Source: Caldithrix abyssi (lineage in GTDB: Bacteria > Calditrichota > Calditrichia > Calditrichales > Calditrichaceae). Taken from it: DNA of 64,000 nucleotides. The position numbers and the translations under genes are program-made. Under the pieces are notes generated by a model, which searched no databases, was not told where the DNA came from, and saw nothing but the letters and a program-made list of their open reading frames with translations. This document shows positions 1 through 64,000 of this stretch, piece by piece; within the stretch, counting starts at the first letter, position 1, and each line of letters opens with the position of its first letter. The stretch spans positions 1 through 64,000 of the forward strand of contig DRQG01000015.1 of NCBI GenBank assembly GCA_011369465.1. The letters are read 5' to 3'.

Positions 1-352
1 CCTGCGCCGATTTATATTCGTGCCCCTCGATGGATTTATCGCTGCTGAGCAGGATACGCATCTTGTCGTTTATCAGCAAAATATGGATGATACTGCCCGA
101 TTCGGTGGTCATCGAATTCATCAATGTACGCAGACGTTTTTTCTCCCGATAGCTGAGTTTTTCCAGATTTTTATCGGCGGCGTTCAGCAAGGTTTCCTCA
201 ACCGCTTTACCCAGCAGCAACGCCGTCCTGCGAATCAGCTCGTTGTTTAAATCGCGATATGCCTGATATACATAGTACCCGCTTATGGAGATGGCCACGG
301 CAAAAATAATTACCATTATGGCAATTTGTTTGTAAATAGACCTTATTTTCAT
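1..352 (-). CDS. membrane-anchored sensor protein, N-terminal fragment
   Basis: Only the first 117 codons are inside the window; the rest lies beyond the left edge. Translation from the ATG at 352 begins MKIRSIYKQIAIMVIIFAV, a short basic N-terminus followed by one hydrophobic segment at about residues 9-29. The next part is a charged, helix-forming region (about 30-80), then the start of a strand-rich domain containing SGSIIHILLINDKMRILLSS. This is the usual layout of a histidine kinase or chemoreceptor-type sensor: an N-terminal anchor, then a PAS/Cache-like extracytoplasmic domain. The catalytic part is not visible, so the output type is unknown. The start lies 1 bp after the stop of the PLP-enzyme gene upstream, so the two are very probably cotranscribed. 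Confidence 0.6.
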   Translation of the reverse strand, partial: MKIRSIYKQIAIMVIIFAVAISISGYYVYQAYRDLNNELIRRTALLLGKAVEETLLNAADKNLEKLSYREKKRLRTLMNSMTTESGSIIHILLINDKMRILLSSDKSIEGHEYKSAQ

Positions 353-353
353 A

Positions 354-1517
354 TTATTGGCTGCGGCCCCTGGCGGTAACCGACGTCTCCCCTATTTGTA
401 AATTGGCGTCAACAAGATAGTATTTTTCATAAAGATTGGCAACCGCGCAGGCGTGGTTGGGCAAAATCAATAAAGGATCGCCTATCCGCAACGATGTGTT
501 TGGCGGGATTTGTATGACGCCGTGTTCTTCGGAAAGGCCGGAAAGGAAGCCGCTGTGATGAACAGGCATACCGTAACCGTTTAAAATGAAACGCGCATGA
601 GCGCCGCGATCCAGATTGAGCGCTTTACTGCCCGCATCAATCACAATGCGATCCGGCACCGGGCGGGAAATAACCGTGGCCAGAACAAACAACGCGCACT
701 GACCCGGTCGGCAGACGCCCAGGGCCATTTGGATACCATCGTAAAAGATATAATTTCCCGGACGAATCTCGTTTACCTGTTCATTTTGCGCCGAATAGTT
801 TACCGTAGGCGTTGAACCCACCGAAACGGTTTCTATTTGTAAACCCACTTCCTCAAGCCAGCCTTTGGCTTCGGCTACTATCCGGCCTTCTTCCTTTCCG
901 ATATGGGCTATTGCTTCCGGCGATGCCGCTCCATAGGCCTGCCCGGCGTGGGTAAAAATACCTTCCAGTTTCAGCCACGGCTCTCTGGTGATACGATTTG
1001 CCAATCCCAATAACGCCTCTTTGGATTGTACACCGCAGCGTTTTAAACCGCTGTCTATTTCGATACGCACTTCCAGCGGCTTGTTGTTTTGCGTAAATAC
1101 CGGTCTCAACAAATCAATTTGTCTGGGATGATCCAGACCAATGATAACACGCCCCTTCCGGTGCAGCTTCAGCAGTCGGCGAATTTTATGCGGATGGGCA
1201 ATTTGATTGGCGACAAAGATATCATGTATTCCGGCCTGCTGCATTACTTCCGCTTCACCCAATTTGGCAACGGTGATTCCTACTGCTCCGGCTTTAAGCT
1301 GTCGTTTGGCCAGCTCTGCGGACTTGTGCGTTTTAATATGGGGGCGCAAACGGCATTTTGTTTTATTCGCCAGCGCCTGTATGGAACGGATATTTTTTTG
1401 CATACGCTCTTCAATAATCAATACAGCCGGCGTATCAATCTGCCTATGCAGCTTTTGAAGAGCCTCCAATGAAATGGGAATATGCTCCGGGGGAAATTTT
1501 GAATAATCGGGAACCAT
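354..1517 (-). CDS. D-threonine aldolase / D-serine dehydratase-like PLP enzyme
   Basis: Fold-type III PLP enzyme of the alanine-racemase N-terminal superfamily, 387 residues, the normal length for this family. The PLP-lysine motif RPHIKTHKS puts the probable Schiff-base lysine at residue 62. The C-terminal domain keeps the metal-binding pattern LPNHACAVAN (His355, Cys357) that distinguishes D-serine dehydratase and D-threonine aldolase enzymes from alanine racemases. Known members split beta-hydroxy-D-amino acids such as D-threonine, or dehydrate D-serine, using a divalent metal. The exact substrate cannot be read from the sequence. The protein is cytoplasmic, with no signal peptide. The gene is immediately followed (1 bp) by the sensor gene that leaves the window. 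Confidence 0.85.
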   Translation of the reverse strand: MVPDYSKFPPEHIPISLEALQKLHRQIDTPAVLIIEERMQKNIRSIQALANKTKCRLRPHIKTHKSAELAKRQLKAGAVGITVAKLGEAEVMQQAGIHDIFVANQIAHPHKIRRLLKLHRKGRVIIGLDHPRQIDLLRPVFTQNNKPLEVRIEIDSGLKRCGVQSKEALLGLANRITREPWLKLEGIFTHAGQAYGAASPEAIAHIGKEEGRIVAEAKGWLEEVGLQIETVSVGSTPTVNYSAQNEQVNEIRPGNYIFYDGIQMALGVCRPGQCALFVLATVISRPVPDRIVIDAGSKALNLDRGAHARFILNGYGMPVHHSGFLSGLSEEHGVIQIPPNTSLRIGDPLLILPNHACAVANLYEKYYLVDANLQIGETSVTARGRSQ

Positions 1518-1855
1518 TATTACAGCCTGTTTTCTTAACCGGAATTAAAGGAAAAACATTTAGAGATGTAACCGTTTCTATCAAACAGACGATTTAAACT
1601 ACAAAGCATAAAAGACTGTTGCAAATTTTGCCTGATTTCGGACGGATAAAGCTGTCTCAAGATTATCTGGCAAGTCGGCGGAGCATACATGAAACAAAAC
1701 GTTGCCCTTAATGTAGGCTGTTTCCCGATTATGCAAAACAGTACGAGAGGATTCAGTATGATAAATAGTCCGGAAGAATCTCTCCGGAAAGATTAACAAG
1801 TGGATTGCAAAAATTACAAATCTCAATAAAGAAAATGAGGATGTGTTTTATATTT
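1518..1855. other. intergenic region without a supported gene
   Basis: 338 bp between the TlpA-like gene and the PLP-enzyme gene, both on the minus strand. A 75-codon minus-strand frame (1599-1826) exists but has no ribosome binding site, no recognisable domain and unremarkable composition, so I do not call it. The region must contain the promoter of the PLP-enzyme gene, but no convincing -35/-10 pair stood out. Confidence 0.5.
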
Positions 1856-2356
1856 TTATTCGTTCATCAACACCGCTTTTATTTCTTTTTCAAAAGTAGA
1901 ATACGAATTACTTCCGGAAAGGCGTTTCAATATTTTACCGTCCCGTCCGATAATAAAGGTTTGTGGTATGGAGTAAAAATTATCATAAGCTGCAATCGTT
2001 TTTTTGCTGCCATACAAAATCGGATAAGTGACGCCCGTTTTTCTTAGCGTGGAGGCCACATCTTCCAATTTGGACACAACAACGATCCCGATAACCTGCA
2101 CACCCTGGTCTTTATATTTTTTGTTGATTTGCTCCAGATCCGGCATTTCCCGCAGACAGGGGGCACACCACGTTGCCCAAAAATTGAGAATCACTATTTT
2201 ACCTTTAAAATCGCTTAAAGAATACTCTTCCCCTGAGGTATCTTTTAATGTAAAATTTGCCGCATAGCGCTCATTTAAAGACTTGGCGCTTAAAATGCCG
2301 GCTATAAAAAGTACCAGGCTTAAATAGGTGATAAAAGTTTTGCCTGTATTTCCCAT
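1856..2356 (-). CDS. TlpA/ResA-family thiol-disulfide oxidoreductase
   Basis: A 166-residue thioredoxin-fold protein with an N-terminal membrane anchor or signal segment (about residues 7-25) and the active-site motif FWATWCAPC (Cys64, Cys67 counted from this start). The order of elements (DxxGxxxxLSDFKGKIVILNFWATWC, then a cis-Pro-type segment near YSIPQTFIIGRDG) is that of TlpA/ResA proteins, which keep periplasmic cysteines reduced, for example during cytochrome c maturation. The start at 2356 is chosen over 2362 because AAGGA lies 7 bp before it, whereas the same AAGGA nearly touches the upstream ATG. There is no cytochrome-maturation gene nearby, so its client is unknown. Confidence 0.85.
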   Translation of the reverse strand: MGNTGKTFITYLSLVLFIAGILSAKSLNERYAANFTLKDTSGEEYSLSDFKGKIVILNFWATWCAPCLREMPDLEQINKKYKDQGVQVIGIVVVSKLEDVASTLRKTGVTYPILYGSKKTIAAYDNFYSIPQTFIIGRDGKILKRLSGSNSYSTFEKEIKAVLMNE

Positions 2357-2791
2357 GATCATTTCCTTATATATTTGGTTAAAAATATCAATTTTATATG
2401 CAACTATCGTACCTATTTCTGAAACACTTGAAGAATTTGGTGAAAATTTATTTTTCTCGTTTTTTGATGGTAAAACTGTGAAAATCCTTCTCAGTTTTAT
2501 ACAATTTATGCACCATCACTTTTAAGAAATGAAACGAAATCCCGTTTGAAATAGACTTAGAGAGTTTTTACGAAATTCATCCGTTTTAAACGACGATCAT
2601 AAGCAAATGTTTCTTGCCTCTGCTTTATTGGGCAGATTGCAGTAAATGTAGCCTAACTTTTTTCAAATGGTATGACAATGGTCAATTTTAGAAAATAGCG
2701 GAAGTGATTTCAGACAATCAATTTCATTTATACCTATATTTTATTAAATTTCGTGCTCCATTACAAGCCAAAAAGGAGAATGTTTTCTTAT
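2357..2791. other. AT-rich divergent intergenic region
   Basis: 435 bp separating the minus-strand TlpA-like gene from the plus-strand 2-hydroxyacid dehydrogenase gene, so it should hold both promoters. I see a small hairpin (TAAAACTG at 2471-2478 pairing with CAGTTTTA at 2492-2499). I also see a TGGTATG at 2668-2674 that resembles a sigma-54 -24 box but lacks the GC doublet at -12. No coding frame is supported here. Confidence 0.45.
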
Positions 2792-3754
2792 ATGGTTGCG
2801 TACCGCATATTGATTACGAATAAAATCCCTGATATTGCCGCAAAGCTGCTTAGGGACAAAGGATACAATGTGCTAATCCCGGAAGATGAACGTTCTGTCG
2901 GGCGTGAACAGCTCGAACGGGAGATAACACAGATAGACGGTCTGATTCCGCTCTTATCCGATCCCATTGATCGTCCTCTGCTTGAAAAAGCCAAACGGTT
3001 AAAAGTTATAGCGAACTATGCCGTGGGATATAACAATATTGATATTGAATATGCCCGTCAAAAAGGTATCATTGTTACCAATACACCCGATATACTTACC
3101 AATGCCACGGCCGACCTGGCTTTTGCACTTCTACTTTCCACAGCCAAGCGTATTGTGGAAGCCGACCGGTTTGTACGGGAGGGAAAATTTACAGGCTGGG
3201 GACCGCTGTTAATGCTTGGCGCAGACGTAACCGGAAAAACTCTGGGAATCATCGGAGCTGGCCGGATAGGCCAGGCCGTTGGCCGACGCGCTGCCGGTTT
3301 TGAGATGAACGTACTTTATACTTCGCGCTCTCCAAAGGCTGACTTTGAAGAGGCGGCAAAAGCAAAATATGTTGATTTGAACACCTTGCTTGCCAAGTCG
3401 GATTTTATTTCCATCCACTGTCCCCTAACGGCCGAAACCCGTCATCTTATAAACCGTCAAAACATTTCCAAAATTAAACGGGGGGCCTATCTCATCAATA
3501 CGGCACGGGGGCCTGTTATAGAAGAAACCGCGTTAATTGAGGCTTTGAAAAACGGACATCTGGCCGGTGCGGGCCTGGACGTATACGAATTTGAACCGAG
3601 AATTACCGCAGATTTACTGACCATGGACAATGTTATTTTATTACCGCATATCGGCAGCGCCACTTACGATACCCGTTCCAAGATGGCCGAATTGGCCGCA
3701 AAAAACATTATTAGTGTACTGGAAACCGGAAAAGCGCTTACCCCGGTAAATTAA
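2792..3754 (+). CDS. D-2-hydroxyacid dehydrogenase (glyoxylate/hydroxypyruvate reductase type)
   Basis: NAD(P)-dependent D-isomer-specific 2-hydroxyacid dehydrogenase, 320 residues. The nucleotide-binding Rossmann motif GIIGAGRIGQAVG is present, and the catalytic Arg239 (NTARGP), Glu268 (YEFEP) and His286 (LPHIGSAT) sit at almost the spacing of archaeal glyoxylate reductases. It probably reduces glyoxylate or hydroxypyruvate in the cytoplasm. The frame can be extended to a GTG at 2753 or an ATG at 2780, but the AAGGAG at 2773-2778 directly abuts the latter and lies 13 bp before the ATG at 2792; MVAYRILITNKIP also matches the usual family N-terminus. It is followed at short distance by an MBL-fold hydrolase and an SDR, all on the same strand. 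Confidence 0.88.
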   Translation: MVAYRILITNKIPDIAAKLLRDKGYNVLIPEDERSVGREQLEREITQIDGLIPLLSDPIDRPLLEKAKRLKVIANYAVGYNNIDIEYARQKGIIVTNTPDILTNATADLAFALLLSTAKRIVEADRFVREGKFTGWGPLLMLGADVTGKTLGIIGAGRIGQAVGRRAAGFEMNVLYTSRSPKADFEEAAKAKYVDLNTLLAKSDFISIHCPLTAETRHLINRQNISKIKRGAYLINTARGPVIEETALIEALKNGHLAGAGLDVYEFEPRITADLLTMDNVILLPHIGSATYDTRSKMAELAAKNIISVLETGKALTPVN

Positions 3755-3774
3755 ACACATACGGAGTATCCTGA

Positions 3775-4404
3775 ATGCATATACATACCATTCCCGTAGG
3801 GCCATTCCAGATGAACTGTTATATTTTGGCCGACGGGCAAACCGATAACTGCCTTATTATTGATCCGGGTGACGAACCGGAGCGTCTCATTACTTTTATA
3901 GAGGAAAAAGGATATAAGCCGCAGAGAATCATCAATACCCATGCTCATATTGACCACGCCCGCAGAGTCGCCGACATTCAGAAGCATTTTGATATCCCGT
4001 ATTACCTTGGGCAGGAAGACCTTCCTTTGTTGAATACACTTACCGACCAGGGCCGGATGTTCGGGTTGGACACCTCCGAACCTCCGCAGATAAGCGGTTT
4101 TTTAAAAGACGGAGAACGCTTCTCCCTTGGCAGCCTTTCCTTGTCATTATTACATACACCGGGACACAGCCCGGGTAGTTTTTGTGTATATACACCCGGA
4201 CACGTTTTTGTAGGCGACGTTCTTTTCCGCGATTCAATCGGACGGACGGATTTGTATGCCGGAAATCTGGAAACCTTGCTGCGTTCCATCAGGGAAAAGC
4301 TTTTTATTTTACCTGACGACACCGTGGTTTATCCCGGTCATGGGCCTACGACAACCATCGGTTATGAAAAACAAAATAATCCGTTTTTAAACGCTGCCGG
4401 TTAG
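3775..4404 (+). CDS. MBL-fold metallohydrolase, glyoxalase II-like (YcbL group)
   Basis: Metallo-beta-lactamase-fold hydrolase of 209 residues. The metal-binding motif THAHIDHA is complete (His56, His58, Asp60, His61). It is followed by HTPGHSPGS, GDVLFRDSIGRTDL and a C-terminal YPGHGPTT, the series seen in short glyoxalase II-like proteins such as YcbL. These hydrolyse thioesters such as S-lactoylglutathione in vitro, but the short forms lack the full glutathione-binding C-terminal helix domain. Substrate is therefore uncertain. The gene lies 20 bp after the hydroxyacid dehydrogenase and 10 bp before the SDR gene, which suggests an operon for handling reactive carbonyl compounds. Confidence 0.85.
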   Translation: MHIHTIPVGPFQMNCYILADGQTDNCLIIDPGDEPERLITFIEEKGYKPQRIINTHAHIDHARRVADIQKHFDIPYYLGQEDLPLLNTLTDQGRMFGLDTSEPPQISGFLKDGERFSLGSLSLSLLHTPGHSPGSFCVYTPGHVFVGDVLFRDSIGRTDLYAGNLETLLRSIREKLFILPDDTVVYPGHGPTTTIGYEKQNNPFLNAAG

Positions 4405-4414
4405 AAAGGATTTT

Positions 4415-5149
4415 ATGGATATTCAGGATAAAGTAATTTTGGTTACCGGCGGGGCTGTTCGGATTGGCCGCGCCATAACGCTGGAATTGCTGAAAGCCGG
4501 AGGACAGGTTTTTTGCCATTACTATTCCAGCCGCAAAGCCGCACAAAACTTGTCAAATGTCGCTGCGGATTATCCGGGTACTTTGCATCTCTATTCATAC
4601 GATTTGATGAAACCGGATGCCGCTCAAAAAATTATTTCCCAAACCATAAAAACTTTTGGCCGGATTGATGTATTGATCAACAATGCTGCTATATTTTTCA
4701 AAACGCCTTTGGGATCCGTTCGGGAAGAAGATTGGGATGTTTTGCATACCCTAAATCTGAAACAGGTGTTTTTTCTTTCGCAGGAAGCCGGATTACGAAT
4801 GAAGCAGCAGGGGTTCGGAAAAATAATCAATATTGCCGATGCCGGAGCCGAGTCGCCATTTCCTTCCTATATTCCTTATTCTGTAACCAAAGCCGGCGTA
4901 GTGGCCCTTACCAGAGGATTGGCCAAAGCGCTGGCCCCCGAAGTGCTGGTAAACTGTATCAGTCCCGGGCCTGTGATGCTTCCCGAAGACTATGTCACCC
5001 AAGAGAAAGAACAGGCGCTCCGGCAAACACTTTTAAAACGCGAAGGTTCCGCTGAGGATATTGCACGTACGGTACGTTTTTTAATTGAAGGATCGGATTA
5101 TATCACCGGCGCTGTCATCCCGGTAGACGGTGGTCGCCAGATACGTTAG
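4415..5149 (+). CDS. SDR oxidoreductase of the pteridine reductase (PTR1/FolM) type
   Basis: A 244-residue short-chain dehydrogenase. The cofactor motif is TGGAVRIG (residues 11-18), with Arg in the place that PTR1/FolM proteins use, instead of the common TGxxxGIG. The usual catalytic Ser is replaced by Asp142 (IINIADA), with Tyr155 and Lys159 in YSVTK. The Asp-Tyr-Lys triad and its 13/4 residue spacing match pteridine reductase PTR1 (Asp181/Tyr194/Lys198). A role in reducing dihydropterin or dihydrofolate is a reasonable inference; generic 3-oxoacyl reductase activity is less likely. Its 3' end overlaps the convergent plsX gene by 4 bp. Confidence 0.75.
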   Translation: MDIQDKVILVTGGAVRIGRAITLELLKAGGQVFCHYYSSRKAAQNLSNVAADYPGTLHLYSYDLMKPDAAQKIISQTIKTFGRIDVLINNAAIFFKTPLGSVREEDWDVLHTLNLKQVFFLSQEAGLRMKQQGFGKIINIADAGAESPFPSYIPYSVTKAGVVALTRGLAKALAPEVLVNCISPGPVMLPEDYVTQEKEQALRQTLLKREGSAEDIARTVRFLIEGSDYITGAVIPVDGGRQIR

Positions 5150-6204
5150 ATTTCCATTAAATCCATTTGATGTGTCGCGTTAAACTTAGTAATCGAATCG
5201 GCTATGTGGGTGCAGACATCTTCTTCAGCAGAGCGTTTTGCCACATTGATCGCATTGGAAATGGCTTTGGCATTGGAACGACCATGCGCCTTTATTACCA
5301 GTTTTTCAAATCCGAGAATCGGGGCGCCGCCGTACTCGGAATAATCGGTTTTTACTTTCAATCGTTTCATTCCGCTGCGCAAAAATGCCAGGCCTATTTT
5401 CCAGGACAGTTTCTGCTTAAAAGCATATTTACCCATATCTTTGGCCACATCGCTTACTCCTTCCAGCATTTTCAGAACAACATTCCCTACAAAACCTTCG
5501 GTAACTACCACATCGGCAATACCCTTGGGAATATCTTTTCCTTCGATATTACCTATAAAATTGATATCCTCCGCCTCTTTAAGGTATTTATACGCTTTTG
5601 TCAGAACTTCCCCGCCTTTTGTTTCTTCTTCGCCGATATTCAATAAAGCCACATGGGGATCGGGAATATCCAGTACTTTTTTAACATAATAGCTGCCCAT
5701 AAAAGCAAAATGAACCAATTGCCGAGATGTACAATGAATTGTTGCGCCCACATCCAACATTAAGGCAAATCCCTTGCTCTTTCTGTAAAATTTTGCCACC
5801 GGGTAAATCGCCGCCAGGCCCGTACGTTCGATGCCGTGAATAATAGGCAGGTTTTGAGCTGCGGCCAATATTACCGCACCGGTATTCCCGGCGCTTACCA
5901 GGGCATCGGCTTTTCCCTCCTTTATCAGTTTCATGGCTACCGTAATACTGGCATCCGGTTTTTCTTTCAATGCTTTTTTAGGGGATTCATCCATACCAAC
6001 TACCTGCTCGGCATTAACAAGGGAAATACGATCCGGATTAATTTCTTCATCCAGCTCTTTAAATGTATTCTCTATGGCGGATGTATCCCCCACAAGCACT
6101 GTATTCAAATCATCATGCAATTCCAGAGATATGATGGTACCTTTGATAATTTCCAATGGAGCGTTATCGCCTCCCATGGCGTCAACGGCAATTGTTATGG
6201 CCAT
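5146..6204 (-). CDS. plsX: phosphate acyltransferase PlsX
   Basis: Converts acyl-ACP and phosphate to acyl-phosphate, the first step of the PlsX/PlsY route to lysophosphatidic acid. The N-terminus ITIAVDAMGGDNAP is diagnostic, and SAGNTGA, LLNIGEE and NFIGNIEGKDI follow in the normal order; 352 residues is about the usual size. It is a soluble, membrane-associated cytoplasmic enzyme. In many bacteria plsX sits between rpmF and fabH; here neither is adjacent. The gene follows polX on the same strand after 87 bp and its stop overlaps the convergent SDR gene. Confidence 0.95.
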   Translation of the reverse strand: MAITIAVDAMGGDNAPLEIIKGTIISLELHDDLNTVLVGDTSAIENTFKELDEEINPDRISLVNAEQVVGMDESPKKALKEKPDASITVAMKLIKEGKADALVSAGNTGAVILAAAQNLPIIHGIERTGLAAIYPVAKFYRKSKGFALMLDVGATIHCTSRQLVHFAFMGSYYVKKVLDIPDPHVALLNIGEEETKGGEVLTKAYKYLKEAEDINFIGNIEGKDIPKGIADVVVTEGFVGNVVLKMLEGVSDVAKDMGKYAFKQKLSWKIGLAFLRSGMKRLKVKTDYSEYGGAPILGFEKLVIKAHGRSNAKAISNAINVAKRSAEEDVCTHIADSITKFNATHQMDLMEI

Positions 6205-6291
6205 AAATCCTCCGGTTTAAGTATGAAATGTAGTCCAAATTAAATACACAAGTTGTTCAAAGTCAAATCCATAGCTGTAAGAGGACTGTTT

Positions 6292-8025
6292 TTATTTTTT
6301 TATGGAAGAAAAAAATTGCCGGATATCTTCTTTGTTATAGGTGTTAATTACCTGTGCGGCCTCAAATCCTCCCTTTCGCGCAATCCCGATCCCAATTTCC
6401 ACATCGCTGATGGTCTGTGGCATATGTGCGTCTGGATTTACAGCTACCTTTACGCCCAGCTTTCGGGCCAAATCGCCCCACCGCCAATCCATATCCAGCC
6501 GGTGTGGATTGGCATTAATCTCTATCACTTTGTTGTGCCCGGCGGCCGTTTCAAGCACCTTGCCCATATCAAGGGGGTAGGGTTCTCTGCCCAGGAGCAA
6601 ACGTCCCGTCGGATGTCCTAAAATGGTTACCAGCGGATGCTTTAGCGCCCGGCAGATGCGCGCAGTCATTTCTTCTTCGCTCATTTTAAAACCGGAATGC
6701 ACCGAGGCGATTACGAAATCAAACTGAGCTAAAACTTCATCGCTATAATCAAGGCTGCCATCTTGCAGGATATCTACCTCAATACCTTTGAACAAAACAA
6801 AATCGTCCCAGCTTTCGTTGAGACGGTTAATTTCTTCCTCCTGCCGATATAGCCGTTCTTCCGATAAACCATTGGCATAAAAGGCGGATTTACTGTGGTC
6901 GCTGATGCCAAGATACGAATAACCGAGCTTGCGACACGCTTCCGCCATTTCTTCTATCCCGGCGCTTCCATCGCTCCAGGTGGTATGCACATGCAAAATA
7001 CCCTGTATATCTCCGGTTTCCACAAGTTGAGGCAGCGCACCTCGTTCCGCCATTTCTATCTCATCCCGGCCTTCGCGCAACTCCGGAGGAATATAAACCA
7101 GCCCCAGGGATTTAAATATCTCTTCTTCATTAACGCATTTAATGGATTGTTCGTTACCTTGTGGAAACAATCCGTACTCATTCATTGTTAAGTGTAACTT
7201 TTTTGCCCGTTGCCTCATTGCGGTATTGTGTTCTTTGCTTCCGGTAAAATGATGCAATGCAAATGGAAACTGGTCCGCCTCTACCAGCCGTAAATCACAC
7301 TGTAAACCGGATTGTAAAATAACACTGGATTTGGTGTTTCCCTTTCCGATTATTTTGAGTACTTTTTCATAGCTTATGAAGTGTTCCATTGTATCTTTGC
7401 GTTTTTCCGGCGGGCAAATGGCAACGATATCCACATCTTTTACGGTTTCCATTTTACGACGCAGACTGCCGGCAATAGAAATATCACCGATATGGCTGCA
7501 GGATTGCAGATGTTTTAAGATTGCTTCTGCTTCGGCCCGGGCCAAAGGGTAATGAAATCGTTCGTTGAATTTTCTGAACAGCGCTATGCTTTCCAGAATT
7601 TTTTGCTGGCTTTTTTCCCCAAATCCGGATAAATCGCGTAAGCGGTTTTCCTGACAGGCGTATTCCAATTCCCCGATAGTGGTAATATTCAATTTTTCAT
7701 ATATCTCTTTTACTTTTTTTGGACCTAAGCCCGGAATTCGGAGCATCTCCGTCAATCCTTCCGGAATAGATTTTTTCAGCTCTTCGTAGTAAGGCAGTTT
7801 TCCTTCCGATACAAGTATATATAATTTTTGTGCGATGGCCTTGCCGATGCCCTTCAGTCTTTCGATTTCACCGTTCAGTATCAGGTGACGGATGTCCTCA
7901 TCGATTGTTTGCAAGGTACGGGCCGCGTTATAATAAGCGCGTGATTTAAAGGGATTTTCTCCCTTTAATTCCAGAAATGTCCCTATTTCTTCCAAAATTT
8001 TTATTATTTCTTTTTTATTTATCAT
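6292..8025 (-). CDS. polX: bacterial family X DNA polymerase / 3'-5' exonuclease PolX
   Basis: A 577-residue PolX with the two expected halves. The N-terminal polymerase core (about 1-320) has two helix-hairpin-helix segments (GIGKAIAQKL, IPGLGPKKV) and a nucleotidyltransferase site GSLRRKMETVKDVDIVAI, with the third acidic residue in CDLRLV. The C-terminal PHP phosphoesterase domain begins at LHVHTTWSDG and carries further His/Asp motifs (DHSK, GIEVDI, HPTGR, NPDAH). It is predicted to act in gap-filling DNA repair. A longer frame reaches 8055, but AGGAG sits 6 bp upstream of the ATG at 8025, so that start is preferred. Confidence 0.92.
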   Translation of the reverse strand: MINKKEIIKILEEIGTFLELKGENPFKSRAYYNAARTLQTIDEDIRHLILNGEIERLKGIGKAIAQKLYILVSEGKLPYYEELKKSIPEGLTEMLRIPGLGPKKVKEIYEKLNITTIGELEYACQENRLRDLSGFGEKSQQKILESIALFRKFNERFHYPLARAEAEAILKHLQSCSHIGDISIAGSLRRKMETVKDVDIVAICPPEKRKDTMEHFISYEKVLKIIGKGNTKSSVILQSGLQCDLRLVEADQFPFALHHFTGSKEHNTAMRQRAKKLHLTMNEYGLFPQGNEQSIKCVNEEEIFKSLGLVYIPPELREGRDEIEMAERGALPQLVETGDIQGILHVHTTWSDGSAGIEEMAEACRKLGYSYLGISDHSKSAFYANGLSEERLYRQEEEINRLNESWDDFVLFKGIEVDILQDGSLDYSDEVLAQFDFVIASVHSGFKMSEEEMTARICRALKHPLVTILGHPTGRLLLGREPYPLDMGKVLETAAGHNKVIEINANPHRLDMDWRWGDLARKLGVKVAVNPDAHMPQTISDVEIGIGIARKGGFEAAQVINTYNKEDIRQFFSSIKK

Positions 8026-8203
8026 TAAAAACTCCTTTATGCCGTATAAACCCATTGAATAATTGAAATTAGAATATTCCGGCAGAAATGCAAGTCCTTC
8101 ATTGGCTTTCTGTACTTATTTAGTGGGTGGTTTAAAACAAATCTTGACTTTAATAAAAATTGTAACCATCTTTAATAATATAGAATTAGTATAAGAGAGT
8201 TTT

Positions 8204-9022
8204 ATGCATTGGTTGGTTTTTACCGACTTGGACGGTACCTTGCTCGACGCGGATACCTATTCGTTTGCTGAGGCAAAAGATGCTGTTTCTTTTCTGAAAG
8301 ATCGTAGAATCCCTCTTATCCCATGTACCAGTAAAACCCACACGGAAGTCATTGTTCTTCGTAACCAGCTCAGGATTAATGATCCTTTTATTACAGAGAA
8401 CGGCAGCGCCATCTTCTTCGAAAACGGATATTTTGCGGATTCCGGCTTAGATACAATAACATTGAACGGATTTCGGGTTGTGGTACTCGGTAAGAAATAT
8501 GAAGATATTCTGTATTTTCTTAAGGAGCTAAAAGAAAAGTACGGAATTTCCGCCCGCGGTTTTCACGAAATGGATAACAGCGAAATTGCAGAACGCACCG
8601 GCCTGAGTAAAACGGATGCATTTATGGCCCGCGAAAGACGTTTTAGTGAGCCCTTTATCCTCTTACAAAATGATGAAGATAAATTAAACAGTTTGAAGCC
8701 GCTTATCGAAAAAAAAGGGTTTCGTTTACTGCAGGGAAATCGTTTTTTTCACCTCCTTGGTCAAAGCGACAAAGGAGTCGCTCTCCGTCGTCTGACGGCT
8801 CTTTATCACAAATACCGAAGGGGAAAAAAGTTTAAAACCGTTGCCATCGGTGACAGCCTGAACGATTTGGATATGCTGCAAGCTGCCGATGTTGCCGTCT
8901 TGGTGAAAAAGAAAAACGGGGATTATCAACAAGATATTAATCTACCCGGTTTAATTTACAGCGTTAAAGCCGGACCCTCCGGTTTTAGCGATGCGGTTTT
9001 TTCTATAATTAGCGGTAAATAA
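8204..9022 (+). CDS. mpgP: HAD-IIB phosphatase, mannosyl/glucosyl-3-phosphoglycerate phosphatase
   Basis: 272-residue HAD hydrolase. Motif I is FTDLDGTLLD (nucleophile Asp8, acid/base Asp10) and motif IV is GDSLNDLDML; the cap is of the C2B type. The sequence pattern (CTSKTHTEV, ITENGSAIFF) is that of mannosyl-3-phosphoglycerate phosphatases, which also act on glucosyl-3-phosphoglycerate. It removes the phosphate to give mannosylglycerate or glucosylglycerate, which are compatible solutes. The neighbour 23 bp downstream is a GT81-like synthase, so glucosylglycerate is the more probable product here. The gene symbol follows the family name; gpgP would be equally fair. Confidence 0.85.
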   Translation: MHWLVFTDLDGTLLDADTYSFAEAKDAVSFLKDRRIPLIPCTSKTHTEVIVLRNQLRINDPFITENGSAIFFENGYFADSGLDTITLNGFRVVVLGKKYEDILYFLKELKEKYGISARGFHEMDNSEIAERTGLSKTDAFMARERRFSEPFILLQNDEDKLNSLKPLIEKKGFRLLQGNRFFHLLGQSDKGVALRRLTALYHKYRRGKKFKTVAIGDSLNDLDMLQAADVAVLVKKKNGDYQQDINLPGLIYSVKAGPSGFSDAVFSIISGK

Positions 9023-9045
9023 AAGTCCTTTTCAGGAGTATCGTT

Positions 9046-10254
9046 ATGTCAGATTTTTTCCAGAATGGTACCATTACCACGCTGCATAATTTGACTCAGA
9101 AACCCATAGAAGAATTGGAATGGAAATTGATGGATTATGCCCCAACCCGCCCAATTGCTCTTGTGCTCCCCTCTCTGTACAGCGAGTTGGAAGGCGAAGC
9201 TTTGCCCAGAATTATCGAAGAATTGAAAAGCGTTCCCTATCTTTCCGAAATAGTAATCGGATTGGATAAAGCCACCAAAGATGAATTTGATAAAGCCAGA
9301 AAGTTCTTTTCGGTGTTACCACAACCACATAAAATCGTTTGGCAGCGCAGTCCCCGTTTACAGGAATTATACAACCTGCTGGAAGAGAATAAGCTTTCCG
9401 CTGGCAGTGAAGGTAAAGGGCGAAATGTATGGATGTGCTTCGGGTATTTGCTGGCGCGTAACGAAGCCCGGGTACTGGCTGTCCACGATTGTGATATTAT
9501 CACTTACAATCGATCTTTACTGGCACGACTGGTTTATCCGATTGCTTCGACTTCGATGAATTATCGATTTTGCAAAGGATATTACAGCCGTGTTTCGGAC
9601 CGGCTTAACGGACGGGTTGCCAGATTGTTTATCACGCCATTCATTCGGGCTATGAAACGTATATTGGGCCACATCGATTATCTCGATTACATCGATTCGT
9701 TCCGTTATCCGTTGGCCGGAGAGATTGCCGTACACAAAAACGTAGCCCATCAGCTCCGGTTGCCTACCGATTGGGGACTGGAAATCGGAACGCTGAATGA
9801 AATTTACCGTAACTATGCCAAAAACCAGATGTGCCAGGTGGATATACTCGATAACTATGACCATAAACATCAGGAGCTTTCCTACGATAATCCAAATGCC
9901 GGTTTAGCTAAAATGTCCATCGACATTGCCAAATCTTTTTATAGGGTGTTGGCCAGCAGAGGTGTCGTTTTTTCCGATCAGTATTTTCGCACCATTAAGG
10001 CGACCTATTTACGTACCGCACTGGATTTTGTTGAACAGTACGCCCACGATGCAGAAATTAACGGCTTGCAGTACGACCGACATGCTGAGGAAAAGGCCAT
10101 TGAGGTTTTTTTGCGGTCTATAATTTTGGCCGGGGACCAGTTCCTGGCCAATCCGATGGAACTTCCCATGATTCCAAGCTGGAACCGAATTCAGTCTGCA
10201 ATCCCTGAATTTTACAGTTTGTTGATCGACGCTGTGGATAAGGATAACGGATAG
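9046..10254 (+). CDS. gpgS: GT81-like glycosyltransferase, probable glucosyl-3-phosphoglycerate synthase
   Basis: 402-residue GT-A fold glycosyltransferase. LVLPSLYSELEGEALPRIIEEL and YLSEIVIGLDKATKDEF form the N-terminal nucleotide-sugar fold, GKGRNVW lies before the donor site, and the metal-binding DxD-like motif is HDCDI (Asp148/Asp150). No membrane segment is seen. The pairing with a 3-phosphoglycerate-sugar phosphatase gene 23 bp upstream supports transfer of glucose from an NDP-glucose to 3-phosphoglycerate, the first step of glucosylglycerate synthesis. A mannosyl donor cannot be excluded from sequence alone. Confidence 0.72.
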   Translation: MSDFFQNGTITTLHNLTQKPIEELEWKLMDYAPTRPIALVLPSLYSELEGEALPRIIEELKSVPYLSEIVIGLDKATKDEFDKARKFFSVLPQPHKIVWQRSPRLQELYNLLEENKLSAGSEGKGRNVWMCFGYLLARNEARVLAVHDCDIITYNRSLLARLVYPIASTSMNYRFCKGYYSRVSDRLNGRVARLFITPFIRAMKRILGHIDYLDYIDSFRYPLAGEIAVHKNVAHQLRLPTDWGLEIGTLNEIYRNYAKNQMCQVDILDNYDHKHQELSYDNPNAGLAKMSIDIAKSFYRVLASRGVVFSDQYFRTIKATYLRTALDFVEQYAHDAEINGLQYDRHAEEKAIEVFLRSIILAGDQFLANPMELPMIPSWNRIQSAIPEFYSLLIDAVDKDNG

Positions 10255-10365
10255 TTTTTGGCTTAAAACTCTCTTTTTTTGGCTTTATGTCGTTTTGAGT
10301 GGGTAAGTGAACTATCATTTATGGAATTTAACGTCGAGTTAAATTGAATTCATTCATTTATCTGT

Positions 10366-10384
10366 AAAACCCTTTTAGGGTTTT
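10366..10384 (+). terminator. weak hairpin, possible terminator of the mpgP-gpgS operon
   Basis: AAAACCCT (10366-10373) and AGGGTTTT (10377-10384) form an 8-bp stem with a 3-base loop, 112 bp after the gpgS stop. The stem ends in TTTT but no longer U-tract follows. It could equally be one of the short palindromes of the adjoining repeat cluster. Confidence 0.3.
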
Positions 10385-10406
10385 CGTGATTATAAAAATT
10401 CCTTTC

Positions 10407-10611
10407 TTTATCATAGGGCGTTGCCCCATGCTATATTTTGTTTCCCCTTTCGGGGAATGTTATTAATTCGACATACAGAAGCTCTCTCTGAAAGAGAGAT
10501 AGAACAAAGCACAGGGCAACGCCCTGTGATAAAAACCAATCTGTTTTTGATTTCCCTGAAAGGGTAATAGAAGAACAGATTTCACCATAAACACCCACTC
10601 TATTCGACATA
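10407..10611. repeat. cluster of short palindromes with a 26-bp inverted repeat pair
   Basis: The left arm at 10407-10432 contains AGGGCGTTGCCC and the right arm at 10508-10533 contains GGGCAACGCCCT; they are inverted copies matching at 23 of 26 positions. Between and beside them lie TTCCCC-TTTC-GGGGAA (10442-10457), TCTCTCT-GAA-AGAGAGA (10483-10499) and CCCTGAAAGGG (10553-10563), and ATTCGACATA occurs twice (10466-10475, 10602-10611). A 71-codon minus-strand frame over this region is an artefact of the repeats. The form suggests a REP-like or MITE-like dispersed element, although only one cluster is in this window, so copy number is unknown. Confidence 0.6.
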
Positions 10612-10720
10612 AAACCCATTTTTTCTTTTTTATTCAAAATATTCATATTTCAACCGATAACAAAAAAGGTATAATTTTAGATATATCCCGTCGAACCATT
10701 GCGGATATTTTTAAAAAAAC

Positions 10721-10748
10721 TTGATTTGTTGTGAATATCGATTATATT
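10721..10748 (+). promoter_or_regulatory. candidate sigma-70-type promoter of the small FnIII-like gene
   Basis: TTGATT at 10721-10726 and TATATT at 10743-10748 are separated by 16 bp and would place transcription start near 10755, about 23 bp before the chosen ATG at 10778. The surroundings are AT-rich, so chance occurrence is possible. Confidence 0.35.
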
Positions 10749-10777
10749 TATACTACTTGAATAACGGATTATCATCT

Positions 10778-11176
10778 ATGCGTCAAAAGCTCACTACATT
10801 ATTCTTGTTAATCTTTGTATCCAGCCTTTTTGCCGGTGTTGTATTTAGCGAATATAGCGCCACTCCGGCAACCGACCGGGTTACCATAACCTGGTCAACC
10901 AAATCCGAGACCAATGTGAAAGCTTTTGTTATTCTGCGCAGCAATGACGATAAAACCTTTGTGGAGTTGAAGCGGATTAACCCGCAAGGGCCGGGTACCC
11001 AGTACAGCTATGTAGATGAAAATGTGGTTTTTAAAGATATATCTCCTTTGTTCTATAAAATTAAAGCGATCGATGATAACGGACGTGTTGTGGATGAATC
11101 TGACGGAATGATCGTTCATCCAAATATCTCAGGTATTTTTCGTACCTGGGGAGCTATAAAAGCTATGTTTCGTTAA
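10778..11176 (+). CDS. small secreted fibronectin type III-like protein
   Basis: 132 residues from the ATG at 10778. A classic signal peptide (MRQKLTTLFLLIFVSSLFAGVVF) precedes one strand-rich domain. ITWSTKSETNVKAFVILRS, QYSYVDENV and FYKIKAIDDNGR are the strands of an FnIII-like module of the type used for stringing extracellular domains together in surface proteins. As a free-standing single domain it has no obvious enzymatic role. The frame extends upstream to 10721, but that would place residues before a textbook signal peptide and inside the candidate promoter. A strong terminator follows directly, so it is a single-gene unit. Confidence 0.7.
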   Translation: MRQKLTTLFLLIFVSSLFAGVVFSEYSATPATDRVTITWSTKSETNVKAFVILRSNDDKTFVELKRINPQGPGTQYSYVDENVVFKDISPLFYKIKAIDDNGRVVDESDGMIVHPNISGIFRTWGAIKAMFR

Positions 11177-11194
11177 ATGATTATTACTGTTTTA

Positions 11195-11236
11195 AAAAAA
11201 GCCCTTTTCATCATTGGTATGAAAAGGGCTTTTTTA
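11195..11236. terminator. strong bidirectional rho-independent terminator
   Basis: AAAAGCCCTTTTCAT pairs with ATGAAAAGGGCTTTT around the short loop CATTGG; flanking A and T runs allow termination in both directions. It lies 18 bp after the FnIII-like gene and is also downstream of the convergent saccharopine-dehydrogenase-like gene. Confidence 0.88.
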
Positions 11237-11460
11237 TTAAGAAATGTCATCTCTAAGATTTAAAAAAACAGACAAAACAATGCAAGAAGAACTATGCATT
11301 TCTACAACGTCCAAAATATCAAGTAAATGTCCTTGATTTTACCCAGTTCAAAAAAATAGCCTTAAAAAATGTTAAACTTTTCAGCGTTAAATTTGATAGG
11401 CTGCTCATAAAAAAATGTCAAGTTGTATTTTTATACCTAATTTGCTTTAAACATGCAGTA

Positions 11461-12816
11461 TTATTTCTTTTCAATTTTGTCTTTGAATGTAAACCCTTCT
11501 TTTTCTAGTTCTTTCAAAACAGGTTTATATATACTTGGATGTGTTGGAATATGACATCCGGTGATGGGTAGTTTTTGAGTTAAAATCAGTTTGACAATCA
11601 ACGCTGCCGGCAAGCCAACCGATTTTGCCATAGAAGAAAAACCGGCCCGCTCACCGTAATGTATCATTGTCGAAGTAATTTCTTCTTCACGGTTGTTTTC
11701 TTTGGGAAATATCGCTTGTACGCGATGCAGCAGGATGACCATGTCTCTGGCATCATCGGTTAAACGAAGTTTTTCACTAATCAAGTGGGTCATTACTTCA
11801 GCAGCCGTTTCCAAAGGCAGACCAATTTTTTCTTCTGAAAAAAGTCCCAACCAGCGTAAATTATCCATAATCTTCCCGGTGGGGCTGATATTTAAAAACT
11901 GTGCAACCCTTTTCTCCAAACTACCCCCTGTCACATTTAGCGGAAGGAACATCTCTGTTAACTCCGCATAAGTGCGTTCCGACAAATTGGGTATGGTCAG
12001 TGTTTCGTTTGGCAGGCCCAGCCGTTGAATATAGTACCAGGTTTCGCTCCATCCGGGGTAGCGGATTGTTCCGCGGATAACCGTTTCAGCATGAGCAAAG
12101 CCATACTGATCCTGGTATTTCAAAGAATCACGATTTGGATATGCTTCCATTGTACCGATCCCTTCCACATCCAGAGTCCAGGTACGACGAAATACGTTGT
12201 GATAAGGGATTATCTTTATTTTTCCCTGTTCCAGATACTGAGCGCCATTCTCCCCTGCCATAACAACATTGCGCGGATTCCAGCTTATAACATATTTAAA
12301 CGGATTATTTATAGAATCCGGAGCCGGTAAACCGCCGCCATACGATTCAAAGCTTTTAATAATGCCACCGCGAGCACGGATGCGCTCAACCAGATCCGCT
12401 GCGGACATGTGGTCTATACCGGGGTCCAGACCTATTTCCGTTAAAATCAACACACCTTTGCGGATAGCATCCTGCTCCAGGTCGCGAATACGTCGGTCTT
12501 CGTAGGAAACCGAAATCATGTGCTTCCCAAAACGGGTACAGGTTAGCGCCACCAGATGCTGAAAACGGGGGGCCAGCATATTAACCACCACATCCGCTTT
12601 AGAGATACAACTGGACCGCATTTCCGAATCGTTCACATCAAAAAAAACAGCCGTTCCGCGAGAATGATGATTTACCCTTTTTTCAGCCAGTTCCTGATTA
12701 TAATCACCCACCGTAACAAACCAGTCGTACTTTTCCGCATTGTTCAATAAATAAGATATCAAATATGGGCTGCTTTGGCCGGCGCCGATAACAAAAATAT
12801 TTTTCATATTATTCAT
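11461..12816 (-). CDS. saccharopine dehydrogenase-like oxidoreductase (LYS9 type)
   Basis: 451 residues. The N-terminal Rossmann motif is FVIGAGQSSPYLISYL, and the catalytic-domain sequences EIGLDPGIDHMSA and SYGGGLPAPDSINNPFKYVISWNP match the glutamate-forming saccharopine dehydrogenase family (LYS9/LYSKNO-like). Known members oxidise saccharopine to 2-aminoadipate semialdehyde and glutamate, or act in carboxynorspermidine synthesis; which reaction applies here is not determined. It is a cytoplasmic monocistronic gene whose 3' end faces the bidirectional terminator at 11.2 kb. An alternative start three codons downstream (12807) exists and neither has a strong ribosome binding site. Confidence 0.82.
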   Translation of the reverse strand: MNNMKNIFVIGAGQSSPYLISYLLNNAEKYDWFVTVGDYNQELAEKRVNHHSRGTAVFFDVNDSEMRSSCISKADVVVNMLAPRFQHLVALTCTRFGKHMISVSYEDRRIRDLEQDAIRKGVLILTEIGLDPGIDHMSAADLVERIRARGGIIKSFESYGGGLPAPDSINNPFKYVISWNPRNVVMAGENGAQYLEQGKIKIIPYHNVFRRTWTLDVEGIGTMEAYPNRDSLKYQDQYGFAHAETVIRGTIRYPGWSETWYYIQRLGLPNETLTIPNLSERTYAELTEMFLPLNVTGGSLEKRVAQFLNISPTGKIMDNLRWLGLFSEEKIGLPLETAAEVMTHLISEKLRLTDDARDMVILLHRVQAIFPKENNREEEITSTMIHYGERAGFSSMAKSVGLPAALIVKLILTQKLPITGCHIPTHPSIYKPVLKELEKEGFTFKDKIEKK

Positions 12817-12968
12817 CCATTTTTACGTTTACGATCCTTTTGTCAATTGAATGTACAAAGCGAGAATTTAACTATATTTATTATGAAATAAAAATGGATT
12901 TATGGGAAATCGGCGCGGGATAATATTTAAAAAATGTGCGTTTTTTGTTGTGCTGATACAGAGGAAGA

Positions 12969-13898
12969 TTAGATTGCTACAACTAATTTGCCTTTCACTT
13001 TACCGCTTTCTATTGCGGCATGGGCTTGCCGAATATCATCCAGAGAAAAGGATTTGGAAATAATATTTTTTAATTTCTTTTTAGCGGTAAGTTCAGCCAA
13101 ATAGTTCAGATCATCCACTCTCTTTTTCACCATCACAATTTTCACTTTTTGGGGCGATATAAACGATTTAAATATTTTAAGGGGGGAAGGCAGCGTAGCC
13201 ACATACATTCCATTTTGAGAAAGCACGCGTTGTGCGTTTTTTAATGTGGCGTTGCTTACCACGTCAAAGAACAGATCGTATTTTTCTGTTACTGTTAAAA
13301 AACTTTCCTTTTTATAATCAATTACTTTATCCGCGCCGAGTTCCGTTACAAATTGGACATTAGCGGTACTGCAGACGCCAGTCACTTGTGCTTTCATAAT
13401 CTTAGCCAGTTGAACGGCAAAGCTGCCCACCCCACCCGAGGCACCGTTGATAATCACTTTTTCCCCTTCCGATATTTTCGCCATATCTCGCAGAGCGTGT
13501 AAAGCCGTTAGGCCGGCAATGGGAATAGCCGCTGCTTCATCAAAGGAAACTTCATCGGGAATGGGAGCAACCTGTGCGGCCTTAACCGTAATATATTCGG
13601 CGCAGGCGCCCGATCTAAAGGGTGAGAGCGAACCGAAAACACGATCCCCCGGTTCAAAATTCTGTACTGTGTTACCGGCGCTCTCAACAATCCCAGCAAA
13701 ATCACTGCCAATAATGAATGGGAGACGCAGTTTCAGCAAAGGCGAAAGGGAACCGTTTCGTACTTTGTAATCCAATGGATTTATGGAAACCGCTTTCACG
13801 CGAATCAGCAATTCATTCTGCTTTGGGTTCGGTTGATCCAATTCTGTAATTTTTAATACATCCGGCGTGCCAAATTTTTCGATTTGTACTGCTTTCAT
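12969..13898 (-). CDS. MDR-superfamily NADPH:quinone reductase / alcohol dehydrogenase-like protein
   Basis: 309-residue medium-chain dehydrogenase/reductase. The N-terminus MKAVQIEKFGTPDVLKITE, the NPLDYKVRNG segment and the cofactor motif GASGGVGSFAVQLAK are those of zeta-crystallin/quinone oxidoreductase-like enzymes. The zinc-binding cysteines of alcohol dehydrogenases are absent, so a zinc-independent NAD(P)H quinone or enone reductase is likely. The gene starts 8 bp after the stop of the large C25 protease gene and is probably cotranscribed with it, although no functional link is obvious. Confidence 0.8.
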   Translation of the reverse strand: MKAVQIEKFGTPDVLKITELDQPNPKQNELLIRVKAVSINPLDYKVRNGSLSPLLKLRLPFIIGSDFAGIVESAGNTVQNFEPGDRVFGSLSPFRSGACAEYITVKAAQVAPIPDEVSFDEAAAIPIAGLTALHALRDMAKISEGEKVIINGASGGVGSFAVQLAKIMKAQVTGVCSTANVQFVTELGADKVIDYKKESFLTVTEKYDLFFDVVSNATLKNAQRVLSQNGMYVATLPSPLKIFKSFISPQKVKIVMVKKRVDDLNYLAELTAKKKLKNIISKSFSLDDIRQAHAAIESGKVKGKLVVAI

Positions 13899-13906
13899 CT
13901 TTCCTT

Positions 13907-16900
13907 CTACTTAACCAATAGCATTTTATTAACCCGGGAATACAGAACTTCTCCTGTAATAGTATCCTGTATTTCCAGCCGGTAAAAATAGATGCCGCTG
14001 GCCACCCGGAAATTGTGCAAGTCCGTACCATTCCAGGTTACCCGGTGAGTTCCGTTGTTTATCACTTCAGACACAAGTGTTTTAACCGTTTGACCCAGAA
14101 TATTGAATACCTGTATTCGTACAAAACTTTTTTTGCTGAGCCCATATTCAATCGTCGTTTGCGGGTTGAAAGGATTGGGATAATTGGGTTTAATAAAAAA
14201 TTCATCCGGGATCGCTGTTTCTTCGGTTTCATCAATAGAACTGGCATTGACCAGTTTAAGAGTATCCAAAACACCGCTGTGCCTGAGATTACCATAGGCC
14301 TGATGCCAGTACAACTCCGTATTTTGTCCATAGGTTTGAGGATAGTCCCATAAATACAGTATGCCACTATTTCCTACAAAGGCAATATCCAAATCGCCGT
14401 CACGATCGATATCGTTAACCAACGGAGACTGACCCTGGATATAATCGTTCTCCGTATGCATCGGAAAGCCGATTATTTCATTTTGTGTTCGTACATTTAT
14501 GGCATGAATGTAACCGTTTGTAGTCATAAAAACAATTTCCGTTGTTCCGTCCTGATCCAAATCGGCTACAAGAGGACTGGCATATCCGCTAAAAGGATCT
14601 CTACGGCCCGCTTTCTGTTTTTCATTATTGACCGGTATGGGCCAGCCATCCTTTAAATTACCGTTATGCTCAAAAACATATAAATTCTGTTTACCAAGGT
14701 ATATGATTTCAAGAAATTCATCCTCATCCAACTGAGCAACAATGGCCGGAGCGCTGCGACCAAAGGTTTGAGTGGCATCAATAGCAACGCCGTCTTCCCA
14801 ACCTTCCAAAAAGGCGCCGTTGGAATCGAGAACATACAATTTGTTCTTCGCTGAGGGTACAATTACATCCAAACTGTCGTCGGCATTTATATCGGCCAAA
14901 CTAACAGCCGTATTGAAATCGGCGCCGCTAATGCGTTTTATCCAGACAGGTTCGTTGGACTCCGCCGGTTTAAAGGCATAAATTTTCCCATTGGATGAAG
15001 CAGCAATGACCCACTCTTCACCATCCCGATTCAGATCCGCACTGGCCGGGACGCCCATAGACCAGTTATCCGAAAAAGTATAATAGGCCGTATCCTGCCA
15101 GGCGGAAAAGGCGCTCCAGGTCTGCCCTTCGCTGCGCCAGACGTATAGGCGGCTGTTTTTTTCGTCCAGCGGTGAATTTCCGCCGTGGGTGAGTACGATA
15201 ATATCATCGTATCCATCCCGATCGAGATCGTTTAATACCACAGGGCCGGGAGCGTTATATCCCAAAGGCAGCTCGCCCACAATCTGTTCCGTACGAGCAT
15301 CTAAAATATAAACATAGTTGTCTTCGCTTCCCTCTGTATAAGTGCTTACCACGATTTCCGGAGACGCATCGCCGTACACATTCCCGATAGCCGGCGTAAT
15401 CGAATTCCCCTTCAACTGGTCAAACTGGGCCTGGCGTTCAAAATGACGGTTATACACACGCACAAACCCGTGACCGCTGCTCACTATCAATTCGTTTGCG
15501 CCGTCACCGGTTAAATCCGCAACCTGTAATCCGTTAAATTCGGAACTCATCGCCTGAGGGTCGATAACCCGTGGGAACCCGCCCATAGAGGGTACGGCAG
15601 ACCAGGCCGTAAGCGTATCGGTCGAATAACCGCTGAAATTCCCCAGAGAATCAACCGTATCCAATACATATTCATATACTTCCAGAGGATCTATATTCTC
15701 GTCAACAAAATAACCGCCATTTACCACAGGTTGGGCATTTATTTTAACAAAGGTCATTTCCGAAGCGGTTTTTCGATAGACATTATATCCGTAAACATCC
15801 GGGTCATCTGCCGGTTTCCAGGTTATTTGCAAAGCATTGGCATTAACCGGCTTAAAATTGAGTGCCGTTGGCTCCTCAGGGCTTTTAAAATTAATATTTT
15901 GCTTCCAGGTATTTCCATAATGGTCCCGAATCTCAGCACGAAGTTGAATATCCTCTGCTGCGCGGTTGTGTGTTACCACCAGAGCGGTGTCGTTTTGTAT
16001 TTTTTCATCCGATGCAATATTGCCAAAATAAAGAGAATCGTTCTCTACAACTACGCTGTCCTGATCGGTGCGGATAAATACCGACACATCGCGGCTGCCG
16101 CCCATACCATAGTTATATAATTCCAGCTTTATTTCGCTAACATTCAGCGAGTCGTTTTGTAGCGTGGATATATCGTATCCGGAAATTCGCAAACGGGGAA
16201 CGCCGATTTTTATTTTAGCCAGAGCCGTACCCAAAGTCTGACTGTTTTTCTCAAAATTTACACGGAGAGTAAGTGTGGTATCCGATGCAAAAGTGGAATC
16301 AACGCGCAAACGGAAAGGCAAAAGCGTACCGGTTTCTTGCGGGGCCAGCCCTTCGCTGCTTTCCACTTCGGTTACCAATCCTTCCAGTTGGGGATGGGAG
16401 ACATTTAATATCGCACGGAATGGCGCACCTGTTTCGCTTCCGCCAATATTTTTAACATTCAGCAGGATATCCAAAATTTCGCCCGGCTCACACTTGTTGT
16501 TATTATTGCCATCCACTTCCTGCACTTCGCTATTTTGAACAGCCAAAGCAGGCCCATTCAACTGCGCAAGCTCTAAAGAGGATTCATAAGGAATATAATT
16601 CTGTGCGCTCACAGTCAAGGCCACTTCGCCTGCCGCCGCTCCGGTCAAATCAAAACGCGCTGTGCCCTGTTCATCCGTTTTGTTTAATTTATAAACCGTA
16701 TCTTTTTTATATAAAACAACCAGCGCATCCTCAACCGCTTCGCCGGTGGTTTGATTGGTTACCGTAACCCGGACAATCCCACTGCCCTGGGCGAATGAGT
16801 CTTGCACAGCCACGGCAAAATTTTGGGGAGCGTCGGTCCAAACAGGCATTTCCGGATCGCCGAGCACCAGTGTTGAATAAACAATGATTCTCGACGGACC

Positions 16901-18568
16901 TTCGTAAGACAGATAAGCCAGATAAGGCAGCCGTGATAGATAGTGCGCCTCGGATAAATGATAGCGTCCTTTGCTGAACAGTAAACGATAAAACTCTTCC
17001 TGCATGGTAAGACTGCTTACAGGGTATTCCCAACTGGTATTGCCTATAAAAGCCACCCCTCCTTTGGGCGTAAGCATAAACATTTCACTGAAGGATCGTT
17101 TACGGATATCGTTGGTCTCACAACTGGCCATATACCAGAAGGCCGGATCGGGGCTGTTGAGCTCTTTAAGCTGATACGTGTAAATATTGGAACCTTTCGC
17201 TCCGGGCCGGTAGGTATCGTAGGTGCCGTGGTTTTCGGTGAAAATAAGTCCGTAACTTTTATTCAGCTCTGCCCAGGCCACACTGCCATCACTGCCAATC
17301 TGATTGTTTTGGGTGAGAAAGGTACGCGGGAAATCAGGATTAATCTGGGGATCAATCCGATCTTCTATCCATTTTTTACTGTCGTCCTTTTTACTGATAT
17401 CCCCGGCGGTGAACAACACATTTTGTGGGTATTGAGGATCGCTTATGTCAATCAGTTTCTCATATTCGAAAAGCTTACGCAGAAAATTTTGTACATCTTC
17501 AGAAGTCTCGGCAGGATATCGCCCTATGTATAATTCCGGGTAACCGTCCAATTCGTCATCGGCTTCACCGAAAATATTATCCTGATCAGCGTTCCAGGTA
17601 CCGTCCAAATCCGCAAAATAATAATCGGTCGGAAAGGTATAACCGCCCGTTTTAATAATACGCGTAGGGACGATATCCATATCGCCGCCCATCAGCACGT
17701 ATTTGGTTCCTCGCTGTTCATAGGACCAGCGCAGATAATTACGCATCCGTTCGGCGTCATCAACCCCTTCCGGAAAATTTTGTATGATCCAGCTAACGGT
17801 GCGGATAATGGTCGGCACGCCTTTTTTCGTCTTCCATTCAGCCAGCGGTTCAAATGCCGAGGCCAGTTCATCTGTGGTGATAATGATGTACCGATCAACC
17901 AAACCGGCTTCGTAAGCATTGCGCCAGGCGTCATTGTTACCGGCCGGAACACCCGTATCCAAAACGGCGTCGGGCAGCAAATCACTGTAAACCGCTTCCG
18001 TTTTTTCTACCAGACCGGAAGGACGGAACGGTTGAATCACTTCTGCTGAGGATTGCTCCGTTTCCACTGCAAAACGAATTTTCTTAATAAGATACAGTTC
18101 ACGCGTTTTGGTATTGTAGCGCAGGGGGTATATCACAAAATGAGCTATGGCCTGACCGTTAAAATATTTTACCCCGGTAAATTGTATTGTTTTCTGCGGA
18201 TAAATATCCGAACCGGCCATTACCATTGCAGACGAGCCGCCAGGAAGAGCCTTTTGTTTTTGGCTGAGCGGAGGCGGAACCGTGTTCAGTTGGAAGCGTC
18301 CTTCCAGCTTAATTTCTTCGCTCTCAAGAATCTTTACCGAGCGTACATCCTGTGGAGAGGATAATTTAACCCGATACACATAAACCGGTAAATCCGGCGC
18401 GCCAACGGGATTTGCCAAAACCGAACCACCGTTTTCCCGTTCATATATTACCTTTTGGCCTCCGTTAATTTCGGAAATCACCACCTTGTCCGGACTATGT
18501 TCCAAGGTATACACCTGCCCGAACGCAAAGTATATATTGAGTAATAACAAAGATAGAATTCTTCTCAC
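13907..18568 (-). CDS. gingipain-family (C25) surface cysteine protease with FG-GAP repeats and sorting domain
   Basis: 1553 residues. The signal peptide is MRRILSLLLLNIYFAFG, followed by a C25-associated propeptide (about 20-210) and the caspase-like peptidase domain (about 215-570). The catalytic His447 is in ENHGTYDTY and Cys483 in MASCETND, 36 residues apart, similar to the gingipain dyad. Next come a carboxypeptidase-regulatory-like module, a CARDB-like domain, an FnIII module (TALNFKPVNANALQITWKP) and FG-GAP repeats with DxNxDG motifs. The C-terminal type A sorting domain begins NYPNPFNPQTTIEYGL. It is predicted to be exported by a type IX-like system and attached to the cell surface. 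It may process other sorted proteins or digest external protein. Confidence 0.9.
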   Translation of the reverse strand: MRRILSLLLLNIYFAFGQVYTLEHSPDKVVISEINGGQKVIYERENGGSVLANPVGAPDLPVYVYRVKLSSPQDVRSVKILESEEIKLEGRFQLNTVPPPLSQKQKALPGGSSAMVMAGSDIYPQKTIQFTGVKYFNGQAIAHFVIYPLRYNTKTRELYLIKKIRFAVETEQSSAEVIQPFRPSGLVEKTEAVYSDLLPDAVLDTGVPAGNNDAWRNAYEAGLVDRYIIITTDELASAFEPLAEWKTKKGVPTIIRTVSWIIQNFPEGVDDAERMRNYLRWSYEQRGTKYVLMGGDMDIVPTRIIKTGGYTFPTDYYFADLDGTWNADQDNIFGEADDELDGYPELYIGRYPAETSEDVQNFLRKLFEYEKLIDISDPQYPQNVLFTAGDISKKDDSKKWIEDRIDPQINPDFPRTFLTQNNQIGSDGSVAWAELNKSYGLIFTENHGTYDTYRPGAKGSNIYTYQLKELNSPDPAFWYMASCETNDIRKRSFSEMFMLTPKGGVAFIGNTSWEYPVSSLTMQEEFYRLLFSKGRYHLSEAHYLSRLPYLAYLSYEGPSRIIVYSTLVLGDPEMPVWTDAPQNFAVAVQDSFAQGSGIVRVTVTNQTTGEAVEDALVVLYKKDTVYKLNKTDEQGTARFDLTGAAAGEVALTVSAQNYIPYESSLELAQLNGPALAVQNSEVQEVDGNNNNKCEPGEILDILLNVKNIGGSETGAPFRAILNVSHPQLEGLVTEVESSEGLAPQETGTLLPFRLRVDSTFASDTTLTLRVNFEKNSQTLGTALAKIKIGVPRLRISGYDISTLQNDSLNVSEIKLELYNYGMGGSRDVSVFIRTDQDSVVVENDSLYFGNIASDEKIQNDTALVVTHNRAAEDIQLRAEIRDHYGNTWKQNINFKSPEEPTALNFKPVNANALQITWKPADDPDVYGYNVYRKTASEMTFVKINAQPVVNGGYFVDENIDPLEVYEYVLDTVDSLGNFSGYSTDTLTAWSAVPSMGGFPRVIDPQAMSSEFNGLQVADLTGDGANELIVSSGHGFVRVYNRHFERQAQFDQLKGNSITPAIGNVYGDASPEIVVSTYTEGSEDNYVYILDARTEQIVGELPLGYNAPGPVVLNDLDRDGYDDIIVLTHGGNSPLDEKNSRLYVWRSEGQTWSAFSAWQDTAYYTFSDNWSMGVPASADLNRDGEEWVIAASSNGKIYAFKPAESNEPVWIKRISGADFNTAVSLADINADDSLDVIVPSAKNKLYVLDSNGAFLEGWEDGVAIDATQTFGRSAPAIVAQLDEDEFLEIIYLGKQNLYVFEHNGNLKDGWPIPVNNEKQKAGRRDPFSGYASPLVADLDQDGTTEIVFMTTNGYIHAINVRTQNEIIGFPMHTENDYIQGQSPLVNDIDRDGDLDIAFVGNSGILYLWDYPQTYGQNTELYWHQAYGNLRHSGVLDTLKLVNASSIDETEETAIPDEFFIKPNYPNPFNPQTTIEYGLSKKSFVRIQVFNILGQTVKTLVSEVINNGTHRVTWNGTDLHNFRVASGIYFYRLEIQDTITGEVLYSRVNKMLLVK

Positions 18569-18626
18569 GAGCTAATTCCTTTTGTTTAATTCCCCGGCCA
18601 TTATTAAAAATGTTGCGCTGCATTCG

Positions 18627-18664
18627 CTAAGTACAAATATAAATTAGTTTATTTGTATTTACAA
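18627..18664 (-). promoter_or_regulatory. candidate promoter of the C25 protease gene
   Basis: Read on the minus strand, TTG (18664-18662) lies 20 bp upstream of TATATTTG (18641-18634), resembling the Bacteroidetes-type TTTG...TAnnTTTG promoter. It sits about 60-95 bp upstream of the start codon in an otherwise empty 171-bp gap. The match is short and this phylum's promoter consensus is not well known. Confidence 0.3.
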
Positions 18665-18739
18665 CAGTATGATTCCGGTCATTATTTCCTGTTTTTTTTA
18701 TTAGATCGTTTCTTTTACTGCTATGCGTAAAATACGGTT

Positions 18740-19588
18740 TCAATCCACGCTTTTGCTAACGGTTAAATGACCGGTTTTTTGTTTAAAAGGAAGATTTAAA
18801 AAGCGGTAAGTAAACGAGAGGGCTTCCTCGTCAATGGCCGCAATCAGCTCATCCGGAAGTTCATCCTGATAAATGATGATATATGGAATAAATTCATATT
18901 TACCGGGAGAGAAAAATCCGACCGAAAACTGATAACGCATCAACCAAACAGTTTTTTGGGTGATCCATTCATCCCGTAATTCGGTTCCTATGCCCTGCAA
19001 CAATATGGCCGATTCGATCGGTTTATCTTCGGGCTTAATGATAATGCAACTGGTCTGCCCGGTTATGTGTTTATAGGTGGCCACATGTACCGAATCGATT
19101 TGATTATTCAGGGTGATTACAATATCCAGCGGATCTTTATTGTCATCCTGCACCTTTGCGGGAATTATTTCTGTTGCAATATCGAGTATCTTTTGAAGCA
19201 CTATGGTATTTTTAATCCGGCCATTCTCATTTACGTCGCCTTTTCCGTATTCGATTTGTCCGTTTAATAAAAGCAAAGATGCGGTTTTTACTTTGAAGTT
19301 AGCCAGATAAAAATATATGGAATAAACTCCGTTCAACCCCTCGCCCGGTTGAAGATGAGGATCGGGGAGTTTTAATTTAAAATATCCGCTGGAGTCGGTA
19401 AATGTGGAAAGGTTGAATCGCTCCAGCCATACAAAAACTCCGGCAGGGTTTGCATCATCATTGAGTGCCACCTTACCCTCTACCGAGATTCGATTCGGCG
19501 TATCGATCGTGTCGGTAAAAAAGGGGTTTTCCGTACAGGAAAAAAGCAAAAACAACAACCCAATAAGAATATGTAATCTTTTCTTCAT
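18740..19588 (-). CDS. lipoprotein with carboxypeptidase-regulatory-like N-terminal domain
   Basis: 282 residues with a lipoprotein signal peptide ending FLLFSC (lipidated Cys18). The region just after it (RISVEGKVALNDDANPAGVFVWLERF, with STFTDSSGYFKLKLPDP) is a carboxypeptidase D regulatory-like beta-sandwich, a module common at the outer membrane. The rest (about 120-282) is not recognised. The gene lies 21 bp after a TonB-dependent receptor gene that carries the same type of N-terminal module. It may be an accessory surface lipoprotein of that receptor, comparable to the SusD position, although it does not look like SusD. Confidence 0.7.
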   Translation of the reverse strand: MKKRLHILIGLLFLLFSCTENPFFTDTIDTPNRISVEGKVALNDDANPAGVFVWLERFNLSTFTDSSGYFKLKLPDPHLQPGEGLNGVYSIYFYLANFKVKTASLLLLNGQIEYGKGDVNENGRIKNTIVLQKILDIATEIIPAKVQDDNKDPLDIVITLNNQIDSVHVATYKHITGQTSCIIIKPEDKPIESAILLQGIGTELRDEWITQKTVWLMRYQFSVGFFSPGKYEFIPYIIIYQDELPDELIAAIDEEALSFTYRFLNLPFKQKTGHLTVSKSVD

Positions 19589-19609
19589 CCATTCCCCGAA
19601 AAATTATTT

Positions 19610-21844
19610 TTAATACTGGATACCCACGGTGAGGTAAAAACGCCTGTCACGCAGGGCAAATCCGCTGAGCAGGGTTTTATTATCAAACAAATTGCGTACC
19701 GAAAAATCGGCGAATAATTTCAGGGGATCCAGTTCAAATGTTTTGCCGATATGCAAATCCAGATTGGTATAACCGGGCAAAGGAATTTCGTAAAAAACAT
19801 CGTCCCGGCCCACCACCCAGCCGCTTTGTTCACTAAGATAATAGGCATGAATCTGTCCGTTAAACCCGGCATGTTCAACGTGCATATCGGCAGTAAATTT
19901 CAGATCGCTTTTAAAGGGGAAAGCTGCCTTATCGGATATAAAATATTTTGACAGACCAAACTCAAAAATGACCTTACTGCGCAGCAGAAATAATTTTACC
20001 TTACTGTCCAGTCCAAATATATTTGCATTTTGTACGTTGTCAAAATACGCTATCGGAATGGCTTCCCGATAGTACATTCGAAATTTGTTTACATAATAAT
20101 TTTGAAAATAATTAAAACTGATTTCCCAGCCGTTAATGGAATGCAGCCCTGTATTTTCTTTTAACAAACTCAGCCCTACTTCCAGGCTGCGGTTTTTTTC
20201 CGGGCTTAACTGAGGCACCGTTGCCAGCGAATTAAACCGGCGGGGTTGTGGGATACTGAGCATTTGAAAAGGTGTCGGGAATTTGACGTTTGAACCCGCC
20301 GTAATATACGCATTGGCTATAAAGAATCGTGTTTCACCTTTAAAATGGCTGGAAAAGCGCAGGGTAGAAGCGCTCCAGGCCGGTTTTTGTGACGGATCGA
20401 AGGGATAGCCCCCGGTTTGTTTAGTAACGTTTCTGTTGTCATTGCTTACCCGGTCGTAGCGATAGCTCAGATCGAGATTGGCCAGGCTGATCACACCCTT
20501 CTCTTCCGGAAGCCGCCATTTGATGATGCCCACAAACCCGTGTTGTTTTTGCAAAAACAAACCGGAAAAAGCGTTTTTGTAACCACTCTGTTCACGCTTG
20601 TTTTCAAAATTCAGCCGGGTGTCTTCGTATTGATAGGCGGCCAATAATTTCCATCTTGCCAGAGTCCAGTGTTTTTCCGCCCGCAAAGAAAAGTATCCGC
20701 TGTCAAAGCGCCGCTTCCAGAATGCACGATCGGTGGCATAATACTGATCGTTATTTAACCACTGATACGACGTCGTTAATCGAAAACTCCGCCAGCCGAT
20801 GAGTCGGGCAGACAGAAGACGATTCATGCGGGTGAGCGCGTCCGCGGCCAGATTGTTTTTGTATTCGGCATTGCCCTGCCAGAAAAACAAACTGAGGCTT
20901 TGCTCACCATCGGCCGGATTTTCATCCGAAAAATCATAAACAATGCTGGCCGTATGGCTGCTGCTTTTGTTTTTCAGGTAACTCTCTTCTGCGGTTGTAT
21001 CTTCAGCCAGATAAAACCGTTTATAGGCCCCTTGCTGATAACTGTACGACAAATTCAGACGTTCTTTGATATTGTAATTTAACTGCACGTTCCAGTCACC
21101 GGAAGCATAGCTGCCGATCCGCTGTTGGAAACGAATATTATAGGCCCGGTGCATTCTGGGTACGATATTGATTACCCCTGAAAAGGCTTCCGGCCCGTAC
21201 AGGCTGGTATTGCTGCCGCGTATCAGTTCAATACGGCGAACATCGGTCAGGTTAATTAAGGAAAAATCGAATACATTATCATAACCGTTGCGCAGACGAA
21301 CGCCGTTATAAAGCAGGGTTACATCATCCGGATTGCCGGCCCGCAGCACCACGGCCTTTTTCCCGTTCAATTCTTCCTGCACCTGTACGTTTTGGTCCGT
21401 GCTTAGCAGGTCAGCCGCATCTATATATCCACGCCGTTCAAATCGTTTTGCTTCGATAAGGGTAAACGACTGGGGCAAATCCAACAGGATATCCGGCTGG
21501 TTGCGCATTGCCTCCACGGTGATTTCACCGGATGGTATGATACGCGGGATCAGATAAAAATCACTTTTATCTTTGGCTTTATACAGTGGTATACGAAGGG
21601 TATCGAATGAAACGTGCTGGAAAATAAGGTATCCATCCATCAACGAATCTGCTATCTGCAGTAAAAATCGGCCTTCTTCGTCGCTGGTTGTACCAATGGA
21701 CCGGTTCTCCAGGTAAATGCTCACATAGGGCAGGATGTCATAACTGTTGGCATGACGCACCTTTCCTGTTATGATTTGGGTGGATGGGTAAAGAATTAAA
21801 GGGATAAGGATAAGTGTAAATATACGGAAGCAATGTTTTCCCAT
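19610..21844 (-). CDS. TonB-dependent outer-membrane receptor
   Basis: 744 residues: signal peptide (MGKHCFRIFTLILIPLILYPS), CarboxypepD_reg-like domain (about 22-105, ITGKVRHANSYDILPYVSIY), plug domain (about 120-230, with YIDAADLLSTDQNVQVQEEL, LRAGNPDDVTLLYNGVRL and the ELIRGSNTSLYGPEAFSGVINI motif), then a 22-strand-type barrel to an aromatic C-terminus (LTVGIQY). Such receptors import siderophores, cobalamin or oligomers using TonB/ExbBD energy; a tonB-exbB-exbD set lies at 56.7-58.7 kb. The substrate is not predictable. It forms an operon with the lipoprotein gene downstream. Confidence 0.9.
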   Translation of the reverse strand: MGKHCFRIFTLILIPLILYPSTQIITGKVRHANSYDILPYVSIYLENRSIGTTSDEEGRFLLQIADSLMDGYLIFQHVSFDTLRIPLYKAKDKSDFYLIPRIIPSGEITVEAMRNQPDILLDLPQSFTLIEAKRFERRGYIDAADLLSTDQNVQVQEELNGKKAVVLRAGNPDDVTLLYNGVRLRNGYDNVFDFSLINLTDVRRIELIRGSNTSLYGPEAFSGVINIVPRMHRAYNIRFQQRIGSYASGDWNVQLNYNIKERLNLSYSYQQGAYKRFYLAEDTTAEESYLKNKSSSHTASIVYDFSDENPADGEQSLSLFFWQGNAEYKNNLAADALTRMNRLLSARLIGWRSFRLTTSYQWLNNDQYYATDRAFWKRRFDSGYFSLRAEKHWTLARWKLLAAYQYEDTRLNFENKREQSGYKNAFSGLFLQKQHGFVGIIKWRLPEEKGVISLANLDLSYRYDRVSNDNRNVTKQTGGYPFDPSQKPAWSASTLRFSSHFKGETRFFIANAYITAGSNVKFPTPFQMLSIPQPRRFNSLATVPQLSPEKNRSLEVGLSLLKENTGLHSINGWEISFNYFQNYYVNKFRMYYREAIPIAYFDNVQNANIFGLDSKVKLFLLRSKVIFEFGLSKYFISDKAAFPFKSDLKFTADMHVEHAGFNGQIHAYYLSEQSGWVVGRDDVFYEIPLPGYTNLDLHIGKTFELDPLKLFADFSVRNLFDNKTLLSGFALRDRRFYLTVGIQY

Positions 21845-22037
21845 ATCGACCTGCCTTGCCGCGAAGAGGATGCTTTACCCCTTCGCGCTCCCCCTTGGGA
21901 AGGCGGTTATTACTTCGGAAGAACAGAAGAAGCCCGTTAATGTATTCTGTTCTTCTGAAATAATAATAGGGCGTCGGAAAGGCAAATACAAGAAAAAACT
22001 AAAATCGGTTTCATTAATCCGCGAAAGCGCGGCTCCA
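21845..22037. other. intergenic hairpins between histidine kinase and TonB receptor genes
   Basis: Two inverted repeats are visible. CGCGAAGAGG/CCCCTTCGCG around 21858-21887 has one mismatch. TTCGGAAGAACAGAA (21914-21928) pairs with TTCTGTTCTTCTGAA (21945-21959), again with one mismatch. Neither is followed by a clear U-tract. They may terminate the kinase transcript or regulate the receptor mRNA leader. Confidence 0.35.
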
Positions 22038-23516
22038 TTATGCCCGCGGCGACCAAACGGCAAGGCGGAAAAAAAACGTGCTGCCTGCATTCAATTTACT
22101 GGTTACCTTTAGCGTGCTGTTATGAATATCCATAATTTTTTTGGCGATGGCCAACCCCAGCCCTGTTCCGCCGGTAACTGCGGCACGGCTTCTCTCTATA
22201 CGAAAAAAGCGCTCAAATATATACGGCAGGTCTTCCTTGGCGATACCCACCCCTGTGTCCATCACCCGTATTTCAATTTGCTCCTTCTGCGATGCGGTCG
22301 CTATCGTTACCGTTCCTCCGGCAGGTGTGTAACGCAATGCGTTTTCCACCAGATTGGAAAGAACCCGCTCGATTAGAGCAATATCAGCATAAACCTGGGG
22401 CAATCCGTCCGGAACCTGTATATTGATCGCTATCCCTGTTTTATCGGCCTGCGGTTTAAATTTCATCATTACATCGTAAATTAAATCCTTCACGGAGAAC
22501 GGTTCGGGGTGTGGCTGAACCTGACGGGCGTCCAGCTTTGATAGATCAAAAAGCTGCTCCACGAGCTCCCGCATGCCGGAAGCCGTATCTTCAATCACTT
22601 TGATAAAATTGTTTTTTTCTTCAGGGCTCAGTTTGTCGCCCTTCATTCGGATTGTTTCCAGATAACCGAGGATAGAAGCCAAAGGCGTACGTAGGTCGTG
22701 CGAGATATTGGCGATCAGTTCCCGACGTAAGCGGTCTGTGGCTTTCAGTTCTTCTATATTGGCCACAATGGTTTCCGCCATCTTGTTAAATGATCCGGCT
22801 AATTGGCCGATTTCGTCTTTTTTTGTTACGGGCACTCTCCGATCCAATTGGCCCTGTTCAAACTGTTTGACCACATCGTTCATTTCGCGCAAACGACGGG
22901 TTAAGAAAAAGAATAGTACCAAACCGATGATGCCGGCAAACAATAACGTGATAACCAGACCGCGGATTATGGTTTTGGTGATATAACTTTCCCGGATGGC
23001 GTCAAAAGCGGAATCGTATAATTCGCCGCCGAGAATAACGTACAGATAGCCGTTAATGTCTTTCCCTATTTTAAGAGAAGCGGCTGAGAAAGGTTTTTGC
23101 AAGCCTGGATGACGAGGGTCGTCGCCTACAATGGGTATTTGAAAATCACCGCTCAGAAATTGATTAACCGGTTGTAAATCGATGTAGTTTGTTTTCACTT
23201 TTTTATTGGGTTCGGCAAAAAAAGCCAGGATGTGCCCGTTTCCATCCACCACATAAATCTCGATTTTCGGATTGAGCACCATCATATAATGGATGGTGTG
23301 TCCGATGGCAGCAATATCTAAGCTATCTTTCAAAAGCGGTTCAATCTCTTTGGCCATGTCGGCGGCCAGCGTTAAATTAAGTCGCTGATCGGCTTCCTTG
23401 TAATACCGGCTCCAGGACGTTGCCGTGATGACAATCTGCGCGGCACCCAGCAAGACCAGCAAGACCAAAAAAAGCAGCGATAACCGTCCGTAAAAAGTTT
23501 TAAAAATATTTTGCAT
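22038..23516 (-). CDS. sensor histidine kinase, HAMP-HisKA-HATPase
   Basis: 492 residues: first membrane helix about 11-33, a periplasmic sensor domain of about 150 residues (LNPKIEIYVVDGNGHILAFF suggests a PAS/Cache-like fold), second helix about 187-209, HAMP linker, then HisKA with His273 in ANISHDLRTPLASILG. The ATPase part has the N box (NLVENALRYTP), G1 (DTGVGIAKEDL), F (YIFERFFR) and G2 (GGTGLGLAIAKKI). It is the partner of the OmpR-type regulator whose stop codon overlaps its start by 1 bp. The signal is unknown; the neighbouring spondin-domain lipoprotein gene is a candidate target. Confidence 0.92.
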   Translation of the reverse strand: MQNIFKTFYGRLSLLFLVLLVLLGAAQIVITATSWSRYYKEADQRLNLTLAADMAKEIEPLLKDSLDIAAIGHTIHYMMVLNPKIEIYVVDGNGHILAFFAEPNKKVKTNYIDLQPVNQFLSGDFQIPIVGDDPRHPGLQKPFSAASLKIGKDINGYLYVILGGELYDSAFDAIRESYITKTIIRGLVITLLFAGIIGLVLFFFLTRRLREMNDVVKQFEQGQLDRRVPVTKKDEIGQLAGSFNKMAETIVANIEELKATDRLRRELIANISHDLRTPLASILGYLETIRMKGDKLSPEEKNNFIKVIEDTASGMRELVEQLFDLSKLDARQVQPHPEPFSVKDLIYDVMMKFKPQADKTGIAINIQVPDGLPQVYADIALIERVLSNLVENALRYTPAGGTVTIATASQKEQIEIRVMDTGVGIAKEDLPYIFERFFRIERSRAAVTGGTGLGLAIAKKIMDIHNSTLKVTSKLNAGSTFFFRLAVWSPRA

Positions 23517-24238
23517 TAACTGTCCTCTTCCGGAATTTCAAAACGATAGCCCACGCCCCAGAGGGTTTTTATATATTGAGGATGGGTGGGGTCTTTCTCA
23601 ATTTTATTGCGCAGCCGGTTGATATGTGAATTGACCGTATGCTCATAGCCGTCATAAGTGTAACCCCAAATGATTTCCAGCAGCGTTTCCCTGTTGTAAA
23701 TACGACCGGGATGGCGGGCGAATAAAACCAGTAAATCAAACTCCTTGGCTGTAAGCTCTACGGTTTTGCCGTCCAAAACAACCTTATGTTTTTCAATGTC
23801 GATAATCAGATCGCCTGCCTTTATGCACTGTTTGTTGTTTTCTTCTTCATTTTTCTCTTTTTCTATCTCTATCCTTCTCAGGATGACCCGCACGCGGGCT
23901 ATAAATTCCCTCACGCTAAAGGGCTTGGTGATGTAATCATCGGCCCCGATTTCCAGCCCCAACACCTTATCCAGTTCTTCCGAGCGTGCGGTCAGCATCA
24001 TTATCGGCGTATATTTGTTTTTTGCCCTGATGCGTTTGCATACTTCGGTGCCGTCCATCTCGGGCAGCATTAAATCAAGGATAATCATGCGGTACTCATT
24101 GGACAGCGCTTTTTCCAAACCGGTCACTCCGGTATAAGCACGGTCCACCGAGAATCCCAGATCTCTTAAATGAATATCTACCAGATCGACCATTTTACGA
24201 TCGTCTTCTATGACCAGTACGGTGCTTAAATCGTTCAT
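23516..24238 (-). CDS. OmpR/PhoB-family response regulator
   Basis: 240 residues: receiver domain with phospho-acceptor Asp55 (MIILDLMLPEMDG), the conserved Thr (MMLTAR) and Lys (YITKPF), a Glu/Lys-rich linker (about 125-140), and a winged-helix DNA-binding domain (VELTAKEFDLLVLFARHPG, ending TLWGVGYRF). It forms a two-gene unit with the histidine kinase (TAATG overlap). The linker stretch EKEKNEEENNKQ is unusually charged but otherwise ordinary. Confidence 0.94.
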   Translation of the reverse strand: MNDLSTVLVIEDDRKMVDLVDIHLRDLGFSVDRAYTGVTGLEKALSNEYRMIILDLMLPEMDGTEVCKRIRAKNKYTPIMMLTARSEELDKVLGLEIGADDYITKPFSVREFIARVRVILRRIEIEKEKNEEENNKQCIKAGDLIIDIEKHKVVLDGKTVELTAKEFDLLVLFARHPGRIYNRETLLEIIWGYTYDGYEHTVNSHINRLRNKIEKDPTHPQYIKTLWGVGYRFEIPEEDS

Positions 24239-24352
24239 TGAATACGTATCCCATATTTTTTATCGCGTCGGTGTCTTGCTTTTGAAACATTGCTTTTCAG
24301 TCAAATTATTCCGGGTTGTTTTTTGCTCCTGTTTCCCGACTCATCACAATTG

Positions 24353-24390
24353 AAAAACGAGCAGCCCAAACAAACGCCGGCTGCCCGTTT
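24353..24390 (-). terminator. rho-independent terminator after the spondin-domain gene
   Basis: On the minus strand ACGGGCAGCC pairs with GGCTGCTCGT (one mismatch) around an 11-12 base loop, followed by TTTTTC. It begins 20 bp after the stop of the spondin-domain gene and separates it from the response regulator gene. Confidence 0.75.
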
Positions 24391-24410
24391 AATTACGATT
24401 TGAAACGAGA

Positions 24411-25154
24411 CTAATTCACGCGACGGATGGTAATTTTAGCGCTCGGCTCATCCCAGCCGTACATCTCCGGGGAAAGATCCCCTACACCCGTAATGCCTTT
24501 ATGAAAATGGATGCGCTCGTGGGTGGGAATCCCTTCAAAGGGTGTACCGCAACAGGGACCGGGTATGTGCCCTTTCAGTTCCGTGTTCTTTTCCGAACCG
24601 GCGTCATACGTACGCATATAATAAACCTTGGTTCCGTATGCCGGCAGGCGTAATCCATCCACACCGGTAAATGCGTCGTTGGTGTTCACAAGCATGCTTA
24701 CGATGGATAACTTATGAAATCCCGGTCTCGCTTTGATACGAATGGTCGTTGAGCTGCCGGGGAACACTACACCGTCGCCCTGGGCAACATCATATACAAA
24801 ATCGGATTCGTTCAACATATCGATCATCGGTCCGCTGACGGCATCCTGGGCAATCTGGGCCAGTTCGTCGGAGGCAAATTTCCCCAACCTGAAGATATGA
24901 TACAGCGGTGTGTGTGTAGCCAACAGAGGCGGTGCAAACGGTTGGCTGGCCCCGGGACCTGTAGCCGGAGTTAAATTCTCGATCGTAACCTCGAATTCAA
25001 ACTCCTGTGCCGCAATATCCGCCCGATCCGAGGAAATGCCTTGTGTGGTACTTTCCAATTGCGGTTCTGCAGGTGCGCTGCCCGGCGTTTGACTACAGGC
25101 AAAAAACAATGCGGCTAACGAAAGCAACGAAAATACACGAATGATGTGTCTCAT
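24411..25154 (-). CDS. spondin-domain lipoprotein
   Basis: 247 residues with a lipoprotein signal (ALFFACS, Cys20), a short Ser/Pro/Glu linker, and a domain starting FEVTIENLTPATGPGASQP. It continues with PLYHIFRLGKFASDEL, LNESDFVYDVAQGDGVVFPG and the STTIRIKARPGFHKLSIVSM segment. This is the bacterial spondin_N-like domain, a beta-sandwich related to that of the animal extracellular-matrix protein F-spondin; bacterial copies are surface or periplasmic and of unproven function. It is transcribed alone with its own terminator, upstream of the two-component pair on the same strand. Confidence 0.78.
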   Translation of the reverse strand: MRHIIRVFSLLSLAALFFACSQTPGSAPAEPQLESTTQGISSDRADIAAQEFEFEVTIENLTPATGPGASQPFAPPLLATHTPLYHIFRLGKFASDELAQIAQDAVSGPMIDMLNESDFVYDVAQGDGVVFPGSSTTIRIKARPGFHKLSIVSMLVNTNDAFTGVDGLRLPAYGTKVYYMRTYDAGSEKNTELKGHIPGPCCGTPFEGIPTHERIHFHKGITGVGDLSPEMYGWDEPSAKITIRRVN

Positions 25155-25421
25155 AAAGACCTCCTTTGATTGAGTGTTTGTGAGTTCGTAAACAACATAG
25201 AGGCCGTTTCTAACAAACAGTTCACAGGTTTCTTAAAAAAGAGTGAAATCAAAAAAGGTTATGTTTTTTGGCAAAAATCATTTTTTAACACTTCGAATAG
25301 CTATAGATGTATTCTTTTTTCTATTGCCCCCTGCTGTTGAAAAATGTAAATTCTATTTACACTATAAATCCGTTTTGTAAATTATGTTTGCTGAATTAGC
25401 CTTGTAACAACGGGATTTCCG

Positions 25422-28400
25422 GTGAATAAAAAATTTTTTGTACTGATTTTTATTTTTTTTCTATTGCCGCTGCAAGCTCAGCAGTTCAAAATGCTTAAAG
25501 CCAATCTGATTTCCGGACTGATCCCCGATATTGAAGACGGCTACGGTGTGGCCTTTCGCGATTTTAACGGAGACGGTTACCCGGATATCTATCTGGTTTG
25601 CTTTCGCAACCTCAACCGGCTGCTCATCAATAACGGCGGCATTATTCCTTTTATAGACCGTACCATTTTCTCCGGATTGGGCGGCGATTTGATGTCGCGT
25701 GGGAAAACCAACCTGGAGCTGGGCGCCTCCGCGGCCGACTTTGACAACGACGGTGACGCCGATATCTTTTTAGCAGGATGGGGTAAAACCACCAAACTTT
25801 TTCGTAATTCCGGGCTGGTTTCTTTTGAAGACGGAACAGCGGCGCTCAATCTGCACGGAATTACCGACGCGAATTACGGCCTTTGGCTTGACGCCGACAA
25901 TGACGGTAATTTAGATTTATACATCACCGACGAACATCGCAGCAACCGTCTTTTTCATAACGACGGCAACGGTAATTTTCACGAGGTCATCTGGACGGAA
26001 ACATTAATAGACTCTGCGGTGAGCCAGGGCAGCTGCGCCTCGGATTTTGACAATGACGGCGATATGGATATCTATGTAGCCAATTGGTTTGCCCCCGATT
26101 ACTTGCTTATAAATAACGGTCACGGCCTGTTTACGCCCGCCGCGCTTCCTTTGCCCACACTGTCGGACAATTTTTCATCCAACAGCGCAACAGCCGCAGA
26201 CCTGGATAACGACGGTGATGAAGACCTGCTGGTAGTGACCCACGAGGGCCGAGTCTTTTACTATCAAAATGTTAGCCGGTCCGGCCGGCCCTCTTTTATC
26301 ACCATTGAGGAACACCCTTTTTCCGTGCTGGAGGGCAGTGTGTACGGGGCTTTGATAGAAGATTTTAATAACGACGGATGGCTGGACTGTTTTTTTAGCG
26401 TGAAGGGCAAAAATCGTCTCTATCTGGGCAAAGGCGATGGTTTATTCGAAGATTTTTACGATACCGATGACCGAACTGCTTACAGCACTGGATCCGCCGC
26501 GGCGGATCTGGATCAGGATGGCGATCTGGATATCTTTGTGGCCAATAAAGATGAAATCTGCCAGGTGTATCTGAATCCGACGAATGATCATAACAGCGTT
26601 TTCATTAAACCGGTCGGCACCAAATCCGGCCGCGATGCTCTGGGGACAAAAATATATTTTTATGCCGGGGCCGATACCAGCAGCGCTTTTCTGGGGATGC
26701 GCTCCGTTCAGGCTCAATGCAGTTATTTATCCAGTTCCGAACCGATGGTGCATTTTGGACTGGGGCTTAATGATACGGTGAGTGCAAAAATTGTTTTTCC
26801 ATCCGGGGTTACTATCATCCGCAATAATCTGGCGCCGGGAACGCACCTTGTTGTTTACGAATATACCGCCGTCTGGCGCTGGGCATATAGTGTTTTTAAC
26901 AGCGCCGTAAATTATTTTCGTACCGCTTCATTCTGGATCAACGTCGGTTTAATCGCTCTGCTGCTTTTACTTTATTACCTTTTTTTACAGGCCGGTGTCA
27001 AGCGTTATAGTTTGCAGGCCGCCGCTTTGGCCGGTCGCTTGTTTATTTTATTCATCATCTCTGCGGCCGCCTTTCTGTTTTTACGCGCTTATCCCTTAAC
27101 CATCATTTTATCTGCCTTAAACATAGTGAATATGGCCGGGATGGGATTGTTCTCGCTGTACGCCGAATATATGAACAACCGCCGCAGGAAACGGAATCGT
27201 TTTCGCGGTGAATTGCGGATACTCAGCCGGGATATGATCAACATCCACGAAAACGACGCTTTATTCAAACGTTTGCTGAAAACGCTTATCAGCCACGAAG
27301 AAATTGAACGCGTTGTGCTGTTACAGCCGGACGATAACAAACACCTGACCCTCGTTCTGTCCTTACCAAACCTTGCCGATACGAAAAAGGAACTCGCTAT
27401 TTCTTCTGAAATTTACCGGGCTTTATTGGATGATGAACGTGTCTTCAGCCGACGAGGTGTACTGTTTGCTCCGCTTTTTTCCGCATTCAGGATAAATGTG
27501 ATCCTGCCTATAAAGCTCGACGACCAGCTTTTCGGTATTATCGGTATCTATATGCCCAACGCCGACGCTCCGCTCAATCAGGAAGACCTCAACCTGATTT
27601 CCACCATTGCCAACCAGACCGCCATCGCCATTCAGAACAATAATTACACCGCTCAAAGGGCGGAGCTGGTCAAAAAGCTTACCGAAGCACAAGTGCGGGA
27701 AGAATACACACGCCAGCTTGAAGAAACTAATCGAAAACTGGATCAGAAAAATAACGAACTGACCCGCTTGTTTAAAGAGTTGCAGGAAAAGGAATCTCAG
27801 TTGATTCATTCCGAAAAAATGGCGTCTCTGGGCCAGTTGGTGGCCGGCATTTCACACGAATTGAACAACCCGATCAGTTTTATCTACGCCAATTCCAAGG
27901 CTTTAACAGATTATCTGGATGAACTGGCCGGGTTGATCGTTCCTTTGCAAAAGCAGGGAGCAGGAAAGGCCGTGGCCGGACAATTCAATAAAATACTCGA
28001 GGATATCCGGGCCATTGTGCGGGACAATATCACCGGCAGTCAGAACGTTAAGGAACTGGTACTCAACTTAAAAAACTTTTCGCGTCTGGATCAGGCCGAC
28101 TGGAAAGAGGCCCGCCTCTGCCCCGGCATCGAGAGCAGTCTCAAAATACTTAAACCGCAAATTCCCGAAGATGTGAACATTGTTAAAGAATTTAAGGACG
28201 ATCCCCTGATCTATTGCAACCCGGGGCAATTGAATCAGGTATTCATCAATCTGATTTCCAATGCCGTGCAGGCCATCGAGGGCCGGGGCACGGTCACGAT
28301 TCGCACCTTCATCCGAAAATCCGACCTGATCATTGAAGTGAAGGACACCGGTGTGGGGTTAAACAAAAAAGACCTGAAACGGATTTTCGATCCCTTTTTT

Positions 28401-28592
28401 ACCACCAAAGACGTAAACAAAGGCACCGGGCTGGGCTTGAGTATATCCTACGCTATTGTGCAAAAGCACCGCGGCGCCATTGAGGTGGAAAGCAAAGAGG
28501 GTAAAGGCAGTGTTTTCCGCATTATACTGCCGATGAAGGTTAACGCCGGCATTTCTGGTAAGAAAAAGAGTGATACGGCTTCCCCAAAATAA
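25422..28592 (+). CDS. histidine kinase with extracellular VCBS propeller and ASPIC/UnbV domain
   Basis: 1056 residues, GTG start. Signal peptide (1-20); about seven VCBS/FG-GAP repeats (about 40-385) with calcium-binding loops such as DFNGDGYPDIY, DFDNDGDADIF, DADNDGNLDLY and DLDQDGDLDIF; then an ASPIC/UnbV domain (about 395-490, VHFGLGLNDTVSAKIVFPSG). Three membrane helices follow (about 508-595), a GAF domain (about 620-745), a coiled coil, HisKA with His812 (AGISHELNNPISF), and a HATPase domain (NLISNAVQAIEG, DTGVGLNK, GTGLGLSISYAI). The extracellular half looks like an adhesin or ligand-binding propeller, the inner half like an NtrB-type kinase. Its partner is the NtrC-type regulator 27 bp downstream. 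Confidence 0.9.
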   Translation: MNKKFFVLIFIFFLLPLQAQQFKMLKANLISGLIPDIEDGYGVAFRDFNGDGYPDIYLVCFRNLNRLLINNGGIIPFIDRTIFSGLGGDLMSRGKTNLELGASAADFDNDGDADIFLAGWGKTTKLFRNSGLVSFEDGTAALNLHGITDANYGLWLDADNDGNLDLYITDEHRSNRLFHNDGNGNFHEVIWTETLIDSAVSQGSCASDFDNDGDMDIYVANWFAPDYLLINNGHGLFTPAALPLPTLSDNFSSNSATAADLDNDGDEDLLVVTHEGRVFYYQNVSRSGRPSFITIEEHPFSVLEGSVYGALIEDFNNDGWLDCFFSVKGKNRLYLGKGDGLFEDFYDTDDRTAYSTGSAAADLDQDGDLDIFVANKDEICQVYLNPTNDHNSVFIKPVGTKSGRDALGTKIYFYAGADTSSAFLGMRSVQAQCSYLSSSEPMVHFGLGLNDTVSAKIVFPSGVTIIRNNLAPGTHLVVYEYTAVWRWAYSVFNSAVNYFRTASFWINVGLIALLLLLYYLFLQAGVKRYSLQAAALAGRLFILFIISAAAFLFLRAYPLTIILSALNIVNMAGMGLFSLYAEYMNNRRRKRNRFRGELRILSRDMINIHENDALFKRLLKTLISHEEIERVVLLQPDDNKHLTLVLSLPNLADTKKELAISSEIYRALLDDERVFSRRGVLFAPLFSAFRINVILPIKLDDQLFGIIGIYMPNADAPLNQEDLNLISTIANQTAIAIQNNNYTAQRAELVKKLTEAQVREEYTRQLEETNRKLDQKNNELTRLFKELQEKESQLIHSEKMASLGQLVAGISHELNNPISFIYANSKALTDYLDELAGLIVPLQKQGAGKAVAGQFNKILEDIRAIVRDNITGSQNVKELVLNLKNFSRLDQADWKEARLCPGIESSLKILKPQIPEDVNIVKEFKDDPLIYCNPGQLNQVFINLISNAVQAIEGRGTVTIRTFIRKSDLIIEVKDTGVGLNKKDLKRIFDPFFTTKDVNKGTGLGLSISYAIVQKHRGAIEVESKEGKGSVFRIILPMKVNAGISGKKKSDTASPK

Positions 28593-28619
28593 TTGTATGA
28601 ATAAAACAGATGAGGTTTA

Positions 28620-30056
28620 ATGGAAAAAGAAACCATACTGATCGTTGATGACCAGACCGAAATTTTGCGTACCCTGCAACGGCTTTTTCGCGAAGATTTT
28701 GAGGTCCTTACGGCTGAGAGCGGCCCGAAAGCCCTTAAGCTGGTAAAAACACAGCCGATATGCGTGATCATTTCCGACCAGCGCATGCCCGAAATGGACG
28801 GCGTAACCTTTCTTTCCGAGGCCAGAAAACTTCAACCCGACGCCGTGCGCATATTGATTACCGGATACGCCGACATCGAGGCTACCATCGAGGCGGTGAA
28901 CCGCGCTGGAATTTTTCAATATATTTCCAAACCTTTCGAGCCGGACGATCTGAAACAGATTGTCAAAAATGCCGCCGAACGGTATCGCCTGGAAATCCAA
29001 AACAAACAACTTCAGGCCGAGCTGCTGGAAGCCAACCGTAAACTGGCCAGCGAAAAAGAAGAATTGCAAAAACAGGTGGAAAAGCAGCTTGACCTGGGCA
29101 ATATGATCGGGCAAAGCCCCAAAATGCTCAGAATTTTCAAAATGGTGCGCAAGGTCATGGATACCCCGACCACCGTGCTTATACTCGGCGAAACCGGCAC
29201 AGGCAAAGAAATGCTGGCCCGTCTGATTCATTTTAACAGCAACCGCAAAGATAAAATGTTTGTCGCCCAAAACTGCGGCGCCATACCCGATACCCTTTTG
29301 CAAAGCGAATTGTTCGGCCATGTGAAAGGCGCCTTCACCGGAGCGGATAAGGACAAAAAAGGTCTGTTCGAACTGGCCGATAAAGGCACAATTTTCCTGG
29401 ATGAAATCGGCGACACCTCTCCTTCTTTTCAACTGGGTCTGCTGCGTGTTTTGCAGGAGGGCGAAATCAAACCGCTGGGTTCCAATCAAACCAAAAAAGT
29501 GGATGTGCGGGTCATTGCCGCTACCAACCGTGATTTGCAAAAAGATGTGCAGGAAAAACGGTTTCGGGAAGACCTGTACTATCGACTCAGCGTTTTCCCG
29601 ATTGAACTGCCGTCTTTGGATGAACGACGTGAAGACATCCCCGATCTGATCGATTTTTTTCTTAAAAAATACAGCCGCCGTATTGGAAAGCGTATTTTAG
29701 GTCTGGACAAAGAAACCATGCACATTCTCACCCACGCCCGCTATCCCGGCAATATCCGCGAACTGGAGAATGAGATCGAAAGGCTGGTTACTCTGGCTGA
29801 TGATAACAGCCGAATTGACGCATCACTACTATCCAAAAAGTTTCTGGAACAGGTCACGGATGAGAATGAAATTTATCCGGGTGAAAATAATCTGAAAAGA
29901 GCTGTAGAAAAGCTTGAGCGGGCCATGATCCATCGTGCCCTACAGCAAACCGGAGGCAACGTACTGCGGGCTGCCGAACAACTGGGGGTTAGCCGGGTGG
30001 GGCTCCACAAAATGCTCAAACGCTATCAAATAATACCACAGGATTTTAAAATATGA
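28620..30056 (+). CDS. NtrC-family sigma-54-dependent response regulator
   Basis: 478 residues: receiver domain with Asp53 (IISDQRMPEMDG) and KPF Lys, a coiled-coil linker (about 125-160), the sigma-54 activator AAA+ domain (Walker A GETGTGKE, GAFTGA loop, Walker B GTIFLDEIGD, arginine finger region FREDLYYRLSVF), and a Fis-type HTH (GGNVLRAAEQLGVSRVGLHKML). It lies between the VCBS kinase gene and a HAD gene it overlaps by 4 bp. Two sigma-54 promoters occur within 1.3 kb downstream (30545-30559, 31313-31327), so these are its likely targets. Confidence 0.93.
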   Translation: MEKETILIVDDQTEILRTLQRLFREDFEVLTAESGPKALKLVKTQPICVIISDQRMPEMDGVTFLSEARKLQPDAVRILITGYADIEATIEAVNRAGIFQYISKPFEPDDLKQIVKNAAERYRLEIQNKQLQAELLEANRKLASEKEELQKQVEKQLDLGNMIGQSPKMLRIFKMVRKVMDTPTTVLILGETGTGKEMLARLIHFNSNRKDKMFVAQNCGAIPDTLLQSELFGHVKGAFTGADKDKKGLFELADKGTIFLDEIGDTSPSFQLGLLRVLQEGEIKPLGSNQTKKVDVRVIAATNRDLQKDVQEKRFREDLYYRLSVFPIELPSLDERREDIPDLIDFFLKKYSRRIGKRILGLDKETMHILTHARYPGNIRELENEIERLVTLADDNSRIDASLLSKKFLEQVTDENEIYPGENNLKRAVEKLERAMIHRALQQTGGNVLRAAEQLGVSRVGLHKMLKRYQIIPQDFKI

Positions 30057-30523
30057 TTCGCATAGACGTCCCGGTTTTCGGTCTGCTATCATTGGAATAT
30101 CTGGTTATGGATTATAACGGCACACTGGCTATTGACGGCCGGTTGATCGCCGGTGTAACCGAGGCTATCGAGAAACTGAGCAATGATATGGAAATACATA
30201 TCGTTACAGCCGATACCTTTGGAAAGGTTCGTAAAGAAATGAAGGGCCTGCCTGTAGTCACCAAAATTTTGCCTCCTGCAAATCAGGCCGAAGCAAAAAG
30301 AGCCTATGTGCGCACATTGGGTGAACATCGCTGTGTTTGTATCGGCAATGGCCGCAATGACCGTTTGATGCTCAAAGAAGCGGCGCTGGGTATCGCGGCT
30401 ATTCAAAATGAAGGCGCCGCGCGGGCAACGGTTGAATCGGCCGATATTGTTGTAAACCATATCGTCGATGCACTCAATCTTTTAATACATCCCTTACGCC
30501 TAATCGCCACCCTGCGCGACTAA
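30053..30523 (+). CDS. small HAD-superfamily protein (soluble P-type ATPase-like)
   Basis: 156 residues. HAD motif I is MDYNGTLAIDG, with the D-x-N-G-T form common in the COG4087-type 'soluble P-type ATPase' group; motif II is IVTADTFG and motif IV is GNGRNDRLML. This resembles the catalytic core of P-type ATPases without membrane helices. The normal second Asp of motif I phosphatases (DxDGT) is Asn here, which argues against ordinary phosphatase chemistry. Its ATG overlaps the stop of the NtrC-type gene, so it belongs to the kinase-regulator operon and may be a phospho-accepting modulator; that role is inference. Confidence 0.7.
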   Translation: MIRIDVPVFGLLSLEYLVMDYNGTLAIDGRLIAGVTEAIEKLSNDMEIHIVTADTFGKVRKEMKGLPVVTKILPPANQAEAKRAYVRTLGEHRCVCIGNGRNDRLMLKEAALGIAAIQNEGAARATVESADIVVNHIVDALNLLIHPLRLIATLRD

Positions 30524-30544
30524 TTATTTTCCTGCAAATCGGTA

Positions 30545-30560
30545 TGGTATGCTTTTTGCG
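30545..30560 (+). promoter_or_regulatory. sigma-54 promoter of the first lipoprotein gene
   Basis: TGGTATG-CTTT-TTGC: GG at 30546-30547 (-24) and GC at 30558-30559 (-12), with exact 12-bp phasing; predicted start near 30571. The gene's ATG is at 30595 after GAGGAGG. It shares the seven-base -24 box TGGTATG with the promoter at 31313. Confidence 0.82.
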
Positions 30561-30594
30561 GAATCCAAGCGGAAAACAATGAGGAGGTTCCGTT

Positions 30595-30966
30595 ATGAAA
30601 AGTATAGTATTCTGTCTTGTTGCCGTTTCACTCACCGCCATTCTTCTAACGTCCTGTTATACTCAATTGGCTGTTAGCCGTGTAAGGGGCGATGTATCGG
30701 AAAGCTCTTCCGAAGCGGATTTTGTTCAAAGTCCGACTCCGGTGCAACAATCTCCTCTTGTTATAGAACCGAAACCGATCATCGGTTTACCTCCTTCCCA
30801 TAAACCCATCCAACAAAGACCGCCCGCCGGTAGCGGCTCTGTTAATACCGACAAGAAAAAGAGTAAACGGGTGTCAGTTTATAGTAGTAAACGTCCGCAC
30901 AAATCAAAAATTGTTCATTCAAACTCCTCCTCCCCAAAACGATATGGGTCAGGAAGAAGGAGATGA
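30595..30966 (+). CDS. small lipoprotein, basic Ser/Pro-rich tail
   Basis: 123 residues. Signal peptide with lipobox LLTSC (Cys21), then CYTQLAVSRVRG, a Ser/Pro/Gln-rich stretch and a Lys/Arg/Ser-rich end (KKKSKRVSVYSSKRPHKSK). No folded domain is evident. The first 30 residues closely match the lipoprotein encoded 400 bp downstream (LLTSCYTxLA at the same position), so the two are paralogues, with this one lacking the Tyr/Trp-rich middle. It has its own sigma-54 promoter and a GAGGAGG ribosome binding site 5-6 bp before the ATG. Confidence 0.7.
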   Translation: MKSIVFCLVAVSLTAILLTSCYTQLAVSRVRGDVSESSSEADFVQSPTPVQQSPLVIEPKPIIGLPPSHKPIQQRPPAGSGSVNTDKKKSKRVSVYSSKRPHKSKIVHSNSSSPKRYGSGRRR

Positions 30967-31312
30967 TATGCGGATAGAGATATATTTGCTGCTGCAGACC
31001 TCTATTAAGCTAAGAGAGTATTTAGATCAAGAAATATACAGATTCCGAATTAACAATTCGATCTTTAAATTTCACCCATAGATTTACCAAAAGACTCTTT
31101 ATTTTAGTATTGTGTAAACATCGTTTACTGTTATCAACCCTAAATGATAACACCGTATTCAATATTTATTTATTTGAAATTCAATCCCTCCATATAAATT
31201 ATTTCTTTTTATTTTTCACCCGCCGGCCAGGATTTGTTATTCCTTTATAAACAAGAGGATACACGATCGTGCCCGATTCTTTCCCAAAAGTTTCTTCTAT
31301 TTTTTCTTTTAA
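30967..31312 (+). promoter_or_regulatory. upstream region of the second lipoprotein gene with palindromes
   Basis: No gene is visible in the 400 bp before 31367. Two adjacent palindromes stand out: GTAAAC-ATC-GTTTAC (31114-31128) and GTTATCA-N8-TGATAAC (31130-31151), about 160-200 bp upstream of the sigma-54 promoter. That is the distance at which NtrC-type activators bind. A related half-site, TGTAAAC, occurs at about 30451, roughly 95 bp before the first lipoprotein promoter. The binding-site role is inferred. Confidence 0.4.
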
Positions 31313-31328
31313 TGGTATGTTAATTGCA
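31313..31328 (+). promoter_or_regulatory. sigma-54 promoter of the second lipoprotein gene
   Basis: TGGTATG-TTAA-TTGCA: GG at 31314-31315 and GC at 31326-31327, correct 12-bp phasing. The predicted start is near 31339, giving a 28-nt leader that contains GAGGAGG at 31352-31358 before the ATG at 31367. Confidence 0.82.
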
Positions 31329-31366
31329 TTAATTGAGAACAAAAGCATTCGAGGAGGAAAAATACG

Positions 31367-32377
31367 ATGAATTCCATAATAAAATCATTGCTAATCAGTT
31401 TGACGGCAGGACTTTTATTAACTTCCTGCTACACAAAACTGGCCATGACGCAAACCCGGCAGGCCTGGGACAGCTATGAAGAACCGGAATATCTGGCACA
31501 ACAGCAAGAAGCTGCCCAGGATACGTTCTATACCGATGACGGTGAAATGTATGTTAGTGAAACGCCCATCTACTCACCGGAAATCAATTATTACTACTTC
31601 GACGGCAGCCCGTATTGGGATAGCTGGTGCTACGATCCCTGGTATGTGAACATACACTGGGGATTTTATCCTTCGTATTATTATGGCGGTTGGTACGGTT
31701 GGTACCCGGCGTTTCCGGTGGTCTATTACCCGGTTTATATTTACGACCCGTATTATTGGGATTATCCACCTCCCAGCTACGGATACAGCCCGCCGTTTCA
31801 ACCCAGGCCCTTTGGCAGAGGCGGTACGATTCTCGCCAGAGGTAACGGCAGCAAGCGTGTTGCTCTGGGCGGCAGCAACGGACGTCCGCGTAAATCCGGT
31901 ATCAGACAGCCTGCCGGCAGCGGATCTTCTAACGACGGATTTATCGCGGTACGCACCAGCGGCTCAAGAAGCGGTTCGGACAATGTAAAAAGAGTAACCA
32001 TCCGCAAAACGAATACCGGTGGAAAAACAAATGTTTCGAGGTCCGGCGGCGGTACGACCAAAAGAAAGTATTACAGAGTAAATAAAAATTCCGGACGTTC
32101 CGATTCCTATCGTACACCACGGGTTAAAAAGATAAGCCGCACCGGCAAAAGCGGATCCGACCGAAGTTACACGTCTTCACGTTCCGGTCATACCCGTTCC
32201 AGTTCCTCCGTCCGTTCACGCTCTTCTTATTCCGGCTCCCGCAGTTCGGTCAGCCGTTCTTCGAGTTCCCGGTCATCCGTCAGCCGTTCATCTTCCGGTC
32301 GCAGTGTTTCGCGAAGTTCCTCCTCGCGTTCCGGTTCAAGCCGCTCCGGAAGCAGTCGCTCTTCCAGAAGGCGGTAA
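31367..32377 (+). CDS. Tyr/Trp-rich, Ser/Arg-repeat surface lipoprotein
   Basis: 336 residues with lipobox LLTSC (Cys21). Three zones: an acidic part (about 25-65); an extreme aromatic/proline zone (about 70-155) with runs such as YYYGGWYGWYPAFPVVYYP and DPYYWDYPPPSYGYSPPF; then a basic, low-complexity Gly/Ser/Arg zone (about 155-336) ending in many SRSS/SRSG repeats. This resembles intrinsically disordered, sticky surface or matrix proteins rather than an enzyme. It is expressed from a sigma-54 promoter and followed 33 bp later by an outer-membrane barrel gene. The function is unrecognised; surface adhesion or matrix coating is a guess. Confidence 0.75.
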   Translation: MNSIIKSLLISLTAGLLLTSCYTKLAMTQTRQAWDSYEEPEYLAQQQEAAQDTFYTDDGEMYVSETPIYSPEINYYYFDGSPYWDSWCYDPWYVNIHWGFYPSYYYGGWYGWYPAFPVVYYPVYIYDPYYWDYPPPSYGYSPPFQPRPFGRGGTILARGNGSKRVALGGSNGRPRKSGIRQPAGSGSSNDGFIAVRTSGSRSGSDNVKRVTIRKTNTGGKTNVSRSGGGTTKRKYYRVNKNSGRSDSYRTPRVKKISRTGKSGSDRSYTSSRSGHTRSSSSVRSRSSYSGSRSSVSRSSSSRSSVSRSSSGRSVSRSSSSRSGSSRSGSSRSSRRR

Positions 32378-32410
32378 AATAAGTCAGGGAGCGATTGGGG
32401 AGATAAAGGA

Positions 32411-33916
32411 ATGTCCAAATTAAGGAGTTGTATTAAAATGAAATACCGGATAAAAAAGAATCGTTACCTTTTCTTTAAATCGTTACTGTTAACATTATTA
32501 ACACTCATTATCTTTACCGGAGCGCTGGCTCAATCGGCAGAAGAAGCGGTCGTTTTATTGGATAACGAACAGGGATTCGGTATTCGTGCAGCGGCAATGG
32601 GCAACGCTTATACTTCCGCAGCGGACGATTACAGCGCCATCTACTGGAATCCGGCCGGACTGGCTATGATTCATCACGGCCATTTGTATGGGTCTATTTA
32701 CAATTTAAATTACAAGCCGGTTATTAACTATCAGGATGGGTCCAATTACAATCCCGAATCGTTTACCAAACTTAAAAGCCTGGGAATGGCCATACCTTTT
32801 CCGGTAAGTCAGGGTAGTTTTGTTTTTGCCATGGGGTACCAGCGGATCAATGATCTGGATAACTATATTAAATTCAAAGGAATCAATCCTACAAGTAATG
32901 ATTTGGCTTTCGAAATTGACAATGAACTGGGCTATTACGGCGTACTGCCTTTTGACCGCCAGCTTCAACAATCGCTAACCGTGCAGAACGAGGGTAACAT
33001 CAGCCAATGGTCTTTTGGGGCAGCCGCGGATTTCTCTAAAAATTTTTCCGCCGGCCTTACGGTTAATTTTTACGGCGGCAGCAGTAATTACACCTACAAT
33101 TACTCTCAGGATGATGTGAATGGGGCTAACAGTTATGATATTGTTGACCAGAATAATCGCGTTATCGAAGAATTCTATTACAATTATTATGATGTTCAGC
33201 AAAAGATTTCCAGTGAATACTCCGGAACGGAATTCAAAGCCGGCGGACTGTTGCGCTTTTCGCGTTTTATGCGTATCGGGGCCACGGTTACTTTTCCTAT
33301 GGATCTAAAAATTAAAGAAGACTGGATGGTTACCGACGAGCTCTCTTATGATATTCTGGTAAAGGATGAAAACACGGTTTACGAATTTATCGAAGCCTAT
33401 GAATTGGGCAGCGGCACGTTCGACTACATCATCCGCACACCGTACAAGTTTAGCGCGGGTGTTTCCTTTCACAGCCCTCTGATCGTGCTTAGCGCTTCCG
33501 CTGAATATCGCGACTGGAGTCAAACCCGCTATGTGGTTCCCGAAGACCGGGATGAACGTGATTACACATTTTTGTTGGACGAAAACAAATATTTCCAGGA
33601 TAACTTCGGACCGGTGATCAATTATGCCGTTGGCGGCGAATTAAAACTGTTTGATGCGATGCTTAACCTGCGCGCCGGATTGCGTTACAACCCATCGCCA
33701 TTTGTAAATTCCGATACAACCATGGATAAAAAATATCTAAGCGTCGGATTCGGTTTGGGGCTGAGTGAAAACATCCTTTTGGAAGCCAGTTATACCGTCG
33801 GCCTCTGGAATTATGACAAAGCTTACAGCTACGACTGGCCAACGGACAAAGCTCTGATCACTTCCGAAAAATATCGTACCGATAAACTGGTAGTGGGAAT
33901 GCGGTTGTATTTTTAA
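32411..33916 (+). CDS. outer-membrane barrel protein, PorV/FadL-like
   Basis: 501 residues from this start. After a signal peptide (cut near GALAQ) comes GIRAAAMGNAYTSAADDYSAIYWNPAGLA, the N-terminal hatch-like pattern of FadL/PorV-type barrels, then about 14 amphipathic strands ending in an aromatic residue (LVVGMRLYF). Proteins of this kind transport hydrophobic compounds or act as shuttles of the type IX secretion system. Another start at 32438 has AAGGAG 10 bp upstream and is equally possible; the signal peptide is intact in both. It probably belongs to the sigma-54 lipoprotein operon and is closed by a strong terminator. Confidence 0.8.
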   Translation: MSKLRSCIKMKYRIKKNRYLFFKSLLLTLLTLIIFTGALAQSAEEAVVLLDNEQGFGIRAAAMGNAYTSAADDYSAIYWNPAGLAMIHHGHLYGSIYNLNYKPVINYQDGSNYNPESFTKLKSLGMAIPFPVSQGSFVFAMGYQRINDLDNYIKFKGINPTSNDLAFEIDNELGYYGVLPFDRQLQQSLTVQNEGNISQWSFGAAADFSKNFSAGLTVNFYGGSSNYTYNYSQDDVNGANSYDIVDQNNRVIEEFYYNYYDVQQKISSEYSGTEFKAGGLLRFSRFMRIGATVTFPMDLKIKEDWMVTDELSYDILVKDENTVYEFIEAYELGSGTFDYIIRTPYKFSAGVSFHSPLIVLSASAEYRDWSQTRYVVPEDRDERDYTFLLDENKYFQDNFGPVINYAVGGELKLFDAMLNLRAGLRYNPSPFVNSDTTMDKKYLSVGFGLGLSENILLEASYTVGLWNYDKAYSYDWPTDKALITSEKYRTDKLVVGMRLYF

Positions 33917-33935
33917 TCGAATGGATTGCAAAAAG

Positions 33936-33973
33936 AAAAGGCGCAATGAATAGCTGTTCATTGCGCCTTTTTT
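33936..33973. terminator. bidirectional rho-independent terminator between barrel and sdhB genes
   Basis: AAAAGGCGCAATGAA (33936-33950) and TTCATTGCGCCTTTT (33957-33971) form a perfect 15-bp stem with a 6-base loop and flanking A and T runs. It serves the plus-strand barrel gene and the minus-strand sdh operon. Confidence 0.92.
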
Positions 33974-33990
33974 ATATTTTACAACATCTA

Positions 33991-34746
33991 TTAACCTACC
34001 GCTGCTTTCAGAAACTCCCTGCGCATGCGGGCAATCGCCGTAATGGAAATTTCTTTCGGGCATACGGCTTCGCACTCGCCGTGATTGGAACAGGCGCCGA
34101 AACCCTCTTCATCCATCTGAACGACCATGCGGTCCACGCGACGTTTGGCTTCGGGACGGCCCTGGGGCAATAATCCCAGATGGGACACTTTAGCGCCCAC
34201 AAACAGAGCCGCCGACGCATTGGGGCAAGCGGCCACACAGGCGCCGCAGCCGATGCAGGCTGCCATATCCATAGCCTGATCGGCGTTCTCCTTGGGCACC
34301 AGTATGGAACGGGCTTCCGGCACACCACCGGTGCGTACGCTGATATAACCGCCTTTGGACATAATGCGGTCAAAAGCCGTACGATCTACCACCAGGTCCT
34401 TTATCACCGGAAAGGGACGCGCCCGCCAGGGTTCAACCAAAATGGTCTGACCATCCTTGAACTGGCGCATACGTACTTCGCAGGTGGTGGTTCCGCTTTT
34501 CGGCCCGTGCGCCGTACCGTTTATCACCACCCCGCACATACCGCAAATGCCTTCGCGGCAATCGTTGTCAAATTCAATAGGGATATCGTCGTTTTTAATC
34601 AGATTTTCATTTAACACATCCAGCATTTCCAGAAAAGACATATCCGGGTTAACATCTTCCACTGTGTAGGTTTGGAAACGCCCCTTGGTGTTTGCATCTT
34701 CCTGGCGCCAGACTTTAACATATATGGTGATATTTTTCTTTTCCAT
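33991..34746 (-). CDS. sdhB: succinate dehydrogenase/fumarate reductase iron-sulfur subunit
   Basis: 251 residues. [2Fe-2S] cysteines lie in [10 protein letters not shown], and the other clusters in [12 protein letters not shown] and [15 protein letters not shown], so all three iron-sulfur centres can be formed. It carries electrons from the flavoprotein to the membrane cytochrome in the TCA cycle and respiration. It is the last gene of the sdhC-sdhA-sdhB operon, 11 bp after sdhA; the sequence is of the b558-type enzyme found in Bacteroidetes, epsilonproteobacteria and Gram-positives. Confidence 0.95.
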
Positions 34747-34757
34747 TTTGAACCTCC

Positions 34758-36668
34758 TTACTTATAGCTGCGCTGGGTTGGGGTTACATTCTCAAAGACA
34801 AGCGGTTCTTTATGCAATTCCCACTCGCCTAATTTTTTGAACTCCCAGGCAGCAACGTACGAGAAGTTCTCGTCGTCGCGCAGGGCTTCACCTTCTTCCG
34901 TCTGGCTTTCTTCACGGAAATGGCCGCCGCAGGACTCGGTGCGATGCAGAGCGTCTTTGGCCATCAACTCGGCCAGTTCCATGTAGTCGGCTACCCGTCC
35001 GGCAAATTCCAGATTCTTATTTAACGAATCCGGACGACCGGCCACTTTTACATTTTGCCAGAATTCTTCACGCAGTTTGGGAATCATTTCCAGCGCCTCT
35101 TTCAGGCCTTTTTCGTTGCGGGCCATACCCACTTTATTCCACAAAATCTCACCCAGCTCTTTGTGGAATTCCTTAACCGTTTTATTGCCTTTGATGGAAA
35201 GCAGTTTGTCGTACCGGGCTTTGGCTTCATTGCTGGCTTCCTTAAAGGCCTCGTGGTCTTCGCTTACCTTAGGCAATTCGGTTCCGCCCAAATAGTTGCC
35301 GATGGTATAAGGCAATACGAAATAACCGTCCGAGAGTCCCTGCATCAAAGCGCTGGCGCCCAAACGGTTGGCGCCGTGGTCGGAAAAATTGGCCTCGCCG
35401 ATGACATGCAGACCGGGGATTGTGCTCATCAGGTTGTAATCGACCCACAGGCCGCCCATGGTATAATGTACCGCGGGATAAATGCGCATGGGCACTTCGT
35501 AGGCGTCTTCATCCGTAATTTCCTTGTACATATCAAAAAGGTTGCCGTACCGTTCTTCAATCGTTTTTCGGCCAAAATCTTTAATGGCGTCGCGAAAATC
35601 CAAATACACGGCCAATCCGGTTTCTCCCACGCCGCGGCCTTCATCGCATACGGCTTTGGCGTTTCGCGAAGCTACATCGCGCGGAACCATATTCCCAAAA
35701 GTCGGATATTTGCGTTCCAGATAATAATCGCGTTCTTCTTCCGGGATATCGTTGGGATGACGTTTATCGCCGGCTTTTTTTGGCACCCAAACACGACCGT
35801 CGTTACGCAGACTTTCGCTCATCAAAGTGAGCTTGGACTGATAATCTCCGCTGCGCGGAATACAGGTGGGATGGATTTGAACATAACAGGGATTACCGAA
35901 CAGAGCGCCTTTTTTATGAGCGCGCCACACAGCCGAGGCATTGGAATTAACCGCCAGGGTAGATAAATAATAGGCCGTGCCGTAACCTCCGGTGCCCAGA
36001 ACCACCGCATCGCCCACGTGCGACTCGTACTCGCCGGTAACCAAATTGCGGGTGATGATACCGCGCGCTTTGCCGTCGATGAGTACCAGATCAACCATTT
36101 CGCGGCGGGGATAGAGATCCACGCGTCCTTCGTCCACTTGCCGCATCAAAGCACTGTAGGCGCCCAGCAAAAGCTGCTGCCCCGTCTGCCCGCGGGCGTA
36201 AAAAGTCCGCGAAACAAGGGCTCCGCCAAAGGAACGATTGGCAAACAATCCGCCGTATTCCCGGGCAAAGGGCACGCCCTGAGCAACCGCCTGATCGATA
36301 ATATTGTTGGACACCTGAGCCAAACGGTACACATTGGCTTCGCGGGCGCGGTAATCGCCGCCCTTAATGGTATCATAAAACAAACGCCAAATACTGTCGC
36401 CGTCATTCTGATAGTTCTTGGCCGCGTTAATACCGCCCTGTGCGGCAATGCTGTGGGCGCGGCGCGGCGAATCCTGTATGCAGAAATTTTTAACTTTATA
36501 ACCCAGCTCTCCCAGGCTGGCTGCAGCCGATGCGCCGGCCAAACCGGTGCCGACAACGATGATGGTGAATTTTCGTTTATTTTTAGGATTCACAACCTTC
36601 ATATCAAAACGATGTTTATCCCATTTCTCGGCCAGGGGCCCGGATGGTACTTTTGAGTCTAATTTCAT
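34758..36668 (-). CDS. sdhA: succinate dehydrogenase/fumarate reductase flavoprotein subunit
   Basis: 636 residues. FAD-binding [10 protein letters not shown] near the N-terminus, the covalent-FAD region [12 protein letters not shown], catalytic-site segments HPTCIPRSG and [10 protein letters not shown], and the capping domain are all present. It oxidises succinate to fumarate (or the reverse) on the cytoplasmic face of the membrane. Its start overlaps the sdhC stop by 4 bp (ATGA). The direction of reaction in vivo cannot be read from sequence. Confidence 0.96.
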
Positions 36669-37357
36669 TGTGCGCCTCCTGTCAGAAAGTAGATGTAGAA
36701 CGGTAAACCGATAAACCCAACGCCCATAATAACGGCAAATACATAACCAAATCCCTGAATAAAGGGCGTAAAGCGCCTGCCGTTAAGGCCCAACGACTGG
36801 AACGCGCTCCAGACGCCGTGGCTGAGATGAAATCCCAGGATCAACATTACCACGATATAAAAAACCGTGTTCCAAATATTACCGAAAAACTGGTAAACCA
36901 CCGCATATAAGTCGCGAATCTGTTGGCCGTCTTTGGTGGTGTACATAATGACTTCGCCGAATTTGAAATGGTAAAGGTGCATGACTGTAAAAATAGCTAT
37001 CAGCACTCCGCCGTAAATCATGGTGGTGGAGGCAATGGATTTGCGACTGGTGCCGCCGGCATTGGTCACTTTGGCGTAACCTACAGGCCTTGCCATCCAG
37101 TTACCCCAGGTTACCGCAACCGCATAAACAATATGAATGATAAAAATTGCCGCCAGCAAAAACTCGGCCACATAAATCGCGTTGCCCAATCCGTGCGTTA
37201 AAAAATGGGCATACTTGTTAAACGGATCCCGATCTGGATTAAGCAGGGCCAGGTTGCCGAGCAGATGCACAACAATAAAACCGCTGAGCATTAAGCCGGA
37301 AAGCCCCATAAAGAGCTTTTTGCCGATACTGGAGAATAGAGACATAGAAAATCGCAT
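36665..37357 (-). CDS. sdhC: succinate dehydrogenase cytochrome b558 subunit
   Basis: 230-residue membrane protein with five hydrophobic segments (about 15-37, 60-85, 105-127, 155-180, 200-225). It has several histidines in or near helices ([32 protein letters not shown]) suited to binding two haem b groups. This single large anchor subunit is typical of the b558 class, which replaces the separate SdhC and SdhD of proteobacteria. It is the first gene of the operon. A second possible start lies four codons in (37345). Confidence 0.93.
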
Positions 37358-37405
37358 AGTACAGCTCCATAATTATGTTTTGTGAAAAGAATGAAAGGGC
37401 TAAAG

Positions 37406-37541
37406 TATGGAATTAATGAATTATTGAAATATTGAATTGATGAGCTGAATAAGCGTCTGCTTACGTGGATTTTTCTTATATAAAATCAGCAAAAAAATTC
37501 TTGCAACAATTCATCCCTTCAATAATTCAACAATCCATTCC
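37406..37541. repeat. imperfect inverted repeat upstream of the sdh operon
   Basis: The arm at 37406-37443 (core GAATTATTGAA) and the arm at 37503-37541 (core TTCAATAATTC) are imperfect inverted copies over about 36 bp, with a 59-bp centre. They lie in the 354-bp gap between sdhC and the LRR gene, within the probable sdh promoter or leader region. They could form a long hairpin in the sdh transcript, or be a remnant of a small element. No coding frame is supported in this gap. Confidence 0.45.
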
Positions 37542-37644
37542 CGCTGAGCCGCAAGTGTAGTTTATTGCTTAATATACGGCTTTTAAATTATACCAGCAAC
37601 CGAATTTTAGAAAGATTTCTTTTGCTGGAACTCTACCAAAAAAT

Positions 37645-37681
37645 AAAAAACGCCGGCTGAAGACGAGAACAGCCGGCGTTT
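37645..37681 (-). terminator. rho-independent terminator of the LRR surface-protein gene
   Basis: On the minus strand AAACGCCGGCTG pairs with CAGCCGGCGTTT (12 bp, 10-base loop), followed by TTTATTTTTT. It lies 30 bp after the LRR gene stop. Confidence 0.92.
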
Positions 37682-37711
37682 GAAAAGCCTTTTGAATAAC
37701 TTCAAATTTGT

Positions 37712-40700
37712 TCAGCGCACAAGCAGCATTTTTTTGACCCGTAAAAAGTTGTCCGCCTTCAATTCGTAAAAATAAACGCCGCTGGACAGACCTTCGGCTT
37801 CGAACTCCACTTTATAATGCCCGGCCTGCTGACGGGTATTTACCAACTCTTTTATCAACTGACCTAAAACATTATAAACCCGCAGCCGCACCACACCGGC
37901 CCGGCTTAAATCATAAGCAATTATCGTGGATGGATTGAAAGGATTGGGATAATTGGCGTATAGTTCTGTTTTTACAGGTAAATGGCCTTTCGCAACTTCA
38001 ATGGCCGTTTGGCTTTTCCATTCATAGGCACCCATATCTATCCGGTCATTAATAACCCGCTGGTTGCCTAAAATATCCTGCGCGATAAATGTTCCGATTT
38101 CGCTGGTGTCCGGTGTGCCCGCGTTGATGCAGGGAGAGTTTTCCCCGGGTTGATAAGGCTCTTGACCGCTCAATGCAAAAAGCGGATCCGCATTAATATT
38201 GTTTTCATAATTCAAATTGTCCGGAGTACCGACAAATTGTGCGCTGTCTCCTTCGACGTCCGAATAAATAAATGAATTTTCATTACCGGCCTTGTAAAAA
38301 TAAACCTGATGAGCGCTGCTGTCGGCACGGTTATTCCATAAGATGGAGTTAATAACAGAAAAATTGGAACTAAAGGTAATATACAATGCGCCTCCATAAA
38401 AGCCGGCATGATTATCGGCTAAGGTACTGTTCAATACTTCTGCCTGAGAATAGGTACCGGAAAGCCCGGCGCCGTAATCGGCCGAATTATCGGCCAAGAC
38501 CCCGTTAATCAACTTAAGATAGGATTCGGACAAATAAAACACTCCGCCGTTTTTTCTTGCCTGGTTTCCATAAAAATAGGTGTTGGCCGATTCCACCGTG
38601 GCTTTATTACGGCAAAAGACCGCGCCTCCGAAATCGGCCTCATTATTTTTAAAAACGTTATTGGCTATAACAAGCTGCGCAGCGTCCGCATAAAGCGCAC
38701 CGCCGTGCAAGGCCCGGTTATCGTAAAAGCGGTTATGCTCAAAAACCGCGCCGTTTATATTCCGGCAGTATAACGCTCCGCCCATATAACTGTCATTATG
38801 AATAAACAACGAATGGCTGATCCGTACTTTGTTGGAATCCTCGAAGGAAAGCGTCCCGTTTAGAGTATCGCCAAGGCTGCGCGTGCGGGCATATTCAAAA
38901 CGGCAAAAAGAAAAAACGGATGTGTCTTCGGCAGACGCGCCGGCAGCGAAATGAATACCATGCCATCCTGTACTCGTATCGGCAGCCGTAAAACGTATCG
39001 TGTCTTCTTCCGCGCCCTGCGCCCTAATTCCTCCGTAAACGGTTATGGCATAAGGGCCGGTAAAAACAACCCGCACCCCCGGTTCAATGGTTAAAGTAAC
39101 GCCCTGACCGATATATAAATCACAGCCGATTTCCATGGTTTGCCCGGCGCTCCAGGTGGTATCCGAAGTGATGGCGCATTCCCAAACATGTACCGTTACC
39201 GGCCGGCTGTATAAAGTTAAATCGGGCAGACTGTCGTTGCTCATTGTGCATGTGTAAACTCCGGTGTCTTCGTCAGAAAGATCGGGTATCGTCAAAACGC
39301 TGTCGTCCGGCGCATTTAAGACTACGCCATCCTTTTCCCATTGGTAGTGGGTAAATTCACCGCCCACATGCATAACCAGCCTTAATGTGTCTCCGGGTTG
39401 AAAAGCCAACGCTATTTTATTCCCAACAGAGTCCTGGTCGGAATATTTAAATGTTGTTAAAGAAGTCGATTTAAGCTGCGGCTCCAAATCGGAAAACACC
39501 AGTTGGTTTTCATAAACATATAAGCGCTGTAACGAGGGAAGTCCGGACAGATCGGGCAGAGAAGAAAACCTGTTGCCGTACAGTGCGATATTTTTAAGAG
39601 AGGATAGTCTTTTAATCGTATCGGGAACGGCTCCCGAAAAGTGATTTTTATATAGGTTTAAATATTGTAATTGAGTCAATTTACCAAAGCTTTCCGGCAA
39701 AGTTCCTTCCAGTTCATTTTCTGCGAGGCTGATCGTTGTCAGCGAGGAAAGATTGCCTAAGGTTTCGGGTATCGTTCCGGTAAGCTGATTTTTGTATAAA
39801 TTGGCTATTCTCAACTGGGAAAGGTTGCCCAGGCTTTCTGGGATTTCACCGTTGAGATTATTATCGCCGAGATTCAAGCTTTCCAAAGCGGCCATATCTC
39901 CCAGACTATCGGGAATGAATCCACCGATATCATTATAGGATAAATTTAACGTTTCCAAATTATCCATTCGTCCTATGCTCTCAGGAATGGTACCGGCAAG
40001 TTTGTTGTGTGAAGCATCAAAGAGAACCAGGTTTTTTAAATTGCCTATATTCGACGGGATATTACCGGTTAAGTCATTATTTCCCAAATGCAGCTGGGTC
40101 AGGGAGGTCAGGTTAACCAGGCTTGATGGTATGCTGCCGCTTAAATTGTTATCATAGAGCTGCAAAGACTCCAGTTTCGGGAGATTGCCCAATTCGGGAG
40201 GTATCTCCCCGCTGAGTTCATTGCTGAACAATTTCACAGTAACCAGTTCTTTTAAACTATCCAGTCCCCTGGGAATCGCACCGGAAATATCCGTTGAATG
40301 AATGATTAGTTCAGTCAGGTTGGTCAAGCCAGACAGGCTTTGCGGTAAAGAACCGTTTAAATGACACGAATAAAAATACAAGGTTTTGAGCTCTTTTAAA
40401 TTACCAATTTCTTCGGGAATCGGGCCGGTCAACGTGGAACTTTGCCCGATTTTTAGCCAGGTCAGCGCCGTAAGGTCGCCGAGTTGTCCCGGCAGCTTTC
40501 CGTTAAGGTTATTGTTTATTAAACTCAACTCCGTAACACGGCCGCTTTTAACGGTAACTCCGTACCAATCGGAAACCTTTGAACTCAAATCCCAGGTATG
40601 CGTCCAGTTGGCTCCGTCGGTACTGTCATAAATTGCCACCAAAGCCAGAGAATCGCTTTCCAGCACCTGTCCGTTCAGGTTAAAGTTAAATAAAAACAGC

Positions 40701-40732
40701 ATCGGGATGATTACACCAATCCAAACTTTCAT
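37712..40732 (-). CDS. secreted LRR / Ig-like / beta-helix surface protein with sorting domain
   Basis: 1006 residues. Signal peptide (MKVWIGVIIPMLFLFNFNLNG); about 15 plant-type leucine-rich repeats (about 60-410) of the form LxxLxLxxNxLxGxIPxxLGNL; an Ig-like domain (about 430-520, with DEDTGVYTCTMSN); and a right-handed parallel beta-helix (about 540-880, repeated GGALY/GGAVF turns). The C-terminus is a type A sorting domain (NYPNPFNPSTIIAYDL to the end). Each part is a binding or scaffold fold rather than an enzyme, so a large cell-surface adhesin or polysaccharide-binding protein is likely. It stands alone with its own terminator and is divergent from the lamin-tail gene. Confidence 0.88.
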   Translation of the reverse strand: MKVWIGVIIPMLFLFNFNLNGQVLESDSLALVAIYDSTDGANWTHTWDLSSKVSDWYGVTVKSGRVTELSLINNNLNGKLPGQLGDLTALTWLKIGQSSTLTGPIPEEIGNLKELKTLYFYSCHLNGSLPQSLSGLTNLTELIIHSTDISGAIPRGLDSLKELVTVKLFSNELSGEIPPELGNLPKLESLQLYDNNLSGSIPSSLVNLTSLTQLHLGNNDLTGNIPSNIGNLKNLVLFDASHNKLAGTIPESIGRMDNLETLNLSYNDIGGFIPDSLGDMAALESLNLGDNNLNGEIPESLGNLSQLRIANLYKNQLTGTIPETLGNLSSLTTISLAENELEGTLPESFGKLTQLQYLNLYKNHFSGAVPDTIKRLSSLKNIALYGNRFSSLPDLSGLPSLQRLYVYENQLVFSDLEPQLKSTSLTTFKYSDQDSVGNKIALAFQPGDTLRLVMHVGGEFTHYQWEKDGVVLNAPDDSVLTIPDLSDEDTGVYTCTMSNDSLPDLTLYSRPVTVHVWECAITSDTTWSAGQTMEIGCDLYIGQGVTLTIEPGVRVVFTGPYAITVYGGIRAQGAEEDTIRFTAADTSTGWHGIHFAAGASAEDTSVFSFCRFEYARTRSLGDTLNGTLSFEDSNKVRISHSLFIHNDSYMGGALYCRNINGAVFEHNRFYDNRALHGGALYADAAQLVIANNVFKNNEADFGGAVFCRNKATVESANTYFYGNQARKNGGVFYLSESYLKLINGVLADNSADYGAGLSGTYSQAEVLNSTLADNHAGFYGGALYITFSSNFSVINSILWNNRADSSAHQVYFYKAGNENSFIYSDVEGDSAQFVGTPDNLNYENNINADPLFALSGQEPYQPGENSPCINAGTPDTSEIGTFIAQDILGNQRVINDRIDMGAYEWKSQTAIEVAKGHLPVKTELYANYPNPFNPSTIIAYDLSRAGVVRLRVYNVLGQLIKELVNTRQQAGHYKVEFEAEGLSSGVYFYELKADNFLRVKKMLLVR

Positions 40733-40948
40733 TACTACATTTCCTCCTGTGTTTATATAAATCGGTACCTTAAAAACATTATTTTATTCGTCTCCCCAAC
40801 TAAATATCTTTAGGGTGCTTTTTATGATGATTTCCTGCTTAATATACTTTAGGTCAACTTGATTTTAAATTCTACGCTTCCTACATTCTTTTATTGAGAT
40901 AACTACCCTTTTTCATCCGAATCTGCAATTCCAAGTAGGAGCGCTGTT

Positions 40949-43900
40949 ATGAAGCAGCTTTTTGTTCTTTTTTTATTACCCGTACTTCTTCTCGCCCAGG
41001 ATCATTTGCTTATAAGCGAAGTAATGATCCCTCCGGACAGTGAAGCCGACATTGCTTTTATAGAGATATATAATCCAACCGGTCAAACCGTTGCTCTGGA
41101 TGACTACTATCTTTCCAATTACAACACCTATTATCAAATTGTGCAAAACCAGTTTTCTCAGGAAGCGATTCATTTTTTAGGCCGCTTCCCTCAAACCGCA
41201 ATAAAAGCCGGTCAAACCATAGTGGTTGCGCTATACGGTCAATCCTTTGCCGGGCGTTTTGGCAAACAAGCCGATTTTGAAATCGTTTCTACGGATGACG
41301 CCATCCCGGATATGACCTCTCTTTATCTGGGCGCCAGCCCAAAACTGGAATTCACCCGCGGTATGGTCATTCTGTTTAAATGGAACGGCCAGAGCGACCT
41401 GGTACAGGATGTCGATTATTTCCCATGGGGGCTGGCTCCCTTCCATACCTATTGGATGGACAAAACCGGTGTATCCATTGACGGCCCTGACGGAGACGGC
41501 GACGTTTCTGCCTATTTGGATGACCTGCCCACCGCACAGCAGAAAGCTCGGCAGGCGCCTACAGGCGATCTAAGCCCTCAACGTAAAGGCATCGCCGAAG
41601 TTTCCGAAGTAAGCAGCAACGGCAACGGCCTGAGCGGCCATAACGAAGCCAGCGAAGACTGGCAAACCAGCTTCGCAGACGCGACCCCCACACCGGGCAG
41701 CTTTAGCGAAACGGCCGGAGACGGCAGCGGAACAGCAACTATAAATCCCGACACGGTGGAGACAAACAGCAGCCACAATTTTGAAATCACTTTAACCGGC
41801 AGCACGGAGTATACACTGACATCCGTACAAATTGTGGTTCCTGCTGCGTTCAACTGGAGCCGCAGCGAAAGCGATGTGGTTTTGCAGGGAACCGGATTGA
41901 GCGGTGCCGCATTATCCATAAATGGAGATACCATCACTATCAGCAATGCCGCTGTAACCAATACGGATATTGCTGTTTGCAACATAAATAGTGTAACGGT
42001 TCCGGCGGATGAAGGTCTGTATTCCTTCCGGATAAAAACGGCCGTAACCGGCGGCACCTTGACGCCCATCGGTATTTTCCCTGCCGTTGTGGTTAAAAAG
42101 AAACTGACCATTCGCGAAATTCTTGAAAACTTTAGCCAATATAACGGACAACTGGTTACCCTGGAGGCTGTAGTGGCCATCGGCGCCGGTATTACCCGCA
42201 CCGACCGCACCGACGCCTATATCCAGGATGAATCCGGCCGGGGGATCAATTTAAGCGACTTCGGTACCGATTTCCCTGACCTGGTACGTGGTAACCGCAT
42301 CCGCATAACCGGCCAGGTTTCCGAATACCGGGGCGACCCGCAAATACAAAATTTTACAACCGAAGTGATTTCCACCGGAAACGAAGTGCCCGGCGTTCAA
42401 TTGATGAGCATCAGCCAGGCCTCCGATCTTTCTTTAAAAGGAACGATGATTGAAACGGCCGGCATCATCCGCAGTATTTTCACCTTTACGGACGGCAATT
42501 CCAACATCACCATCGACGACGGCACAGCGTCCATCGTTATCCGCGTTTGGCAAACAACCGGAATTGACGTAACCGTGTTCAGTGAGGGCGATACCATCGG
42601 TGTGCGCGCGGTAATCGACGAGTTTTCTTCCGCAGCGCAGCTGCTGGTGGGTTATCAGGATGATCTCTTCCCGACCCGGCTCAAGGAGTTTGCCGCCGGA
42701 AGCGGTTCGGTTTCCGTAACCCCGGACAGCGTTGGGAAAGACGAAGATGTTACCCTGGAGTTTGCCTTTACGGCAACCAGCGAAGACACCGTACAGCGCA
42801 TCGCTATCGACATTCCTTCCTACTGGGGCTGGTCGGAAAATCCGGCGGATATAAACCTGGGGGGCGATCTGGTTTCCGCAGATGTTTCCGTTACCGGCAA
42901 TCAGATCGTTATAAGTCAGGCCTATCTCGTTAAACCGGCCCAGGGCAGCATTATCGTTGGCGGTCTGCACACACCCGCAGCGGATACGGCTTCCGTTTTT
43001 CGTATCTGGTCCGGAGAAGCGGCCGGGCCTCTCAGCGAAATAAAAATAAGCCCGGTTCTTCTTGTGGGTACGGGCACCGGCGTCCCAACCATCCCTATTG
43101 CCGAAGCGCGAAAGCTGGATCCGGGTACCCGGGTTTCGTTGCGCGGTACGGTGGTCATCGGTTCCGGTATTTTGCGTTCCGGACAGACCAGCGCCTATAT
43201 GCAGGACGGTTCCGGGCGCGGCATCAATATATTTGACCGTCGCGAAGACGCCGATATCAAGCGTGGAAATTATATCGTCATCAGCGGCCTTCTGACCGAA
43301 TATGTAAGCGGTAATAACGACCGGGTGCTGGAACTTACCGGCTATACGGTACGGGTTTTGAAGACCAACAGCACGCTGCCGAAACCGTTGGAATTTTCGC
43401 CATTCGAAGCCCAGAAACTGGACCCTGCGGAATACGAGGGCACCTGGATTCAGGTGGAAGGCCGTATCGCCAATGTTACAAGCGATGATTATGGTTCCAA
43501 TTTGTATGTAAGCGACAATGCCGATCAGGTTACCGTACGCATTAACCGCGACACCGGTCTCAAAACCGACGGTTTCCGCAAGGGCGATTACATCAGAGTG
43601 CGCGGTGTGGTGGGTACCTATCGCGGCGATATTCAGATTTTGCCGGGCTACCAGGAAGATTTGGAAGTGTTCGACCCTTCTTTAAAACCCGGCTATTACG
43701 AAGTAAAACTAAACCTGCCTCCGCGGCCATTTGTTCCGGAAAAAGGCGAAAAACTGCCCATCGATTATACGGTCAAAAATAGCAATTCGCACATCACCAT
43801 ACGCATTTTTGATTTGGGCGGCCGTCTGGTAACCACCTTGTTTGACGGCGCGCCGTATGATGTGGAAATAAACTGGAACGGCCGCGACGCGCTGAACGAA

Positions 43901-44008
43901 CTGGTACCGATCGGAACGTATATCTGCCATCTGGAAGCTGTGGATAACGATACCGGCGAACGGCAAACCAAAACGGCTCCTATTGTGGTAGGGACGGTTT
44001 TGAGATAA
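40949..44008 (+). CDS. secreted lamin-tail protein with four OB-folds and FlgD-like C-terminus
   Basis: 1019 residues. Signal peptide (MKQLFVLFLLPVLLLAQ); lamin-tail domain (about 18-150, LLISEVMIPPDSEADIAFIE); then two copies of a three-part module: Ig-like strand domain (about 257-380 and 583-705) followed by two OB-folds (about 385-470 and 487-574; 714-808 and 815-908). The OB-folds share lines such as SAYMQDGSGRGINIF and DAYIQDESGRGINLS. The end (about 934-1019) is a FlgD-type Ig domain (IRIFDLGGRLVTTLFDG) used as a C-terminal cap by exported proteins. Lamin-tail plus OB-folds are typical of extracellular nucleases, but no nuclease domain is present, so nucleic-acid binding without cleavage is suggested. 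Confidence 0.82.
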   Translation: MKQLFVLFLLPVLLLAQDHLLISEVMIPPDSEADIAFIEIYNPTGQTVALDDYYLSNYNTYYQIVQNQFSQEAIHFLGRFPQTAIKAGQTIVVALYGQSFAGRFGKQADFEIVSTDDAIPDMTSLYLGASPKLEFTRGMVILFKWNGQSDLVQDVDYFPWGLAPFHTYWMDKTGVSIDGPDGDGDVSAYLDDLPTAQQKARQAPTGDLSPQRKGIAEVSEVSSNGNGLSGHNEASEDWQTSFADATPTPGSFSETAGDGSGTATINPDTVETNSSHNFEITLTGSTEYTLTSVQIVVPAAFNWSRSESDVVLQGTGLSGAALSINGDTITISNAAVTNTDIAVCNINSVTVPADEGLYSFRIKTAVTGGTLTPIGIFPAVVVKKKLTIREILENFSQYNGQLVTLEAVVAIGAGITRTDRTDAYIQDESGRGINLSDFGTDFPDLVRGNRIRITGQVSEYRGDPQIQNFTTEVISTGNEVPGVQLMSISQASDLSLKGTMIETAGIIRSIFTFTDGNSNITIDDGTASIVIRVWQTTGIDVTVFSEGDTIGVRAVIDEFSSAAQLLVGYQDDLFPTRLKEFAAGSGSVSVTPDSVGKDEDVTLEFAFTATSEDTVQRIAIDIPSYWGWSENPADINLGGDLVSADVSVTGNQIVISQAYLVKPAQGSIIVGGLHTPAADTASVFRIWSGEAAGPLSEIKISPVLLVGTGTGVPTIPIAEARKLDPGTRVSLRGTVVIGSGILRSGQTSAYMQDGSGRGINIFDRREDADIKRGNYIVISGLLTEYVSGNNDRVLELTGYTVRVLKTNSTLPKPLEFSPFEAQKLDPAEYEGTWIQVEGRIANVTSDDYGSNLYVSDNADQVTVRINRDTGLKTDGFRKGDYIRVRGVVGTYRGDIQILPGYQEDLEVFDPSLKPGYYEVKLNLPPRPFVPEKGEKLPIDYTVKNSNSHITIRIFDLGGRLVTTLFDGAPYDVEINWNGRDALNELVPIGTYICHLEAVDNDTGERQTKTAPIVVGTVLR

Positions 44009-44120
44009 AACGTTTTTTACGCTTCTCACCCGATGCGGAGGTATGGGGCAGAACGGCTAAAAGTTTATTTTAATTCCGGAAATATGAGGTAAATATTCTC
44101 TTTTCTAAATGAGGCAAACA

Positions 44121-44996
44121 ATGAAGTTTATTTACGGTTTTATGATCCTTCTGTTTTTAAATTCGCAAATACTTGCCGGCGCCTTTGACGACCGCTACCC
44201 CTCGGCCCGGGCAACGGCAATGAGTAACGCTTTTGTTGCCGTAGCCAATGACGTTTGGGCGGCTTATTATAATCCTGCCGGGCTGGCGCAGTTAAACGGT
44301 TATTCGGCGGGTTTTACTTACCAGCGCCTTTTTAATCTGAGTTTCTTTAAAAATGTATTTTTTGCTGCGGCAATGCCCTTACCCGGTTCTTTTGGCGGGC
44401 TGTCCGTTTCCTTCGAGAATTTTGGAGTTGAATACGAGGGCGAATGGATGTCCAGCGAATACACGGCTAAAATTTCGCACGGTTTTTATTTATTGAATGA
44501 TATCCATTCTTCCCTGTCCGTCGGTTATAACGTTAACTATTTTAATTGGCAGCTGGGTCAATCGGTGGATGGCTTGCAGCTTGGATCGGCCGGGACTATC
44601 GGGTTTGATGTGGGGCTACAGGCGTCTATTTATCATCGTACCTATTTGGGGGTATTTGTTTACAACCTGAACGCGCCCTCCTTTGGAAAAGACCTGCAAA
44701 GAGAACTGCCCCAGCGTATCGTGGCCGGAGCCGCTTACCGGCCGATCAGCGGATTGGTAACTACGCTGGTTATGGAAAAAACCATCGGTTCGGATATTAT
44801 GGTGGAAGGCGGCTTTGAATATTATCCTGTGGATTTCTTTTCTTTGCGTATGGGCGCCAGCACCATGCCCAATCGTATTTCCGTTGGTTTCGGTTTGAAC
44901 TATGCCGGCTTTGTGATCGATTATGCCTTCCGCAACCATCCTGTGTTGGCCGAAACCCATCAATTTGGTATCAGTTATAATTTTGGGAAAAACTAA
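44121..44996 (+). CDS. PorV/PorQ-like outer-membrane protein
   Basis: 291 residues. A signal peptide (FMILLFLNSQILAG) precedes the conserved ARATAMSNAFVAVANDVWAAYYNPAGLAQL pattern of PorV/UPF0164-type barrels, then about ten amphipathic strands to the terminal FGISYNFGKN. In type IX systems PorV-like proteins ferry cargo after outer-membrane passage; this short version resembles PorQ-like family members. The ATG at 44121 is preferred because GAGG lies 6 bp upstream and the alternative ATG at 44109 is inside that site. It heads a tightly packed four-gene run to 50497. Confidence 0.75.
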   Translation: MKFIYGFMILLFLNSQILAGAFDDRYPSARATAMSNAFVAVANDVWAAYYNPAGLAQLNGYSAGFTYQRLFNLSFFKNVFFAAAMPLPGSFGGLSVSFENFGVEYEGEWMSSEYTAKISHGFYLLNDIHSSLSVGYNVNYFNWQLGQSVDGLQLGSAGTIGFDVGLQASIYHRTYLGVFVYNLNAPSFGKDLQRELPQRIVAGAAYRPISGLVTTLVMEKTIGSDIMVEGGFEYYPVDFFSLRMGASTMPNRISVGFGLNYAGFVIDYAFRNHPVLAETHQFGISYNFGKN

Positions 44997-45003
44997 TTCG
45001 TAT

Positions 45004-47532
45004 ATGAAAATTTTTAAACCTTTCTGGATTCTTATTTTTATTTTTTCGATGCTATCCGCCGGGCAATATACGAGCGATCATCAGCTGGACATCAACAACG
45101 CTTCGTATAAAGAGGTGTTGCAGCTGCCGGTTCCGGAATCCCTGGCTAAAGCCATTTATGAGCGGGTTACCTTCCGCGGTCCCTTAAAAAGTATCTATGA
45201 CCTGCGGACCGTTGAGGGTATGGATCAGAAAACCTTCTTAAAGATCAAACCGCTTATTCGGGTGGAGCCGTTTCGCCAACTGACTAGCGCTCAGGAAAAA
45301 ATGGAGCGGATTTACTTTCGTCTTGACCGCTGGAGCTCCGACGACGGTGTGAACGACGCTTTTGTCGATTTGTGGATTGAAAAAGCGCTGGAACCGATCA
45401 ACGTGAACAATGCCCGGTATGATGAACTGGTTAACCTGCAGAATGTTTCACCCATCGACGCCGTGGCCATTTTAAAACATCGCAAAAATGTGCACTGGAT
45501 TCGAGATGAACGTGATCTGCGCCGGGTACCCGGACTGACCAATTATGCCTATCGTTCGGCGCGCTATTTTCTGGACTACAGTGATGTGGAAAGCGATGCC
45601 CGCTGGCACGGCTATGTTTCCATGCGCGTGGACAACACGCCGTTTATGGCTACCGAAGGGGAGCAGTCGCAGGAAGCCGGCCTTTCCGCCATCCAAAGCG
45701 ATTTAAGCAGCGGCTTTAATCTTTTGCCCAACACCTATGTTCGCGGTCGTTTTACTTACCGCGAAAGATATAAATTCGGCTTTACCTATTACCGCACTTT
45801 GAATGAACCCGGCGAAACCTATTCCATCGGCGGTATCCATTTGCCGGATATGAAATTTTTCTTCGGGATGGAAAACCAGCAACTGGGTCCGTTCAATCTT
45901 CGTCGTCTGTATGTGGGTAACTACAGCGTGACGATGGGCCAGGGTGTGGTTATGGAAACAACCGATTATTTCACGCCCAGAAAATCCGGTTACGGTTTTC
46001 GCAAACGCTTTCAGGGCATCGCCGGAGACATATCGCGTACCCGGGAATATACCCTGAAAGGCGCCGCGGCCGAGCTGGATTACAAAGATTTGAGCCTGCT
46101 GGGCTTTGTTTCCTTCGACGACCGCGACGCTATCCTGAACCGCGGCTTGTACGGAGACAGCCTGACGCGCAGCTTTAACCAGCTTATCGTTCTCGACCAG
46201 CGTTTTAAGTTTGCTCTGGGCGATTCTTTGCGCAGCCCCGAATATGATAACTTGAGCTGGCTGAACACCGTTAAAGAACTCACCTACGGCGGGCGGATTC
46301 AGTACACGTTTTTACCCGGCACTTTTTTGGGTATGAGTTTTTACGAAAGCGCTTACGACCGTCCCATCGATCCCGATCCCTACCAGATCGTCGGGCTGGA
46401 TTATCGCGGCGATTCGCACTGGGATATTCGTCAGGTAACCACGGACAGCGAAATTAAACAGGCGTACGGAGGCCCGGTATCCAGCGGAAGCAATCCTTTC
46501 TGGAGTGCGGCCAAATCATTCCGGAGGGTCATTGGCATAGATTTTCAGACCGTAATTAAAAATATCGCCATTCAGGGCGAACTGGGCGAATTGGATAAAG
46601 GCGCCGGCGGTCTGTTCTTTGGGAATAACCCCAAAGCTTTCGTAATTTCCGCCTTCACCCAGTTTTCATCTTTTAATATCCTACTCTTATACCGCAACTA
46701 CGATCTGGCCTTCGATAACCCTTATCAGCGGTCTTTTTCCAATTACCGGCGTTATAAGGGAACGATGTACGAAGATTATTATTATCTGCAATCGGTGCTG
46801 TACGGGCAACTCTATACCAACAATCCTCAACCCCAGGCAGAAGAGGGATTGTATATCGACAGCTACTATCAGCTTTCCCGCAAACTGGTTACCCGGCTGC
46901 AATATGATAACTGGCAGCGCAAGGCCGACGCCGCCAAAATGTATCGTCTGGTCGGAACCATAGACTATCGTCCGGTTTATCCGTTAAGCATTCAATTACG
47001 CAATAAATGGCAATCCCGCGAAGAGACCAACAGCCTGAGCACCACCCGTTTCTATAAAAATTACGAGTTTCGGGGCCGCGTTCGTATGCGCCTGTCCGGC
47101 TATGATAGTTTCAGCCTGTTGTACAGTGTTTCCAAGCTGATCAATCATCCCCGGCCCAGGGTCTTCCAGGATATTGTATTGGACGGTGAGGCTATCTCGG
47201 CCAATTATATCCACAATTTTAACCGCTATTTCAAAATAAGCGGGATGCTAACCTATTATAACGGTTTCCTGTGGAATTTTGAAGATACCCAGTTTGTGGT
47301 TATGGATAGTAAAAAAGGCGCTCTTCGCTACTGGATTTCTTTCTACAGCCGGCTCAGTCCGAATTTGACCTTGCGTCTTAAATATACGGGTGAACACCAT
47401 AAACCTATTTCCGGTTCCTGGTTTTCGGCAAACAATTTAACCCGGAATGATAACCCGGAAAAACGGTTTGAAACCGACTGGCTACGGCAAAGTTCCAATC
47501 TGTTTTATTTTGAGATAAACTATAATTTCTAA
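45004..47532 (+). CDS. ComEA-like helix-hairpin-helix protein fused to an outer-membrane beta-barrel
   Basis: 842 residues. Signal peptide (to about 20); two helix-hairpin-helix regions, LDINNASYKEVLQLP (from about 28) and EPINVNNARYDELVNL (from about 130), each followed by a second hairpin (VEGMDQKTFLKIKPLI; VPGLTNYAYRSARYF). These are the motifs ComEA uses to bind DNA without sequence preference. From about 190 to the end the sequence alternates polar and aromatic residues as a beta-barrel and finishes in Phe (YFEINYNF). A periplasmic DNA-binding plug on an outer-membrane channel is the natural reading. The frame extends to 44923 inside the previous gene, but the signal peptide fixes the start at 45004. 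Confidence 0.78.
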   Translation: MKIFKPFWILIFIFSMLSAGQYTSDHQLDINNASYKEVLQLPVPESLAKAIYERVTFRGPLKSIYDLRTVEGMDQKTFLKIKPLIRVEPFRQLTSAQEKMERIYFRLDRWSSDDGVNDAFVDLWIEKALEPINVNNARYDELVNLQNVSPIDAVAILKHRKNVHWIRDERDLRRVPGLTNYAYRSARYFLDYSDVESDARWHGYVSMRVDNTPFMATEGEQSQEAGLSAIQSDLSSGFNLLPNTYVRGRFTYRERYKFGFTYYRTLNEPGETYSIGGIHLPDMKFFFGMENQQLGPFNLRRLYVGNYSVTMGQGVVMETTDYFTPRKSGYGFRKRFQGIAGDISRTREYTLKGAAAELDYKDLSLLGFVSFDDRDAILNRGLYGDSLTRSFNQLIVLDQRFKFALGDSLRSPEYDNLSWLNTVKELTYGGRIQYTFLPGTFLGMSFYESAYDRPIDPDPYQIVGLDYRGDSHWDIRQVTTDSEIKQAYGGPVSSGSNPFWSAAKSFRRVIGIDFQTVIKNIAIQGELGELDKGAGGLFFGNNPKAFVISAFTQFSSFNILLLYRNYDLAFDNPYQRSFSNYRRYKGTMYEDYYYLQSVLYGQLYTNNPQPQAEEGLYIDSYYQLSRKLVTRLQYDNWQRKADAAKMYRLVGTIDYRPVYPLSIQLRNKWQSREETNSLSTTRFYKNYEFRGRVRMRLSGYDSFSLLYSVSKLINHPRPRVFQDIVLDGEAISANYIHNFNRYFKISGMLTYYNGFLWNFEDTQFVVMDSKKGALRYWISFYSRLSPNLTLRLKYTGEHHKPISGSWFSANNLTRNDNPEKRFETDWLRQSSNLFYFEINYNF

Positions 47533-47546
47533 TATTCGGAGTTTCA

Positions 47547-48875
47547 ATGAAGTACAAAAAGCGAATACTTTTTCCCCTTATATTTTTCTCTTTTTCAGCG
47601 CTGCCGGGTCAACAGCTTGACTTAAATTTCAGTTATATGCTCTATGGCCGGGAAGTTCCGGCATCGAGCGCTCGGGCGCTGGCTTTAGGAGGCAGCGGCA
47701 TTGCCGGCGGAGAGGCAGTGGACGCTTCCTTTTTGAATCCGGCCCTTCTCGGCAACGGTAAAGCGGGTATCGGATTAAACGCCGGTTTTTTTCTTGATCA
47801 CGTAGAAGAAGACCGGGCCTATCCCTATTACGATTCTTTTGAGGGTTTTAACGGCTACGGTTCCTATTCGTTTAACAAAAATTGGTATCCCAACGGATAC
47901 GGCCTAATCTCGTACACGGTAGATCTGCCTGCGGTAAATAAACTGTCTCTCAGCAGCGGTTTTTTGCCATTTATCGATTTCACGTATCATTACCGCGAAG
48001 AAGTGGGCAATCCCAATCGCACCCCCGACTATAAAAAGGACAAAATACTTGGCTACAACAGCATCGAATCTACAGGCCGGCTGAACAGAATTCCCCTTGC
48101 CATTGCCGTTAAGCCTTTGGATAATTTAAGCGTCGGTTTGCAGGTAGATGTTCTCAGCGGTTCCATAGACTCTCTAGCCTCTGTGTCACCGCGGGAGGAG
48201 ATGTTTCCGCCCGAAGAAATAGAAGCGATTAAAAGCAATGAAAAAACCACAAAGACCTTAAACAACACACCGCTTGTGTTTTCCCTCGGATTGCATTATC
48301 GTTTTGGCGATCGTCTTTCGGCCGGATTCTTAATACGCGGTCCGTATGAAATACAGTTTCTGAATCGATATGAAAATACGCAAGCGCCCGATAAAAACCG
48401 GCAGGAAATCCGAACGCTTAGCTATCCGATGCGGCTTGGCCTGGGGCTTGATTACCGTTTTACCAATATCCTTTCCGGTCGTCTTTCGTTTGATTTTGTG
48501 TATGATTTCTGGAGTCAATTTAAGGATGATTTACGGCCCGGTCTGGAATTTAACGATACTTACTCTCTGCGTACCGGCGTGGAACACCTGTTTTTCGATG
48601 AGATACCTTTACGCTTCGGGTTCCGGTATAATTCTATGCGGGAAAGCCGTAATTTCAGCGAATCACTTATCACCTTCGGAACCAGCTTCCGTTTTTTGGG
48701 CGTCACCGTCGATCTTTCCGCAGGGATTTCCAGCCAGGTTTACTATCAATACGATCTTTTTGACGATTCTATCTACGGGTTGTTCAGCCGGGGCAGCGAG
48801 CTGGATAAAGTTACGCTGTCAACCATATACGGACGGCTGAGTATTCAATATGTTTTCTTTTCACTGGGTGAATAA
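47547..48875 (+). CDS. PorV/FadL-like outer-membrane barrel protein
   Basis: 442 residues with a signal peptide (FPLIFFSFSALPGQ) and the pattern SSARALALGGSGIAGGEAVDASFLNPALLG, the same hatch-like N-terminus as the PorV-like proteins at 32.4 and 44.1 kb, but with a larger barrel. The body contains extended strands and long loops (PRTPDYKKDKILGY-like charged loops) and ends RLSIQYVFFSLGE. It lies 14 bp after the HhH-barrel gene and 14 bp before the phosphoesterase gene, so all three should be cotranscribed. The cargo or substrate is not known. Confidence 0.72.
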   Translation: MKYKKRILFPLIFFSFSALPGQQLDLNFSYMLYGREVPASSARALALGGSGIAGGEAVDASFLNPALLGNGKAGIGLNAGFFLDHVEEDRAYPYYDSFEGFNGYGSYSFNKNWYPNGYGLISYTVDLPAVNKLSLSSGFLPFIDFTYHYREEVGNPNRTPDYKKDKILGYNSIESTGRLNRIPLAIAVKPLDNLSVGLQVDVLSGSIDSLASVSPREEMFPPEEIEAIKSNEKTTKTLNNTPLVFSLGLHYRFGDRLSAGFLIRGPYEIQFLNRYENTQAPDKNRQEIRTLSYPMRLGLGLDYRFTNILSGRLSFDFVYDFWSQFKDDLRPGLEFNDTYSLRTGVEHLFFDEIPLRFGFRYNSMRESRNFSESLITFGTSFRFLGVTVDLSAGISSQVYYQYDLFDDSIYGLFSRGSELDKVTLSTIYGRLSIQYVFFSLGE

Positions 48876-48889
48876 CGGATGGTAATCGA

Positions 48890-50497
48890 ATGAAGCCAAT
48901 ATTTACAATTTTTTCCTTTTTCCTTTGCGTTTCCTTTCTCAGCGCACAGAATACGATAAAGCTGCATATTTTTTATACCAATGATTTACGCGGCGGCATC
49001 GGCTGGCAAAAAGCCACCTTTATGAATCCCGATTTTCCGCCCGAGCTGGGGGGCGGCGCCTCCACGGCCGCCATTATTAATAAAATTCGCCGGCAGGCGC
49101 GCCTCAACGGTGAAGAAGTGTTGCTGCTGGACGGCGGGGATTTTATTTTCGGGCCAACACCCCTGGGAGAGGATTCCAAAGGCCGGGCGATTGTCGAATA
49201 TATGAACCACGTGGGATACGATGCCGCCGTCCCCGGTATTAATGATTTCAATCTTGGCCGGGAAGACCTAACCGCTCTTGGCCGGCAAGCGCATTTTCCC
49301 TTATTGGCGGCAAATGTTATCGACAGCGCATCACTAAAAACCGCCGAACCGTTTACGCCCTATACGATTATCGAGAAAAATGGCCTGAGAATCGGTTTGT
49401 TCGGTATCGTTTCCAAAGCCGCAGAACAAAACGAAGATCCTCAACGTATCCGTGGGCTGCGTTTTCTTAGCGAGGTACAAGCAGCGCAAAAAACCGTAGA
49501 ACAGCTTAAAGAACAAAATGCAGATATCATAATTGCCTTGGCTCACCTCGGTTTGCCCTACGATTCCGAAGAAGGGTATGATGTCCTGCGCGAACAGGAA
49601 GCACAGAATATTTTTAAAGATTCCTATGTCAATACGATGGAGCTGGCCCGTAGCGTTGCCGGGATCGATTTAATCGTGTCCGGGCATATCCCGCGCGGTT
49701 ATCAGGAACCGTGGGAGGATCCGGTAAACCACACCATTTGTGTTCAAAACTATGCCGGCGGCGGAAACCTGGGTTTAATTACCCTGAATATTGATAAAAG
49801 CACTAAAACCGTTACCGGATATGACCTGCCTTCGGTGGACGGCAGTCTTTTGCTGCTCTCTTTGGACGAATTCTGGCCCGAAGAATCCACCGCCAATCTG
49901 ATTCGTTCTTTGGAAGAGCAATACGAACCCGGTTTTGATGAAATGATCGGAGAGACGGTACAATCGCTTAACCGTAATCTTCAGGGAGAATCGCGGTTAT
50001 CCAACTTAATGTGCGATGCCATGCTCGAGTCAACCGGAGCCGATTTCGCCTTCAATAATTATGTGAGTATGCGCGCCGACATTCCTATCGGGCCCATAAC
50101 CCCTCGCGATTTAAGCAGCGTTTTTCCCTTTGGCAATGAGATTGTTGTCATTAAAATGGAAGGAAAACTGTTGTACGATCTGATGGAAGGAAGTATTGCC
50201 GGTTACAATAACGGGTTTGCTATCGGCGGTGGTCGGATCATTTCAAATAAAGGTCTGCCCGATGGAAAACGTATCCTTTCCTTTAAAATCGGCGGCAAAC
50301 CTCTTGATCCGCATCAAACCTACCGGGTGGCCACCAGCGCTTATTTAGCCAAAGGAAATTATGGCCTGACCAAACTGGCCTTTTTACCGGATGATGTGTT
50401 TGAATATACGGGAATTAAGGTAAGAAAAGCGGTGGAAGAATTTGTCAGGAAACATTCGCCGTTAAATATTGCGGTGGAGGGCCGCTGGCCAAAGTGA
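48890..50497 (+). CDS. UshA-like 5'-nucleotidase/metallophosphoesterase with altered active site
   Basis: 535 residues: signal peptide (to about 20), metallophosphoesterase domain (about 22-330) and 5'-nucleotidase C-terminal domain (about 350-520, ESRLSNLMCDAML, VFPFGNEIVVI). Several metal or catalytic positions differ from UshA: TNDLRGG replaces TNDxHG (Arg34 for His), and GINDFN (116-121) replaces the catalytic GNHEFD. LLLDGGD (Asp84), IALAHLG and SGHIP are retained in part. It may be weakly active, use other residues, or serve as a nucleotide-binding protein. It is the last gene of the envelope operon and is followed by a terminator. Confidence 0.8.
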   Translation: MKPIFTIFSFFLCVSFLSAQNTIKLHIFYTNDLRGGIGWQKATFMNPDFPPELGGGASTAAIINKIRRQARLNGEEVLLLDGGDFIFGPTPLGEDSKGRAIVEYMNHVGYDAAVPGINDFNLGREDLTALGRQAHFPLLAANVIDSASLKTAEPFTPYTIIEKNGLRIGLFGIVSKAAEQNEDPQRIRGLRFLSEVQAAQKTVEQLKEQNADIIIALAHLGLPYDSEEGYDVLREQEAQNIFKDSYVNTMELARSVAGIDLIVSGHIPRGYQEPWEDPVNHTICVQNYAGGGNLGLITLNIDKSTKTVTGYDLPSVDGSLLLLSLDEFWPEESTANLIRSLEEQYEPGFDEMIGETVQSLNRNLQGESRLSNLMCDAMLESTGADFAFNNYVSMRADIPIGPITPRDLSSVFPFGNEIVVIKMEGKLLYDLMEGSIAGYNNGFAIGGGRIISNKGLPDGKRILSFKIGGKPLDPHQTYRVATSAYLAKGNYGLTKLAFLPDDVFEYTGIKVRKAVEEFVRKHSPLNIAVEGRWPK

Positions 50498-50506
50498 GTA
50501 AAAAAT

Positions 50507-50578
50507 AAAAGGCTTTTATATCATATGTTTTCAATACAAAGGGAGGTATTTTTGACATTGTTGATATAAAAGCCTTTT
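50507..50578. terminator. bidirectional terminator with a 17-bp stem and 38-base loop
   Basis: AAAAGGCTTTTATATCA (50507-50523) pairs perfectly with TGATATAAAAGCCTTTT (50562-50578). T-runs follow in both directions (GCCTTTTTT on plus; GCCTTTTATTTTTT on minus), so it closes both the phosphoesterase gene and the minus-strand sigma-54 operon. The loop is unusually long and contains GGGAGG. Confidence 0.75.
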
Positions 50579-50599
50579 TTAATTACGCATTATGATTGG

Positions 50600-50692
50600 T
50601 TATGAAAAAACATCATCCTTGATACTGATTCCTTTGAAGACCAACCACAATGCGATAAGTATTACCTGTGCCACTAAAAATATCCATTCCAT
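50600..50692 (-). CDS. 30-residue predicted membrane peptide
   Basis: A short open frame ATG...TAA of 31 codons begins 2 bp after the stop of the receiver-domain gene. It encodes MEWIFLVAQVILIALWLVF followed by KGISIKDDVFS, that is one strong membrane helix (about 3-19) and a short charged tail. It sits between the last recognised gene of the sigma-54 operon and that operon's terminator, where non-coding sequence would not be expected to keep such a helix. No own ribosome binding site is seen (AGGAG is 21 bp upstream), so translation would depend on coupling to the upstream gene. Confidence 0.45.
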   Translation of the reverse strand: MEWIFLVAQVILIALWLVFKGISIKDDVFS

Positions 50693-50694
50693 AA

Positions 50695-51078
50695 TTAATG
50701 TTTTATGTACAAACTCCTGAATATAGTCCAACGGTCGATATAATGACGTAAATTTTTGATCTTAATCGGTTCGGCGACAAACTCGGTTAAACCGTCGCTG
50801 TTAACCGGCAGAGGATTGTCCATTACATTATTGTTCCTGATGAAGATAACCGGTATGCTTGACGTAACAGGATCGGTTCTTAATTTTGAGAGCACTTCCG
50901 TGCCTGATTCACGGGCAAACTGTTCATTCATCACGATAACAGCCGGTTTTTGTTGATAGGCTTCTTTGAAAAAATCACCGAATTTATTTACAGTAACTAT
51001 CTTGTAATTATATACTCCTAAAATATCATGAATTAATTTAGCCCGGTACGGGTCCTGTTCACATACAAAAATCTTCAT
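50695..51078 (-). CDS. stand-alone receiver domain lacking the phosphorylation Asp
   Basis: 127 residues covering one receiver fold and nothing else. The acidic pair is present (Glu7, Asp9 in CEQDP), but the phospho-acceptor position is Asn51 (VIVMNEQ), the switch Thr is Arg81 (VIFIRNN) and the conserved Lys is Glu103 (AEPIKI). It therefore cannot be phosphorylated in the usual way, and probably acts as a protein-interaction or decoy module. It lies 12 bp after a 71-residue gene; both are served by the sigma-54 promoter at 51339-51354. The nearest regulator genes are the kinase and NtrC pair just upstream. Confidence 0.8.
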   Translation of the reverse strand: MKIFVCEQDPYRAKLIHDILGVYNYKIVTVNKFGDFFKEAYQQKPAVIVMNEQFARESGTEVLSKLRTDPVTSSIPVIFIRNNNVMDNPLPVNSDGLTEFVAEPIKIKNLRHYIDRWTIFRSLYIKH

Positions 51079-51090
51079 CCTTCCCCCTGC

Positions 51091-51306
51091 TTAGTTAACG
51101 GTTATTCCTTCCGAGACTATCCTGGCCTGAATGGCCGAACCGATGATCTCGGGCAGCTCGTTTACCAACTCTTCTATACTGTTGTGATATATCGATACCA
51201 CATCATTATCCGAAAAGGCCAGGCGAATTGAATAGTATTTGCGTCCTTGCTCATCCGCCATGGATACTATTTTTAAATTACTGTCGATAATGTTTTCTAA
51301 ACTCAT
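51091..51306 (-). CDS. 71-residue protein of unknown function, first gene of a sigma-54 operon
   Basis: Starts MSLENIIDSNLKIVSMADEQ; an N-terminal helix is followed by strands (KYYSIRLAF, DVVSIYH) and an amphipathic helix (SIEELVNELPEIIGSAIQARI). I do not recognise a family; the size and beta-then-helix form are those of a small adaptor. A longer frame to 51360 is rejected because AAGGA precedes the ATG at 51306 by 8 bp and the longer version runs through the sigma-54 promoter. It is followed by the receiver-domain gene. Confidence 0.65.
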   Translation of the reverse strand: MSLENIIDSNLKIVSMADEQGRKYYSIRLAFSDNDVVSIYHNSIEELVNELPEIIGSAIQARIVSEGITVN

Positions 51307-51338
51307 AACCCGATCCTTGTTTGTTTGGCAATATGGAA

Positions 51339-51354
51339 AGCAAGCTGCATGCCA
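51339..51354 (-). promoter_or_regulatory. sigma-54 promoter of the small receiver-domain operon
   Basis: On the minus strand TGGCATG-CAGC-TTGCT: GG at 51353-51352 (-24) and GC at 51341-51340 (-12), exact 12-bp phasing and close to the TGGCACG-N4-TTGCW consensus. Predicted start near 51328, 22 nt before the ATG at 51306. A palindrome TTGTA-TTTTT-TACAA (51448-51462), about 100 bp upstream, could be the activator site. Confidence 0.85.
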
Positions 51355-51494
51355 CAACATAACTATTTGTAATTTAATGGGTTATGGGCTGGCTATGCAT
51401 ATCTGTTTGTTTCTACTGGGTTTAGTAGTGTTTTTATGCGGGAGGGTTGTATTTTTTACAATCTTTGAAAATTGTGAATTGCATTAAATACAAT

Positions 51495-52844
51495 TTATTT
51501 GGATCCCAGCCGGCTGCTGAGCGTGCGATAATTTATGTCCAAAAATTCACAGGCGGCTTTTTTATTGCGGCCCACGTGCTCGTAAACCATATTTACATAC
51601 ATCCTTGTGATTTCTTCCAGGGTAAATCGGTTTGCCAGAGCATTTTGCAATACTGGATTTTCTTCTTCCTGTATATCTTCGGGAATGTCCTTAATTGTTA
51701 AGTTTTGGTGATTGAGCACCAGCATACGGATCAGTGTATTTTCCAGCTGGCGTACATTCCCTTTCCATTGCAGCCGGGATAAATAAGCGATAAGCGTCGG
51801 ATCAAAACGAGGCTCGGGGATATTGTTTTCACGACAATAGCGGGCTGCAATGTGACTGATTAATGCCGGGATATCATCCGGGCGCTCTCTCAAAGGCGGA
51901 ATACGGATGGGAATCACATTTAACCGGTAATACAGGTCTTCCCTGAATTTTTTCTTTTTTACTTCTTCGGCCAAATCACGGTTGGTCGCTGTAATTAATC
52001 GAAAATTGGCGGAGTGTTCTTTGGTTCCGCCCAGGCGATAAAATTTTTTCTCTTGCAAAACACGCAATAGCTTGGCCTGAATGCTGAGAGGCAGTTCGCC
52101 GATTTCATCCAAAAACAGAGTTCCGCCATTCACGGCTTCGAATTGTCCTTTTTTTAAATCGGTCGCTCCGGTAAAAGCCCCTTTTTCGTGACCGAACAGT
52201 TCGTTTTCCAGCAGATTTTCCGGCAGCGCCGCCGAATTGATGGCCACAAAGGGTTTGCCGGAAATTTTGCTGCGGTTGTGAATGTGACGGGCGATGACTT
52301 CTTTTCCAACACCGGACTCGCCGGTGAGCAAGACCGGTTCTTTGGTATTGCGGATCTGTTCTACTAATTTCAAAATATTCTGCATTTGTTTGCTAACCGC
52401 AACGATGCCTTCAAAATGCAGTGTGCTGGTTAGTTGCTGTCTTAAATTTCGATTTTCCCGTTCCAGGGCCTGCATGTGTAGAGCCCTGCGAACAACCAGC
52501 GGTAATTCTTCTTTTATATTTTCACCTTTAAAAAAGTAGGCCGAAGCGCCCCGTCGCTGCGCTTCCAGCGCATTTTGGTGATCCTGCGAAGAAGTTATTA
52601 CAATAATTTTAACATCCGTACCTTTGCTCACTATAAAATCAAGAACATCCAAACCCTGTTCTATTAACGGCAGGCCGAGATCGAGCAGGACAATATCGGG
52701 TAAAAAGCGTTCGAAGGCTTGCTTTGCTTTATGCACTTCCGAAGCAAATTCATACCGGTAGCTTGTTCCAAGCCATTTTTTATAGCTTTGCTGCCATACC
52801 GCGTTGTCTTCAATAATGAGAATTTTTTGAGGCATCTGTTTCAT
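51495..52844 (-). CDS. NtrC-family sigma-54-dependent response regulator
   Basis: 449 residues: receiver with Asp55 (IVLLDLGLPLIEQG), the AAA+ sigma-54 activator domain (GESGVGKE, GAFTGATDLKKG, GTLFLDEIGE, FREDLYYRLNVI) and a compact Fis-type HTH (GRNKKAACEFLDINYRTLSSRL). It begins 3 bp after the stop of the histidine kinase gene. Its 3' end faces the sigma-54 promoter 140 bp further on, making that small operon its most probable target. Confidence 0.93.
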   Translation of the reverse strand: MKQMPQKILIIEDNAVWQQSYKKWLGTSYRYEFASEVHKAKQAFERFLPDIVLLDLGLPLIEQGLDVLDFIVSKGTDVKIIVITSSQDHQNALEAQRRGASAYFFKGENIKEELPLVVRRALHMQALERENRNLRQQLTSTLHFEGIVAVSKQMQNILKLVEQIRNTKEPVLLTGESGVGKEVIARHIHNRSKISGKPFVAINSAALPENLLENELFGHEKGAFTGATDLKKGQFEAVNGGTLFLDEIGELPLSIQAKLLRVLQEKKFYRLGGTKEHSANFRLITATNRDLAEEVKKKKFREDLYYRLNVIPIRIPPLRERPDDIPALISHIAARYCRENNIPEPRFDPTLIAYLSRLQWKGNVRQLENTLIRMLVLNHQNLTIKDIPEDIQEEENPVLQNALANRFTLEEITRMYVNMVYEHVGRNKKAACEFLDINYRTLSSRLGSK

Positions 52845-52847
52845 GGA

Positions 52848-53897
52848 TCATTCGCTCTCAGGTAAATAAATCGTAACCCGTGCGCCCTGCCGCGGCGTTG
52901 AGTCGATTTCCAAATAACCCGAATGGGCATTTATAATTTTTTCAGCCAATGCAAGTCCGAAACCGGCGGCGCCATCCTGTTTACGCGTGGTAAAAAACGG
53001 GGCTTTTACCATCGGTAAAAAATCAGCCGGAATCCCCTTGCCGTTATCTGTAATTGTAATTTTTATCCAATTTAAACGCGAAAGCGGTGAGATCGAAGGT
53101 TCGCGCTCGATGTTAACGCCTATTTCAACTTTCCGATCTTTATTATGAAAAATTGCATTTTTTACAACTTCATTAAACGCGCGGGCGAAAAGCTCTGTGT
53201 CCAGCTCTATTGTTGTATCGGAAGGAACGGACAAAATCTTGACTAATTCCCTGTTTTCACCCAATAACTCCAATGCGCTGCGGATCATATCTTTTATGGA
53301 AACCGGTATTTTTAAAAGCTCTGTATCCCGGACAAATGTGGTAATATTTTGATTCACTTTTCTTTGGTAGCGTAACCTGTTTCTTAATTCATCCGGTTTC
53401 TGCACACTTTCGTTCAGTAAAATAATGGCCTGAACGTCGTGTACCAACTGGGAAATCAGGTTACCCTGTTCCTCAACAAACTTTGTTGTGGTCTGTTTTT
53501 GTAAATTTGCGGCCATCATATTACAATTTTTCCAGGCTGAGATAATTTCATCCAAATCTGCTGTATCGCTGTCCCTGTCTATCCGGATCAGATAACCTTC
53601 CTTCTGCTCCTGATAAGCAGGTACAAAAAAAAATGAAGCGTTTTCAAAGGAAACCCGGTGGTTGAGTAACTCGGCACGGGGACATGCGGAGAAGGAATTA
53701 ATCCAATCCATCGCCGTGTTATCTTCCGGCGCGGAAAACAACAATCGGTACGGCCGTGGATGAACCCGGTGCTTTATTATTTGAAAACGATCAAGCAGGT
53801 TATTTCTGTTGAGATAAACTCCCGTCAGGCGGGCTATTTCATCCATATCGGACGCTTTTCCGATAAAAGTCAGATAGTTCGTAATCATACGGCTCAT
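52848..53897 (-). CDS. soluble histidine kinase
   Basis: 349 residues without membrane helices. The N-terminal part (about 1-140) is a sensor region that I do not recognise. The phospho-acceptor is probably His153 in QLVHDVQAI, an atypical H box in which HE/HD is followed by VQA rather than LRTP. The HATPase domain has NEVVKNAIFHN, TDNGKGIPADFL and GAAGFGLALAEKI. It is expected to sense a cytoplasmic signal and phosphorylate the NtrC-type regulator encoded 3 bp downstream. It is 1 bp after mazG and may be part of the long tonB-to-ntrC transcript. Confidence 0.85.
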   Translation of the reverse strand: MSRMITNYLTFIGKASDMDEIARLTGVYLNRNNLLDRFQIIKHRVHPRPYRLLFSAPEDNTAMDWINSFSACPRAELLNHRVSFENASFFFVPAYQEQKEGYLIRIDRDSDTADLDEIISAWKNCNMMAANLQKQTTTKFVEEQGNLISQLVHDVQAIILLNESVQKPDELRNRLRYQRKVNQNITTFVRDTELLKIPVSIKDMIRSALELLGENRELVKILSVPSDTTIELDTELFARAFNEVVKNAIFHNKDRKVEIGVNIEREPSISPLSRLNWIKITITDNGKGIPADFLPMVKAPFFTTRKQDGAAGFGLALAEKIINAHSGYLEIDSTPRQGARVTIYLPESE

Positions 53898-53898
53898 T

Positions 53899-54699
53899 TT
53901 ACCTTGTCACATCCTTGGCGTCATTCCAATGCCGGTCCAGTTCCTCCAGTCCGGCTTCTTTCATAGCCTGCGGATTGCTGTTGTATTGCTTTTCGATGTG
54001 CGAGAAACGGCGGATAAATTTTTGGCTGGTATTGCGCAGGGCGTCTTCTGCATTAATTCCGATAAATCGGGAAATATTGACCATGCTGAATAATACGTCG
54101 CCAAATTCTTCCTGTGCATTGAGTAAATTACCTTTTTCCACGGCTGTTTTGAACTCATTCCACTCTTCATCTATTTTGGCGATAACAGGCTGCAGCTCGC
54201 CCCAGTCAAAACCTACGGTGGCGGCTTTTTCCTGAAGACGCTGTGCCTGTAGCAAAGCCGGCATGGCCCGGGGTACACCGCTTAGAATCGATTGCCGATC
54301 TTCATTTTTTACTTTGGAATGTTCCCAGTTCTCCTGAACCGATTTAGCGTCATGAATGGTTTTGTCCCCGAAAACATGGGGATGCCGTTCAATAAGTTTA
54401 TTGGAAATCCGTTCCGCCACTTCGGCAAAATCGAATAGCCCCTCTTCTTCGGCAATGGTGCTGTGAAATACAATTTGCAATAAAAGATCGCCCAATTCCC
54501 CGGCCAGCTTATCCCATTCTTCGCCATCGATCGTTTCCAGCACCTCGTACGTTTCTTCCAATAAATACGGCTTTAAGGAATGGTGGGTTTGTTTGGCGTC
54601 CCAGGGACATTCTTTACGCAATCGTTCCATTATCCGAAGCAGTTGAGCCGTTTTTTCAGCAGCCATTTCCTGTTTTTTTGTCGCTGTTTGTTCCATCAT
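53899..54699 (-). CDS. mazG: nucleoside triphosphate pyrophosphohydrolase MazG
   Basis: 266 residues with two MazG domains in tandem. The active first copy has LLEETYEVLETI and GELGDLLLQ, giving Glu48, Glu49, Glu52, Glu68 and Asp71 for magnesium binding; CPWDAKQTHHSL just before it is the typical MazG opening. The second copy includes EWNEFKTAVEKGN and EEFGDVLFSMVNI. It hydrolyses NTPs to NMP and pyrophosphate, removing aberrant nucleotides. Its start overlaps the end of the FAH-family gene by 4 bp. Confidence 0.93.
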   Translation of the reverse strand: MMEQTATKKQEMAAEKTAQLLRIMERLRKECPWDAKQTHHSLKPYLLEETYEVLETIDGEEWDKLAGELGDLLLQIVFHSTIAEEEGLFDFAEVAERISNKLIERHPHVFGDKTIHDAKSVQENWEHSKVKNEDRQSILSGVPRAMPALLQAQRLQEKAATVGFDWGELQPVIAKIDEEWNEFKTAVEKGNLLNAQEEFGDVLFSMVNISRFIGINAEDALRNTSQKFIRRFSHIEKQYNSNPQAMKEAGLEELDRHWNDAKDVTR

Positions 54700-55358
54700 T
54701 TATCCCGGATTACCGAAGTTTTTACCTGAGCGATATTGTCTATGGATGCTTCTATGGTATCGCCGTTTTGCAGAGGCCCCACCCCGGCCGGCGTTCCGGT
54801 TAATATGATATCTCTGGGTAATAATGAAATAAACCGGCTTACATAGGCGATAATTTCATCTATACCAAACAACATCTGTTTTGTGTTGCCTTCCTGTCGA
54901 ACGGCGCCGTTTACCATCAACCGGAGATTTAAATTATTTACCTGCTCCGCTTGTTCTTTATATACAAATTCTGAAACCGGACAGGACCGGTCAAATCCTT
55001 TGGCCAGCGCCCAGGGCAGGCCTTTTTGTTTTGCCGCAGACTGTACATCCCGCAAGGTCAGGTCAAGGGCAAGGCCGTAGCCCTCCACGTAATCCATAGC
55101 ATCTGCCCGGGGTATATGTTTGCCATCCCGGCCGATACAGACCGCCAGCTCAATTTCGTGATGAACCGATCCCATATTCTGCGGTATCGGAATGGGTTTA
55201 TATATGTCGTGCAGTGCGCTGTTGGGCTTCAAAAAAATAACCGGTTCCTCTGTTCGCTCGGAGTTCATTTCGTTGATATGCGCAACATAATTACGACCGA
55301 TGCCGATAATTTTAGACGGTTCATAGGTTTTTCCATCGGTAAAACGAATGTGTTTCAT
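54696..55358 (-). CDS. fumarylacetoacetate hydrolase family protein (FAHD1-like)
   Basis: 220 residues with the family's metal ligands Glu68, Glu70 (VHHEIELAVCIG) and Asp99 (LALDLTLRDVQ) at the same spacing as FAHD1, and KGFDRSCPVSEF and ILTGTPAGVG further on. Short FAH proteins act as acylpyruvases, oxaloacetate decarboxylases or 2-hydroxyhepta-2,4-diene-1,7-dioate isomerases; no aromatic degradation genes are nearby, so a housekeeping keto-acid role such as oxaloacetate removal is more likely. It is cytoplasmic and cotranscribed with hom and mazG. Confidence 0.85.
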   Translation of the reverse strand: MKHIRFTDGKTYEPSKIIGIGRNYVAHINEMNSERTEEPVIFLKPNSALHDIYKPIPIPQNMGSVHHEIELAVCIGRDGKHIPRADAMDYVEGYGLALDLTLRDVQSAAKQKGLPWALAKGFDRSCPVSEFVYKEQAEQVNNLNLRLMVNGAVRQEGNTKQMLFGIDEIIAYVSRFISLLPRDIILTGTPAGVGPLQNGDTIEASIDNIAQVKTSVIRDK

Positions 55359-55373
55359 TTACCTTCCTTGTTT

Positions 55374-56672
55374 TTATAATATGCGAAAAAGTTTAATTTT
55401 GTCCCGGATAAAGTCCAACTTTGCCACCTGATCTATGGCCACTTTCACACTTTTTTCCAGGGCGTTTTCAATTAAAATATGAACATAACCAATCTCTATG
55501 CCCTCTTCTTTGTGTACCTCAGCATGGGCCGAGGCGATATTGATATTCTGTTCGCCTAAAATTCGGGCAATCTCGCCGATAACACCCGGCTTATCTATGC
55601 ACGGAAATCGAAGATAAAAACCACTGTGAATATCTTCTATAGACAAGACGGTTTTCTTATTCCAGTTTAATTTATAATTGTCTCTGCGGGTGGTTTTATA
55701 AGTTAGCGAAGCAATAGCTACAATATCGCGCAAAATCAGACTGCTGGTTGCTTCGATGCCGACCCCTTTTCCATACACCATGTAATCTCCCAACAGATCG
55801 GTTTCCAGAAAAAAGGCCGTATATTCCTGCCTAACCAGGGTTAGGGGATGGTTCTGCGGTACAAAAGTCGGATGGATGCGAATCTCAAAACTGTCTTCGT
55901 GTTCCTTTAATATGGCCAGCAGTTTTATTTCATATCCCAGCTCCTTTGCCGAAAGAATGTCAAACAGATCGATATCGGAAATACCCTCGGCGTGGATGTG
56001 CAGATAGTTTATCTCCACTCCAAATGATGCGGCCGCCAGTATGGCGATTTTTTGCGCGGCATCGGAACCTTCGTAATCGATTACGGATAAGGTTTCGCCC
56101 ATTTTTTGTACGGCCGGTAATTTTAACACTTCCTGGAGCGTTGTTTCCCTTGCAGTCATCTCAGATAAAATAAAATTGGATGTCCCGCTCAAAATGCCGA
56201 CCATCTGGCGAATGTCATTAGCCAGCAAATCCCGTTGAATGGCTGAGATAATCGGCACCCCGCCTCCAAGAGCAGGCTCCGGCTGGATATATATTTTATG
56301 CGTATTGGCCAGTTCCGTTAATTGGGTCATCTTTGACGCTAACAGCATCCGATTTGCCGAAACCAGATGTTTCTTATGTTCGATCATATTTTTAATAACG
56401 GAAAACGTCGGCTCGATACCGCCGATTGCATCGATAACAATGGAAATGGACTCATCATTCAGTATTTCGTTTATGTCGGTTGTAAGAAGGGACTGATCCA
56501 CAAAGGTTGGTCTTCTGAAATCGGAATGGCGTACAAGTATTTTTCTTAATTCCAGATCAAAACTTGTCTCTTCCAAAATATCCGCCCGTTTATGCTCCCA
56601 AATACGATAAAATCCTGTTCCCAGCTTGCCCAGGCCCAGTAAAGCAAAACCCACTTTCTTTTTTTTATTCAT
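55374..56672 (-). CDS. hom: homoserine dehydrogenase with C-terminal ACT domain
   Basis: 432 residues: NAD(P)-binding LLGLGKLGTGFY, the substrate-domain signature PALGGGVPIISAIQRDL, LSGTSNFILSEM, the catalytic pair Asp204/Lys208 in EGSDAAQKIA, and an ACT domain (about 350-432, YLRFPCIDKPGVIGEIARIL) for feedback by threonine or another amino acid. One oddity is SANRMLL, where Arg108 stands in place of the usual Lys of the TANK motif. It makes homoserine for threonine, methionine and isoleucine synthesis. No thrB or thrC is adjacent. Confidence 0.9.
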   Translation of the reverse strand: MNKKKKVGFALLGLGKLGTGFYRIWEHKRADILEETSFDLELRKILVRHSDFRRPTFVDQSLLTTDINEILNDESISIVIDAIGGIEPTFSVIKNMIEHKKHLVSANRMLLASKMTQLTELANTHKIYIQPEPALGGGVPIISAIQRDLLANDIRQMVGILSGTSNFILSEMTARETTLQEVLKLPAVQKMGETLSVIDYEGSDAAQKIAILAAASFGVEINYLHIHAEGISDIDLFDILSAKELGYEIKLLAILKEHEDSFEIRIHPTFVPQNHPLTLVRQEYTAFFLETDLLGDYMVYGKGVGIEATSSLILRDIVAIASLTYKTTRRDNYKLNWNKKTVLSIEDIHSGFYLRFPCIDKPGVIGEIARILGEQNINIASAHAEVHKEEGIEIGYVHILIENALEKSVKVAIDQVAKLDFIRDKIKLFRIL

Positions 56673-56740
56673 AAACGCCCCAAATCTAAATAACAGCCGT
56701 TGCGTGTTTATCGTAGCCGGATCATCTTAAAGTACAGAAA

Positions 56741-57157
56741 TCAGGACGATGGCATTTTGGTAGAAACTACAATTTTGTAAATACCCTGTTCCCTCAACAA
56801 ATCCATTATTTTTATGACCAGCCCGTGCGTAACATCGCTGTCCGCCTTGAGCACAATGCTTTTGTCCTTCCTGAAATTAGCCATTTGCTTTACGTCTTCT
56901 ATTAAATTATTGATACTGACTAATTTATCGTTGAGAAAGACGTTTTTATCCTTATCCACATAAATAATTATTTTTTGCGCCGTATGTCCTTCCGAGCTCT
57001 TTGCTTCAGGAAGTTTCAGCTCTATACCGGGCTGTTCCAGGAAGGTGGATGAAACCGTAAAAAAGATGATCAGGATAAACAACACGTCGATCAGGGAGGT
57101 CATGTTGAGAGTTACTTTTTTATTTTTCTTATCCATTAGTTTCATAATCTGCTGCAA
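56741..57157 (-). CDS. exbD: ExbD/TolR-family biopolymer transport protein
   Basis: 138 residues with a short basic N-terminus, one membrane helix containing the functional Asp (MTSLIDVLFILIIFFTVSS), and a periplasmic domain typical of ExbD/TolR (VEDVKQMANFR, IVLKADSDVTHGLVIKIMDLL). Together with ExbB it uses the proton gradient to energise TonB. It lies 8 bp after exbB. The first of the three early Met codons is used here; a start at residue 5 or 8 is possible. Confidence 0.92.
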   Translation of the reverse strand: MQQIMKLMDKKNKKVTLNMTSLIDVLFILIIFFTVSSTFLEQPGIELKLPEAKSSEGHTAQKIIIYVDKDKNVFLNDKLVSINNLIEDVKQMANFRKDKSIVLKADSDVTHGLVIKIMDLLREQGIYKIVVSTKMPSS

Positions 57158-57165
57158 CCTCCCCG

Positions 57166-57810
57166 TTAAACGGCCTGCGATTCCGGCCGGGAGTGGGTTT
57201 CATCATTTTTAAGCTTGTTTATTTTTTGAATAAGCTGATTGGTGTATTTTTCTATGTCCAGAACCAGACTTTCCGATTTGCTGGTAAAATAGTTATAGGC
57301 AATCAATACGGGAATACCGATGAACAAACCGGTAACCGTGGTTAACAAGGCTTCCGAAATCCCGCCGGAAAGGGCCGCCGTCTGGCCGATACCCTGATCT
57401 TTAATTACAGCGAACACACGCACCATGCCCAAAACAGTCCCCAACAAACCCAACAACGGAGCTATGGCGGCAATGGTTTCCAACACCGGCAGCCCTCTTT
57501 CCAGGGCTCTAATTTCCTGCCGCCCCTGGTCCTCCAGTATTTCCTTGATTTCACTTTTTGGCAAATGATAATTTTGCAAGCCCAGTTTTATCACATTGGG
57601 CAGGGGGCCTTCATATTTTTCGCAGATCGTTTTGGCTAAATCGATATCCTTTAATGAAGAAAAATTATTCACTACCGATAAAATTTCCGGCACCAGAATT
57701 TTTCGTTTTCTCAATGAAATAGCCCGTTCGATAATAAAGGCCAGGGCTATGAGCGAAGCCAGAGCCAGAGGATACATCATAATGCCGGCGCGTTCAAAAA
57801 GTTCTATCAT
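57166..57810 (-). CDS. exbB: ExbB/TolQ/MotA-family proton channel protein
   Basis: 214 residues with three hydrophobic segments (about 10-28, 110-135, 150-175). The family signature PVLETIAAIAPLLGLLGTVLGMV and the later SGGISEALLTTVTGLFIGIP are present. It forms the channel with ExbD that drives TonB. The start is 3 bp after the TonB-like gene stop. Confidence 0.93.
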   Translation of the reverse strand: MIELFERAGIMMYPLALASLIALAFIIERAISLRKRKILVPEILSVVNNFSSLKDIDLAKTICEKYEGPLPNVIKLGLQNYHLPKSEIKEILEDQGRQEIRALERGLPVLETIAAIAPLLGLLGTVLGMVRVFAVIKDQGIGQTAALSGGISEALLTTVTGLFIGIPVLIAYNYFTSKSESLVLDIEKYTNQLIQKINKLKNDETHSRPESQAV

Positions 57811-57813
57811 ACA

Positions 57814-58665
57814 TCATCTCCTACGTCTTAAATCCGGATAAAAAAGTTTTGCTGTTATGGTTAATGTTTCGTCCGGAAATTCATCCGGAAGAGGCAAAAA
57901 CGGAAAAAGCGCTTTTATAGCTTCTTCGCTGGAAACCTCTAATGATTTATGTCCTTCGTGGCGTAATACTCTTACATCCTTTAATGTCCCGTCCCGCATT
58001 ACTTCAAAACGGATGATGGTATAGCCGTGGATTATTCCCAGCATGCTGTACGCCGGAGGCGGATACCACACCCGGTAGAGTTTGTTCTTCATGGCATTAA
58101 TGTATGGCGCCCAGGGCCATTTATATGTACTTAGGGTGAGTGCTCCAACCTCCTCCACGGAAAAATCTGTCTGATCCATCATCTGATTGCTGCCGGCCCT
58201 GGAGGCCTGCTTATCGCTGCTTTCCTGCTGGTCATCCTGCATTACATCCTGGCTGGCCGATTCTTCGGAAGAGCCCGTAAGCGCGGCCCGGGTAAAACGT
58301 TTGCGGGGTCGCGGTTTAAATGTTTTTAGATCTTTCCCGGAGGATAAATTGGAAAATGGCGTATTTCCTTTACTGAAAGGATTATCGCCCTGTTTGTCCG
58401 TTACGATCGGATTGCGTGCCCGTGAGTTCTTATCCGAAAGATAGTCGCTTTTTTCGGGAACTTCTTCCGTTTCGTTCATATTCTGAACCACTTCTTTGGG
58501 TTTATTCTCTGGAAAGATAAACTCAATTTCTTCCGGAAGGGATTTATCAAGTTTTATTTCGGATAAAGCCAGCAAATTATTCAAATCCAACAAATAATAA
58601 CCGGCAATATGCAATAAAAAAGATAAAAGCAACGCAATTAACAATATTTTTTTTTGTTTATCCAT
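57814..58665 (-). CDS. tonB: TonB-like energy transducer
   Basis: 283 residues: N-terminal membrane helix (about 8-28), a long Pro/Glu/Ser/Lys-rich periplasmic spacer (about 40-180), and a C-terminal TonB-type domain (about 185-283) with YINAMKNKLYRVWYPPPAY, TIIRFEVMRDGTLKDVRVL and SSEEAIKALFPFLPLPDEF. It carries energy to outer-membrane receptors such as the TonB-dependent receptor at 19.6-21.8 kb. It is first in tonB-exbB-exbD and probably of a longer transcript through hom and mazG. TolA-like function is a less likely alternative because no tolB or pal gene is near. Confidence 0.85.
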   Translation of the reverse strand: MDKQKKILLIALLLSFLLHIAGYYLLDLNNLLALSEIKLDKSLPEEIEFIFPENKPKEVVQNMNETEEVPEKSDYLSDKNSRARNPIVTDKQGDNPFSKGNTPFSNLSSGKDLKTFKPRPRKRFTRAALTGSSEESASQDVMQDDQQESSDKQASRAGSNQMMDQTDFSVEEVGALTLSTYKWPWAPYINAMKNKLYRVWYPPPAYSMLGIIHGYTIIRFEVMRDGTLKDVRVLRHEGHKSLEVSSEEAIKALFPFLPLPDEFPDETLTITAKLFYPDLRRRR

Positions 58666-58934
58666 GCCGGTTTATTTAGAATAGTTGGCGCTATTGTTTA
58701 TTTTTAAAGTTACGATTTCCCGCAGGTTTTATCAACGGCATTTGTCCGTAAAAATCCCGGTCGTTTAATTTTAATGATTTTAATTAAAAAATGTTCATAT
58801 ACCGTCTTTTTTAGGGAATCATCTGAAAAAATCATTAAAAAATTGTGAATCTTTTATTTATATTCTTTTTCCATAGAAATTTTTTACGTATATTATACTT
58901 GTAAATACCATTTGATACGATTGTTTTAATATAG

Positions 58935-60044
58935 ATGACATATTTTCAGAACACGATCGTCCAGGAGCGGGTTCTTTATTTTTTTAACAAAAGTATAGAA
59001 CAAGACCGCCTGGCGCATGCATATATATTTTATGGATCGGAAGGTACAGGGAAGGAAGCCTTTGCCCTGGAATTGGCCAAAGCCGTCAATTGCCTGGCAG
59101 AAGACGCCGTACCGTGTAATTCCTGTTCTTCCTGTGTAAAGATCAATAAATTTTCCCATCCCGATATACTGTATTCTTTTGCGGCCCCTGGCAATATTAA
59201 AGATGCCGAGATACGCGATCTGCTTAAACAGAAATCTGCCAATCCTTATCGCGCTTTACCAATCGCCGGGCATCGCACGGTCTCAATTGATATAATCCGC
59301 CGCTTAAAACATGAAGCCAAATATGCGCCCAACGAGGCCAGAAAGCGCTTTTTTATTATTTCCGGAGCCCAGTTCTTCAGCCGGGAAGCGGCCAACTCGT
59401 TTTTAAAACTTCTTGAAGAACCGCCGGAAAATTTACATATCATTTTAATCACCAATGAACTCCATCTGCTTCTGGATACGATCCGTTCTCGCTGCCAACC
59501 GGTTTACTTTCCATCCTTTACCGAAGAGCAAATTAAAGAGATTGTAAAAAAATACCAACATTTTGAAGGCGATTTAACGGCCATTATCCGTATGGCTCAA
59601 TTCAATTTAAACAAGGTTTTTGATTTTCTGATAGACGACCCTACGGAAAAGTGGGAATTGGTTTATGCCTATTTAAAAAGCGTTGCTAAAAACGACATTC
59701 CGTCTATTTTGAGCATTATTGACCGTATCAGCGAAAAACGGGATAAAAATTTAATATCCCAGTTTTTATCCCTGGTTATTTTGTGGTTGCGCGATGCCTT
59801 GAATATATCTATTACCAACGATGAACAGGCTTTGGTAAACATGGATTACGGAGAAGCTATTGCAAATTTTTCCCGTTTTTTTGAGCCCAGCGATTTTGGT
59901 TCGATAATCGAAAAGGTAGAGCAGGCGCGTACCGATATCGAACGAAACGCACACCCGGCTTTAACGTTAACCCATTTATCTCTGGAAATGAATGCTGCAT
60001 TAAAAAGAAAAACAACCGATCAAGTTCGCGAGGAGGCTATATGA
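58935..60044 (+). CDS. holB: DNA polymerase III delta' subunit
   Basis: 369 residues. P-loop GSEGTGKE (34-41), a four-cysteine zinc module (Cys53, Cys61, Cys64, Cys67 in PCNSCSSC), the sensor region ANSFLKLLEEPPENLHIILITN and the SRC motif (IRSRCQPVYF) are all present. It is part of the clamp loader that places the sliding clamp during replication. The zinc module and P-loop also occur in DnaX, but the short length and lack of a C-terminal tau domain favour delta'. It overlaps the ricT gene by 4 bp, the same holB-yaaT order known from Bacillus. Confidence 0.88.
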   Translation: MTYFQNTIVQERVLYFFNKSIEQDRLAHAYIFYGSEGTGKEAFALELAKAVNCLAEDAVPCNSCSSCVKINKFSHPDILYSFAAPGNIKDAEIRDLLKQKSANPYRALPIAGHRTVSIDIIRRLKHEAKYAPNEARKRFFIISGAQFFSREAANSFLKLLEEPPENLHIILITNELHLLLDTIRSRCQPVYFPSFTEEQIKEIVKKYQHFEGDLTAIIRMAQFNLNKVFDFLIDDPTEKWELVYAYLKSVAKNDIPSILSIIDRISEKRDKNLISQFLSLVILWLRDALNISITNDEQALVNMDYGEAIANFSRFFEPSDFGSIIEKVEQARTDIERNAHPALTLTHLSLEMNAALKRKTTDQVREEAI

Positions 60045-60868
60045 CGCCGGAGATACTCGAAGTTCAATTTAAGGGAAATAAAAAGGAGCACTATTTTAAC
60101 CCGAAGAATATAAAGGTGAAACCCGGTGACTACGTTATCGTGGAAGCCGACAAGGGAATCGATTTGGGCTGCGTTACCAAAATAGGCCGCCTGGTTGCGC
60201 TTAGCGAAATTCGCAGCGAGCCCAAAAACCTGATTCGTAAAGCCGGCAAAGAAGATTTGAAACATCTGGAAGAAAACCGGAAAAAAGAAGCGCTGGCTTT
60301 TATTGTGGGGCGTGAAAAAATAAAGAAGCACAACCTGAACATGAAGCTGGTGGATGTGGAATACCAGTATGATCAGAACAAACTGACCTTCTATTTTACC
60401 AGTGACCGGCGTGTGGACTTCCGGGAACTGGTTAAGGATCTGGCGGCCAAATATCGTACACGCATCGAGCTGCGACAAATCGGTGTGCGCGACGAAGCCC
60501 GGCGGTTGGGCGGTTTGGGGGTCTGCGGCCTTCCCCTTTGCTGCACCACTTTTATGAAACATTTCGATCCTATTTCCACCCAAATGGCCAAGGAACAAAA
60601 CCTGCCTTTAAATACCTGTAAACTCACCGGCACCTGCGGTCGTTTAAAATGCTGCCTGGCCTTTGAAAAAGATTTTTATGAACAATCCCAAAAGAACTTT
60701 CCCCCTCTGGACGCCATTTTACAAACCGAAAGAGGCAAGGCTAAGGTGGAAAAAATAGATATCTTCCACGATACCGTTTATTTGCGTTACAATAATGACG
60801 AAGCTCCCGAACCGGTACGCCTGGATGAAATCAAATACAGCCAGATAAGTGACAAAACGCCGGCCTGA
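60041..60868 (+). CDS. ricT: RicT/YaaT (PSP1-domain) iron-sulfur protein
   Basis: 275 residues with the PSP1 fold (about 1-150) and a C-terminal cysteine cluster: LGVCGLPLCCTTF, NTCKLTGTCGRLKCCLAFE (about 163-207). In Bacillus subtilis RicT forms the RicAFT (Ymc/YaaT/YlbF) complex, which carries [4Fe-4S] clusters and affects RNase Y mRNA processing. All cysteines of the motif are present. No ricA or ricF is in the window; outside Firmicutes the protein often occurs without them. The gene is translationally coupled to holB (ATGA). Confidence 0.92.
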   Translation: MTPEILEVQFKGNKKEHYFNPKNIKVKPGDYVIVEADKGIDLGCVTKIGRLVALSEIRSEPKNLIRKAGKEDLKHLEENRKKEALAFIVGREKIKKHNLNMKLVDVEYQYDQNKLTFYFTSDRRVDFRELVKDLAAKYRTRIELRQIGVRDEARRLGGLGVCGLPLCCTTFMKHFDPISTQMAKEQNLPLNTCKLTGTCGRLKCCLAFEKDFYEQSQKNFPPLDAILQTERGKAKVEKIDIFHDTVYLRYNNDEAPEPVRLDEIKYSQISDKTPA

Positions 60869-60910
60869 GAATATTAATTAAAAAAAGATTGATTAATTTT
60901 GCGGTAGAGT

Positions 60911-62113
60911 ATGACTACGGATGTTCTTATCATTGGCGGAGGCATTGTCGGATTGGCCAGCGCCCTCGCTTTGAGTAAACACAAAAATATCAAGATTACC
61001 GTTATTGAAGCCGAACCGGAAGTGGCCGCCCATCAAACGGGTAATAACAGCGGAGTCATCCATTCCGGATTGTATTATAAACCCGGTTCATTAAAAGCGG
61101 CTAATTGTGTGGACGGACGGAATAAACTGTATGTTTTTTGCCGTAAACACGATATCCCTCACGAACAATGCGGCAAACTGGTTGTTGCCGTGGATGAATC
61201 CGAGTTGCCGCGACTGGATGAACTGGAAAAACGCGGACTGGCCAACGGCTTGAAAGGCCTCAAGCGCCTGACCGGCGACGAGCTAAAAGAATATGAACCG
61301 CACGTACAGGGTGTTGCCGGTTTGTATGTGCCCGAAACCGGTATTGTGGATTACAAATCCGTCGCGCAGACAATGAAGAGTCTGATTGAGGATCGCGGCC
61401 ATACCGTGCTCACTTCTACCCGATTCGAGCGGATGGAAAAAAGTACAGATTATCTTGTTTCCGAAACCAACGGTGAAACGTTCTACAGTAAATATCTGAT
61501 CAACTGCGGCGGTTTGCATTCCGATCAGATCGCTATCCGCTGCGGCTTGCAACCTTCGGTAAAAATAATTCCTTTTCGGGGTGAGTATTATTCCATTAAG
61601 GAAGAAAAAAAGTATCTGGTAAAAAATTTAATCTATCCGGTTCCCGATCCGGCCTTTCCTTTTTTGGGGGTTCACTTTACGCGTATGATCGACGGCTCTG
61701 TAGAGGCCGGGCCCAATGCCGTACTGGCCTTCAAGCGGGAAGGGTACAGTAAATTCAGTTTCTCGTTTAAAGACTCTTTGGAAACTTTTACCTATCCCGG
61801 TTTTATTCGGCTGGCCAAAAATTATCTGAAGATGGGACTGGCGGAGATGCATCGTTCCTTTGTGAAAGACGCTTTTGTCCGGGCCTTGCAGAAACTGATT
61901 CCCGAAATCCGCTCCGAGGATATTGAACCGGGTGGCGCCGGAGTTCGGGCACAGGCCTTACAACCCGACGGTACACTGGTGGATGATTTCCGCATTATGG
62001 AGAGCGATCGGATGATCCATGTGTTAAACGCTCCTTCGCCTGCAGCAACCGCCTCTTTAAGCATCGGTGAAAAAATAGCCTCCATGGCGAAGGAAAATTT
62101 CGGTTTACGTTAG
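60911..62113 (+). CDS. lhgO: L-2-hydroxyglutarate oxidase
   Basis: 400 residues, DAO-type flavoprotein. FAD-binding GGGIVGLASALAL at the N-terminus is followed by the diagnostic AAHQTGNNSGVIHSGLYYKPG, FRGEYYSIK, and the C-terminal GGAGVRAQA and NAPSPAATASLSIGE. It oxidises L-2-hydroxyglutarate to 2-oxoglutarate, removing a side product of malate dehydrogenase, and passes electrons to oxygen or quinone. It starts 42 bp after ricT; whether it is in the same transcript is uncertain. Confidence 0.92.
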   Translation: MTTDVLIIGGGIVGLASALALSKHKNIKITVIEAEPEVAAHQTGNNSGVIHSGLYYKPGSLKAANCVDGRNKLYVFCRKHDIPHEQCGKLVVAVDESELPRLDELEKRGLANGLKGLKRLTGDELKEYEPHVQGVAGLYVPETGIVDYKSVAQTMKSLIEDRGHTVLTSTRFERMEKSTDYLVSETNGETFYSKYLINCGGLHSDQIAIRCGLQPSVKIIPFRGEYYSIKEEKKYLVKNLIYPVPDPAFPFLGVHFTRMIDGSVEAGPNAVLAFKREGYSKFSFSFKDSLETFTYPGFIRLAKNYLKMGLAEMHRSFVKDAFVRALQKLIPEIRSEDIEPGGAGVRAQALQPDGTLVDDFRIMESDRMIHVLNAPSPAATASLSIGEKIASMAKENFGLR

Positions 62114-62141
62114 ATCACTTTTAAACCCCGAGGCGCCATTC

Positions 62142-62762
62142 CTAATAATACAGGGCATCAATGTCCCCGGCCCCCTCGCGCAGAATCTCTATCTCATCTC
62201 CGGATAGATCAACAATGGTGGATGGTTTGTTAAACATTACCCCGGCATCCAGTATCAACTGAATGTCATTGTTAAACATGGCAGCAATTTCCTGCGGGTC
62301 CGTATAATATCCGTCGATTCCCTGGGGAACGCTGGTACTTAGAATGGGCCGGCCTAATTCTTCCAATAATGCCTGCACAACCGCCGAATCCGGAATGCGG
62401 ATTCCGACGGTTTTTCTTTTTTGAACCAGTAATTTGGGTACTTCGCCACTGGATCGCAGAATAAAGGTATAGGGTCCGGGCGTAACCCGGCGCATAATTT
62501 TATAGGCCTGATTGGATACAACCGCCCAACGGGCGATTTCCTTTAGTCCCGGACAAACGAAACTGAGTAATTTATGCCTGGAGGCCTTTTTGATGCGCAA
62601 TACTTTTTGCAGGGCCTGTTTGTTAAACAGGTCGGCTCCCAATCCGTATATCGTATCGGTAGGATAAACAATGATCCCGCCGTTACGCAGGGTATCTACG
62701 GCTTTTTTTATAAGCCGGGTTTGAGGGTGATCCGGATATATTTTTTGTGTTTCGATTGCCAT
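62142..62762 (-). CDS. Sua5/YciO/YrdC-family protein (threonylcarbamoyl-AMP synthase-like)
   Basis: 206 residues with the YrdC-like domain: GGIIVYPTDTIYGLGADL, the KKASRHKLLSFVC stretch, RVTPGPYTFIL, GIRIPDS and the STSVPQGIDGY region. It lacks the extra C-terminal domain of Sua5, so it is of the TsaC or YciO size. TsaC/Sua5 makes threonylcarbamoyl-AMP for the t6A37 tRNA modification, whereas YciO does so poorly. The KASR-type positions look closer to YciO, so the exact activity is uncertain. It converges with lhgO. Confidence 0.82.
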   Translation of the reverse strand: MAIETQKIYPDHPQTRLIKKAVDTLRNGGIIVYPTDTIYGLGADLFNKQALQKVLRIKKASRHKLLSFVCPGLKEIARWAVVSNQAYKIMRRVTPGPYTFILRSSGEVPKLLVQKRKTVGIRIPDSAVVQALLEELGRPILSTSVPQGIDGYYTDPQEIAAMFNNDIQLILDAGVMFNKPSTIVDLSGDEIEILREGAGDIDALYY

Positions 62763-62889
62763 ATCGGGCTCTGTTATTTATTGAGGTTATAAATACAAAT
62801 ATTTTATTTTTGAGTCAAATAATATTTTGGTTAAATCCCGGCCGCTGAGTAAATTGCGCCCTTCTGATTTTAGATACGGGTTTCCGACG

Positions 62890-63783
62890 ATGCGTAAACA
62901 ACTCAAAGCCGATCTGGGTTTGCTGAGCGTTACCGTTTTTTGGGGCAGTACTTTTATTCTTTCCAAATTAACCCTGCTCGAAATTCCCTTGCTGCTCTTT
63001 CTTGTTATGAGGTTGGGGATGGCTGCTGTTATTTTGGATGTAATCGCTTTAAAGCAAATCCGCCTTTTAAACAGGAAAACGCTTCTGCACGGCGCGGTGC
63101 TCGGTTTGTTTCTGTATTTATCCTATTTTTTTCAGATGTGGGGTATCCAGTACACAACGGCTTCCAACGCTGGTTTTATTACCGGTCTTTCGGTGGTGAT
63201 GGTACCGATATTTTCTTATTTAATTTTCCGTATAAAACCCTCTTTTAATGTAGCCCTTGGTATCGTATTAGCCGTCATCGGTTTGTTTTTACTTACCGGC
63301 GCCGATTTATTCAGCTTTAATAGCGGCGATTTTCTGGTTTTGATCTGCGCCGTAACCGTCGCTTTTCACATTATCTATACCGGTAAATTTGCTCCTCAGC
63401 ACCATGTTTTATTGCTGACTGCGGTTCAATTAACCGTTGTGGCTCTTTTATCCGTTTCGGCTTTACTCTTTTATGATTTTTCTCAGAGGGTAATCAGCGA
63501 TACCGCCTGGTGGGTTGTGCTGTATCTGGCTGTTTTCGGCACGGTTTACCCCTATTTAATGCAAACACAAATGCAGCGTTTTACTACGACAACGCGAACA
63601 GCATTGATCTTTGCCATAGAACCGGTATTTGCCGCCTTGTTTGCTTTTATCGTGGCCAAAGAATCATTGGAACTAAGCGGCTGGTTTGGCGGCTTTTTGA
63701 TTGTGCTGGGGATGATTTTTTCGGAATTATCCGTTTTACATGTTCCGTTTACCAAGAAGAACCGCCAATGGAAGAGTCAATGA
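62890..63783 (+). CDS. EamA-family (DMT) transporter
   Basis: 297 residues with ten hydrophobic segments arranged as two five-helix EamA repeats: the first begins at VTVFWGSTFILSKL with FQMWGIQYTTASNAGFITGL, the second at LVLICAVTVAFHIIYTG with EPVFAALFAFIVAKESL. Such inner-membrane transporters export amino acids or metabolites; the substrate is not predictable. The frame can be opened at a TTG at 62827, but the added residues are not hydrophobic and the ATG at 62890 gives the normal family N-terminus. The stop overlaps the next gene (ATGA). Confidence 0.88.
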   Translation: MRKQLKADLGLLSVTVFWGSTFILSKLTLLEIPLLLFLVMRLGMAAVILDVIALKQIRLLNRKTLLHGAVLGLFLYLSYFFQMWGIQYTTASNAGFITGLSVVMVPIFSYLIFRIKPSFNVALGIVLAVIGLFLLTGADLFSFNSGDFLVLICAVTVAFHIIYTGKFAPQHHVLLLTAVQLTVVALLSVSALLFYDFSQRVISDTAWWVVLYLAVFGTVYPYLMQTQMQRFTTTTRTALIFAIEPVFAALFAFIVAKESLELSGWFGGFLIVLGMIFSELSVLHVPFTKKNRQWKSQ

Positions 63784-64000
63784 AGTTTTTACATGCTGTC
63801 TATCCCGATTTATATCTTGTTGATCTCGATTTGCCGCTCACCGGCTTTCGACAGTTTATAAGCTGTTGGATCTTGCGCCGGCACGGCCAAACGGTTGTGG
63901 TTGATCCCGGCCCGGCTTCCACGGCTTCTCGTGTAGCCGAAGCGCTCAAACATCTGGGTATTGAGCAGCCGGATTTTATCCTGCTTACCCACATTCATCT
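63780..64000 (+). CDS. MBL-fold metallohydrolase, N-terminal fragment
   Basis: The first 73 codons of a gene that continues beyond the right edge. Starting at the ATG overlapping the transporter stop (ATGA), it reads MKFLHAVYPDLYLVDLDLP, then VVVDPGPASTASRVAEAL and FILLTHIHL, the start of the HxHxDH metal motif of the metallo-beta-lactamase fold. It is translationally coupled to the EamA gene. An in-frame ATG four codons earlier (63768) is possible. The rest of the active site lies outside, so substrate class cannot be judged. Confidence 0.8.
   Translation, partial: MKFLHAVYPDLYLVDLDLPLTGFRQFISCWILRRHGQTVVVDPGPASTASRVAEALKHLGIEQPDFILLTHIH

Follow-up and report, generated by a model that had tools for sequence, protein, structure and literature searches.

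In the window, the whole 64,000-nucleotide stretch of Caldithrix abyssi DNA that was analysed, a gene for a large sensor histidine kinase is followed by genes for a response regulator, a small hydrolase, two lipoproteins and an outer-membrane protein (Table 1). The kinase comprises, in order, a signal peptide, a propeller, an ASPIC/UnbV domain, three helices, a GAF domain, a coiled coil, and HisKA and HATPase domains. For every domain the best Pfam model exceeded its curated cut-off (FG-GAP_3, E = 1.4e-40 over five stretches; FG-GAP, 5.6e-14; UnbV_ASPIC, 1.7e-9; GAF_3, 2e-9; HisKA, 3e-6; HATPase_c, 5e-26), which bears out the domains named in a preliminary description of this DNA; hydropathy peaks and AlphaFold helices likewise agreed on the three membrane helices proposed there. 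The H, N, D-x-G-x-G, F and G boxes of two-component histidine kinases were all present, and His812 and the intact N, D-x-G-x-G, F and G boxes of the HATPase domain were invariant in 30 orthologs. Where about seven DxDxDG loops had been suggested, we counted exactly seven calcium loops of the DxDxDGxxD type in the propeller (residues 47, 106, 157, 208, 260, 314 and 362), with Asp at loop positions 1, 5 and 9 in 93–100% of the 30 orthologs in all seven. In an alignment of the window protein with 30 orthologs, column conservation was 0.53 for the UnbV domain and 0.68 for the HATPase domain; because it was 0.62 for the propeller vs 0.37 for the GAF domain, the propeller, rather than GAF, looks like the constrained sensor part.

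Table 1. Positions of the genes, protein domains and putative regulatory elements at the kinase locus.
Feature	Position	Strand	Basis
CRTAC1-type sensor histidine kinase, 1056 aa, GTG start	25422..28592	+	ORF, Pfam, orthologs
Signal peptide MNKKFFVLIFIFFLLPLQA, residues 1-19	25422..25478	+	Sequence, hydropathy peak
Seven-bladed FG-GAP propeller, ~residues 30-395	25509..26606	+	Pfam, AlphaFold, CRTAC1 9etn fold match, loop conservation
ASPIC/UnbV domain, residues 406-475	26637..26846	+	PF07593 1.7e-9
Three membrane helices, residues 502-528, 533-553, 559-605	26925..27236	+	AlphaFold helices, hydropathy
GAF domain, residues 613-739, poorly conserved	27258..27638	+	PF13492/PF01590
HisKA-type dimerisation region, His812 (codon 27855-27857)	27828..28031	+	PF00512
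HATPase_c domain, residues 934-1039	28221..28538	+	PF02518 5e-26
NtrC-type response regulator: receiver, sigma-54 AAA+, Fis HTH	28620..30056	+	Pfam
Small HAD-like hydrolase	30053..30523	+	All matches below cut-off
Short lipoprotein, 123 aa	30595..30966	+	ORF; SCYTQLA lipobox, basic tail
Lipoprotein: acidic Tyr-rich body, Ser/Arg-rich tail	31367..32377	+	ORF; conserved in operon
FadL/OmpP1-family outer-membrane protein	32411..33916	+	PF03349 2e-9; conserved in operon
Palindrome before kinase gene, putative regulator site	25345..25361	.	12/14 match
Second palindrome before kinase gene	25376..25392	.	11/14 match
Sigma-54-like element TGGTATGCTTTTTGCG before short lipoprotein gene	30545..30560	+	Weaker, shuffle p 0.045
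Palindrome 1 TGTAAACATCGTTTACT, putative regulator site	31113..31129	.	13/14
Palindrome 2 TGATAACACCGTATTCA	31145..31161	.	11/14
Sigma-54 -24/-12 element TGGTATGTTAATTGCA before lipoprotein gene	31313..31328	+	

Full-length orthologs of the kinase, 38–58% identical, were found in 31 of the 40 Calditrichia genomes searched, a set that includes Calditrichota bacterium Dive96_bin3.89 and Calditrichia bacterium IP29b_bin.73. The match reached the end of a contig in four or five further genomes of the 40, and 4/40 had no clear ortholog. The same architecture (type A) occurred in 7 of 49 genomes from the phylum of a candidate-division-KSB1 genome, which rules out that the kinase is confined to Calditrichia. 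An assembly artefact fusing a secreted FG-GAP protein with a histidine kinase, in favour of which there is just the odd mixture of domains, has next to no probability, since the orthologs are colinear, come from independent assemblies (among them two single-contig genomes, G005 and G029) and run at full length across position 26900 in these Calditrichia and KSB1-phylum genomes, excluding the join near that point against which the preliminary description had cautioned. Judged from these orthologs, the reading frame encodes one intact protein and the fusion is real. The kinase tree tracked taxonomic families and grouped the KSB1 sequences together, as expected of an old, class-wide gene with mostly vertical inheritance.

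Two further arrangements carry other kinase cores behind the ectodomain. Type B receptors (L157, L158 and L159) combine the same kind of ectodomain with an extra YCF48-like propeller, while type C receptors (L160–L163) have ~350 more N-terminal residues and a GHKL-like ATPase; all are followed by a response-regulator ORF. Type C extended to the phyla that include a Marinimicrobia genome and an Ignavibacteriae genome, ruling out that receptors with this ectodomain are restricted to Calditrichia. The window's own genome encodes a type-C paralog (L163, 1795-5319 of G000:C86), its 350 N-terminal residues outside any assigned domain, with its own NtrC-type regulator at 507-1826, so the kinase is not the sole such receptor there. 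With types B and C beside type A, each with a response regulator, kinases with a CRTAC1-type ectodomain are, by their predicted architecture, a recurrent kind of receptor. Elsewhere, the matches listed include 80 named proteins of other phyla related to the ectodomain, and none of these had a kinase in the same frame (0/80); the matches listed in a contig scan for the ectodomain were mainly plain FG-GAP proteins, with the orthologs not among them, so that named genomes are thinly covered. A profile search of 247 genomes from the phylum of the Ignavibacteriae genome, a weak one in which three candidates per genome were scored, gave no type-A protein among them, and the top matches in 60 genomes from the phylum of a Sulfotelmatobacter genome included no type-A or fused protein. 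In our literature search, no paper found described a kinase with a CRTAC1-type ectodomain; the combination, flagged earlier as unusual, is thus undescribed in the literature searched, but it is no one-off: the gene is class-wide, its partner regulator is conserved, and a target operon can be predicted for the pair.

The ectodomain and membrane region were modelled with AlphaFold using 22 orthologs (residues 24–620; protein residue = model number + 23), giving, at a mean pLDDT of 90, three long membrane helices behind a propeller and a beta domain. By profile and by fold alike, the best solved match of the ectodomain was murine CRTAC1 (PDB 9etn; profile E = 3e-34; fold Z = 41.7 over 444 residues, 22% identity), with integrins and lectins scoring well behind; in humans, CRTAC1 is a cartilage protein. 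The likeness to CRTAC1 and ASPIC/UnbV secreted proteins covers the entire ectodomain, an FG-GAP propeller followed by ASPIC/UnbV in the CRTAC1 fold. CRTAC1 is, however, secreted and ends in an EGF-like domain, whereas a Pfam search found no EGF match in the window protein, whose ectodomain instead continues into membrane helices and a histidine kinase. The signal peptide and the odd number of helices would put the propeller beyond the inner membrane, with the kinase in the cytoplasm. Because the operon encodes a FadL-family outer-membrane protein, we took the cell to be diderm, and the ectodomain should thus face the periplasm. The sensor had been described as extracellular, which did not hold: a signal peptide and three helices in an inner-membrane kinase point to a periplasmic one.

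The regulator gene adjoined the kinase gene in 26 of 30 ortholog loci, and its products were 52–72% identical. The window's regulator has the receiver, the sigma-54 AAA+ domain with GAFTGA and the Fis-type HTH of NtrC-type proteins; the phospho-Asp D53, the GA/SFTGA motif and the HTH were kept, and RpoN is encoded. A HAD-like hydrolase gene lay beside the regulator mainly in family f1. Where the contig permits, the regulator was usually followed, in Calditrichia and KSB1, by a protein of ~330–560 residues and a FadL/OmpP1-family protein, the latter identified in the window by PF03349 at 36.9 bits vs a cut-off of 29.7. The longer lipoprotein of the window matched no Pfam or NCBIfam model. In this protein and its orthologs, a ..SCYTQ lipobox precedes an acidic first half rich in Tyr/Trp, and S, R and K make up 37–84% of the last 100 residues, with a mostly basic end; in genus g6 its gene lies away from the kinase. 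The short lipoprotein encoded before it shares its SCYTQLA lipobox and basic tail and looks like a shortened duplicate. Elsewhere in the window, all on the minus strand, are a second sigma-54-type response regulator with receiver and AAA+ domains and no Fis HTH Pfam match (51495-52844), a peptidase C25 with FG-GAP repeats (13907-18568) and an LRR protein (37712-40732), the last two each with a type IX secretion tail (Por_Secre_tail).

A sigma-54 element, TGGYAY-N5-TTG, was located 29–64 bp upstream of the lipoprotein start in most loci. Three genomes of one family had it 223–248 bp before the chosen lipobox start, but in the two checked the element was 35–49 bp before an upstream in-frame start. 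Upstream of this element were palindromes of the form TGTWAAC-N3-GTTWACA, usually two and 21–32 bp apart, at a density before the lipoprotein gene 18-fold that of the loci at large. Palindrome and sigma-54 element, both properly placed, were carried together by 19 of 540 ORFs, and 15 of the 19 were the lipoprotein gene (Fisher p = 1e-21 for the joint test, uncorrected for the motif having been derived from the set of loci tested). Of the other four, one was a kinase gene and one an outer-membrane protein gene of the operon; a third encodes a lipoprotein and lies beside a kinase gene, and the fourth, close to another kinase gene, probably encodes a beta-barrel. Discovery of the palindrome and most of its tests used one set of loci, the independent cases being G005 and the sites before the kinase gene. 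Genome G005 is closed and its lipoprotein gene is not linked to the kinase; the sole perfect palindrome there lies upstream of the lipoprotein gene, accompanied by another palindrome and by a sigma-54 element. Close to the start of the kinase gene, a palindrome was also present in 11 of 16 near relatives, as well as in the window (25345-25392). Because the intergenic region before the kinase gene contained no sigma-54 site, the palindromes there suggest autoregulation. On the other side of this region, which holds both palindromes, lies a divergently oriented gene whose lipoprotein-like product matches Spondin_N (24411-25154, minus strand). Palindromes were weak or absent in several genomes (L033, L047, L061, L203 and L204), and in a control most single palindromes elsewhere in the genomes were near chance level. 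In genome G025, palindromes precede genes for two more exported acidic, Tyr-rich proteins (L229, 2793-4244; L236, 2372-3490), one with a Ser/Arg-rich end; these are possible further members of the regulon.

Overall, we consider it probable that the locus encodes an envelope-sensing two-component system that governs outer-membrane components via the palindromes and sigma-54. The CRTAC1-like ectodomain, a calcium-stiffened propeller with its ASPIC/UnbV domain, would bind an envelope component in the periplasm, and binding would move the three-helix bundle and, through the GAF domain and coiled coil, the kinase core. The kinase would then transfer phosphate to the NtrC-type regulator encoded next to it, which would bind the paired palindromes and, with sigma-54, turn on the gene for the Tyr-rich, Ser/Arg-tailed lipoprotein and the FadL-family gene behind it, both products being predicted to reside in the envelope. 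The regulator may also bind before the kinase gene.

Three other readings concern the signal, for which the preliminary description had put forward calcium, glycan or surface contact as candidates. The propeller could bind a periplasmic oligosaccharide, as in the Bacteroides hybrid systems, with the operon serving glycan capture or uptake; the order of propeller, beta domain, membrane and kinase is the same as in those sensors (PMC3243724), and fungal lectins with the same kind of propeller ranked second in Foldseek. We nevertheless regard a glycan signal as unlikely: the conserved operon is without glycan-degrading or SusC/SusD genes, Reg_prop and Y_Y_Y domains gave no Pfam match in the kinase at E ≤ 1, and a single gene occurs class-wide rather than many specialised copies. 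Less probable again is a closed surveillance loop with RcsF-like logic, in which the operon lipoprotein would normally thread into the FadL-family barrel or be held there. On failure of outer-membrane assembly, the basic tail of the lipoprotein would remain in the periplasm and bind the acidic propeller as a ligand, raising production of both partners. The charges are opposite (-38 for the kinase ectodomain vs +26 to +62 for the lipoprotein C-part in all orthologs) and the lipoprotein and FadL-like genes travel with the kinase, but charge complementarity is weak evidence and the lipoprotein gene is unlinked in g6. To calcium itself as the signal, with the seven loops filling and emptying in the physiological range and so setting kinase activity, we assign the lowest probability of the three. 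All seven loops are conserved as described above and calcium-responsive kinases exist, namely LadS, CarS (of CarSR) and CvsS (PMC10574481), yet such repeats also occur in secreted FG-GAP proteins without a kinase, and calcium in integrin-type propellers, which have the same loops, is mainly structural (PMC3192720), because of which it is probably structural here too.

What integrin/CRTAC1-type propellers do in bacteria has been described as unknown (PMC3192720). In the envelope-sensing system favoured here, such a propeller would serve a two-component system as its receptor, and regulator, DNA sites and target genes of that system can all be named. The kinase and regulator look like an undescribed system for monitoring and adjusting the envelope, present in most Calditrichia, and what had been read as a single odd protein now appears as part of a conserved system for envelope control, for which a regulon is predicted. 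Such a system may belong to the core of envelope control in KSB1 bacteria and in Calditrichota, a phylum that has been little studied, and the Tyr-rich lipoproteins with Ser/Arg tails would form a family not yet classified.

Compared to known systems, the pairing of a FadL-family outer-membrane protein with a neighbouring lipoprotein resembles BamG/BamH of the Bacteroidota BAM complex (PMC12611786); the BamG match (3e-13) is below the family cut-off (NF053685, 49.6 vs 250 bits) and the operon lipoprotein matches no family. The Bacteroides hybrid two-component systems, whose propeller sensors have a glycan proposed as signal (PMC3243724), share with the window kinase a periplasmic propeller and the beta domain, membrane and kinase behind it. 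The window kinase has one propeller, of another family, and an operon without glycan-utilisation genes, and instead of a fused receiver and an AraC-type HTH in the same polypeptide there is a separate sigma-54 regulator of the NtrC type. ZraS/ZraR and AtoS/AtoC are alike in kinase core and regulator type (AtoS, 4e-51; AtoC, 7e-122; ZraR, 1e-106), but have other sensor domains, and all matches were below the equivalog cut-offs. PrsK/PrsR of the PEP-CTERM system also differs in its sensor part, and both of its models scored below cut-off (TIGR02916, 89.2 vs 300 bits; TIGR02915, 373.8 vs 502.6 bits). There too, a kinase stands beside an NtrC-type regulator, and a regulator site and a sigma-54 element lie ahead of genes for exported proteins (PMC1569441). 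The reading favoured here follows the same logic: the state of the envelope is relayed by a sensor in the membrane, and exported components are turned on through a sigma-54 regulator.

Follow-up and report, generated by a model that had tools for sequence, protein, structure and literature searches.

A run of five genes on the forward strand of Caldithrix abyssi contig DRQG01000015.1 raises the question of whether a secreted OB-fold protein, three outer-membrane proteins and a UshA-like protein form a route for extracellular DNA, as the original prediction had proposed, or a surface complex of another kind. All five open reading frames were recovered in the window (the whole stretch of DNA analysed, 64,000 nucleotides) and their domain content matched that described earlier (Table 1). 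The tight spacing of the last four genes, with intergenic distances of 7, 14 and 14 bp in the run of PorV-like, HhH-barrel, barrel 2 and UshA-like genes, was confirmed with the HhH-barrel start placed at 45004. The mechanical open reading frame begins at 44923, while the methionine of the signal peptide lies at 45004 and leaves the 7-bp gap to the PorV-like gene.

Table 1. Positions and predicted features of the five-gene locus in the window
Feature	Position	Strand	Description
LTD-OB protein	40949..44008	+	1019 aa; secreted; LTD, four OB-fold, two Ig-like and FlgD_ig-like C-terminal domains; conserved tail APIVVGTVL
LTD-OB C-terminal domain (last 110 aa)	43676..44005	+	Best conserved part of the protein
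PorV/PorQ-family outer-membrane protein	44109..44996	+	Distinct from canonical T9SS PorV (contig C65)
HhH-barrel	45004..47532	+	Tandem HhH (residues ~27-92 and ~130-192), then outer-membrane barrel of ~24 strands
Barrel 2, FadL/BamG-like outer-membrane barrel	47547..48875	+	Profile and solved-chain matches
UshA-like protein (metallophosphatase and 5'-nucleotidase C)	48890..50497	+	Eroded metal/catalytic site; pseudo-enzyme candidate

Beside the cluster, on the opposite strand (37712-40732), is a gene for a surface protein that combines LRR, Ig and choice-of-anchor Q parts and carries a T9SS tail of type A. In several relatives a gene for a DUF5689 protein takes this position and runs in the direction of the cluster.

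Conservation across Calditrichota

The order LTD-OB, PorV-like, HhH-barrel and barrel 2 was intact in all 20 regions compared (20 genomes, six Calditrichota families), which bears out the expected conservation of the neighbourhood within the phylum. The expectation that all five genes stay together held for this four-gene core and failed for the UshA-like gene, which joins the cluster only in families f1-f3 and is missing from f4-f6, where the core persists. The flanking two-component and MazG genes downstream (RR/NtrC/HK/MazG) were kept only within the window's own family, which indicates that general synteny alone does not account for the cohesion of the four-gene core. The four-gene cluster is a real unit with an order beyond chance. 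Flanks varied by lineage: f2 has Mo-cofactor genes, f4 has a gene for a TrkA-type channel together with one resembling a photoproduct lyase, and genes for HSP90, DsbD and UDP-glucose dehydrogenase occurred in relatives, so that the context gives no shared pathway.

The HhH-barrel was present in 34 of the 40 phylum genomes, one of 35 matches having been discounted as only a short ComEA-like stretch (G022), and identity between families was near 50%. The whole cluster was not found in G013 and G022, two fairly complete genomes that keep SprA and ComEC and in which an assembly gap is possible. A PorV-like match in G022 was considered as a cluster member and rejected, being another paralogue without the cluster. 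A scan of genome contigs with a single protein query matched only Calditrichota and MAGs, and no relatives were returned from the viral contigs and plasmids searched. Such constancy over an entire phylum suggests that the cluster has an important function in the envelope, with none assigned in the literature found, and the LTD-OB protein and the three barrel proteins most likely build one cell-surface complex.

The LTD-OB protein and type IX secretion

Pfam matches in the LTD-OB protein were to LTD, OB-fold (PF01336) and FlgD_ig. Its original description as a secreted protein with four OB-folds and no nuclease domain was upheld by the domain search, an AlphaFold2 model and the comparison of family members, a nuclease domain being found neither in the window protein nor in any of 17 aligned members. 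This sets it apart from the extracellular LTD/OB nucleases (ExeM/NucH), and the ExeM model hit only a short OB stretch at 24 bits compared with a cut-off of 300. Membership of the LTD-OB protein itself in DUF5689 was also rejected, as one of 17 members matched at E 0.005 and scores at two LTD-OB loci were about 20 bits.

AlphaFold2 models of the LTD-OB protein and the HhH-barrel were built from alignments of 15-20 sequences. The LTD-OB model (mean pLDDT 76.7) contained the LTD, two Ig-like modules, a C-terminal sandwich and four OB-type strand groups arranged in two pairs (residues ~384-475, 500-567, 728-805 and 833-898). Foldseek ranked tandem-OB HIN domains with dsDNA first (E 2.5e-10, TM by target 0.25-0.47), and the tandem OB pairs as modelled resemble the HIN dsDNA-binding domains in fold. 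The solved tandem OB proteins in the PDB are mostly nucleic-acid binders and the ranking of the HIN match is therefore biased. The OB domains were mostly acidic, with median net charges of -4.5, -8.5, -2 and -8 for OB1 to OB4, and OB3 of the window protein itself had a charge of +3.

The core of the LTD-OB C-terminal domain recurs in about 25 further proteins encoded by the genome while the last ~12-20 residues do not, and the tail APIVVGTVL or a near variant occurred in all 15 aligned relatives. Only FlgD_ig scored above its cut-off in the protein, Pfam Por_Secre_tail and CHU_C falling below theirs, and among the NCBIfam T9SS CTD models neither TIGR04183 nor the type-B model matched the C-terminus at E<=0.1. 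As the C-terminus matches no curated CTD model, T9SS export of the LTD-OB protein is something we infer from sequence.

The SprA translocon of the genome is located at C19:20893-22209, and SprA was detected in 37 of 40 Calditrichota genomes, including all 23 of high quality. This distribution contrasts with a 2025 paper in which the T9SS is described as exclusive to Bacteroidota (PMC12618676). The cluster PorV-like protein scored 69.9 bits for PorV_fam, below the 90-bit cut-off, and 17.8 bits for the canonical-PorV model NF033710. It is one of about 20 PorV-family paralogues in the genome, in which another gene encodes the canonical PorV (C65:45036-46043, 268.6 bits). In Flavobacterium johnsoniae, type-B substrate genes commonly have their own PorP/SprF shuttle gene next downstream (PMC12618676). 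The Calditrichota cluster resembles these pairs in that a multidomain secreted protein with a C-terminal sandwich domain is encoded directly upstream of a shuttle-family gene in a genome with SprA; it differs in having a PorV-family shuttle, an FlgD_ig CTD rather than TIGR04183/TIGR04131, and two more barrel genes. With this cluster, the pairing of a type IX substrate with a shuttle of its own would reach beyond Bacteroidota.

HhH-barrel, barrel 2 and the UshA-like protein

Two HHH_3 stretches were identified in the HhH-barrel (1.2e-18), which places its N-terminal part in the HHH_3 fold, and AlphaFold2 on 20 orthologues (mean pLDDT 68.6, pTM 0.69) gave two helical HhH domains followed by about 24 long strands. 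Foldseek matches were to other large barrels and were weak (TM by query ~0.2-0.3); ushers and TonB-dependent receptors ranked near the top. The most conserved segment was the loop at 567-612 (85% mean identity), where the predicted fold is not confident. The gene is single-copy, no paralogue of the barrel was detected in the genome, and the PDB search returned profile resemblance of the HhH tandem to human EEPD1 and ComEA chains and no SprA sequence match to the HhH-barrel.

The proposal that these ComEA-like hairpins bind DNA was weakened. The Gly-h-Gly DNA-binding signature was absent from all four hairpins in each of the 20 orthologues, an outcome named beforehand as telling against DNA binding, and the net charge of the HhH domain scatters about zero compared with +6 for the genome's own ComEA. 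HHH_3 by profile is shared with ComEA, while the HhH-barrel differs in its missing signature, near-neutral charge, tandem arrangement and fusion to a barrel. Such degenerate near-neutral hairpins suit a docking role better than contact with DNA, and the HhH domains are most likely periplasmic protein-docking modules. A second gene joining HhH and beta-barrel parts was found elsewhere in the same genome (C100:5023-6966, locus L142) beside MlaE/MlaF-type ABC transporter genes. Only its HhH part, also without Gly-h-Gly, is common with the window HhH-barrel and its barrel sequence is unrelated.

Barrel 2 matched solved FadL-type chains and the BamG profile at 66 bits (63 in the genome comparison), far below the cut-off of 250. 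The best BamG match of the genome is C15:76224-77264 (178 bits), about 12 kb past the end of the window, and this gene likely encodes its BamG. Barrel 2 shares the FadL-superfamily barrel with the Bacteroidota BAM subunit BamG (PMC12611786) but differs in its sub-cut-off score and in the better candidate elsewhere.

The UshA-like protein belongs to the UshA/5'-nucleotidase family by a two-domain profile and PDB match, yet in the window protein four of the eight metal/catalytic residues remain, the other four being changed as H43R, N116I, H117N and Q254P (E. coli numbering). Since the reading frame is still full length, with 45-57% identity, it would probably encode a retained non-catalytic protein here, a pseudo-enzyme candidate. 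The suggested role in nucleotide handling is weakened by the loss of half of these residues in the window and the absence of the gene from f4-f6.

Interpretation of the cluster

The best reading, which we hold tentatively, is a T9SS-linked surface complex present throughout Calditrichota. The LTD-OB protein would be exported by Sec and then cross the outer membrane as T9SS cargo via SprA, its C-terminal domain being taken up by the neighbouring PorV-like protein, which would serve as a dedicated shuttle. Once outside, the LTD-OB protein would remain bound to a surface assembly made up of the FadL/BamG-like barrel and the HhH-barrel, the latter spanning the membrane with its predicted ~24 strands and exposing its HhH domains to the periplasm. 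The OB/LTD ectodomain may bind a polymer or a small ligand outside the cell, nucleic acid being one possibility. The constant four-gene order, the placement of a substrate gene directly upstream of a PorV-family gene in a type-B/PorP-SprF-like layout (PMC12618676) and the near-universal SprA argue for this surface complex, as do the strong conservation of the LTD-OB C-terminal domain with its widespread core and private tail, the existence of a different, canonical PorV among the many paralogues, hairpins suited to docking and a single-copy HhH-barrel with a barrel unlike any other in the genome. Against it stand the C-terminus without a curated CTD match, the known type-B cognate shuttles, which are PorP/SprF and not PorV_fam, and the two genomes that have SprA and apparently no cluster, where the assembly may be incomplete. 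A dedicated export complex, in which the HhH-barrel would itself be a SprA-like translocon for LTD-OB cargo and the PorV-like protein the shuttle, could draw on the constant association of a large barrel, a PorV-family protein and a CTD-bearing cargo, and on usher translocation pores being among the best structural matches; it is improbable in view of the low TM values and modest model confidence, the lack of a SprA sequence match in the PDB search and the SprA already encoded in the genome. An accessory role in outer-membrane protein assembly appears similarly improbable. Here barrel 2 would be BamG-like, the LTD-OB protein a BamH-like canopy and the HhH-barrel a specialised client or partner, consistent with the BamG and FadL-type matches of barrel 2 and with the extension of BamG and BamH across FCB phyla (PMC12611786), but the much better BamG candidate outside the window, the absence of BamA or a POTRA domain from the cluster in the domain search and the lack of a lipobox Cys in the LTD-OB protein, unlike the lipoprotein BamH, count against it. 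The cluster offers concrete genes for testing large-molecule passage across the outer membrane in FCB bacteria.

Capture and uptake of DNA or other nucleic acid at the outer membrane, with the OB/LTD part binding DNA, the HhH-barrel passing it and ComEA and ComEC completing the route, is an unlikely alternative. As originally proposed it was partly supported, gaining from the gene set and its conservation and losing from the HhH hairpin sequences, the mostly acidic character of the OB domains and the erosion of the UshA-like site. The HIN resemblance favours it, with the bias in PDB content noted above, as does the ComEA-type HhH fold. A stand-alone ComEA and ComEC are encoded elsewhere in the window genome and ComEC is present in 37 of 40 phylum genomes, so an inner uptake route exists and is unlinked to the cluster locus; no com gene was found in the cluster or recurrently beside it in the fetched regions, and ComEC persists in G013 and G022, where the cluster was not found. 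The best argument for DNA uptake is indirect and comes from DUF5689 proteins with a T9SS-type tail, encoded directly upstream of the LTD-OB gene in several Calditrichota, the window genome not among them. In Riemerella anatipestifer a DUF5689 protein (RA0C_RS04920), the neighbouring outer-membrane barrel (RA0C_RS04915) and an HhH protein (RA0C_RS02645) are each essential for natural transformation (PMC8459023), so that the original statement that no comparable system has been described was not quite right. The two systems are alike in these three components and differ in that the Riemerella HhH protein is separate and its barrel carries a carboxypeptidase-regulatory domain, while in Calditrichota HhH is fused to the barrel; in addition, DUF5689 is on the transformation surface protein itself in Riemerella and on a neighbour gene of some relatives in Calditrichota. 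A Calditrichota-wide DNA import machine, combining an own-shuttled tandem-OB DNA binder with an HhH-bearing ~24-strand barrel pore as functional counterpart of the Riemerella transformation proteins, is similarly unlikely.

A UshA-centred system for scavenging nucleotides or phosphate is very improbable. The gene follows barrel 2 after 14 bp and all eight active-site residues are kept in six full-length relatives (f2, L062 and L060), but the gene is absent where the core persists in f4-f6 and the site is eroded in the window's own lineage. Other members of f1 (Calditrichaceae) have lost different sets of residues, and the UshA-like proteins of this family form a pseudo-enzyme series with lineage-specific residue loss alongside sister families in which the site is intact.
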